Assembly: GCA_019634625.1 (NCBI GenBank)
Contig: JAHCBA010000053.1
Location: 1 to 37,791, forward strand
Reading direction: 5' to 3'
Origin: Verrucomicrobiia bacterium
GTDB lineage: Bacteria > Verrucomicrobiota > Verrucomicrobiia > Limisphaerales > CAIMTB01
Length of the DNA stretch: 37,791 nucleotides
The notes beneath the pieces are model-generated. The model was not told where the DNA came from. It was given only the letters and a program-made list of their open reading frames with translations, and searched no databases. Positions 1 through 37,791 of the stretch are shown here, piece by piece (positions within the stretch are counted from its first letter, which is position 1; each line of letters starts with the position of its first letter). The position numbers and the translations under genes are program-made.

Positions 1-1
1 G

Positions 2-241
2 ACTGTTCCGCTTAATGATGCAGGTTGGAGTTGTGTAGGCCAACTGTCCCCTGCGGGACAAAAATATCCATGGGTTTCCAGTGCGACATACGGCAGCTCG
101 AGCTACACCACCACTTTTTGGTTATACTGCTATTACAAGTGCACCGCAACGAATTCCTCCGGGCTCACGAGAAATCTTACCGGAACGTTCTACCATGGCG
201 CACAAACGACTGGTACCTACTGCTCTGGCGGCAGCATCTGA
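2..241 (+). CDS. C-terminal part of a Cys/Ser/Thr/Tyr-rich protein, probably secreted (partial, 5' end outside window)
   Basis: An open frame enters from the left edge and ends at TGA 239-241, giving 79 codons. The peptide is rich in Thr, Ser, Gly and Tyr. It has four Cys (in SCVG, YCYYKC and TYCSG) and no predicted membrane segment. That composition is typical of an extracytoplasmic protein whose Cys residues are paired. I do not recognise a family. A MauE/DoxX-like redox membrane protein lies about 590 bp downstream on the same strand, which would suit a disulfide-bearing exported substrate, but this link is only inference. Base composition matches the AT-richer segment to its right. It could also be a chance frame, since the start is not visible. 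Confidence 0.4.
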   Translation, partial: TVPLNDAGWSCVGQLSPAGQKYPWVSSATYGSSSYTTTFWLYCYYKCTATNSSGLTRNLTGTFYHGAQTTGTYCSGGSI

Positions 242-829
242 ACTGAGTTGTCCGAATTATTAGTATTGATCTGCCTCAGAGACAGCCTATTCCCAGTCTC
301 GACGGGCGGGCTTACAATTAGGCGCCCTTACGCCGAAATAGGCGAATTGGGGTAGCACACTTTCTGGCACCTGGCACCCCATGGCTGCGTAATCTGTAGT
401 CATATCGAGGCCTGTATTCAGCAAGAGCATGACATACTGTACCCCATCCCTGCAAAAAAAGCTGGCGAAAGACCGTGCAATAAGCATGCCAACATTTGGG
501 AAGTCGGAACTCTGCTCCATCGCGGAAACCCGCACTGGAAGTGCCTCTTCCATTACCCGACATCCGTTACTCATGTGAGTCATCGCACTAGTTCAGACGC
601 GGTTGAAAGGAAGTTTGAGTGGCAAGGGAGCTCAACATCTTATGCAACAATAGGGTGTACCTTAGAGTCGACCGCGGAAATCGAGTCGGGCGCCAGAATG
701 GAGTTGAGCCATACAAAGGGTTTTCATCGGTTGTAGAGCGTCCTAGACGCTTTGGCCGAAGCTGTCGTCCGTCAAGCGGGCTTTGCGCACTTCGGCTACC
801 TGTTCGCTCGACCACGACGCTGTTTTCTC
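242..829. other. 588-bp stretch without a convincing gene
   Basis: Frames are short and broken on both strands. The longest, a 98-codon minus-strand frame at 287-583, has no recognisable motif. A 6-bp inverted repeat with a 3-nt loop (AGCGTC at 737-742, GACGCT at 746-751) is followed by only three T and is too weak to call a terminator. Composition is about half GC by eye, unlike the GC-rich remainder of the window. It may be degenerate coding DNA that came in with the AT-richer segment. Confidence 0.5.
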
Positions 830-1315
830 ATGAATAGGGAATTCTTCTGCTCGAATGTCATGATGGTTTCGCTAAGCCAAAGGATATCCACTCCGAACGG
901 GCTGCCATGCTTCATTCTTGCACTTCTTGGAGTCGCGAAGCTGGCTAGCCTCTTTTATGAATCGAGGATCCTGAGTGTGCGCGACCAGGTAACGGGCCTT
1001 GAGTTTCGACAGATTTTTTTACTTTTGGGCACGATCGAAGTAGTAGCGGCTTTCGCGGGCATGCTTTGGCTTTCGCGGTCGCGCACAGCAGCCTTGCTAG
1101 CCACTCTAGGAGCAATCTTTCTTGTGTATCGGCTTGTTGGGTGGTGGGCCGACGCAAATCACATTTGTCCATGTTTAGGTAACATTTTGGACTGGTTTCC
1201 CTGGCTTGTGCGGTTTCAGGACCGCCTTGTACTTGCAATTTCCATCTGGTTCGTTCTAGTTGGTTTGTGGAGCCTACTTGGAGGCGATTCCCGATTGGGG
1301 AGAATTGCGTCATGA
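830..1315 (+). CDS. MauE/DoxX-like four-helix membrane protein with a CPC motif
   Basis: This 161-residue integral membrane protein has four hydrophobic helices: about residues 25-43, 60-80, 86-106 and 131-149. A Cys-Pro-Cys pair (C113, C115) follows helix 3 in the motif ICPCLGN. Small four-helix proteins of this kind (MauE/DoxX superfamily) are thought to shuttle redox equivalents or support disulfide formation at the membrane. The family assignment rests on topology and the CPC motif, so it is moderate. Start: ATG 830 is used; ATG 860 (MMVSLS) is equally possible because neither has a clear ribosome-binding site. Its stop overlaps the next gene's ATG as ATGA (1312-1315), so the two are probably co-translated. 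Base use is AT-rich compared with genes after 3265. Confidence 0.6.
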   Translation: MNREFFCSNVMMVSLSQRISTPNGLPCFILALLGVAKLASLFYESRILSVRDQVTGLEFRQIFLLLGTIEVVAAFAGMLWLSRSRTAALLATLGAIFLVYRLVGWWADANHICPCLGNILDWFPWLVRFQDRLVLAISIWFVLVGLWSLLGGDSRLGRIAS

Positions 1316-2835
1316 AGCACATAGCAGGCAAATTGCAGGTACCCCTGATCATAGCAGGCGTACTTCTGATTATTGTCATGGCCGTGCCCTTCCGCAGCAC
1401 CTTCGTGCTCGGCGGCGACGAAGGAATGGAACTCTGCAAGGCTCTTCTGTACGTCCACGAGCCAGGCCGGGTCGGAGACATGTGGAACGACCAGCCCTTC
1501 CTATATACCTGGGCACTCGGCGGCTTCATCCGAGTATTTGGAACGGAGCTTTGGCCGCCCCGCTTGGCCAGCTTGGCGATGACGGGTTTACTCTTGGCGA
1601 TGATGTGCCGACTCCTGCCCAGGGAATCCCAATGGCCATCCTATTTGACGTGCGTGCTGATATTTATTACGTGGCCCAGCATTCCGGGCTTGTCGATGTC
1701 CGCGATGTGCGAATTAATTGCATTCTCAGTGGCCATGTGTGCGGTTGGCGTAGCAGTGACGCCCGAAGGCAACTTCCGGAGTATCCGTGCAGCGGGTTGT
1801 GGGCTGCTACTCGGCGTGGCGGTAAACATCAAGTTCACAGCTATAATCGTGATGCCTGCACTAGCAGCAACAATGCTATTCACAGAGACGAGACAGGCGC
1901 GGCATTGGCTTGTTGCTGGAGGGGCCTTCGTGCTTTGTAGTGCTGCCTTGGCTCTTGCATTGCCGCACGCCTCTTGGGACCTCCTGTGGAATTCCCACAT
2001 GGAAGCCAGGAGTACGGCATTCGAGAAGGAGTATTCGAACATGGGCATCAACTGGACAGAGCTTCTAGATGCACCCGGAGCTTTGCTGGCGGCGGGCGTC
2101 GGCTTGGTCTCCAGCCTTAAATACAAAGGCTGGAGTAACCGTAGCTTTATATTCGCCACTGTCCTCCTTGCTACAAGTGTCCATATTTCTCATCGCCCTT
2201 GGTGGTGGTATTACAATGTCCATCTCGCGATTCCCATCTCTATGCTGGCCGCCCTGGGAATGAATTATTTGAGCCGGGCCGTGCGAAAGCAAAGGTTTCC
2301 ACTCGACGAATGCGATGGAAGCAGACCTGCGAGGGTGCTTGGCCAAGTTGATGGGTCGGCAGCACTTGGATTGTTGGCAGTGGTAGCTCTGTGGGTCAGT
2401 TTTGGGGTTACCCTTTTCAGCCGGGAAGTGTTACTGGTGAGCCCAAAAAGCGCGAGGCACGACGACGAGCTACTTTCTATTATCGGGAAATATGCCGCAA
2501 GCTCGAAATGGGTATTCGCGAGAGGTCCTGGCCTCGTCTACGCCTTTCGTAGCGGCATTCCTATGCCGCCTGAGCTAATAATTCTGTCTCGAAAACGCTT
2601 TCTGGCCGGAAGGATTCGGGAAGAGGATGTCACCGCCCTTGTAGAACGCTATGACCCTGAGATGCTGCTTCTACCCAAGGTATCAGAGACTCCAACGATG
2701 GAGTGGCAGAATCTGCTCTCCGACCGGTACGTATTCGTGAGCGAGCACCCTTGGCTTGAGCTGTATGTTCACAAACGGCTCCACCCAGCAAAGGCCCCGA
2801 GCCCGGGAGGTGTCGCCGCGAGTCTTGGGTTATAG
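1312..2835 (+). CDS. GT39/PMT-type membrane glycosyltransferase
   Basis: This 507-residue multi-pass membrane protein resembles the ArnT/PMT_2 (GT39, GT-C fold) family. Such enzymes transfer a sugar from a polyprenyl-phosphate donor on the outer face of the cytoplasmic membrane. After the first helix (about residues 11-27) comes the expected first-loop acidic pair D36-E37 in LGGDEGMELCK. The family-typical stretch WNDQPFLYTW follows, then repeated hydrophobic helices to about residue 385 and a soluble C-terminal tail. Start ATG 1312 is supported by the ATGA overlap with the gene before. The sugar and acceptor cannot be read from the sequence. GC content and third-position use are clearly lower than in the neighbouring glycosyltransferase operon at 3265-6115, which suggests separate acquisition. 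Confidence 0.75.
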   Translation: MKHIAGKLQVPLIIAGVLLIIVMAVPFRSTFVLGGDEGMELCKALLYVHEPGRVGDMWNDQPFLYTWALGGFIRVFGTELWPPRLASLAMTGLLLAMMCRLLPRESQWPSYLTCVLIFITWPSIPGLSMSAMCELIAFSVAMCAVGVAVTPEGNFRSIRAAGCGLLLGVAVNIKFTAIIVMPALAATMLFTETRQARHWLVAGGAFVLCSAALALALPHASWDLLWNSHMEARSTAFEKEYSNMGINWTELLDAPGALLAAGVGLVSSLKYKGWSNRSFIFATVLLATSVHISHRPWWWYYNVHLAIPISMLAALGMNYLSRAVRKQRFPLDECDGSRPARVLGQVDGSAALGLLAVVALWVSFGVTLFSREVLLVSPKSARHDDELLSIIGKYAASSKWVFARGPGLVYAFRSGIPMPPELIILSRKRFLAGRIREEDVTALVERYDPEMLLLPKVSETPTMEWQNLLSDRYVFVSEHPWLELYVHKRLHPAKAPSPGGVAASLGL

Positions 2836-2943
2836 AACGCCCGAGACAGCCTAGTCGTCATCGCGATCATCGCGATCCTGGCGGGGATGCTCTTGCCGGC
2901 GTTGAGCAAGACGAAGCAGAGGGCGCGGGCGGTGCATTGGTTG
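2836..2943 (+). pseudogene. Relic of a type II secretion/type IV prepilin N-terminus
   Basis: Directly after the GT39 stop, the same frame reads SLVVIAIIAILAGMLLPAL followed by SKTKQRARAVHW (about 2848-2943). This is the conserved N-terminal helix of the prepilin-like (DUF1559, H-X9-DG) proteins that are abundant in Verrucomicrobia and Planctomycetes. The start codon, the leader with its cleavage site (usually FTLIE before VVIAI) and the whole C-terminal body are missing. The frame then passes into a different frame carrying another relic. It is a truncated fragment, not a functional gene. The match is to a very conserved sequence and is convincing by eye. Confidence 0.75.
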
Positions 2944-2950
2944 TGGACGC

Positions 2951-3268
2951 CCTGCCTACAACCGGCACCCCAATCCGCTCCTGGACCTGCATCTGCCCCT
3001 GTTTCTGGAAGGGCAGGTGTCCCCAAATTTGGGGCTGGTTCTCGGCTTGCGGCCCTACCCCTCCGTCCTGCTCTACTAAGTCGTCATCGTCGGACTGGCG
3101 GTCTGGCTGTGGCGCCGCCTGCCCGCGGGCGATCCCGACACCCGACCTGGGTCGGCGTCCGTTGGGTCGCATGAAGCCGGCGAGCCATGCCCCAACCCGG
3201 ACCGCATCCCGGGAGGAATCGCCTCGCCGACCACTCCAACCGGCGGAAAGGGGTCGCCCTCGACATGA
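2951..3268 (+). pseudogene. Relic C-terminus of a membrane protein, with an in-frame TAA
   Basis: The frame beginning at 2951 reads NPLLDLHLPLFLEGQVSPNL, then GLVLGLRPYPSVLLY, TAA at 3077-3079, and VVIVGLAVWLWRRLP with a Pro/Gly-rich tail ending at TGA 3266-3268. This looks like the last extracytoplasmic loop, last helix and positively charged cytoplasmic end of a multi-pass membrane protein, now interrupted by a stop. Its terminal TGA overlaps the ATG of the next gene (ATGA at 3265-3268). That arrangement is expected if it was once the gene before it in an operon. The family is not identified; a membrane glycosyltransferase would fit the context. Confidence 0.5.
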
Positions 3269-4440
3269 GCCCGGACAAACCCGCCTTGCCTCCACCCGGG
3301 CCTGCCCCCGGGGCCATGCAGGTTGCGTGGGTTTATGTCCTGCTGATGGGATCGCTCCTGCTGCGGCTGAGTGTGCTCGACTATTCGAGCGGCGATTACC
3401 GCGCCTTTTTGAGCGTCTGGTACGACCATCTGGTCGAGCACGGACGCTGGACGGCCTTGAAGGACGATTTCAGCAACTACCCTCCGCTGTATCTGTATCT
3501 TCTGTCCCTCGCCACCTTCCTCCCGTTGCCGAAGCTCTACTCGATCAAGCTCCTCTCCATTGCCGCTGACTATGTCCTCGCCTGGTTCCTGTTCCGGATG
3601 GTCCGGTGCCGCTTTCCGGAGGGGCCAAGGCCCTGGGCGGCCGCCGGCGCAGTCCTCTTCCTGCCGACCGTCTGGTTCAACAGCGCGGTGTGGGGTCAAT
3701 GCGATGCCATGTTCACCGCCGCACTGGTGGCGACCCTGTACTACCTGATGAGCGGGCGGCCGCTGGCCGCGATGGTGGCCTTCGGGCTGGCCGGCTCGTT
3801 GAAGCCTCAAGCGATCTTCCTGATGCCGTTTCTCGTGGGCGCCTTCCCGTTGATCCGCATCCCGTGGAAGCACGCGGCGGTGCCCGTCGGGGTCTATGCA
3901 CTCGTCGGCCTGCCGGCGGTGCTGGCGGGGCGGCCGGTGCTCGATGTCATGCTGCATTGGGGCCGGCAAACCCCCTTCTTCCGAAAGCTCACCGTGGGAG
4001 CGACCAACTGGTACCAGTGGTTGTCCGACGCGCATTACGACACGTTCCATACGACCGGCATCGTCCTCACGCTCGTGGTGACCGTCTTCCTGATCCTCGC
4101 GATGCAGCAGCCCGCCTCGATGGATCGCCGGGCCTGGCTGGTGACCACGGCCACCTTCTCCACGCTGTTCGCGCCGTACTTCCTCCCGGGCATGCACGAA
4201 CGCTACTTCTACGCGGCCGATGTCTTCTCCATCGCGTATGCCTTCTTCGTGCCGGGCGGCTGGAGGGTTGCCGCGGCGGTGCAGTGCTGTTCGTTCTTCA
4301 CCTACCTGCCGTACCTGTTCGAGCGCGAGCCGGTGCCGCGTCCCTTCCTCGCGATCCTCATGACCGCCGCCCTGGTGCTGGTCGGAAGGGATCTCGTCCG
4401 GGCCATCGTACAGCCCAAACCCGAACCGGAGAGCGCGTGA
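3265..4440 (+). CDS. GPI18-like (COG5542) polyprenyl-phosphate mannosyltransferase family membrane protein
   Basis: This 391-residue GT-C type membrane protein has about ten hydrophobic helices. Features seen are the first-loop acidic region SGDYRAF (D44) followed by VWYDHLVEHG, the motif NSAVWGQCDA (W143-D147), GSLKPQAIFLMP, and the late loop motif MHERYFY (H311-Y314). Together these are typical of the Gpi18-related mannosyltransferase group. The likely role is transfer of a hexose from a polyprenyl-phosphate sugar to a periplasmic acceptor. Start: ATG 3265, which overlaps the stop of the upstream relic; ATG 3316 just before the first helix is an alternative. It is the first intact gene of an operon with a GT2 (zero spacing) and a methyltransferase. 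The next gene resembles the synthase that would make its donor. Confidence 0.8.
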   Translation: MSPDKPALPPPGPAPGAMQVAWVYVLLMGSLLLRLSVLDYSSGDYRAFLSVWYDHLVEHGRWTALKDDFSNYPPLYLYLLSLATFLPLPKLYSIKLLSIAADYVLAWFLFRMVRCRFPEGPRPWAAAGAVLFLPTVWFNSAVWGQCDAMFTAALVATLYYLMSGRPLAAMVAFGLAGSLKPQAIFLMPFLVGAFPLIRIPWKHAAVPVGVYALVGLPAVLAGRPVLDVMLHWGRQTPFFRKLTVGATNWYQWLSDAHYDTFHTTGIVLTLVVTVFLILAMQQPASMDRRAWLVTTATFSTLFAPYFLPGMHERYFYAADVFSIAYAFFVPGGWRVAAAVQCCSFFTYLPYLFEREPVPRPFLAILMTAALVLVGRDLVRAIVQPKPEPESA

Positions 4441-5229
4441 ATGGAGGCGACGCGCACACCCTCGACGACCAACACGGACGCCATCCGGGTCAACGTCACC
4501 GTGCCGGTCTTCAATGAAGAACGGCGCCTGAGCCGGAACGGTCCGCGGCTGCTGACGTTCCTGCGGGACCATTGCCGGTTCGACTTCGAACTGGTCATCG
4601 CCAGCAACGCCTCGACCGATGCCACAATCGAGGTGGCCCAAGCCCTGGCCGCCACCGATGAACGGGTGCGGGTGGTCCATCTGGAGCGGAAGGGGCGCGG
4701 CCGCGCCCTCAAGGCGGTCTGGACCGGGAGCCGCGCGGGGATCCTGAGTTACATGGATGTGGACCTCTCGACCGACCTGGCGGCCTTTCCTCCACTGGTG
4801 GAGTCGCTCATCGGCGGGGGCTTCGACCTGGCCGCCGGCTCGCGCCTGCTCAAGCCCTCCCTGACCTCGCGCGGTTGGAAGCGGGAGATGCTCTCGCGCA
4901 GCTACAACCGGCTGGTCCGGATGCTCTTTCGGACCGGCTTCTCGGATGCCCAATGCGGGTTCAAGGCCCTCACCCGGACCGCCGCGACGGAACTCATCCC
5001 CCGGGTCGAGGACGACGGCTGGTTCCTGGACACCGAACTGCTGATCCTGGCCGAGCGCTTCGGGTATCGGATCTTCGACCTGCCGGTCCGATGGGTGGAC
5101 GACACCGACACCCGGGTGAGGATATGGTCCACCGCGATTGCCGACGTACGGGGACTGATCCGGCTGCGGCGCAGCCTCGCCCGCCACCGCGACCGCGACC
5201 GTCGTGCCTCTACCGTCCATGCAATCTGA
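4441..5229 (+). CDS. GT2 glycosyltransferase, dolichyl-phosphate-mannose-synthase (DPM1) like
   Basis: This 262-residue cytoplasmic GT-A enzyme starts at the base after the preceding stop. Visible motifs are VPVFNEERRL near the N-terminus, ASNASTDAT (nucleotide binding), the metal-binding YMDVDLSTD (D106, D108), and the DPM1-type block SDAQCGFKALTR with WFLDTELLILAERFGY. The family transfers mannose or another hexose from a nucleotide sugar to a polyprenyl phosphate. It ends without the C-terminal membrane helices seen in some relatives. With the upstream GPI18-like transferase it forms a plausible pair: this enzyme loads the lipid, and the membrane enzyme uses it on the outer face. Substrate identity is inferred only from family resemblance. 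Confidence 0.85.
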   Translation: MEATRTPSTTNTDAIRVNVTVPVFNEERRLSRNGPRLLTFLRDHCRFDFELVIASNASTDATIEVAQALAATDERVRVVHLERKGRGRALKAVWTGSRAGILSYMDVDLSTDLAAFPPLVESLIGGGFDLAAGSRLLKPSLTSRGWKREMLSRSYNRLVRMLFRTGFSDAQCGFKALTRTAATELIPRVEDDGWFLDTELLILAERFGYRIFDLPVRWVDDTDTRVRIWSTAIADVRGLIRLRRSLARHRDRDRRASTVHAI

Positions 5230-6115
5230 GTTTCGAGCCATCCACCTCGATCTGGAGGACGAGCACTGGTGGTTCCGGGCGCGGCGTCGCTTGATCACGA
5301 GCCTGGTGACGCGAGCCTGCCCGGACAGGAATGCAGACGTGCTGGATGTGGGATGTTCCTCGGGAGCGACACTCCGGTCCCTGACAGGACTGGGGTACAC
5401 ACGGGTCCAGGGTATTGACATCAGCCCGGAAGCCATCGCCACCTGCCGACAGAAGGGAGGAGCCGATGTCACCGTTGGCGACGCAACCGCCATGCCCTTC
5501 GCAAGCCGGTCATTTGACCTGCTCATCGCCACCGACGTTCTCGAACATATCGACGAGGAAGAGAGAGCCTTGCGGGAGTGGCACCGGGTCCTTCGCCCAT
5601 CCGGGGTCCTTTTGGTTCTCGTGCCGGCATTCCCGTCCCTTTGGGGACCCCACGATGCGGTCAATCAACACCGGAGACGCTACCGACGGGCGGAACTCGC
5701 GGAACGACTGAGGTCAGCCGGATTCGCACTCGAACGAATGTCGTACTGGAACATGTGCCTGTTCCCGATGATCGCGGCGCTTCGGCTGGCGCGGGGGCGC
5801 TTGTCCCGACGCCAGGGGGTCTCGGACGGGGCCACGCCGCGCGGGGATCTGCACCGCTCATCGGCCATTGGCGGCGCCTGCCTGCAAGCGATCCTTGCCC
5901 TGGAGAACGCGGCATTGGGATTGGGTCTTCGCCTGCCGTTCGGTCTGAGTCTGCTGGCCGACGCCCGGAGACGTCGCGATTGGGTGGGAGTGAAAGACTT
6001 GGGCGCCGGGGATGAGTTGCCCAGCCCAGCCGATGGCCCGCTCATCAGGCATCCCATCTGCGGGCGTCATTCCAAATCGACCGGCAATACCTTCCTTGGG
6101 CGGCCCAAGCCGTGA
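5219..6115 (+). CDS. Class I SAM-dependent methyltransferase
   Basis: This 298-residue Rossmann-fold methyltransferase has the N-terminal block DEHWWFRARRR, the SAM-binding motif I VLDVGCSSG (41-49), the acidic QGIDIS at the end of strand 2, ATDVLEHI (105-111), and VLRPSGVLLVLVP. FPSLWGPHDAVNQHRRRY is typical of methyltransferases found beside polyprenyl-linked sugar genes. Start ATG 5219 overlaps the previous gene by 11 bp; an upstream GTG at 5204 would add five residues. The last 45 or so residues, after LPFGLSLLADARRR, are low in recognisable structure and may have been added by loss of an earlier stop. The likely substrate is a glycan or lipid-linked intermediate made by the two genes before it. 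Confidence 0.85.
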   Translation: MQSEFRAIHLDLEDEHWWFRARRRLITSLVTRACPDRNADVLDVGCSSGATLRSLTGLGYTRVQGIDISPEAIATCRQKGGADVTVGDATAMPFASRSFDLLIATDVLEHIDEEERALREWHRVLRPSGVLLVLVPAFPSLWGPHDAVNQHRRRYRRAELAERLRSAGFALERMSYWNMCLFPMIAALRLARGRLSRRQGVSDGATPRGDLHRSSAIGGACLQAILALENAALGLGLRLPFGLSLLADARRRRDWVGVKDLGAGDELPSPADGPLIRHPICGRHSKSTGNTFLGRPKP

Positions 6116-6190
6116 GCGCGGTGTCATCCGGCCTGCTCCTTCCCCGCTGCGTCCCCGACCGCCTCATTCGTTCCCGTCCCGCCCCATGAA

Positions 6191-6240
6191 TCGACGCAAA
6201 CTTCGTGCATATGCACGAAGTTTGCGTCCGTTTGCGCCCC
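6191..6240 (+). repeat. Palindromic intergenic element, copy 1 (perfect 36-bp palindrome)
   Basis: Positions 6193-6228 form a perfect palindrome with 18-bp arms centred on GTGCATATGCAC. The downstream flank is CGTTTGCG. The same layout (TCG-NCG, ACTT, core, TTTNCGT, TTTGC) recurs at 6337, 15388 and 15511, always in the same orientation. Confidence 0.85.
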
Positions 6241-6336
6241 CTCCCCCCCATACCGCCACCCCCCTAATCCTACCTCGAACCCAGGCCCGACCCGCCGCCG
6301 CCGATTCCCCCTGCCTCTTCATCTCATCCCCCTGAA

Positions 6337-6376
6337 TCGCCCAAACCTGCGTGCATAGGCACGCCGTTTGCGTCCT
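6337..6376 (+). repeat. Palindromic intergenic element, copy 2 (degenerate core)
   Basis: The core reads CGTGCATAGGCACG, with the same 3' flank GTTTGCGTCC as copy 1 and about 145 bp after it in the same orientation. The outer arms no longer pair perfectly. Confidence 0.7.
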
Positions 6377-6481
6377 TTTCCTCCCCTGACACCCCTCCCC
6401 CCGCGATGAATTTCAGCCCCCCCCCCTGCTCCACTGAATGCCACCGCCCCCGCTCTTCCCGCTTGTCGATCACCACCACCC

Positions 6482-6700
6482 CGCAAAGGGCGCATCTGCG
6501 AGTTGTCCGGAAGTCGCAGCGGATCGGGGTCGGGGCCGTGTTTCGCGGAGTTGTGGGGAGAGGCGCCCACTTCGCCAGGCGGCGCTTCGGAGGGCCGAGT
6601 TCCACGAGGCCGCAGCGGAGTGGTGCGATGGATTGAGGACTCGCGGAGCTCGTCCCTCCGATTCGCTGCCTCCCCCCCCCACGACTCCGGGATGCACCGC
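6482..6700 (+). repeat. Long dispersed repeat, copy A
   Basis: About 220 bp align by eye, with short gaps, to 33488-33690 in the same orientation. Shared blocks include CCGTG near the start, GTGGGGAGAG, CTTCG-AGCG, GAGTTCCACGAGGCCGCA, TCCCTCCGATTCGC and ACTCCGGGATGCACCG. A shorter inverted copy lies at 13632-13716. It has no conserved frame, and I do not recognise it as an insertion sequence. Confidence 0.75.
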
Positions 6701-6764
6701 AACGCCCGGGCGCTGCGACCTCACCCTTCCCCGATGGCTGGCGCCCTGATTGACTCGGCCTGCG

Positions 6765-7328
6765 ATGTCCACCGACGAAGTCCTCCATGTCTTCCGCAGC
6801 ACCGGCGCCCTGCTGGACGGCCATTTCATCCTGCGCAGCGGACTCCGCAGCCGGCAGTTCTTTCAGTGCGCCCTCGCGCTCCAGGACATGCCCACGGTGG
6901 AACGTTTCGGCGCCGCCCTCGCCGACCCGCTCCGTTCCCTCGGGGCGCTCACCGTCATTGCCCCCGCCATGGGCGGCCTCGTCATCGGGCAGGAAGTGGC
7001 CCGGCAACTCCGCCTCCGTTTCATCTTCGCGGAAAAGGTCGAAGGCCGGCTCGCCCTCCGCCGCGGATTCCGGCTCGCACCCGGCGAACCGGTTCTGGTG
7101 GTCGAGGATGTCATCACCCAGGGCGGTCGCGTGCGGGAAACGCTCGACATCGTCCGCGCCCACGGTGCCCGTCCCGTGGGGGTCGGGGTCCTGGTGGACC
7201 GCTCGGGCGGCACTCTCGACTTCGGCGTGCCGACCCACAGCCTCCTCCGCCTGACGGTCGAAACGTTTCTGCCCGACCAACTCCCGGCCGATCTCGTGTC
7301 CGTGCCGCCGGTCAAGCCGGGCAGTTGA
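6765..7328 (+). CDS. pyrE: Orotate phosphoribosyltransferase
   Basis: This 187-residue cytoplasmic enzyme forms orotidine 5'-phosphate from orotate and PRPP, the fifth step of pyrimidine synthesis. The N-terminal block ALLDGHFILRSG followed by FFQCALALQ identifies the compact TIGR01367-type bacterial/archaeal subgroup. The PRPP-binding loop VLVVEDVITQGG spans residues 110-121. APAMGGLVIGQEVA supplies the phosphate-binding strand-turn. Length is normal for the subgroup. Start ATG 6765 gives MSTDEVLHVF; a TTG at 6750 is a less likely alternative. It stands alone: the gap before it is repeats, and the next gene is convergent with 21 bp between the stops and no obvious terminator. Confidence 0.92.
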   Translation: MSTDEVLHVFRSTGALLDGHFILRSGLRSRQFFQCALALQDMPTVERFGAALADPLRSLGALTVIAPAMGGLVIGQEVARQLRLRFIFAEKVEGRLALRRGFRLAPGEPVLVVEDVITQGGRVRETLDIVRAHGARPVGVGVLVDRSGGTLDFGVPTHSLLRLTVETFLPDQLPADLVSVPPVKPGS

Positions 7329-7349
7329 AGGGGCTTTCGCGGCTTTCCA

Positions 7350-10300
7350 TCAGGGGCCAACGCCCGCTGCTTCCGCTGCGCTAGCCAGGGTTGCCTCGAC
7401 CTTGCGAACCACCACCGCCAGCATGGGATTGTAGAACCGGCTTCCCCGCTCGAGGAACCGCCCCTCACGGGCCGCCCGACACCAGCCGTAGGCATCCTCG
7501 AATCGGTTGGCATGCCAGAGCAGGTCGATGAGGAGGTACAACACCCGTCCAGGCGCCTGGAAGTCGAGTTCGTACCGGCCCACCGCCGGCGCACCCGCTG
7601 ACTGCAGAAATGAATCCGCGGCGAGCTGAACAAAAGTCGCCTCGTCCCCCACATCCCAGGCGATCTCCGCGAGGCGTAAGAGATGCGACTGCAGATGGGC
7701 GGGATCCGTTTCCACCAGCCGGTCCAGCACCTCGATCAATTCCTCGGTCGGCGGCTGGTAGAACGCCGAACGCAATGCCCGGTACGCGTGCATCAGGTGC
7801 CGTGAGTAGATCCGCAGCGGTTCCGGCTCCGTCGCCGCCCGCTCGAACAATTCGTCCCGCACCTTCCGCATCCGCAATGCCTCGAGCTCCGACACCGGCA
7901 GGGGCTGGTCCAGCTTCCCCGAGAACTCGACGGCCAGCAGCGACGACGGATCCAGCTCCCGCCACCGCTCGGTGATCGACCGCATGATCCGCGGCGGCGG
8001 CAGCTGGTGCGAGGTGTGGAACAGGGCGAACGACTGCGCGTCGGTCACGGTCAGCGGATTCTCCTCAAGATGCCGCCCCACCAACAGCCGCGGTCGCGTC
8101 GAGGTGGCCTCGTTGTAATCATCGACCAACCGCGAGAATGCCCGCACGAAGAACGCCCGTTCCGCCAGGTACTCCAGCCGTGGATAGAAATCGCTGTGCG
8201 CAATCGCATCTTCCGGCGCCAGAAACGGCGCATTCGACTCGGACACGAACTGGAGTCCGAGAAGCACCGACAACTGAAAGATGTCCGCCCGCCGCAGATC
8301 CGCCGTCACCGCCGGCTCGTCGAACCGCTGCTGCGTCGCCTCCAGGTCGTATCGCAGGGGTTCCGCCGAAGCCACCAGCAGCAGATCGCCCGGCAGCGTC
8401 TGCCACAGCGAGAAGAACGGAAACACTGAGCGGACGGTCGCCAGCACCGTGTTCACCGCCTCCTCGCTGGTCTCGTAAATCTGGACCCACTGCACCAGCA
8501 CTCCCCCAGGCTTCAAACTCGCCAGGCAGGCTTCGTAGTACTCGACACTGAACACCCCCGACACCCCGGCCATCCACGGATTCGACGGTTCGCTGACGAT
8601 CAGGTCGTACTTCCGCCCCGACGTCCGCAGAAACGACTTCGCATCGTCCAGGATCACCTCCACCCGCGGATCCTCCAGCGCCCGGTCGTTGAACGGCGCA
8701 AAATGATCCCGCGCCGCGATGTACACGTCCGCCGAAATCTCCACTGCATCGAGCCGTTCGACCCCGGGATGCGTCAGGATCGCTCCGCAGGTCATCCCGC
8801 TCCCGATGCCCACCACCATCGCCTCCTTGATGTCAGGCTTGAGCAGCATCGGGATGTGTCCCGCCAGCAACTGGGTCGGCAGATCGCCCCGGCTGGTCGC
8901 ATCGGCCTTGCCGTTCACCCGCAAGGTCAGATCCACCACGCCGGTGACCCGGTTGGTCCACCCATGCACCAGCACCGTCGAACCCGGACCGTCCCGATGA
9001 TAGAACACGATGACCTCGTTGATCATCTGCCGGTATTCCGCCAGCGTCCGCGGCGGCGTGCCCAGCCGCCACAGCCCCAGCGACAGCGCCCGGTCCCAGG
9101 TCGGGCTCAAGGCCACGTGCGCCAGGCCGATCAGTCCCACCACCAGCACGGGCGATCCCCACACCACCGCCGAACGCATCGCCACGTTCCGGCGCAGCAG
9201 CACGGCCAGCGCAATGACCAGGTTCAGCCCAACCCCCAGCGCAAAGGCCTTCGCCAGCCCCAGCATCGGCAGGAATACCAGCCCGGTCAGCGCCGCCCCC
9301 AGCACCGTCCCCAGGGTGTTCACCGAAAAGACCAGCCCCACACTCCGCCCGGTCCTCGCCAGCTCCGAGGTCGCCACCCGGCTGGCCAGCGGCAGTGTCA
9401 TCCCGAGACACAGTGACGGCACAAACATCACGGCAAAGCACACCAGCAACTGCAGCCCCTGGTACACCAGGTGGTTCGCCGGCTCCCGCGCCACCACCGT
9501 TCCCAGCCGCACGAACCAGTACGGCAGCAGATGATAGAAGAACATCGAGACGAAGAGCGTCACCGCCAGCGCCAGCTCCGCCCACCCAAACGCATCGAAC
9601 ACCCGCCTTAACCGCCGCCAGCGCCCGATCACCCAGGCCCCCGACGCAATCCCCGTAATGAAGGTCACGAGCATGATCGAAAACGCATGCGTGGACGACC
9701 CCAGCGCCAGCGCCAGCACCCGCGTCCAGACGACCTCGTAGAGCATCGCCACGAATCCCGACAACCCCGCTGCCACGATCGCCAGCCGCAGTTCCCATGG
9801 CGAATACACCTCCTCCGCCGTGGCGTCCCCGGGTGCCGGCCCCTCCGCCGGTTCTTTCGCCTGTTCATCCGCCGCCACCTTCCCAGCCGTCCGCACCTCC
9901 CGCCCTTCCTGCAACCCGGCACTCACCACCAGCGCGACGGCCGCCACCACGCCGTTGATGACCGCGCCGCCAAACACCGTGGCATCCAGCCCCATCGACG
10001 GGATCCACCAGAAGTCCGCAATCAGGATCCCGGCCACCGCCCCCAGGCTGTTGATGAAGTACAACCCCGCCACCCGCTCCCGCAACTCGCCCAGCGACCG
10101 CGTCACCAGCTTGGTCAAGACCGGCAGCGTGCCGCCCATCAGCGTCGCCGGCAGCAGAATGGCCGCGAAGCTGAACAGAAACTTGAGCACCAGCAGCCAC
10201 TGGCTTCCCGGTGCCACCCCGCTTCCCAATGCCACATATCCCCTCTGGCACAGCTCGTAGTACACGGGAAAAAAGAGCGCGTAGAGCGCGATCCCCACCT

Positions 10301-10541
10301 CCAGCCACCCATACACCGCCAGCGGACGCGTCGTGCGGTCCGCAAACCGGCCGAACCACCAGTTCCCCAGCGCCAATCCCCCCATGAAGGCCACCAGCAC
10401 CGCCACCACCGCGTAACTCGTATGCCCCAGCAGCAGCGACAGATACCGCGCCCAGGCCACCTGGTAAACCAGCGCCGCCGCACCCGACAGCAACAGACAA
10501 ATAAAAGCGGTGGGATAGATCCACCGCGCGGAGAGCTTCAT
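7350..10541 (-). CDS. Giant fused MFS-like / spermidine-synthase-like membrane protein (paralogue 1)
   Basis: This 1063-residue protein has two sets of membrane helices (about residues 1-220 and 255-490), with the signature SGAAALVYQVAWARYLSLLLG at the start. An S-adenosylmethionine-type Rossmann domain follows, with GIGSGMTCG near residue 580, and then an about-350-residue helical C-terminal extension. In true aminopropyltransferases the substrate-binding stretch is D-S-T-D-P; here it is SEPSNPW near residue 648, so both acidic catalytic residues are changed. Polyamine synthesis is therefore doubtful. Start ATG 10541 (MKLSARWIYPT) is chosen over ATG 10601 because the first helix follows directly. 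The gene is convergent with pyrE and divergent from the TPR gene. A paralogue of almost identical length and layout is at 17152-20349. Confidence 0.85.
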   Translation of the reverse strand: MKLSARWIYPTAFICLLLSGAAALVYQVAWARYLSLLLGHTSYAVVAVLVAFMGGLALGNWWFGRFADRTTRPLAVYGWLEVGIALYALFFPVYYELCQRGYVALGSGVAPGSQWLLVLKFLFSFAAILLPATLMGGTLPVLTKLVTRSLGELRERVAGLYFINSLGAVAGILIADFWWIPSMGLDATVFGGAVINGVVAAVALVVSAGLQEGREVRTAGKVAADEQAKEPAEGPAPGDATAEEVYSPWELRLAIVAAGLSGFVAMLYEVVWTRVLALALGSSTHAFSIMLVTFITGIASGAWVIGRWRRLRRVFDAFGWAELALAVTLFVSMFFYHLLPYWFVRLGTVVAREPANHLVYQGLQLLVCFAVMFVPSLCLGMTLPLASRVATSELARTGRSVGLVFSVNTLGTVLGAALTGLVFLPMLGLAKAFALGVGLNLVIALAVLLRRNVAMRSAVVWGSPVLVVGLIGLAHVALSPTWDRALSLGLWRLGTPPRTLAEYRQMINEVIVFYHRDGPGSTVLVHGWTNRVTGVVDLTLRVNGKADATSRGDLPTQLLAGHIPMLLKPDIKEAMVVGIGSGMTCGAILTHPGVERLDAVEISADVYIAARDHFAPFNDRALEDPRVEVILDDAKSFLRTSGRKYDLIVSEPSNPWMAGVSGVFSVEYYEACLASLKPGGVLVQWVQIYETSEEAVNTVLATVRSVFPFFSLWQTLPGDLLLVASAEPLRYDLEATQQRFDEPAVTADLRRADIFQLSVLLGLQFVSESNAPFLAPEDAIAHSDFYPRLEYLAERAFFVRAFSRLVDDYNEATSTRPRLLVGRHLEENPLTVTDAQSFALFHTSHQLPPPRIMRSITERWRELDPSSLLAVEFSGKLDQPLPVSELEALRMRKVRDELFERAATEPEPLRIYSRHLMHAYRALRSAFYQPPTEELIEVLDRLVETDPAHLQSHLLRLAEIAWDVGDEATFVQLAADSFLQSAGAPAVGRYELDFQAPGRVLYLLIDLLWHANRFEDAYGWCRAAREGRFLERGSRFYNPMLAVVVRKVEATLASAAEAAGVGP

Positions 10542-10605
10542 GCCCGGCCAGCTTACCGGCCCCCCAAAACCCGCCGCAACGCGCGATTTGGAATCCGGCA
10601 TCCGA

Positions 10606-10617
10606 CAGGTTAACCTG
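10606..10617. promoter_or_regulatory. 12-bp palindrome in the divergent promoter region (possible operator)
   Basis: A perfect palindrome CAGGTTAACCTG lies in the 86-bp space between the divergent MFS/spermidine-synthase-like gene and the TPR gene, 11 bp before the latter's ATG. No promoter hexamers were clear. An operator is a guess from symmetry and position. Confidence 0.25.
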
Positions 10618-10627
10618 CCCCCGTCCT

Positions 10628-12025
10628 ATGCCGGAAAAGTCCCTCCCCGAAATCCCGCGCCCCCTGCGCGAACAGTTCGAACGCGGCATGGTCGCCTACC
10701 ACAAGGAGAACCTGGACTACGCCATCGAGCTGTTCACTCTCACCCTCCAGAAGGAACCCGCCTTCTACGAGTGCCGCGAGGCCCTCCGCGCCGCCCAGTT
10801 CCGCCGCTCCGGCAACCGCTCGGGCTTCTTCAAACGCCTCCTGGGCCAGGCCTCCCCTTCCCTCGCCAAAGCCCAGATCGCCCTCCGCACCAACCCCCCC
10901 GACGCCCTGCACCACGCCGAACAGGTCCTCAATTCCGACCCCCGCCACGCCGCCGCCCACGAACTCCTCGCCCGCGCCGCCATGGCCGCCGGACTCCCGC
11001 GCACCGCCGTCCTCTCCCTCGAAATCGTCTTCAAGAACGATCCCTCCAATCGCAGCGTCGCCCTCCGCCTCGCCCAAGCCCTCGTCGCCGCCGGCCAGAT
11101 CTCCCGCGCCGACCGCATCTACGCCGATCTCCTCGCCGCCAATCCCGCCGACCTCGAAGTGGCCCGCGCCTACAAGGACCTCGGCGCCAACCGCACCCTC
11201 TCCAACAAGGGCTACGCCGCCCTCGCCGCCGGCGACGGCACCTACCGCGACGCCCTCCGCAACCCGGGGGAGGCCGCCGCCCTCGAACAGGAATCCCGCC
11301 AGGCCCAGCCCGCCGACGCCTCCGCCGCCCTCCTCGCCGAATACGAGGCGCGCCTCGAACGCGAACCCTCCAACCTCAAACTCCTCCGTTCCATCGCCGA
11401 ACTCGCCGCCCAGCGCGGCGACCTCGACCGCTCCCTCGAAACCTACCGCCGCCTCGCCGCCACCGAGGGCCGCTCCGATCCCTCCCTCGACAAGGCCATC
11501 GCCCAGGTCCAGCTCCTCCTCTTCGACCGCCGTCTCGCCTCCGTCGATCCCGCCGCCCCCGACGCCGAGGACCAGCGCGCCGCGATTCAGCGGGAACGCG
11601 ACGACTTTGAACTCGCCGACTGCCGCGAACGCGTCGCCCGTTATCCCTCCGATCTCGCCCTCCGCTACGAACTCGGCGAACTCCACTTCCGCGCCGGCCG
11701 CCTCACCGAGGCCATCCAGGAACTCCAGAAAGCCCAGGCCCATCCCAACCGCCGCACCTCCGCCCTCGCCCTCCTCGCCAAATGCTTTGCCCGCCGCGGC
11801 ATGTACGACATCGCCAGCCGTTCCCTCCAGACCGCCATCAAGGAACGCCCCGCCTTCGACGAGGAGAAAATGGACCTCGTGTACGAACTCGGCTGCGTCC
11901 TCGATAAAATGGGCCGCCCCGCCGAGGCGGTCGAACAGTTCAAACTCATCTACGAAGTCGATATCGGCTTCCGCGACGTCGCCGCCCGCGTCGATGCCTA
12001 CTACGCCAGCCAGTCCGGAGCCTGA
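10628..12025 (+). CDS. Tetratricopeptide-repeat protein
   Basis: This 465-residue protein has no signal peptide, so it is probably cytoplasmic. TPR-like helix pairs are visible at about residues 18-50 (GMVAYHKENLDYAIELF), 90-190 (ALHHAEQVLNSDP, LARAAMAAGLPRTAV, LAQALVAAGQISRAD), 255-295 (IAELAAQRGDLDRSLETYRRL) and 345-450 (YELGELHFRAGRLTEAIQELQ, ELGCVLDKMGRPAEAVEQF). A charged, less regular linker lies around 200-250. TPR arrays act as protein-protein docking scaffolds; the partner is unknown. An alkaline phosphatase gene starts 43 bp later on the same strand and may be co-transcribed. Codon use is extremely GC-rich. Confidence 0.8.
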   Translation: MPEKSLPEIPRPLREQFERGMVAYHKENLDYAIELFTLTLQKEPAFYECREALRAAQFRRSGNRSGFFKRLLGQASPSLAKAQIALRTNPPDALHHAEQVLNSDPRHAAAHELLARAAMAAGLPRTAVLSLEIVFKNDPSNRSVALRLAQALVAAGQISRADRIYADLLAANPADLEVARAYKDLGANRTLSNKGYAALAAGDGTYRDALRNPGEAAALEQESRQAQPADASAALLAEYEARLEREPSNLKLLRSIAELAAQRGDLDRSLETYRRLAATEGRSDPSLDKAIAQVQLLLFDRRLASVDPAAPDAEDQRAAIQRERDDFELADCRERVARYPSDLALRYELGELHFRAGRLTEAIQELQKAQAHPNRRTSALALLAKCFARRGMYDIASRSLQTAIKERPAFDEEKMDLVYELGCVLDKMGRPAEAVEQFKLIYEVDIGFRDVAARVDAYYASQSGA

Positions 12026-12068
12026 AAACCTTGAACCCCTCCCCCACCCTCCCATCCTCCCTTGCGTC

Positions 12069-13574
12069 ATGCTGACCCGTCGCCGTTTTCTCCAGGTCTC
12101 TTCCGTCGCCGCCTCCGGCTCCGTCGCCGGTTGCGCCGCCCCCTCCCGCACCGCCTCCCAATCCGCACGTCCCTCCCGCCCCGCCCGCCTGGGCCCCGGC
12201 GCCCCCCGCCGCATCATCCTCGTCGTCTCCGACGGCATGAGCCTCGGCACCCTCTCCTGTGCCGATCACCTCTCCCAGCTCGAACATGGACGGGAACTCG
12301 CCTGGCTCCGGCTCCTCCGGGATCCTGCTGCCCACTCCGCCCTCATGGAGACCCGTTCCCTCGATTCCCTGGTCACCGACTCCGCCGCCGCCTCCTCGAG
12401 CTGGGGCTCCGGCGCCCGCGTCCTCAACGGTGTCCTCAACGTCAATTCCGCCGGCCAGCCTCTCGTCCCCATCTACACCCTGGGCAACCAGGCCGGCTGG
12501 GCCCGAGGCCTCGTCACCACCACCGAAATCACCCACGCCACCCCCGCCGGCTTCGCCGTCGCCGTCCCCGATCGCGATCATGGCGAGGACATCGCCGCCC
12601 AATACCTCCGCACCGGCATCCAGGTCCTCCTCGGCGGCGGCCGCAACCACTTCGATCCCGCCCGGCGCAAGGACGGGCACGACCTCTTCGCCGAATTCGC
12701 CGCCGCCGGCTACTCCGTGGCCCGCAATCGCTCCGAATTCCTCGCCGCACCCTCCAACTCCCCCTGGCTCGGCGTCTTCGCCACCGGACACCTCCCTTAC
12801 TCCGTCGATCATCGACAGCAGCCCGATCTACAACGCGACGTCCCGACCCTCGCGGAAATGACCGCCCGCGCCCTCGACCGCCTCCTCCCCCACGACCGCT
12901 TCTTCCTCCAGGTCGAAGGCGGCCGCGTGGACCACGCCTGCCACAACAACGACGCCGCCGGCGCCCTCCGCGACCAGATCGCCCTCGACGACGCCCTCGA
13001 AGTCACCCTCGACTTCCGTCAGCGCCACCCCGAAACCCTGGTCGTCGTCACCACCGACCATGGCAATGCCAACCTCGGCCTCAATGGCATGGGCACCCGC
13101 TATCGCGACAGCTCCGCCTGCTTCGCCCGCGTCGCCCAGGTCCGCGCCTCCTTCCCCATCCTCCTCGAACGTCTCCGCAAGGATCCCACGCCCGCCGCCG
13201 CCGCCGCCGTCCTCGCCGAATCCACCGGCTGGAAACCGGACGAAACCCAGGTCGAGCCCTTCCTCCCGTTCCTCGACAAGAAAGGTTCCACCCTCTACGG
13301 CCAGATGAACTCCGACGTCGCCGCCCTCGGCCAGCTCCTCGCCAATCACCTCGGCATCGGCTTCACCGGCACCGCCCACACCTCCGACCTCGCCCCCCTG
13401 GCCGCCATCGGACCGGGCGCCGACCAACTCCGCGGCTTCCTCCGCAACACCGACCTCTTCGACATCTTCACCCGCCTCGCCGGCATCGATTACCGCAACC
13501 CTTCCGAACCCCTCGTCGCCCAGCGCACCCGCATTGGCGGCATCGAGGATGTCGCCTCCTACGCCCGGGCGTAA
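12069..13574 (+). CDS. PhoA-family alkaline phosphatase, Tat/lipoprotein-exported
   Basis: This 501-residue phosphomonoesterase begins with a Tat-like leader (RRRFLQVSS) that also carries a lipobox-like SVAGC, so it may be a Tat-exported lipoprotein. Metal and catalytic features of the family are present: SDGM (D55), VTDSAAASSS with nucleophile S105, EGGRVDHACHNND, TTDHGN (D330, H331), and GTAHTSD (H437). It hydrolyses phosphate monoesters in the periplasm or at the outer surface. Length is normal for the family. It follows the TPR gene by 43 bp. No Pho box was recognised upstream. Confidence 0.9.
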   Translation: MLTRRRFLQVSSVAASGSVAGCAAPSRTASQSARPSRPARLGPGAPRRIILVVSDGMSLGTLSCADHLSQLEHGRELAWLRLLRDPAAHSALMETRSLDSLVTDSAAASSSWGSGARVLNGVLNVNSAGQPLVPIYTLGNQAGWARGLVTTTEITHATPAGFAVAVPDRDHGEDIAAQYLRTGIQVLLGGGRNHFDPARRKDGHDLFAEFAAAGYSVARNRSEFLAAPSNSPWLGVFATGHLPYSVDHRQQPDLQRDVPTLAEMTARALDRLLPHDRFFLQVEGGRVDHACHNNDAAGALRDQIALDDALEVTLDFRQRHPETLVVVTTDHGNANLGLNGMGTRYRDSSACFARVAQVRASFPILLERLRKDPTPAAAAAVLAESTGWKPDETQVEPFLPFLDKKGSTLYGQMNSDVAALGQLLANHLGIGFTGTAHTSDLAPLAAIGPGADQLRGFLRNTDLFDIFTRLAGIDYRNPSEPLVAQRTRIGGIEDVASYARA

Positions 13575-13631
13575 GGCGGGCGGAGGGCGGAGGGCGGCGT
13601 CAGCGTTCGTCTCAATGCGCTCGTTGCCAGT

Positions 13632-13716
13632 GCGGAGGCAGCGGTTCGGAGGGACGAGTCCTGATCCCATTGTTCCACCCCCTTGCGGCCTTGTGGAACT
13701 CGGCCCTCCGATTTCA
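13632..13716 (-). repeat. Long dispersed repeat, copy C (inverted, partial)
   Basis: Read on the minus strand, it contains TCGGAGGGCCGAGTTCCAC, AGGCCGCA and GGACTCGTCCCTCCGA, the same blocks in the same order as copy A (6482-6700). Only the central about 85 bp is present. Confidence 0.7.
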
Positions 13717-13903
13717 CACCCTCGCTTCACTTCCGGAAGGACGAGCGAGTCCATGCATTGCGGTTCATCCAAGGGTCATCCCCTGGGAACCCGGCCCGCT
13801 CCGACGGCAGGCATCTCGGCGTTCACCCCTTGAACAACGCCTCACGGACCCGCCCTGCGGACACACCTCATACCACCCCACCGGCCGCAGGTACCCTGTC
13901 AGC

Positions 13904-14010
13904 TCTCAGCCTTCAGGCCTCAGGTCTCAGGCCTCAGGTCTCAGGCCTCAGGTCTCAGGCTTCAGGTTTCAGGCTTCAGGTTTCAGGTCTCAGACTTCAG
14001 GTTTCAGGTC
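13904..14010 (+). repeat. Heptamer tandem array, unit YYTCAGG
   Basis: About fourteen consecutive 7-bp units alternate among CCTCAGG, TCTCAGG, CTTCAGG and TTTCAGG. All variation is at the first two pyrimidines; the TCAGG part is constant except for single changes near the ends. The array ends just beyond the stop codon of the convergent VCBS-protein gene. Confidence 0.9.
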
Positions 14011-14012
14011 CC

Positions 14013-15332
14013 CTACCTCCCCGCCGCCTCAGTCCACACCCTCGGCTGCGCCGCCTCCCACTCGGACACCGGAACCCGACGCACCTTCTGGACGTGCAGA
14101 AACAGCCCCTTCTTGTTCCCCACCACGATGTCCAACCGGCCATTCCCGGTGACGTCCGTCGCCATCACCTGCGTGCCCACCCCGGAATCGTCATCGACCA
14201 GGTACGGCACAAAATCCACCGTCCCGCCCGCCTCCCGCACCAACCGGAACCAGTACAGCACCGCCGGCGCCCCCGGCTCCGGATCGCCCGTCGGACCGTG
14301 CGCCCAGAACCGCTTCCCCGTGATGATGTCCTTCAAGCCATCCCCGTCGATGTCCTGCAGATCGATCGCGTGGAGTTGGGAGAACTTCACCCCGTACCGG
14401 TTCTCACCCGGTTCCTTGTTCATGAAGGTGTTCTCCTCGAACGTGATTCCGCCCTTCCCATCCGGCACGTTCCGAAACCACGCCAGCCCGAACCCATGCC
14501 CGGCCAGCGAGGTGATCACGTCGTTCCGACCGTCCCCATCGACGTCGTAGGCGTACATCTGCGCCCCGCCCGTCCCGAACAGGTACGGGTGATGTCTCCA
14601 GACGGGATCGCCCTCCAGCGACGCCGGTTGCTCCCACCAGCCGTCCTTCTCGATCACGTCCAGCCGCCCGTCGCCGTTCACATCCCCCACCCCCAGCCCA
14701 TGGGTGAACCGATGGTAGTTGCGGTTCGGTGACAGGTTCCGCCACCGCCACGGCTTGCGCGGATCCGCGGGGTCCGGCGACGCCCACCCGTACGACCCCT
14801 TCGAACTGCACACGATCTCCTTGCGGCCATCCCCGGTAAGATCCACGAACGTCGGCGACTCGTTGTCGGTCACGTCCAGCGCCAGGTGCCGCTTCCAATG
14901 CCCCGTCCCCCCGCGCGGATTCTCGTACCACCACGACTCCGCCCCGGGAAATCCCAGCACCAGCACGTCCGGCCAGCCGTCCCCATCGATGTCCTCCACG
15001 TACGCGATGAAGTTGTCCGAGTAGGTGTTGTTCTTCCCGAGCCCCCCTTCGTACCCCGGAATCGTCTCCTCCGTGCCATCCGCCCGCTTCACCTTGAAAC
15101 TCTGCGTCGCCGGATAGATCTCCCGGCGTTCCTTGAACTCCGGCCCCGCGTACCAATACGGGCCGCACACGATATCCTGGTGGCCGTCGCGGTTGATGTC
15201 CCCCACCGCCGCCCCCTCCGCCCAGAACTCCTGCGTCAGCACCCGCCGCTCGAAGCTGATCAACTCGCGCGTCCCGGCCCCGGCCGCACACGACAAGGCC
15301 ACCAGCCCAACCAGCGCCATCGGGATCTTCAT
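14013..15332 (-). CDS. Secreted FG-GAP/VCBS-repeat protein (beta-propeller type)
   Basis: This 439-residue exported protein has a signal peptide (MKIPMALVGLVALSCAAGAG). The rest consists of repeats carrying calcium-binding DxDGDGxxD-type loops: DINRDGHQDIV, DIDGDGWPDVLV, DLTGDGRKEIV, DVNGDGRLDVI, DVDGDGRNDVI, DIDGDGLKDII and DVTGNGRLDIV. Seven such loops suggest one seven-bladed propeller. Aromatic motifs WYENP, WWYEN and WFRN recur between blades. Such proteins bind ligands or glycans at the cell surface; the substrate is unknown. Start ATG 15332 is chosen because the signal peptide begins there. The open frame extends further upstream only through repeat DNA. It stands alone between two repeat-rich gaps. 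Confidence 0.85.
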   Translation of the reverse strand: MKIPMALVGLVALSCAAGAGTRELISFERRVLTQEFWAEGAAVGDINRDGHQDIVCGPYWYAGPEFKERREIYPATQSFKVKRADGTEETIPGYEGGLGKNNTYSDNFIAYVEDIDGDGWPDVLVLGFPGAESWWYENPRGGTGHWKRHLALDVTDNESPTFVDLTGDGRKEIVCSSKGSYGWASPDPADPRKPWRWRNLSPNRNYHRFTHGLGVGDVNGDGRLDVIEKDGWWEQPASLEGDPVWRHHPYLFGTGGAQMYAYDVDGDGRNDVITSLAGHGFGLAWFRNVPDGKGGITFEENTFMNKEPGENRYGVKFSQLHAIDLQDIDGDGLKDIITGKRFWAHGPTGDPEPGAPAVLYWFRLVREAGGTVDFVPYLVDDDSGVGTQVMATDVTGNGRLDIVVGNKKGLFLHVQKVRRVPVSEWEAAQPRVWTEAAGR

Positions 15333-15387
15333 GCGCCGACACTGCGAACTCCCCCCACCCCCGGTCAAGCCGCCGGGGACCTCAAGA

Positions 15388-15432
15388 TCGTCGGGACTTC
15401 CGTGCATATGCACGCCATTTCCGTTCATTTGC
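15388..15432 (+). repeat. Palindromic intergenic element, copy 3
   Basis: TCGTCGGGACTTC, then the core CGTGCATATGCACG, then CCATTTCCGTTCATTTGC. Same orientation as copies 1, 2 and 4. Confidence 0.85.
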
Positions 15433-15510
15433 CTCACCTCTCCGCCCGAGCCTCCATCCCCCTCCCTGCAACCCGCCACACCCACTCCATGCCGTCCCAC
15501 CCTCCCAAAA

Positions 15511-15555
15511 TCGTCGGGACTTCCGTGCATATGCATGCCATTTCCGTCTATTTGC
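15511..15555 (+). repeat. Palindromic intergenic element, copy 4
   Basis: Nearly identical to copy 3, 123 bp further on in the same orientation. The core is CGTGCATATGCATG, with one change from symmetry, and the flank is CCATTTCCGTCTATTTGC. Confidence 0.85.
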
Positions 15556-15749
15556 CCGACTTGGTCGCATCTCAGGTCCTTGGAACCTGCCCAAACCTCC
15601 CCTCGTGGGTTCTCGTACTCAGCCCGAAGGGCGGTCCTCGTAATCGTCCTCGAACCCGCAGGCACACCTTTTCGAGTGCCGCCTTGTGGCGGGCCCGATG
15701 GGTTCGATCTTGTTCGAACCTCCCATTCCGCGTGGGAACTGGGGGGGCG

Positions 15750-15775
15750 AGGGCAGGGGCAGGGGCAGGGGCAGG
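15750..15775 (+). repeat. GGGGCA hexamer array
   Basis: Four units of a G-rich hexamer (GGGGCA) lie directly before the GATTAC array. The G-runs could in principle form a G-quadruplex on the plus strand. Confidence 0.75.
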
Positions 15776-15776
15776 G

Positions 15777-15858
15777 CGATTACGATTACGATTACGATTA
15801 CGATTACGAGTACGATTACGAGTACGATTACGAGTACGAGTACGATTACGAGTACGAG
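15777..15858 (+). repeat. Hexamer tandem array, units GATTAC and GAGTAC
   Basis: About thirteen uninterrupted 6-bp units differ only at the third base (T or G). The first five are all GATTAC; after that GAGTAC and GATTAC are interspersed. The two-state variation suggests slippage acting on a mixed array. Confidence 0.9.
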
Positions 15859-15967
15859 GCCTGCTGCAAAAAACTGAGATGTGCCCCCCCCCGATCGACG
15901 CACCCTCTCGCGCCTTGAGGTTCACGCGACGGCTCTGAGACACTTGTCGTGAGGCACGCAAATCTCG

Positions 15968-16918
15968 ATGCAACACACTCTCGAACTGCTCTGGCTCCCG
16001 GGGCGTACGCCCGACCGGGCGGAACCGCGCCTCCGGGTTCGGCTTTCCGATGGCCCGGCACCGGCATCGGTGGACGATGTTCCGGTCGATTTCACCCTGC
16101 GCGTCTGCGGCCATGCGAGGTGCCACTGTTTGAATGCTCAGCTTTCGCCCGTGCCGCCGGAGGACGGAGTCGAGCGAAAGCCATGGGGGTTTCCACATAA
16201 CGTGTGGCTCGATCTCGAAGGCAGGACCCTGCGCCAGGCACCCGGTTCTGAAGAGGACCCGGCCTTCCATCGCCTCGACCGGACGATCCGCAGCCAGCTC
16301 ACCGATGCCGACCAGCAGCGACTGCGGGAGTGGTACCTGGCCGAGAAACTCGACCTGATCCACACCGCCGAACCCGAGACGATCGGCTTCGAGAATCTGC
16401 CCGATTCAAGCTCGGGCCTGATGATCGGATTCATCGAGGTCTTTCCCTTGGGCCTCACATTTCAGTTCAGGGTCCAGGACGAGATGTGGGCTGTGAACGA
16501 CCAGTTCTGCGTTCAACCCGGCTGCACCTGCACCGGAACTATCCTGTCGTTCTTGAAGATGCTCGATGGGTCCGGAGTCCCGCCCGGGATGATCCGCAAA
16601 CCGCCTTCCGTGCGGTACGACTACGCCACCCGAAAGATGGAACCCCTCAATCCCTGGACTCCCGGAACACCCCCTCCAGGGAGCCTCATGGACACCCTCA
16701 GGAGAGAAACTCCGAAACTGGACCAGTTTCTTCAACTCCGTCACTTGATGCTCCAGCAACTGTACCTCCGGCATCGCCTCGATCGCGCCGTCTCCACCGC
16801 CAGATCCCTCCAGGTCATCCCCGGCCCGAAGACGGGCCGCAACGAGCCCTGCCCCTGTGGCAGCGGACGCAAATTCAAACACTGCTGCCTGAACAAGAAC
16901 CGGCCCGCCCCGGAATAG
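15968..16918 (+). CDS. SEC-C zinc-motif protein with two additional CxxxxCxC motifs
   Basis: This 316-residue soluble protein has no signal peptide. The C-terminus is a clear SEC-C zinc-binding motif, GRNEPCPCGSGRKFKHCC (C295, C297, H305, C306/C307), as found at the end of SecA and many stand-alone proteins. Two further motifs of identical spacing occur: C47-x4-C52-x-C54 (CGHARCHC) and C181-x4-C186-x-C188 (CVQPGCTC). I know of no named family for the N-terminal 280 residues. The twin motifs suggest a duplicated metal site or one site shared between two halves. Start ATG 15968 is the first good start after the repeat gap. The gene is followed by 233 bp of non-coding DNA. Function unknown. Confidence 0.75.
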   Translation: MQHTLELLWLPGRTPDRAEPRLRVRLSDGPAPASVDDVPVDFTLRVCGHARCHCLNAQLSPVPPEDGVERKPWGFPHNVWLDLEGRTLRQAPGSEEDPAFHRLDRTIRSQLTDADQQRLREWYLAEKLDLIHTAEPETIGFENLPDSSSGLMIGFIEVFPLGLTFQFRVQDEMWAVNDQFCVQPGCTCTGTILSFLKMLDGSGVPPGMIRKPPSVRYDYATRKMEPLNPWTPGTPPPGSLMDTLRRETPKLDQFLQLRHLMLQQLYLRHRLDRAVSTARSLQVIPGPKTGRNEPCPCGSGRKFKHCCLNKNRPAPE

Positions 16919-17151
16919 TGGCAGGGATCGAACGAACCCTCTCGTTTCCCGGTTGGATGCACTCACCGATGCACTGACCCCGCTCCCCGCGGCGCACGCA
17001 CGACAAACCCGGACTGGCGACGCGCTCCGCAGCTCGGCTAGCGTCGTCGCATGTCCGTTCCACCCGTCCGCGCGGCCGCCCTGACAGGGCGCCCGTCCAT
17101 CCCTCCCGGGAACCTCTCCCGGCCCGGCGCGAACGGAATGTCTCCCCGCCG

Positions 17152-20100
17152 ATGACCCCCTCCTCCCCGCTGACCGCGCCCTCGCCTTCACCCGCCTGGC
17201 GCCTCCCCTTCCTGGGCACCCTCCTGCTGGCGTCAGGCGCCTGCGGTCTGATCTATCAGACCGCCTGGCTTCGCGAGTTCCGCCTCATCTTCGGCGGCGC
17301 CACACCCGCCACCGCGGCCGTCCTTGCCGTCTTCATGGGCGGCCTCGGCCTGGGGGGCTGGTGGTTCGGCCGCCGCGCCGAACGGTCCCCCAACCTCCTT
17401 CGCCTCTACGCCGGCCTGGAACTGGGCATCGCCGCGACCGTCGCCATTTCCCCCTTCCTGCTCGACCTCGTTCGGGCCGTGTACCTGAAGACCGGCGGCG
17501 TGCTGATCCTGGGCCCGACCGGCGCGTCGTTGGCGCACCTGCTCCTGACCGTCGTGGTCATCGGCCTCCCCTGCGTCCTCCTGGGCGGCAACCTGCCGCC
17601 CGCGGTGAAGTGGGTCGAATCCGATGCCGATCCGCAGCGGGGCGCGCTCGGAGTGGTGTACGGCTGCAACGCCATGGGAGCCGTCCTCGGCGTCCTCCTC
17701 GCCACCTTCTGGGCCCTCGAAAATCTCGGCACCCGCTCCACCCTCTGGATCTCCGCCGCCCTCAATGCCGTCCTCGGCCTGGTCGCCCTCGCCGTCGCCC
17801 GCCGCGACCCCGGCGAACCGCGCCAGGCCCCCGCCCCCGTCGAATGGCAGCCCCGCATCCTCCCGCCCAAGGCTCCGCCCCGCTTCGTCTATGCCGCGGC
17901 GGCCCTCACCGGCTTCATCTTCTTCCTCATCGAGCTGGTCTGGTTCCGGATGCTGACTCCGTTGCTGGGCGGGACGGTGTACTGCTTCGGCCTGATTCTC
18001 GCGATGGTCCTGTTCGGCATCGCCCTCGGCGGCTGGCTCTACCGCGCCCGCATCGCGTCCGTCCCGGGACGCGTGAACCTCGGAACCCTCGCCGTCCTGG
18101 CCACCCTCCAGGCCGCCGTGATCGCCCTGCCCTGGGCCCTCGGCGACCGCTGGGCGGTCACCTCCTTTCACCTCCTCCAACTGAGGTCCCTCGGCTTCAG
18201 CGGACTGACCTTCGGCTGGGCCGTCACCGTGGCGGGTGTGGTGCTGGCGCCGGCCATCCTCGCCGGAATGCAGTTCCCGCTCCTCGTGGGACTGCTCGGC
18301 GAAGGACGCCGCGACGCCGCCCGGCAAGTCGGCGCCGCCTATGCCGCCAACACCGCCGGCGCCATCGCCGGCTCCCTGCTGGGCGGGTTCCTTCTCCTGC
18401 CCTGGCTCTCCGCCCCCGGCTGCTGGCGGCTCGCCGTGGCGCTCACCCTCATCCTCGGGTTCGTCGCCCTCCTCCTGTGGGAACGTCCCTGGGCGACCCT
18501 CCCGCTCGCCGCCACCCTCGCCAGCGGCGTGGCTGCCGTGGCCCTCGGTTTCCATGCCATGGGCCCCACCGCCGTCTGGCGCCACACCGCGCTCGGTTAC
18601 GGCGTCATTCTCAACCTCCCGCCCGCCCCGGCCGAACTCGAAGACCAGATGCGTGCCCACCGCCGCCACCTCGCCGCCGAGTACGAGGGCCGCGAATCCA
18701 GCATCGCCATCGCCCGCGGCGACGAGGGCTGGATCCTCTTCTCCAACGGCAAACCCGACGGCTCGGCCCTCTCGGATGCCGGCACCCAGATCATGCTCGG
18801 CCTGATCAGCGCCATCCAGCATCCGGACCCCCGCTCCGCCTTCGTCATCGGCCTCGGCACCGGCACTTCCGCCGGCTGGATCGGCGACGTCCCGGGCATG
18901 GAACGGGTGGACGTGGTGGAACTCGAGCCCGCCGTCGTCCAGGCGGCCGCCACGTTCTTCGGCCCCGTCAATCGCGACGCCCTCCTCCAGACCAACCTCC
19001 ACGTCACCCTCGGCGATGCCCGCGAAGTCCTCCTCGCCACCCGCCGCTCCTACGACCTCATCGTCTCCGAACCGCCCAACCCCTACCGCGCCGGCGTGGC
19101 CAGCCTCTTCACCCGGGAATACTACCAGGCCGTCCGCCAGCGCCTGAATCCCGGCGGGATCTTCAGCCAGTGGCTCCAGGGCTACCAGCTCTCCAACGAG
19201 TCGGTGCAGATCGTCTATGCCACCCTCCTGTCGGTCTTCCCCTATGTCGAAACCTGGGTCACCCAGGCCAACGACCTCGCCTTTGTCTGCCACCTCGAAC
19301 TCCCCGCCTATCCCCTCGCCCACATCACCGAGCGCCTCCGCCAGCCCCTCTTCGCCGAGGCCACCGGCCGCGCCTGGCTCTCCGGTACCGTCGAGGGTTT
19401 CTTCAGCCATTACCTCGCCGGACCCGAAACCGCCCGCCGCATGGCCGCCAGCGCCGTCACCCTCAACACCGACGACCGCAACGTCCTCGAATACGGCCTC
19501 GCCCGGAACCAGCTCGGCGAAGCCGGCTTCCGCTACCAGGAACTCCTCGCCGAATCCATCGCCGCCATCGACGACCTCCCGCCCCACCTCCGTACCGCCC
19601 TCCATCCCGACCGCGTCCTCGAATCCCGCTTCTACTTCCTCACCCAGGACCGCACCGTCTCAGACCTCCCGCCCGGCGCCGAAGGCGCGGTCCTCCAGCG
19701 TTCCCGCGCCATCCTCGCCTGGGCCCAACACCGCCACGACGAGGTGATCTCCCTCTGGACCGGACCCATCACCTCGCCCGCCGAACAAATCATGCTCGCC
19801 GTCTCCGCCGCCCGCGCCAGCACCCCCGAACACGCCCAACCCCTCCTCGACGACCTCGCCCGCAACTGGCCCGCCGAAGCCCAGATCGCCACCGCCTGGC
19901 TGGCCTTCCGCCACAGCGACCCCTCCGAGGCCGTCGAACATCTCGTCCACGCCTTCAACCTCATGCGAACCCACCCCTGGGTCACCGGCGATTCCCTCTC
20001 CAGCGTCGTCGATCTCACCGCCCAACTCGCCCCCAACCGGCCCCAGGACGCCGAACGCCTCCTCCAGGCCTGGTCCACCCCGCTTTCCGTCGGCCTCCTC

Positions 20101-20349
20101 GCCCGCTCCGCCCCCACCATCTGGTACCGCCTCTCCACCGTCCTGCCCCCCGCCCGCCAGCTCGAAGTCCTCGACGCCATCGGTCCCGATTTCCCCTGGA
20201 CCCGCGACTTCCTCAACCATCGCCGCTCCGTCCTCGAATCCATCGACCACCCCTTTGCCGCCCAGGCGCGTCGCGACCACGAACGTTACCTGCGCCAGGA
20301 AGGCCGCCTCCTCGCCGACATCCTCCCCCCGCTCCCCTTCGGTCCATGA
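17152..20349 (+). CDS. Giant fused MFS-like / spermidine-synthase-like membrane protein (paralogue 2)
   Basis: This 1065-residue protein has the same architecture as the gene at 7350-10541. An N-terminal hydrophobic region begins with SGACGLIYQTAWLREFRLIFGG and a second helix set starts with FVYAAAALTGFIFFLIELVWFRML. The Rossmann domain has VIGLGTGTSAG (from residue 565) and VDVVELEP, and a helical C-terminal third follows. The catalytic stretch is SEPPNPY (642-648) in place of the aminopropyltransferase D-x-x-D-P, so polyamine synthesis is unlikely. FTREYYQ and LNPGGIFSQWLQ follow as in the family. Start ATG 17152 precedes the first helix by about 18 residues. Its TGA overlaps the ATG of the next GT2 gene (ATGA, 20346-20349), so the two are translationally coupled. 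Confidence 0.85.
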   Translation: MTPSSPLTAPSPSPAWRLPFLGTLLLASGACGLIYQTAWLREFRLIFGGATPATAAVLAVFMGGLGLGGWWFGRRAERSPNLLRLYAGLELGIAATVAISPFLLDLVRAVYLKTGGVLILGPTGASLAHLLLTVVVIGLPCVLLGGNLPPAVKWVESDADPQRGALGVVYGCNAMGAVLGVLLATFWALENLGTRSTLWISAALNAVLGLVALAVARRDPGEPRQAPAPVEWQPRILPPKAPPRFVYAAAALTGFIFFLIELVWFRMLTPLLGGTVYCFGLILAMVLFGIALGGWLYRARIASVPGRVNLGTLAVLATLQAAVIALPWALGDRWAVTSFHLLQLRSLGFSGLTFGWAVTVAGVVLAPAILAGMQFPLLVGLLGEGRRDAARQVGAAYAANTAGAIAGSLLGGFLLLPWLSAPGCWRLAVALTLILGFVALLLWERPWATLPLAATLASGVAAVALGFHAMGPTAVWRHTALGYGVILNLPPAPAELEDQMRAHRRHLAAEYEGRESSIAIARGDEGWILFSNGKPDGSALSDAGTQIMLGLISAIQHPDPRSAFVIGLGTGTSAGWIGDVPGMERVDVVELEPAVVQAAATFFGPVNRDALLQTNLHVTLGDAREVLLATRRSYDLIVSEPPNPYRAGVASLFTREYYQAVRQRLNPGGIFSQWLQGYQLSNESVQIVYATLLSVFPYVETWVTQANDLAFVCHLELPAYPLAHITERLRQPLFAEATGRAWLSGTVEGFFSHYLAGPETARRMAASAVTLNTDDRNVLEYGLARNQLGEAGFRYQELLAESIAAIDDLPPHLRTALHPDRVLESRFYFLTQDRTVSDLPPGAEGAVLQRSRAILAWAQHRHDEVISLWTGPITSPAEQIMLAVSAARASTPEHAQPLLDDLARNWPAEAQIATAWLAFRHSDPSEAVEHLVHAFNLMRTHPWVTGDSLSSVVDLTAQLAPNRPQDAERLLQAWSTPLSVGLLARSAPTIWYRLSTVLPPARQLEVLDAIGPDFPWTRDFLNHRRSVLESIDHPFAAQARRDHERYLRQEGRLLADILPPLPFGP

Positions 20350-21074
20350 CCGTCTCCATCGTCATTCCCGCCTTCAACGAGGAGCGCCTCCTGCCCCGCA
20401 CCCTCGCCGCCGTCCGCGACGCCCTCCCCGCCTTCACGGATCGCGGCTGGAACCACGAGGTGGTGGTCTGCGACAACAACTCCTCCGATCGCACCCCCGA
20501 CCTCGCCCGCGCCTCCGGCGCCCGGGTCGTCTTCGAACCCGTCAATCAGATCGGCCGGGCCCGCAATGCCGGCGCCGCCGCCGCATGCGGCGACTGGCTC
20601 CTCTTCCTCGATGCCGATTCGATCCCCACCCGGGCCCTCTTCGAAGACGCCGCCAACGCCATCGCCTCGGGCGATGTGCTCTTCGCCGGCGCTGTGGTCC
20701 GCCTCGACGAAAACCTCCCCCCCATCGAGTCTGTCCTCGTCGGCTGCTGGAATCTCGCCAGCCGTCTCTTCCGCTGGATGGCCGGCTCGTTCATCCTGGT
20801 CGAAGCCGCCGCCTTCCGGGAGGTGGGCGGATTCCATCCCGACCTCTACGCCGCCGAGGAACTGGACCTCAGCCGCCGCCTCAAAGCCCTCGCCCGGCGC
20901 CGCCGCAAACGGACCATCATCCTCACCCGCCATCCCCTGGTCAGCTCCGCCCGCCGCCTCAAACTCTATCCCCGCCGGTACCTGCTCCGCTTCTTCGCCC
21001 GCGGACTGCTCCGCCCGCTGTCCACCCCGCGCGACCGCGAAGCCTGCGCCATGTGGTACGACGGACGACGCTGA
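20346..21074 (+). CDS. GT2 glycosyltransferase
   Basis: This 242-residue GT-A enzyme has the N-terminal SIVIPAFNEERLLPRTL, CDNNSSDRTPDLA, the metal-binding LFLDADS (D89, D91), and GRARNAG for the nucleotide sugar. A late block EVGGFHPDLYAAEELDLSRRLK contains the ED-type acceptor motif. It has no membrane helices, so it is cytoplasmic or peripheral. It is coupled by ATGA overlap to the preceding MFS/spermidine-synthase-like gene and followed after 44 bp by an ABC permease gene. Family membership is clear; donor and acceptor are not. It differs from the DPM1-like GT2 at 4441-5229 in lacking the CGFKALTR block. Confidence 0.88.
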   Translation: MTVSIVIPAFNEERLLPRTLAAVRDALPAFTDRGWNHEVVVCDNNSSDRTPDLARASGARVVFEPVNQIGRARNAGAAAACGDWLLFLDADSIPTRALFEDAANAIASGDVLFAGAVVRLDENLPPIESVLVGCWNLASRLFRWMAGSFILVEAAAFREVGGFHPDLYAAEELDLSRRLKALARRRRKRTIILTRHPLVSSARRLKLYPRRYLLRFFARGLLRPLSTPRDREACAMWYDGRR

Positions 21075-21118
21075 ACCGTTGCCATGAACGGCCGCGTTGC
21101 GACGAAGAATCTCCCTCC

Positions 21119-22816
21119 TTGAAGGCGCTCCCCATCGTCGATCGCGAACTCCGCAGCGCCGCCCGGCGCCGCGGCACCCACGGTGGCCGCTGCACCGCCG
21201 CCGCCCTCGGCCTCGTCACCGCCTCCGTCCTCCTCTGGGCCACCGGCCACGAGGAACCCACCACCCAGGCCCATGTGGTCTTCTTCGCCCTCTCCGCCCT
21301 CGCCCTGCTGCTCGCCCTCCTCGGCGGCGTCCTAGGCACCGCCGACTCCGTGAGCGGGGAGAAACGCAACGAAACCCTCGGGCTCCTCTTCCTCACCCCC
21401 CTCCGCAGCCACGATGTCGTCCTGGGCAAACTCGTCGCCCACTCCGTCCGCTGGCTCGATGCCCTCGTCGCCCTCCTCCCCGTCCTCGCCCTGCCCCTCC
21501 TCCTCGGCGGCATCGCCCCCGGCGTCGTCGCTGCCATCGCCCTCACCCTCCTCAATACCCTCTTCCTCTCCCTTGCCCTCGGCCTGCTCGCCAGTGTCCT
21601 CGCCCGCGACGCCCGCGCCGCGGTGGGCGGCACCCTCGGCGTCCTCGCCTTCCTCACCCTCGCACTCCCTCTCGTCCGCTGGGGCCTCGTCGAATGGCTC
21701 AGCCCCGCGTCCACCCCCCTTTCAAACACCCGCGCCGCCCCCTCCTTCCGCTGGCTCCTCTGGCCAAACCCCTTCACGCCGTTCCTGGCCTCCATGGAAT
21801 GGATGCGGCGCGGGACCGCACCTCCCGGAATCCTCTGGACCAGCCTCGCCATCCAGCATGCCCTCGCCTGGTCGGCTCTCGTCGCCGCCTGCCTCGCCCT
21901 GCCCCGCATCTGGCGCCATGGCACCGAACCCGCACCCCAACCCGGCCCCGCCACCCATCCCTCCCCCGACCTCGAGGCACTCCGCGCCCGCCGCAGTCCG
22001 GTCCTCAATCGCGACCCCTTCGCCTGGCTCATCCTTCGCGATCCCGTCCCGACCGGCATCGTCTGGACCGGTCTCGCCGTCCTCGCCTTCCTCTGGGCCT
22101 CGGGCCTGGCCGAACTCGGACGCGAATGGCTCCAGGGCAGCCTCGGCCTGGCCGCCTTCTTCCTCGCGGCGCTCTGGCTCAAGGCCGTTCTCGCGACCGT
22201 CGCCACCCGGCACCTCCACGAACACCGCCACAACGGCGCCCTCGAACTCCTCCTCTGCACCCCCCTGCACGTCGAAGGACTCCTTCGCGGACACCGGCAC
22301 GGACTCGAACGCTGGATCGCCGCGCCGCTCGGCGCCGTGCTCGCCGCAGGCGCCCTCCTCTTCGCGGTCGGCTGCACCCTGGAAGCCTCCCACGCCACCC
22401 GGTGGGAACTGGCTTTCCTATTCGTCGTCCTCGCGGCAACCCTGATCCTCGACCTGCACACCCTCGCCCGCGTCGGCATGACCCTCGGCCTCCGTTCCCG
22501 TCGTTACATCAGCGCCCTGGCCGGAACGGTCGCCGCCGTTCTCGCCCTCCCCTGGTTGCTCTTCCTCCTCGGTCTCGTCGGGTGGCTGTTCTGGAACGAG
22601 GCCTTCCCCCACCCCACCCGCTCCTCCCCGGGCCCGTATTCCCTCGTCGGCGCCTGGGCCGTCACCAGCGCCGCCGTGAACACCTTACTTCTCCTCTGGA
22701 CGCACCGCCGCCTGCCGCAAGCCTTGCGCGAATTCGCCGTGGGCCGGTATGCAGAAGCCCGGCACACGGTGGAAATCCCGATCCCAGTCCGATCCGTTCC
22801 TTCCACCCCGGCCTGA
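21119..22816 (+). CDS. ABC-2-type permease with two homologous halves (first of pair), TTG start
   Basis: This 565-residue protein has about twelve hydrophobic helices. Two copies of the ABC-2 permease coupling motif are visible: EKRNETLGLLFLTPLRSHDVVLGKL near residue 80 and HNGALELLLCTPLHVEGLLRGH near residue 375. The protein therefore looks like two fused permease domains. The start is inferred as TTG 21119, because LKALPIVDREL then aligns with MKFLPIVEREL at the start of the paralogue at 23016, and there is no in-frame ATG nearby. An ATPase subunit is needed and is not in the window. The 56-aa membrane protein gene starts 4 bp after the stop. Substrate unknown; relatives of this motif act in export or lipid/copper-related transport. 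Confidence 0.75.
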   Translation: MKALPIVDRELRSAARRRGTHGGRCTAAALGLVTASVLLWATGHEEPTTQAHVVFFALSALALLLALLGGVLGTADSVSGEKRNETLGLLFLTPLRSHDVVLGKLVAHSVRWLDALVALLPVLALPLLLGGIAPGVVAAIALTLLNTLFLSLALGLLASVLARDARAAVGGTLGVLAFLTLALPLVRWGLVEWLSPASTPLSNTRAAPSFRWLLWPNPFTPFLASMEWMRRGTAPPGILWTSLAIQHALAWSALVAACLALPRIWRHGTEPAPQPGPATHPSPDLEALRARRSPVLNRDPFAWLILRDPVPTGIVWTGLAVLAFLWASGLAELGREWLQGSLGLAAFFLAALWLKAVLATVATRHLHEHRHNGALELLLCTPLHVEGLLRGHRHGLERWIAAPLGAVLAAGALLFAVGCTLEASHATRWELAFLFVVLAATLILDLHTLARVGMTLGLRSRRYISALAGTVAAVLALPWLLFLLGLVGWLFWNEAFPHPTRSSPGPYSLVGAWAVTSAAVNTLLLLWTHRRLPQALREFAVGRYAEARHTVEIPIPVRSVPSTPA

Positions 22817-22820
22817 CCCT

Positions 22821-22991
22821 ATGCAGTTCCGCTTCCGACGCGATCCCGAACGGGACCGGTGGTACCTGCTGCCGGCCATGCAGCACGGCGCCCGCCGGAA
22901 GTTCTACCAGCGCCTCGCCATCGCCATCCTCGTGGGGGGCCTGACCGCCGGATTGGTCGGCACCGCGATCTACCTCGCCAACCAGCCCTGA
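22821..22991 (+). CDS. 56-residue single-helix membrane protein between two permease genes
   Basis: A small frame starts at ATG 22821, four bases after the permease stop, and ends 24 bp before the next permease start. The N-terminal 35 residues are strongly basic and aromatic (QFRFRRDPERDRWYLL, then ARRKFYQRLA). They are followed by one membrane helix (IAILVGGLTAGLVGTAIYLA) and a four-residue tail, NQP plus the preceding A. This predicts a cytoplasmic basic domain and an N-in topology. The tight spacing between paralogous permeases suggests an accessory subunit. I do not recognise a family. Confidence 0.65.
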   Translation: MQFRFRRDPERDRWYLLPAMQHGARRKFYQRLAIAILVGGLTAGLVGTAIYLANQP

Positions 22992-23015
22992 TCGCCAACC
23001 CTCCCCGACCCCGGC

Positions 23016-24632
23016 ATGAAGTTCCTTCCCATCGTCGAGCGTGAACTCCTCATCGCCGCCCGCGGCCCCGCCGCCTACCGCTGGCGCACCGGCGTCGCCG
23101 CCGCCGGACTCGCCTTCGTCGCCCTCATCGCCGGCCTTCAGTCCGCCCGCGGCATCCCCGCCCCCGCCCAGGGCATGGCCATGTTCCGCGCCCTCATCCT
23201 CCTCTCCACCCTCTACGCCTTCCTCGCCAGCGTCGCCGTCACCGCCGACTGCATCAGCCGCGAAAAACGCGAAGGCACCCTCGGCCTCCTCTTTCTCACC
23301 GACCTTCGCGGCTGGGACATCATCCTCGGCAAGCTCGCCGCCAATTCCCTCAACACCATCTACGGCCTGCTCGGTCTCCTCCCCCTCCTCGCCCTCCCCA
23401 TCCTCATGGGCGGCGTCTCCATCGCCGCCGGCGTCGGCGCCACCGTCGCCGTCGTCAACCTCCTCTTCGTCTCTCTCAGCCTCGGCATCTGCGTCTCCTC
23501 CCTGAGCTGGGACGAACGCCGCGCCACCTTCGCCGCCCTCACCGTCGGTCTCGTCCTCCTCGTCGGCCCCCTCCTCCTCGCCGGGCTGGGCACCTACTTC
23601 GGCCAGCCCTCCACCCATGCCTGGCTCGTCGCCGGCCTCAGCCCCATTTACCCCCTGATCTCCGGCATCTCCCTCACCGGCGCCAACGCGGCTCCGATCG
23701 CCCTTCTCCCCTCCCACCTCCTCGGCTGGGCCCTCCTCGCCATGGCCAGCCTGCTCGCCCAATCCACCTGGCAAAGCCGCGGCGACGCCGGCGCCCGCCG
23801 CACCGTGGATGACCGCGTCTTCACCCCGCGCCATCCCGCCGCCCGGGCCGGTCACCGCCGCCGCACCCTCGACGTTCACCCGCTCGTCTGGCTCCTCGAA
23901 CGGCACCCCGGCAAACGCTTCTACGCCGACGGTCTCGTCCTCGCCATCGTCCTCATCTGGGCCTGGGGATTCCGGACCTACGGCACCGACATGTTCGGCG
24001 GCCCCACCTGGTTCCTCATCGTCCCCCTCGCCTTCACCGTCCACCTCATCCTCACCTCCTGGGTGGTCGCCGAATCGTCCATGCGCCTCCTCGAAGACCG
24101 CCGCTCCGGCGCCCTCGAACTCCTCCTCTGCACCGCCCTCACCGACCGCGATCTCATCCGCGGCCATCGGCTCGCCCTCCGCCGCCTCTTCCTCCGTCCC
24201 GTCCTCCTCCTCGCCGCCGCCGAGGTCTTCGTCGCCTTCACCGGGTTCGGCACCTCGGACGACGCAGCCGCCCAGAACGGACGCTGGCTCATGCTGGCCA
24301 TGGCCTCGGCCATCCTGCTCGACACCCATGCACTCTCCTGGATCGCCCTCCGCCTCGCCACTTCCCTCTCCAGCGTGAACCGCGTCGGGCTCGTCGCCCT
24401 CGCCATCACCCCCTTCGGCCCCGCCCTCCTCGCCGCCCTCACCATCACCCTCGTCTCCCTCTTCACCCGCGGCGGTTCCCTCGTCTCCTTCCCCACCGGC
24501 CTCGCCATCTGGTTCGGCTGGGTCGTCGTCGTCGATCTCGTCGTCGGCTGGGGACTCTGCCGCTCCTCCCTCCTCCGCGGCTTCCGCGAAACCGTCTGCC
24601 ACGCCGAACACCGCGCCAACACCACCGCCTGA
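23016..24632 (+). CDS. ABC-2-type permease with two homologous halves (second of pair)
   Basis: This 538-residue protein is paralogous to the gene at 21119-22816. The N-terminus is MKFLPIVERELLIAARG, and the two coupling motifs are SREKREGTLGLLFLTDLRGWDIILGKL (near residue 80) and RRSGALELLLCTALTDRDLIRGHR (near 365). About twelve hydrophobic helices are visible. Start ATG 23016 is well supported by the alignment. The two permeases probably form a heterodimer or a tandem within one transporter complex with the small protein between them. The ATPase is presumably encoded elsewhere. The next gene starts 117 bp later, so the operon may end here, though no terminator is visible. Confidence 0.8.
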   Translation: MKFLPIVERELLIAARGPAAYRWRTGVAAAGLAFVALIAGLQSARGIPAPAQGMAMFRALILLSTLYAFLASVAVTADCISREKREGTLGLLFLTDLRGWDIILGKLAANSLNTIYGLLGLLPLLALPILMGGVSIAAGVGATVAVVNLLFVSLSLGICVSSLSWDERRATFAALTVGLVLLVGPLLLAGLGTYFGQPSTHAWLVAGLSPIYPLISGISLTGANAAPIALLPSHLLGWALLAMASLLAQSTWQSRGDAGARRTVDDRVFTPRHPAARAGHRRRTLDVHPLVWLLERHPGKRFYADGLVLAIVLIWAWGFRTYGTDMFGGPTWFLIVPLAFTVHLILTSWVVAESSMRLLEDRRSGALELLLCTALTDRDLIRGHRLALRRLFLRPVLLLAAAEVFVAFTGFGTSDDAAAQNGRWLMLAMASAILLDTHALSWIALRLATSLSSVNRVGLVALAITPFGPALLAALTITLVSLFTRGGSLVSFPTGLAIWFGWVVVVDLVVGWGLCRSSLLRGFRETVCHAEHRANTTA

Positions 24633-24749
24633 TTCCCGGTGGATTCCCCTTGCCTTGGGTCGGAACGGAGTCACACACAAGAGACCCCATGGGAAGGCGC
24701 CTCGCCCGGCATGCAGCCGGGCCGACCGCCCTCCCGGGCAAAATCTCTC

Positions 24750-26264
24750 ATGACGCATCGACGCAGCTTCCTTCGCCTGGCGGGCGGCGCGGCCGCCCTC
24801 GGTTCCCTGTCTCCCCTGGGCTTTCTCGGAGGTCTTCCCACAGTCTCCGCCGAGGAAGCCCGCATCGGACCCGAGGGGGTCCGCCTTCATGCAGGCATCG
24901 AACCCCTGGTCCGGCTCCTCGAGGACACCCCCCGCGAGCGCGTGATCGGGGAGGTGGCCATGCGGCTGCGCCAGGGTGTCACCTATCCCGAACTGCTCGC
25001 CGCCCTCCTCCTCGCCGGCGTGCGCAACATCCAGCCCCGTCCGGTCGGCTTCAAGTTCCATGCCGTCCTCGTGGTCAACTCCGCCCACCTCGCCAGCATG
25101 GCATCCTCCGACCGCGACCGCTGGCTGCCCATCTTCTGGGCCATCGACCAGTTCAAGAGTTCCCAGGCGCAGGACCGCGCCCAGGGCGACTGGACCCTCG
25201 CCCCGGTGGACGAATCGCGCGTGCCCCCCGCCCACCGGGCGCGCCAGGCCTTCATCGAGGCCATGGAGAACTGGGACGAAGCCGCCGCCGATGTGGCCAT
25301 AGCCGGCCTCGCCCGCACCGCCGGAGCCCACGAACTGTTCGACCTCTTCTGCCGGCTCGGCGTCCGCGACTTCCGCGACATCGGCCACAAGGCCATCTAT
25401 GTCGCCAACAGCTTCCGCACCCTCGAGGTCATCGGCTGGCACCACGCCGAACCCGTCCTCCGCTCCCTCGCCTACGCCCTCCTCGATCGCGGCAACGACC
25501 CCGGCAACCCCGCCCGCAGCGACTACGCCGCCGACCGGCCCTTCCGCTCCAACCTCCCCAGGCTGCGGGAGTTTCCCGCCTCCTGGCTGGCAGGCCGGCG
25601 AAGCCCCGAGGCCGCCCGTCACCTCATCGATGCCCTCCGCACCGCGTCGCCCGAAGAGGCGGGCGACCATGTCGTCCGTGAAGTGCGTGGCGGCATCGCG
25701 CCCGAATCCCTCTTCGAGGCCTGCCTCGCCGCCGCCGGCGAACGCATGATCCGCGCCCCGGGAATCGTGTCCCTCCATGCGGTGACCTTCACCAATGCCG
25801 TCCTCTACGCCTGGACGCGGTGCTCGGATCCTGCCACCCGGCGCCTCCTCCTCCTGCAGAATGCCTCGTTCCTTCCCCTCTTCCGCGGGACGCCCCGCGA
25901 GGGAGGCGTCCGCATCGACGACTTCCAACCGTTGCCCCTCGAGGCCACGGCACCGGAACAGGGCCTCGACGAGGTGTTCGCCGAAATCGGCAACGACCGC
26001 CTCCGCGCCTGCCGCAAACTCCTCGCCTGGCTCGAAACCCACGCCGATTCCGATCGCGTCGCCCGGGCCGCCCGCCATTGGATCTTCCTCAAAGGCCGCA
26101 ATTCCCACGACTACAAGTTCAGCTCCGCCGTGCTCGAAGACCTGGTCCACCTCGGACCCGCCCTGCGCCACCGGTTCCTTGCCTCAAGCCTCTTCTATTT
26201 CCGTGGTCCTTCAGACCCGGACAATCCGCTGACCCGGCAAACCCAGGCCGCCCTCGCCTCGTGA
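24750..26264 (+). CDS. Tat-exported conserved protein of unknown function
   Basis: This 504-residue protein has a Tat signal (HRRSFLRLAGGAAALGSLSP, cleavage probably near VSAEEA). The mature part looks mainly alpha-helical, with recognisable segments GVTYPELLAALLLAGVRNIQ, KFHAVLVVNSAHLAS, IFWAIDQFKSSQA, GHKAIYVANSFRTLEVIGWHHAEPVLRSLAYALL and FLPLFRGTPREGG. I do not recognise a named domain. A conserved-looking HH pair (GWHHAEP) and several buried His could bind metal or a cofactor, which would explain folding before Tat export; this is inference. It begins 117 bp after the permease gene, and its leader contains a 7-bp GC stem-loop (24704-24722) of unknown role. Confidence 0.65.
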   Translation: MTHRRSFLRLAGGAAALGSLSPLGFLGGLPTVSAEEARIGPEGVRLHAGIEPLVRLLEDTPRERVIGEVAMRLRQGVTYPELLAALLLAGVRNIQPRPVGFKFHAVLVVNSAHLASMASSDRDRWLPIFWAIDQFKSSQAQDRAQGDWTLAPVDESRVPPAHRARQAFIEAMENWDEAAADVAIAGLARTAGAHELFDLFCRLGVRDFRDIGHKAIYVANSFRTLEVIGWHHAEPVLRSLAYALLDRGNDPGNPARSDYAADRPFRSNLPRLREFPASWLAGRRSPEAARHLIDALRTASPEEAGDHVVREVRGGIAPESLFEACLAAAGERMIRAPGIVSLHAVTFTNAVLYAWTRCSDPATRRLLLLQNASFLPLFRGTPREGGVRIDDFQPLPLEATAPEQGLDEVFAEIGNDRLRACRKLLAWLETHADSDRVARAARHWIFLKGRNSHDYKFSSAVLEDLVHLGPALRHRFLASSLFYFRGPSDPDNPLTRQTQAALAS

Positions 26265-26376
26265 TCGGAGCTCCGTTGCCGCCCCCGACGCCGGCACGCC
26301 AAGTTCCGCTTCCGTCCGTACCCGGACCCCGGCACAGTCTTCTCCCAGTTCCCAGCCCTGTCTCAATGCCGCTCCG

Positions 26377-29300
26377 ATGATGCGCTGCCTCGTGCCCCCA
26401 CCTGTCCTCGGACTCGCCCTGTCCCTGGCCTGCCTGCCCGCCACGGCTGCCACGCTGTCCCCCGAGGCCGTCGAGTTCTTCGAAAAGCGGATTCGCCCCG
26501 TCCTGGCTTCTGACTGCTACGAATGCCACGGACCCGACCGCCAGCGAGGCGGGTTGCGCCTCGACTTCCGTCAGGGACTGCTGGACGGCGGCGATTCCGG
26601 AACCGCCCTGATCCCCGGCGATCCCGAAGCCAGCCTGCTCCTCCAGGTCATCCGCCACGACGATCCCGACCTGGCCATGCCGCCGAAACGGCCCAAGCTG
26701 CCCGACACCGCCATCGCCGATTTCACCGCCTGGATCCGCAACGGCGCCCCCGACCCACGCGATTCGCCCGCCGTCGATCCGGAAGCCGACACCTCGTGGG
26801 ATGTCACGTTCAAGACCCGCCTCGACTGGTGGAGCTTTCAACCCCTCACCGATCCCGAAATCCCGGCCCCCTCAGGGACCCACGCGTCCGATCATCCCGT
26901 GGATCGCTTCCTCCAGCGGCGTCAGGAGGAACTCGGCCTCGTCCCGGCCCCCAACGCCTCCCGCCCAGCCCTCATCCGCCGGCTCACCTTCGCCCTCACC
27001 GGTCTTCCCCCCACCCGCGACGAAATCCGCGCCTTCCTCGATGACACCTCCCCCGACGCCTACTCACGCCTGGTCGATCGACTCCTCCTTTCCCCCCGCT
27101 TCGGCGAACGCTGGGCCCGGCATTGGATGGACCTCGTCCGCTTTGCGGAAACCCACGGCAGCGAAGGCGATCCCGACATCCCCAACGCCTGGCGCTACCG
27201 CGACTACCTCATCCGCGCCTTCAACGCCGACGTTCCCTGGGATCAACTGATCCGCGAACACGTCGCCGGCGATCTCCTCGCCTCCCCGCGCATCGATCCC
27301 GACGCCGGCCTCAACGAATCCATCCTCGGAACCGCCCATTACCGCCTCGTCGAACACGGCTTCCAACCCGTCGATACCCTCGACGAACAGGTCAAGACGG
27401 TGGACAGCCAGATCGACACCCTCACCAAGGCCTTCCAGGGCCTCACCGTCTCCTGCGCCCGCTGTCACGATCACAAGTTCGATCCCATCTCCCAACACGA
27501 CTTCCAGGCCGTCTTCAGCATCCTCGCCAGTTGCCGGCCCACCCAGGTTTCCATCGATCTCCCCGAGCGCCTTCGTGTCCACCGCGATACCCTCGCCGAA
27601 CTCAAGGGCCGCATCCGCCACGGCCTCGCCGAAGCGTGGTCGCACCACGTCCACCAGTGGGTCGCCCACCTCCAGACCCTCGGCACCCTTCCCGACACGT
27701 CCCTGATCCCCCTACCCGGCGATGCGCCCCTCGCCGAAATCGCCGCCCTCGAACATCAACGCGATTCCCTCCTCAGCGCCGGACGCAGGGCCGCCTGGAA
27801 AGCCCGGCACCCGGAACTCGCCTTCCCATCCGATATCCCCCGGCCCATGGCCGCATGGAGTTTCGAAACCGATGCCTCGGATGCCATCGGCGTCCTCCAC
27901 GGCACCCTGCACGGCAACGCCATCCTCCGCGATGGCCGCCTCGTCCTCGATGGACGCGGCGCCTTCCTTCGTACCCCGCCCCTCGACCGTACCCTCCGCG
28001 AAAAAACCCTCGAAGCCTGGGTCGCCCCTGCCACCCTCGACCAGCGCGGCGGCGGCGTCCTCTCCATCGAAACCCTCGATGGCGCCGTCTTCGACAGCCT
28101 CGTCTTCGCCGAACAGCAGCCCCGCCAATGGCTCGCCGGAAGTGACGCCTTCCGCCGTACCCGGTCCCTCGGTGGCCCGGAGGAATCCGCCTCCCCGGAC
28201 GCCCCCGTCCACCTCGCCATCGTCTATTCCGCCGACCACCAGATCGCCGTGTACCGCAACGGGGTCCCCTACGGCACCGCCTACACCCCCTCCGGCTCCC
28301 AAGGCACCCTGCGCACCTTCGAGACCGGCGCGGCCCGCGTCCTCCTCGGCCTCCGTCACACCGGCGGGGGCAACCCCTTCTTCGCCGGTGAAATCGAGGA
28401 GGCCCGCCTCTACGACCGCGCCCTGTCCCCGGACCAGGTCCAGGCCTCCTTCAACCTGGGCCCCCATCCCCTCACCGATGCCCAGATCCTCGCCGCACTC
28501 CCGCCGGAACGCCGCGCGGAATACGATGACCTCACCGCCCGCCTCGCCGCCGCCCAAGCCGCCTTCCAAGCCGGGTTCCCTGACCATCCCCGCCTCGACG
28601 CCCGTCGCCGCCACCTCCAGTCGATCCTCGATACCGCCCAGTCCGACCCCGCCCATCCCCTCCACGCCTGGTCCCGGCTCCGTCACGTCCCGCCCCATGA
28701 CTTCCCCGCCGCCTGGCAGACCTTGCGCGAATCCATCGCAGGCCCATCCACGCCGGACCCGGTCTCCTCCACCGCTCCCCAACCGCCCGCCCACCGCCTC
28801 GCCTGGAACCTCGCCGGCCCCGATGCCAACGACTGGTTCTTCCATGGCCCCAACCCGCCGGAAGCCCTCGATGCTCCCGGCGACTTCGCCGTCGAGCCCT
28901 CGGGCGACCGGCTTCTCACCGACCTGTGGCCCGCGGCCATCGTCACCCATCGCCTGTCCCAAAAACACAACGGCGTCCTCACCTCGCCCCGATTCCGCGT
29001 GGACAGCGACTTCATCAGCGTCCGCGCCTTCGGCGGTCACGGTGCCCGTGTCCGCCTCATCTCCGACCACTACCCCCTCGGCGAAGGCAACATCTTCCCG
29101 CAGGCAACCCTTCAGCGCGCCACCTCGAGCTGGGTCCGCCTGAATACCGCCTACCGGCGCGGCACCTCCGCCTACCTCGAATTCGCACCCGCCCCCGAAG
29201 TCACCGCCCGCAACCGCGCCCGCCCCGGCCCGGACGGACGCTCGTTCTTCGGAGTCGAACGGATCGTCTTCCACGATCAACCCGGAACCCCGCCCGATCC

Positions 29301-30516
29301 CGCACCCCCTCTCGTCCCCCTCTGGGCCGACCCCCCTCCCGCCTCCCTCAACGCCCTCGCCGAACGCCTCGGCCACGCCCTCCAACACGCCATCGCCCAG
29401 TGGGCCGGCGCGCCGGATGAGCCCCCCCTCGAGGACGCCCACTGGACCCTCCTCCGCACCTGCCTCCACCGCGATCTCCTGCCCCATTCCCTCCCCGACC
29501 TCCCCCACCTCGCCAGCCTCGTCGCCGAATATCGCCGCCTCGAAGACGCCATCCCCGAACCGCGCCGCGCTCCCGGCATCCTCGAAACCGTGGGACTCGA
29601 CTTCCCCTACTTCGCCCGCGGCAACCCCCATCAACCCGGCGACCCCGTCCCCCGCGGTTACCTGGCCCTGGTCTCCGGCCAACCCTACGACACCCCGATC
29701 AGTGGCCGCCTCCAACTCGCCGGGGATATCGTCCGCCCCGACAATCCCCTCACCGCCCGCGTCCTCGCCAACCGCATCTGGCATCACCTCTTCGGCCGCG
29801 GCATCGTCCCCACCGTGGACAACTTCGGGCGCCTCGGCGATCCACCCTCCCACCCCGAACTCCTCGATCACCTCGCCACCCGCTTCCTCCAGGAAGGCTG
29901 GTCCGCCCGTCGCCTCATCCGCTACCTCGTCCATTCCCAAACCTACCAGCGCGCCAGCGTCCCCTCGCCGCGTGCCATCGAAATCGACCCCGACAACACC
30001 GCCCTCTCCCACATGCCCGTCCGGCGTCTCGAAGCCGAGGCCATCCGCGATGCCCTCCTCGCCGTCGGCGGCCGCCTCGATACCGCCATGTTCGGTCCCG
30101 GCGACAATGCCCTCGGGGATTCCGCCCGCCGCAGCGTGTACCTCACCATCCGCCGCAATAGTCTCAGCCCCTTCCTCGACGTCTTCGACGGCCCCAAACC
30201 CTTCGCCACCCTCGGGCGCCGCGATACTACCAATGTCCCCGCCCAATCCCTGGCCCTCCTCAATGACCCCGCGATCGTCGCCCTCGCCGAGCGTTGGACC
30301 CGGCGGCTCCGCACCGGGGAACCCTGCCCGGAACGCCGCCTCGATCTCCTCTTCGAGGAAGCCCTCGCCCGACCCCCGCACGACTGGGAACGCGCCGCCG
30401 TCCGTGCCTACCTCGACGACCTCGCCACCGCCCACGGGCCCGACGCCGAACTCGCCGCCTGGCGTGACCTCGCCCAATCCGTTTTCAACCTCAAGGAGTT
30501 CATCTTCATCCCCTGA
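26377..30516 (+). CDS. PSCyt1 / PSCyt2 (DUF1549) / LamG-like / PSD1 (DUF1553) exported cytochrome-like protein
   Basis: This 1379-residue protein has a signal peptide (about 1-24). A haem-binding-type CxxCH in DCYECHG (C47-H51) marks the PSCyt1 domain. PSCyt2/DUF1549 follows (about 165-385) with a second Cxx[14 protein letters not shown] (C360-H364). A LamG/concanavalin-like domain (about 490-695) sits in the middle, with a second beta-rich segment near 805-970. PSD1/DUF1553 is C-terminal (about 1090-1378), including [17 protein letters not shown]. Genes of this kind are expanded in Planctomycetes and Verrucomicrobia and are often found near polysaccharide-degradation genes. Their biochemical role is not settled. 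The DUF1501 gene follows after 5 bp, the standard pairing. Confidence 0.92.
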
Positions 30517-30521
30517 TCCCC

Positions 30522-31964
30522 ATGCAAGCCGCCCCCGTCCGCCCCTTCCTTTCCCGCCGTGAAGCCCTCCGCCGCTGCTCCCTCGGCTTTGGCTCCGTCG
30601 CCCTCGCCTCCCTCCTCGCCGAACCCGCCCGCCTCGCCCGTGCCAGTACCCCGGCCTACTCCCGCCTCCCGACATCGCCCATCCCGCGCGCCAAACACGT
30701 CATCTTCGCCTACATGAGCGGCGGCGTCTCCCACCTCGACTCCTTCGACCCGAAACCCGAACTCCGACGCCGCCACGGCCAGCCCATGCCGGTCCCCGTC
30801 CAGCCCACCATGTTCAATGACAACGGCAACATCATGGGCAGCCCCTGGGACGCCCGCCCCCGCGGCCAGTCCGGCGTCGAAATGACCGACCTCTTCCCCC
30901 GCCTCGCCGAACACGCCGACTCCCTCGCCGTGATCCGCTCCATGACCACCGCCGTCAACGAACACGCCCAGGGCAACTACATCGTCCATACCGGCTTCCC
31001 CTTCATGGGCCATCCCAGCGCCGGCGCCTGGACCGCCTACGGCCTCGGCTCCGCCAATCGCAACCTCCCCACCTTCGTCGTCCTCCAAAGCGGTGGTGCC
31101 GTCCCCCCCCATGGCGGCGTCGGCCTCTTCAGCAGCGGATTCCTCCCCGCCGAACACCAGGCCTCCATCCTCCAGGTGGACCGCACCCCGCCCCTCGACA
31201 ATATCCAGCCCGCCGAACCCGACCCCCTCCAGCGCCGTCGCCTCGCCTTCCTCGAATTCCTCGACCTCCCCTTCGCCCGCCATACCGCCAACCCCCAGAT
31301 CGAGGCCGCCATCCGCAACTACGAAACCGCCTACCGCATGCAGGCCGCCGTCCCCGAACTCTGCGACCTGTCCGGCGAGTCCGCCGCCACCCTCGCCCGC
31401 TACGGCGTCGATTCCCAAACCCCGGACCTCGCCGCCTACGCCCGCCAATGCCTGGTCGCCCGCCGGCTCGTCGAACGCGGCGTCCGGTTCATCGAACTCA
31501 GTTGCGTCTCCGTCGGCATCGGCGCCGGTGGCCCCGCCAACCCCTGGGACCAGCACGGCGCCCTCAAGGACGGGCACGGCACCATGGCCCGCCAGGTCGA
31601 TCAACCCCTCGCCGCCCTCCTCGAAGACCTCAAGGAACGCGGTCTCCTCGATGAAACCCTCGTCGTCTTTACCGGCGAATTCGGCCGCACCCCGTTCTCC
31701 CAGGGCTCCGACGGCCGCGATCACAATCCCTACGGATTCAGCCTCTGGCTCGCCGGCGGCGGCATACGCGGCGGTACCGTCCTCGGCGCCACCGACGACC
31801 TCGGGTACTACGCCGTCCAGGATTCCTGCACCTTCTACGACCTCTGGGCCACCGTCCTCCACCTCCTCGGACTCGACCACGAAGCCCTCACCTACCGCTA
31901 CGGCGGACGCGACTTCCGCCTCACCGACGTCCACGGCCGCGTCCTGGAATCCATCCTCGGCTGA
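30522..31964 (+). CDS. DUF1501 protein (sulfatase-like fold), Tat-exported
   Basis: This 480-residue protein starts 5 bp after the DUF1553 gene, the usual order in Planctomycetes and Verrucomicrobia. The N-terminus is Tat-like ([22 protein letters not shown]). Features of the DUF1501 family are [87 protein letters not shown] and the C-terminal [23 protein letters not shown]. The fold is related to alkaline phosphatase/sulfatase, but typical sulfatase nucleophile motifs are absent. It is probably a periplasmic or surface partner of the cytochrome-like protein. It is convergent with ispE, with 14 bp between stops. Confidence 0.92.
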
Positions 31965-31978
31965 ACCAAGGGCACTCC

Positions 31979-32851
31979 CTACAACGCGACCGTCGCCACC
32001 CACCCGCTCGGCCCAAACACTTCCCGAAACCGGCGCTCCATCCCCTCCGCCATCCCCGGATCCGGCGCGATCGCCAACGTCGTGGAACCGCTCCCCGACA
32101 TCAGTGTCCCCAGGGCCCCTTCCGACCGGAAGAACTCCTGCACCACCCGCAGGAGAGGGTACTTCCGCAGCACCGGCGCCTCGAGCGCGTTGTAAAGAGC
32201 GTCCGCCAGGGCGCCGCGGTCCGTTCCCCGCAGCACGGCCACCAGTTCCCTGGCCCGACCCCGCCGTCCCTGAAGCGCCTCCGGGTACTGGGCCAGCGCC
32301 CCGTACGCCCATCCTGTCGAGACCCCGAACCCGGGATGCACCAGCACCATGCCGCACCCCTTCAGCAATTCGAATGGTGCCAGCGGCTCCACCTGTTCGC
32401 CCCGACCGGTCGCCAGCGCCGGCCCATCCTGCAGGAAGAACGGCACATCCGACCCCAGTTCCGCCGCCACCCGCGTCAAAGCCTCCGCGTCCAGCGGATG
32501 GCCAAACAGCTCATTGAGAGCCCTCAGGGTCACTGCAGCATTGGCGCTCCCTCCCCCAAGACCCGCCTCCAGGGGCAGGCGCTTCTCCAGCGTGATCACC
32601 ACCCCTCCCTCACCCCCGATTCCCTCCAAAAACCGCTGCGCCGCCCGATACACCAGGTTCCCCGCATCCAGCGGCAATCCCGGATGATCACAGTGCAACT
32701 CGATCCCCGCCTCCCGCCGCTCGAACCTCAGCCGGTCCGTCAGGGCCAAAGGCTGCATCACCGTCTCCAACTCGTGAAAGCCGTCCGCCCGCCGCCCCAG
32801 GATATTCAGCAGCAGGTTGACCTTGCACGGCGATGTGCGATCGAGAACCAC
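31979..32851 (-). CDS. ispE: 4-diphosphocytidyl-2-C-methyl-D-erythritol kinase
   Basis: This 290-residue GHMP kinase phosphorylates CDP-methylerythritol in the MEP pathway to isoprenoid precursors. Visible are SPCKVNLLLNILGRRADGFHE with catalytic K10, the ATP loop PLEAGLGGGS (93-102), ELGSDVPFFL with catalytic D135, and the C-terminal MSGSGSTTLA. Start: no in-frame ATG lies near the family N-terminus. GTG 32851 puts the SPCK motif at the usual distance, and a TTG at 32869 lies inside a hairpin. The GTG sits directly after the T-tract of the terminator of the upstream lipoprotein gene, so ispE may have its own short-leader promoter or depend on read-through. Length is normal. Confidence 0.9.
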   Translation of the reverse strand: MVLDRTSPCKVNLLLNILGRRADGFHELETVMQPLALTDRLRFERREAGIELHCDHPGLPLDAGNLVYRAAQRFLEGIGGEGGVVITLEKRLPLEAGLGGGSANAAVTLRALNELFGHPLDAEALTRVAAELGSDVPFFLQDGPALATGRGEQVEPLAPFELLKGCGMVLVHPGFGVSTGWAYGALAQYPEALQGRRGRARELVAVLRGTDRGALADALYNALEAPVLRKYPLLRVVQEFFRSEGALGTLMSGSGSTTLAIAPDPGMAEGMERRFREVFGPSGWVATVAL

Positions 32852-32885
32852 AAACGAAAAAGGCGCCAACCCACGGTTGGCGCCT
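32850..32885 (-). terminator. Rho-independent terminator of the TIGR04073-like gene, abutting the ispE start
   Basis: On the minus strand, a perfect 11-bp stem (AGGCGCCAACC / GGTTGGCGCCT) with a 3-nt loop is followed by TTTTCGTTTG. It lies 37 bp after the lipoprotein stop, and its T-run reaches the GTG start of ispE. Confidence 0.85.
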
Positions 32886-32922
32886 GCTGGAAAATGGACG
32901 CCGCCGTCTTCCCGCCGTCCTC

Positions 32923-33441
32923 CTACTGCTCGTTGATCTTGAACCGGCCGAACGGATAGAACGGCAACACCGACCCGCCGCTTACCCCCAGGTTCGCATC
33001 CGTGTCCATGAACGTCATCGCCGGTGCCCCGCCCGGGTACGAATCCGGTGTCCCCGGCATCTCCGGCAGGCGCAGGCCACCCCAGGACTCGTTGTACGTG
33101 GCCACCGAGTAGTCCGGATAGATCGGCCCGTCCGGCGTGTAACACGCATCGTACGTCCATCCCCCGTCCTTCGGCCACGGCGCATAAAACGTCGCCACCT
33201 CCGCCGCCCCGATCAGCGTCCTTGCCACGCTCCGGTTGATCCCTCGAATCACCCCCGTCGTCATCCCCGCCTGCGTGCCCTCCCACAGGGTCGTCTGTTC
33301 CATCGACCGGGAGATCTCCCCCCCGCGGGCAAGCTCAGTCAGGTTGGAAATCCCGCGTCCCAGCTTCTTCTCGGGACCGGCACAACCCACCGCCACCATC
33401 GCAACCACCAACACGGGCAAAGAACGGGTCAAGGTAAGCAT
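32923..33441 (-). CDS. Lipoprotein resembling exosortase-system-associated family TIGR04073
   Basis: This 172-residue protein has a lipoprotein signal: a short hydrophobic run, lipobox VAVGC, and modified C20. The mature N-terminus KKLGRGISNLTELARGGEISRSMEQTTLW, followed by GVIRGINRSVARTLIGAAEVATFYAP, matches the pattern I associate with TIGR04073 proteins. These are small lipoproteins that occur in genomes with exosortase/PEP-CTERM sorting. The C-terminal part is rich in Pro, Gly and Tyr with no known motif. Start ATG 33441 is set by the signal peptide; an open frame continues upstream only into the dispersed repeat. It ends at a strong terminator. No exosortase or PEP-CTERM gene is in this window, so the link cannot be tested here. 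Confidence 0.7.
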   Translation of the reverse strand: MLTLTRSLPVLVVAMVAVGCAGPEKKLGRGISNLTELARGGEISRSMEQTTLWEGTQAGMTTGVIRGINRSVARTLIGAAEVATFYAPWPKDGGWTYDACYTPDGPIYPDYSVATYNESWGGLRLPEMPGTPDSYPGGAPAMTFMDTDANLGVSGGSVLPFYPFGRFKINEQ

Positions 33442-33487
33442 CGTTCGTGAACGTTGAATGCCGTCGAGGCTAACCGCCGGACTTCGG

Positions 33488-33690
33488 CTGTAAAGGGCGA
33501 TCTGCAACTCCGGCTCAGAAACCGTGCCTCCTGGAGTCGTGGGGAGAGTTGCGAACTTCGCGCAGCGTCGCCTCGGAGGACCGGGTTCCACGCGGCCGCA
33601 ACGGGCTGGAGCGTTGGCTTGAAGTCTCGCAGAGCCCGTCTTCCCTCCGATTCGCCGCCTCCTCACCCACAACTCCGGGATGCACCGTGC
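33488..33690 (+). repeat. Long dispersed repeat, copy B
   Basis: Aligned by eye with 6482-6700 in the same orientation. Shared blocks are AAAGGGCG-ATCTGC, CCGTG, GTGGGGAGAG, GTTCCACGCGGCCGCA, TCCCTCCGATTCGCCGCCTCC and CTCCGGGATGCACCG. It is more diverged from copy A in the middle. Confidence 0.75.
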
Positions 33691-33862
33691 AGAAACCATG
33701 CATTCACGAGTCATCAAGGACGAGGCAGCCGTTCGGAAGGGCCAACCCAAGTAGTCCTAATGGGCCCGGCATTGTACTGTTGACGCCCCGCACAAATTCA
33801 CCCCCCCGTGATCGCCAGGACCGGATCCCTGCGCGCACCCACAGCCGGAGCACCGCCGTCAA

Positions 33863-33990
33863 CGTCAACAGTCAATAACAATAACAAGGAGCCTGACTAT
33901 TTGAATCAATTCGTCAATAACCATGAGCCTGACAATTTGATGAATCCCTCGGCCAAAACACCGTCAACAGTCAGTATCTTTGAGCCTGAC
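33863..33990 (+). repeat. AT-rich segment with three GAGCCTGAC and two CGTCAACAGTCA direct repeats
   Basis: GAGCCTGAC occurs at 33889, 33925 and 33982. The first two copies are followed by [TA]ATTTGA. CGTCAACAGTCA occurs at 33863 and 33962, and CGTCAATAA appears between them. The stretch is far more AT-rich than its surroundings. Confidence 0.7.
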
Positions 33991-34072
33991 TGTTAGTTTT
34001 CAGTTTCAGTGTTTTCAGCGAAGCCGGAAGTCCAGGGTCCACCCAACACGAGCCTTCCCCCATCCTTCATCC

Positions 34073-34882
34073 TTATCCTTCCACCAGTTCCAGCGTCGGC
34101 CCCGCCACCTCCTGGCTCGTGTTCTCGATCGCAATGTGCGTCGCCCCCACCCGACGCAACCGTTCCGACACCTCCCGGTGTGCCAATTCCGGCCGGTTGC
34201 AGTCCCGGCTTAGATGCCCGAGGTAAATCGTCCGCAGATGCTCCGAAACCAACTGCTCCGCCGCATCCGCCGCCGCCGCATTCGACAGGTGCCCGTGCCG
34301 GCTCAGGATCCGCTGCTTCGTCGCCCACGGCCGGCGCATATCGTCCTGCAGCAACTTCAGGTCGTGGTTCGCTTCCAGCACCAGGACATTTGCCGGCCGC
34401 ACCCGCTCGAGAACCAGCTTGGTCGCATGCCCCAGATCGGTCAGGAATCCCACATTCCACTCTCCCGCCCGCAGGAGAAACCCCACCGGATCGCTCGCGT
34501 CGTGCGGCACCGAAAACGTCTCCACCGTCACGTCCCCCACCTCGAACCTGGCCCCCGTCTGGAACAACGCCGCCCTCAGCGGCCGTCCCAGCCCCGCCTC
34601 CACCGCCTCCCGCGTCAGGCGGTTGCAGTACACCGGCACGTCCAGTCGCGCGGTCAATCCCGCCAATCCCCGCACATGATCGCCGTGCTCGTGCGTCAGC
34701 AGGATCCCAGTCAGGGTTTCCGGACTCCGCCCGATCCCCGCCAACCGGTCCCGGATCTGCCGGCCGCTGAACCCCGCGTCGATGAGCAACCGCGTCGTCC
34801 CGGTCTCGAGGTACGCGCAATTCCCCCCGCTCCCGCTCCCCAGAATCGTGAATCGTACCGGCACGCCGCCCACCCTATCCAT
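34073..34882 (-). CDS. MBL-fold metallohydrolase, YycJ/WalJ-like
   Basis: This 269-residue cytoplasmic metallo-beta-lactamase-fold enzyme has the N-terminal FTILGSGSGGNCAYLE, typical of the YycJ group. The zinc site HEHGDH is at residues 64-69, FSVPHDASDPVG provides the next His, LTDLGHAT the bridging Asp, and YLGHLSRDCNRPELA carries the last His. YycJ-type proteins are 5'-3' DNA exonucleases or related hydrolases linked to DNA repair; other members are of unknown function. Start ATG 34882 is used; ATG 34900 or a GTG nearer the motif (34864) is possible. It is divergent from trxB, with 47 bp between starts. Confidence 0.85.
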   Translation of the reverse strand: MDRVGGVPVRFTILGSGSGGNCAYLETGTTRLLIDAGFSGRQIRDRLAGIGRSPETLTGILLTHEHGDHVRGLAGLTARLDVPVYCNRLTREAVEAGLGRPLRAALFQTGARFEVGDVTVETFSVPHDASDPVGFLLRAGEWNVGFLTDLGHATKLVLERVRPANVLVLEANHDLKLLQDDMRRPWATKQRILSRHGHLSNAAAADAAEQLVSEHLRTIYLGHLSRDCNRPELAHREVSERLRRVGATHIAIENTSQEVAGPTLELVEG

Positions 34883-34929
34883 CCCCCGGACTTGCCTCAA
34901 CCGCCGTCCACGGTACCGTGCCCGCCCCT

Positions 34930-35865
34930 ATGCCACTGGAGAAGGTCGTCATCGTCGGAACCGGCTGCGCGGGCCTCACCGCCGCCATCTACACCGCCCG
35001 CGCCAACCTCAGCCCCCTCGTTCTCGCCGGCCCCATGCCCGGCGGCCTGCTCACCACCACCAGCATCGTTGAGAACTTCCCCGGCTTTCCCGAGGGCATC
35101 GACGGCTACGAACTGATGACCCGCATGCAGCAGCAGGCCGAACGCTTCGGCGCCCGCATCCAGTTCGGCGAACTCGAAGGCGCAGATCTCTCCGCCCCCC
35201 CATTCCGCCTCACCATCGACGGCAAACCCGTCGAAACCCAGTCCCTCATCATCGCCAGCGGCGCCAGCCATCGTCACCTCGGCCTCGACAGCGAACGCGC
35301 CCTCGAAACCCACGGCGTCACCTACTGCGCCACCTGCGATGGCGCCCTCCCCATGTTCCGCAACCAGCCCGTGGTGGTGGTTGGCGGCGGAGATTCCGCC
35401 TGCGAGGAGGCCACCTACCTCACCCGCTTCGCCTCGACCGTCCATCTCGTCCACCGACGCGACCAGCTCCGCGCCTCCCCCATCATGGCCGACCGCACCC
35501 TCTCCAATCCCAAGATCCAGCCCATCTGGAATTCCGTGGTCACCGACATCCTCGATCCCGCGCAGAAAAAGGTCACCGCCGTCCGGCTCCAGCACGTCGC
35601 CACCGGCGAACAACGCACCCTCCCCTGCGCCGGCGTCTTCATCGCCGTCGGCCATGTCCCCAACACCAAGGTGTTCCAGGGCCAGGTCGCCATGGATGAC
35701 AACGGCTACATCCAGACCCGCCGCGGCACCGAGACCAGCGCCCCCGGCGTCTTCGTCGCCGGGGACTGCCATGACCACGTCTATCGCCAGGCCATCACCG
35801 CCGCCGGCGAGGGCTGCGCCGCCGCCATCGACTGCGAACGCTACCTCGCCGGACTCGACACCTGA
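34930..35865 (+). CDS. trxB: Thioredoxin-disulfide reductase
   Basis: This 311-residue FAD/NADPH enzyme reduces thioredoxin. Visible are the FAD-binding VVIVGTGCAGLTAA near the N-terminus, GGLLTTTSIVENFPGFP, the redox-active CATC (C133-C136), the NADPH-binding VVVGGGDSACEEA (149-161) with HRRDQLRAS after it, and the late FAD motif GVFVAGDC. Length is normal for the low-molecular-weight bacterial type. Start ATG 34930 gives MPLEKVVIVG; a GTG at 34918 would add four residues. It is convergent with leuA, with 8 bp between stops. The promoter must lie in the 47-bp divergent space shared with the MBL-fold gene. Confidence 0.93.
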   Translation: MPLEKVVIVGTGCAGLTAAIYTARANLSPLVLAGPMPGGLLTTTSIVENFPGFPEGIDGYELMTRMQQQAERFGARIQFGELEGADLSAPPFRLTIDGKPVETQSLIIASGASHRHLGLDSERALETHGVTYCATCDGALPMFRNQPVVVVGGGDSACEEATYLTRFASTVHLVHRRDQLRASPIMADRTLSNPKIQPIWNSVVTDILDPAQKKVTAVRLQHVATGEQRTLPCAGVFIAVGHVPNTKVFQGQVAMDDNGYIQTRRGTETSAPGVFVAGDCHDHVYRQAITAAGEGCAAAIDCERYLAGLDT

Positions 35866-35873
35866 CGCCGACC

Positions 35874-37541
35874 CTAACCCCGGTTCAAGGCGCTGAGAAT
35901 CGCCCGGATCGGCGCCAGCTCGATGTTGGTGTCCACCCCGGCCCCCCACCTCTGGCGGCCATCCCCGAACCTCAGGCACACATAGGCAATGGCCGAGGCC
36001 TCCTCCCCGTAGCTCAACGCCCGTTCGCTGTACTCCGCCACCTCGAACCGTGGCGCCCCCCCGGCCGCCAGCGCATGCACGAACGCCGCGATCGGCCCGT
36101 TCCCCTGCCCCGTCACGTCAACCGTCTCCCCCCCACGCAGCAACCGCGCCTCGGCCCGTACCCCGCCCGCGCCGCTCTCCGTCCGGAATCCCAGCAACTG
36201 CCACGGCTGGACCCGCTCGACATATTCCCTCCAGAACATCGCCTTCAGTTCCGCTCCCGTAACCTCCCGGCCGAGCCGGTCCACCTCGTCGTTGGCGATC
36301 GGTCCAAACTCCCGCTGCAATTCCTTCGGCAGCTCAATGCCAAACTCCGACTCCAACAGGTACGCCACCCCGCCCTTCCCCGACTGGCTGTTCACCCGGA
36401 TCACTTCCCGGTACTCCCGCCCCACATCGCCCGGGTCGATCGTGAGATACGGTATGTCCCAGACCGCGTCGCGACCCCCGGCGGTCACCTGTTCCCACGC
36501 CCGCAATCCCTTGCGGATCGCGTCCTGATGCGACCCGCTGAACGCCGTGAACACCAGCTCCCCGGAATACGGATGTCGCGGCGGCACCGTCATCCCCGTG
36601 CACCGTTCATACACCTCCCGCAGCCGGTTCAAATCCGAGAAATCCAGCCCCGGGTGAATCCCGTTCATGTAGAGATTCAACGCCACCGTCACGATATCCA
36701 GGTTGCCCGTCCGCTCCCCGTTCCCGAACAGCGTCCCCTCCACCCGGTCCGCCCCCGCCAGCAACCCAAGCTCCGTCGCCGCCGTCCCCGTCCCCCGGTC
36801 GTTGTGCGTGTGCAAACTCACGATCGCCGTGTCCCGACGCCGCAGGTTCCGGATGAACCACTCGATCTGGTCCGCATACACGTTCGGCATCGCCACTTCC
36901 ACCGTGTCCGGCAGATTCAAGATGATCGGGCGCTCCGGCGTCGGTCCCCACACCTCGGACACCGCCTCACAGACCTCAAGCGCGAACTCCACCTCGGTCG
37001 CCGAAAAACTCTCCGGCGAATACTCGAACCGGATGTCCGATCCCGCCAGACGCGGCAAACGCTCCTTCACCCATTGCGTCCCCCGCACCGCGATCTTCAA
37101 CACCTCCGGCTTCTCCAGTCCGAACACGATCCGCCGCTGCGCCGGTGAGGTCGAGTTGTACAAATGCACGATCGCCCGGCGCACCCCCGCCAGCGACTCC
37201 ACCGTCCGTTCGATCAGATCCTCCCGCGCCTGCACCAGCACCTGGATCGTCACGCCCTCCGGCACCCGCCCGTCCTCGATCAACCGCCGCAGAAAGGCGA
37301 ACTCGGTGTTCGACGCGGCAGGAAACCCGACCTCGATCTCCTTGAAGCCGCACCGCACCAGCCCCTCAAACATCTCCAGCTTCTGCGAGATGTTCATCGG
37401 CACCGCCAGCGCCTGGTTCCCGTCCCGCAAATCCACGCTGCACCACATCGGCGCGGCCGTGATCTCCCGCTCCGGCCACTGCCGGTCCGGCAATCGCACC
37501 ACGGGAAATGGTCGGTACTTCGTCTTCGGATTCGTCAACAT
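35874..37541 (-). CDS. leuA: 2-isopropylmalate synthase (long, yeast/actinobacterial-type)
   Basis: This 555-residue enzyme condenses acetyl-CoA with 2-ketoisovalerate, the committed step of leucine synthesis. The N-terminal KYRPFPVVRLPDRQWP and RDGNQAL (R39-L45) with SVDL before it identify the TIGR00970-like long class. The metal-binding HTHND is at 244-248, followed by LFGNGERTGN. The C-terminal about 130 residues form the LeuA regulatory (leucine feedback) domain, including YGEEASAIAYVCLRFGDG. Start ATG 37541 is 45 bp after a strong terminator hairpin. Before that lies a leucine-rich 26-residue open frame, so the gene is probably controlled by transcription attenuation as well as by feedback. 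Confidence 0.95.
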   Translation of the reverse strand: MLTNPKTKYRPFPVVRLPDRQWPEREITAAPMWCSVDLRDGNQALAVPMNISQKLEMFEGLVRCGFKEIEVGFPAASNTEFAFLRRLIEDGRVPEGVTIQVLVQAREDLIERTVESLAGVRRAIVHLYNSTSPAQRRIVFGLEKPEVLKIAVRGTQWVKERLPRLAGSDIRFEYSPESFSATEVEFALEVCEAVSEVWGPTPERPIILNLPDTVEVAMPNVYADQIEWFIRNLRRRDTAIVSLHTHNDRGTGTAATELGLLAGADRVEGTLFGNGERTGNLDIVTVALNLYMNGIHPGLDFSDLNRLREVYERCTGMTVPPRHPYSGELVFTAFSGSHQDAIRKGLRAWEQVTAGGRDAVWDIPYLTIDPGDVGREYREVIRVNSQSGKGGVAYLLESEFGIELPKELQREFGPIANDEVDRLGREVTGAELKAMFWREYVERVQPWQLLGFRTESGAGGVRAEARLLRGGETVDVTGQGNGPIAAFVHALAAGGAPRFEVAEYSERALSYGEEASAIAYVCLRFGDGRQRWGAGVDTNIELAPIRAILSALNRG

Positions 37542-37585
37542 CGTGTCGTTCTCGGTTGTGCCAGCCTTCGCTCCCGACGTCGGGC

Positions 37586-37619
37586 AAATAAAAACCCGCC
37601 GCCGTTCTGCGGCGGCGGG
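37586..37619 (-). terminator. Rho-independent terminator in the leuA leader (attenuator)
   Basis: Minus strand: a perfect 10-bp stem CCCGCCGCCG / CGGCGGCGGG with a 5-nt loop (37595-37619), followed by TTTTTATTT. It lies 27 bp after the leader-peptide stop and 45 bp before the leuA ATG. A terminator so placed would stop transcription before leuA. Confidence 0.88.
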
Positions 37620-37646
37620 CGGGTCAAATCGCGTTCTGAAAATCGG

Positions 37647-37727
37647 TCAGAAACCGGCCAGACCCCGCACCGCGCCGCCACCCGGCAGCGCCAGTCGAAG
37701 AGCCAGCAGATTTTCCGTCCGAATCAT
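37647..37727 (-). CDS. Putative leuA leader peptide (26 aa, six Leu)
   Basis: ATG 37727 opens a 26-codon frame, MIRTENLLALRLALPGGG plus AVRGLAGF, ending at TGA 37647-37649. Six of 26 residues are Leu (positions 7, 8, 10, 12, 14 and 23), five of them CTG, and five fall within eight codons. It is followed by a strong terminator and then leuA. This is the standard architecture of leucine attenuators: ribosome stalling at Leu codons under leucine shortage would favour an antiterminator. The RNA of codons 17-23 (GGCGGCGCGGTGCGGGGTC) can pair, with a few bulges, with the 5' arm of the terminator and its upstream GACCCGC, which is the expected antiterminator. No peptide was measured; this is inferred from sequence. 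Confidence 0.72.
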   Translation of the reverse strand: MIRTENLLALRLALPGGGAVRGLAGF

Positions 37728-37735
37728 CGGCGCCG

Positions 37736-37765
37736 CTTGTACCCCCCAGCCCTCCACCAAGTCAA
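37736..37765 (-). promoter_or_regulatory. Candidate promoter of the leu leader / leuA transcript
   Basis: Minus strand: TTGACT (37765-37760) and TACAAG (37741-37736) are separated by 18 bp, giving 5/6 and 4/6 matches to sigma-70 consensus. Transcription would begin at about 37727-37729, at or next to the leader-peptide ATG, so the leader RNA may be leaderless. Confidence 0.45.
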
Positions 37766-37791
37766 GTCCACGGTCCGGTCCGCCCGTCCAC

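Follow-up and report, generated by a model that had tools for sequence, protein, structure and literature searches.

A conserved Leu-rich leader before leuA in Verrucomicrobiia as a likely leaderless, ribosome-mediated attenuator

Introduction

At the end of a contig from a Verrucomicrobiia bacterium a short Leu-rich reading frame and a strong hairpin stand directly ahead of leuA, and the question raised by this arrangement is whether it couples transcription of the gene to the supply of leucine. In Proteobacteria and Actinobacteria, and in some Firmicutes, amino acid genes are known to be controlled by leader-peptide attenuation. An earlier note on this DNA had read the arrangement as a Leu-responsive attenuator for which it knew of no described counterpart in Verrucomicrobia. 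In keeping with the latter point, a search of the open-access literature found no report of leader-peptide attenuation in Verrucomicrobiota, although subscription papers fall outside its scope and priority is uncertain; the same search found nothing relevant on attenuation in Planctomycetes or on leaderless transcripts in Verrucomicrobia. The analysis presented here supports the attenuator reading, with a conserved cassette whose arms covary, and goes beyond the earlier note in four respects: a leaderless start, a P1 hairpin, a sister element at ilvB and a displaced leader stop in the contig's own copy. The DNA analysed (the window) is the whole contig of 37,791 bases, and sequence upstream of the leader is readable to its end at 37791 only.

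Results

The regulated gene, leuA (35874..37541, minus strand), encodes a 555-aa 2-isopropylmalate synthase assigned by profile match to the long (TIGR00970) type (722 bits, cut-off 697). The unit looks monocistronic because the neighbouring thioredoxin reductase gene (34918-35865, plus strand) is convergent. Ahead of leuA, and on the minus strand like all the leader features that follow, lies a leader ORF (37647..37727) that encodes the 26-aa peptide MIRTENLLALRLALPGGGAVRGLAGF before its stop codon and has homologs in the same place in relatives. Five Leu fall within eight positions (codons 7-14), the regulatory codons being 7, 8, 10, 12 and 14 (37686..37709), and the relatives are all Leu-rich. 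The ORF is followed by an intrinsic terminator stem-loop (region 3:4, 37595..37619; 10 bp, -22.6 kcal/mol) with the sequence CCCGCCGCCG-CAGAA-CGGCGGCGGG, in which all 10 bp are GC and an eleventh pair is gained by counting one G-U, and by the T-tract TTTTTATTT (37586..37594). The leuA ATG stands at 37541, 45 nt past the T-tract and about 190 nt from the leader start. Frame, hairpin, T-tract and ATG spacing are thus confirmed in the sequence as first described. Only one of the 252 short ORFs in the window, the leuA leader itself, has at least five Leu in eight codons plus a strong terminator, and ten shuffled windows gave no such case among 4240 ORFs, so that the chance expectation for this combination is near zero.

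The cassette is widely conserved. Of 97 genomes searched, about half have long-type LeuA (about 65-81% identical), and most of the others carry a LeuA type that is only about 33% identical (the short type). At 44 long-type loci with upstream sequence a leader ORF of 20-26 codons is followed by a terminator; one further locus (L014) shows repeat-like sequence alone as far as the contig end, and another (L019) has no upstream sequence. Each of the 44 aligned peptides contains 4-8 Leu (mean 6.4) at conserved positions, and the Leu codons, whose loss in hairpin-bearing relatives the earlier note had regarded as fatal to its reading, are therefore kept. A covariance model built from the leuA leaders and used to search same-order genomes matched a leader in 30/30 of them at E <=1.4e-11, the best E per genome ranging from 1e-34 to 1e-11. 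Coordinate comparison places the cassette directly upstream of leuA, of either type, in 29 of these 30 genomes, the leader of the thirtieth standing at a contig end. Among short-type same-order loci the leader was found in 18 of the 20 inspected, two not being recovered by script, and in additional families of the class short-type LeuA is preceded by the same arrangement with differing arm sequences. Leaders of one kind hence stand before two LeuA types that share only about 33% identity. In one genome (G019:C183, G019:C220) both types are present, and a separate leader precedes each.

Genes further upstream of the leader vary between genomes, whereas the distance from leader stop to terminator stem is 18-27 nt in 75/77 leaders and 34 nt in the other two, which argues that the hairpin is not the terminator of another gene, as had been considered possible. 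Between terminator and leuA the relatives have anything from 11 to 231 nt, in some of them with inserted repeats. The repeat CCACGGATGAACACGGATAAACACGG, its complement or fragments of it lie between attenuator and leuA at seven loci (L012, L014, L025, L031, L034, L035 and L045), where copies widen the gap to as much as 231 nt and leave the switch untouched. Comparison of 10 long-type with 10 short-type loci revealed no convincing homologous gene shared within 5 kb upstream, and exchange of LeuA in place consequently lacks support from upstream neighbours.

A phylum-wide scan of 241 genomes with the model matched the window alone, which is a weak absence, since strict filters were combined with a model fitted to the order. 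Two Chthoniobacter-like MAGs (L055, L070) have a Leu-rich, apparently leaderless ORF before long-type leuA, followed by different sequence with no obvious intrinsic terminator. In a Nitrospirae MAG (L085) a Leu-rich ORF just past a TTGACT...TATAGT promoter is followed by a strong terminator at most 77 nt from leuA, an arrangement that may be a leaderless Leu attenuator outside this phylum.

The promoter region bears on how the peptide would be translated. A -35-like TTGACT (37760..37765) lies 38 nt before the leader start and is separated by an 18-nt spacer from a -10-like TACAAG (37736..37741) that ends 8 nt ahead of the leader ATG; the latter went unscored in a sigma-70 scan because the scan requires T at position 6. 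Across the 44 leaders TTGAC occurs 34-40 nt before the leader start in 39 (mode 36) and at 30 nt in one, while four have no exact TTGAC inside 45 nt. An A-rich stretch stands ahead of TTGAC, and a Shine-Dalgarno-like motif is found in a single leader (1/44). Because of this promoter geometry and the near absence of Shine-Dalgarno motifs, the predicted RNA start falls at the leader ATG or 1-3 nt before it, and the peptide is probably leaderless.

Toward its end (about codons 16-23; region 2, 37661..37681) the leader ORF contains the 5' strand of an antiterminator. Its partner, region 3 (37609..37625), consists of GACCC plus the terminator 5' arm and has regions 2 and 4 as alternative pairing partners; in the window's copy these leader codons fold onto 37625-37609 once the terminator 3' arm is omitted. 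In the 44-leader alignment 96.4% of terminator cells are paired, 23 of them with double changes, and covariation is 0.219 versus <=0.091 when the pairing is slid; the antiterminator is 82% paired, with covariation of 0.162 versus 0.012-0.070, the shuffled-column controls taking no account of relatedness. When partners were swapped among 77 leaders the native duplex of leader end and terminator arm averaged -21.9 kcal/mol versus -19.5 kcal/mol for swapped pairs, and 0/20,000 permutations matched the native energy. The long-type and class-level sets each pass this test alone; the 18 short-type same-order leaders alone fail it, with 2954/20,000 permutations as good. Both arms have changed together in other families of the class, for example TTCGCGTCGGAGACGATGGGC with GAACCCATCCCGACGCGA. 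Folding, covariation, slide control and partner swap agree on the pairing between leader codons and the terminator 5' arm with its preceding GACCC that the earlier note had proposed. For the window's own copy the antiterminator shuffle z reaches only -1.4, which its high GC probably explains. One position in the middle of the antiterminator is unpaired in 41/44 leaders, mostly as C opposite C (alignment A1, columns 66 and 118), at a point where the terminator has G-C, a mismatch that may make the antiterminator the weaker of the two structures.

A further hairpin, P1 (region 1:2, 37672..37691), has the sequence GCGCTGCC-GGGT-GGCGGCGC, with the last Leu codon of the run in its 5' arm. Its partners are the second Leu-codon run and the codons immediately ahead of region 2. 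P1 is paired in 85% of cells with covariation of 0.162 versus 0.032-0.129 when slid, folds better on average than synonymous shuffles (mean z -0.95, n=77 leaders) and shows complementary rewriting in distant leaders, for example GGATTGCTGACCGGCAATCC and CCCCGAAAGCTTTCGGGG. Since the Leu codons form one arm of P1, the full 1:2, 2:3 and 3:4 logic of classical attenuation is present by sequence, all three pairings lying within about 140 nt. The Leu codons themselves are biased relative to those of the leuA genes, with more CTG (0.59 versus 0.32), CTT (0.17 versus 0.07) and CTA (0.07 versus 0.007) and less CTC (0.05 versus 0.36). Selection for P1 pairing could account for this bias, as could selection for codons sensitive to tRNA charging of the kind discussed in PMC1183508.

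The effect of ribosome position was modeled by masked folding, a crude equilibrium model in which nucleotides covered by an assumed footprint are blocked and the RNA is folded before region 4. With the ribosome on the Leu codons the mean antiterminator probability in three groups of leaders is 0.83, 0.76 and 0.77, and with the ribosome on the stop codon it is 0.35, 0.33 and 0.32. The expected direction is obtained in 74/77 leaders, and the mutually exclusive structures anticipated earlier are thus borne out for the family, but not for the window's own copy, in which the antiterminator reaches 0.97 at the stop and 0.80-0.98 when stalled and the states are not separated. In this leader TGG stands where congeners have their usual stop, and the frame continues for three more codons (37661-37647); because the stop is displaced, region 2 is partly uncovered by a ribosome at the stop. 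In this model the window's allele may be leaky. The copy is a slightly deviant member of the family, and its masked fold is not counted against the others.

A sister element precedes ilvB. The leader in the genome's own ilvB locus, MSDRQPMPPGLLVLVVVSTGLAGGVSCR up to its stop (G000:C20 5800-8200, L184), is Val/Leu-rich and has a 38-nt TTGAC spacing like that of the leuA leader. In same-order relatives the ilvB leaders (L128-L152, L166, L171, L172, L243, L255) likewise encode Val/Leu-rich, probably leaderless peptides, with TTGAC mostly 34-40 nt before the start and a terminator sequence unlike that of leuA. The leader end pairs with its own terminator 5' arm at -23.5 kcal/mol versus -20.4 kcal/mol for swapped partners, with 0/20,000 permutations as good, in a set of 26 entries of which two are one own-genome locus and two precede methyltransferase-like genes. 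The regulated amino acid fits the downstream pathway at both genes, and a mechanism that senses codons is strongly supported by the change from Leu-rich to Val-rich peptides between leuA and ilvB. The regions upstream of trpE and hisG have neither a leader nor a terminator of this kind, and weak model matches before argC look like terminators of the preceding gene and were rejected as leaders. In two other families of the class (L252, L253) a Val-rich leader with an ilvB-like terminator stands directly before a methyltransferase-like gene. At five loci (L165, L169, L170, L178, L182) a leader-like ORF and a terminator (AACCCGCGATTGCC and similar), at about positions 100-330 in gene orientation, precede a conserved protein of about 113 aa with no assigned function; the end of the ORF and the terminator 5' arm show rough complementarity, and the peptides contain Cys and usually Trp.

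Discussion

Very probably the leuA leader works by ribosome-mediated transcription attenuation, with charged tRNA-Leu as the signal. The parts of the switch, their conservation and covariation and the spacing from promoter to start come from sequence and comparison, and from them we infer where the RNA starts, that the peptide is translated, that ribosomes stall on it, which way the system responds and that Leu-tRNA is the effector. Transcription would begin at or beside the leader ATG, and a ribosome would translate the 26-codon peptide from the very 5' end of the RNA. When leucine is plentiful the ribosome would reach the stop and cover region 2, leaving region 3 to pair with region 4, so that the terminator would form and RNA polymerase would halt before leuA. 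When charged tRNA-Leu is scarce the ribosome would instead stall on the Leu codons and disrupt P1, and the freed region 2 would pair with region 3 before region 4 is made, allowing leuA to be transcribed. If the leader is not translated, P1 and the terminator would be expected to form by default.

Simpler readings have to be weighed against this mechanism. A strong hairpin in a GC-rich genome might be a plain or constitutive premature terminator and the Leu-rich frame a chance product of GC-rich DNA. Retention of the frame, its spacing and its complementarity in 77 leaders from several families, the use of Val instead of Leu in the ilvB sister and the near-zero chance expectation in window ORFs and shuffled windows make this exceedingly improbable. 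The peptide might matter while the hairpin does not, with Rho or translation initiation at leuA as the point of control; nothing specific favours such a scheme beyond the Streptomyces leuA leader, which is without a typical intrinsic terminator (PMC8079986). It is hard to reconcile with a canonical stem and T-tract kept through compensatory changes, and since the terminator-leuA distance is so variable there is no fixed coupling to the leuA start, and we regard control of this kind as extremely unlikely.

The peptide could also be incidental to a leader RNA that is bound by protein or acts as a leucine riboswitch or T-box, and there is precedent in the Actinobacterial LEU elements, Leu-rich leaders before leuA that have been argued to work by another route (PMC1262725). 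Against this, Rfam gave no match at gathering score in the window and only chance-level matches, none of them relevant, for three loci at E up to 5, and the leaders have no conserved unpaired core outside coding and stem positions. The ORF itself contains the antiterminator strand, whose distance to the Leu codons and to the stop is nearly fixed, and the arms are rewritten between families. A ligand- or protein-bound RNA is therefore very unlikely, and attenuation by a translating ribosome is the reading that we carry forward.

At the level of the class, the evidence tips us modestly towards a broader picture, in which leaderless attenuators run the branched-chain amino acid regulon in these Verrucomicrobiota, the leuA cassette is ancestral and has been kept despite exchange of the enzyme for the about 33%-identical type in many lineages, a Val/Leu sister serves ilvB and relatives stand before genes of unknown function. 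If the leaders work as inferred, they would imply that transcription and translation are closely coupled in Verrucomicrobiota and that leaderless initiation is efficient there, and would provide two natural sensors, for Leu at leuA and Val/Leu at ilvB, in an order of largely uncultured bacteria. The presence of two unlike LeuA types behind one switch would be a useful case of regulation outliving its gene.

Among known systems the leu leader of enterobacteria combines a Shine-Dalgarno with rare Leu codons. It resembles the Verrucomicrobial leader in its run of Leu codons, its alternative 1:2, 2:3 and 3:4 pairing and a terminator before leuA (PMC1183508). The ilvBNC attenuator of Corynebacterium glutamicum is alike in architecture, by which the two are likened here rather than by sequence: one nucleotide separates its RNA start from the leader start codon, and a leader peptide rich in branched-chain amino acids and three alternative hairpins precede a branched-chain amino acid gene. 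It differs in phylum, in its 292-bp regulatory region and in its Val/Leu/Ile codons as against Leu only here (PMC11857589). The Actinobacterial leuL (LeuL1) or LEU element shares a Leu-rich leader peptide upstream of leuA, and leuL is transcribed leaderless in Streptomyces lividans (Actinobacteria) (PMC8079986, PMC1262725). Unlike the leader described here it has no typical intrinsic terminator and is drawn as a pseudoknot whose base stem joins Leu codons to the leuA Shine-Dalgarno (PMC8079986, PMC1262725), in the place of which the Verrucomicrobial leader has a terminator and antiterminator; codon changes in the Streptomyces leuA and ilvB leaders were reported not to act like classical attenuation (PMC1262725). 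The kind of mechanism is thus already known, and what distinguishes the Verrucomicrobial leader is the combination of a leaderless start with a true terminator at leuA.
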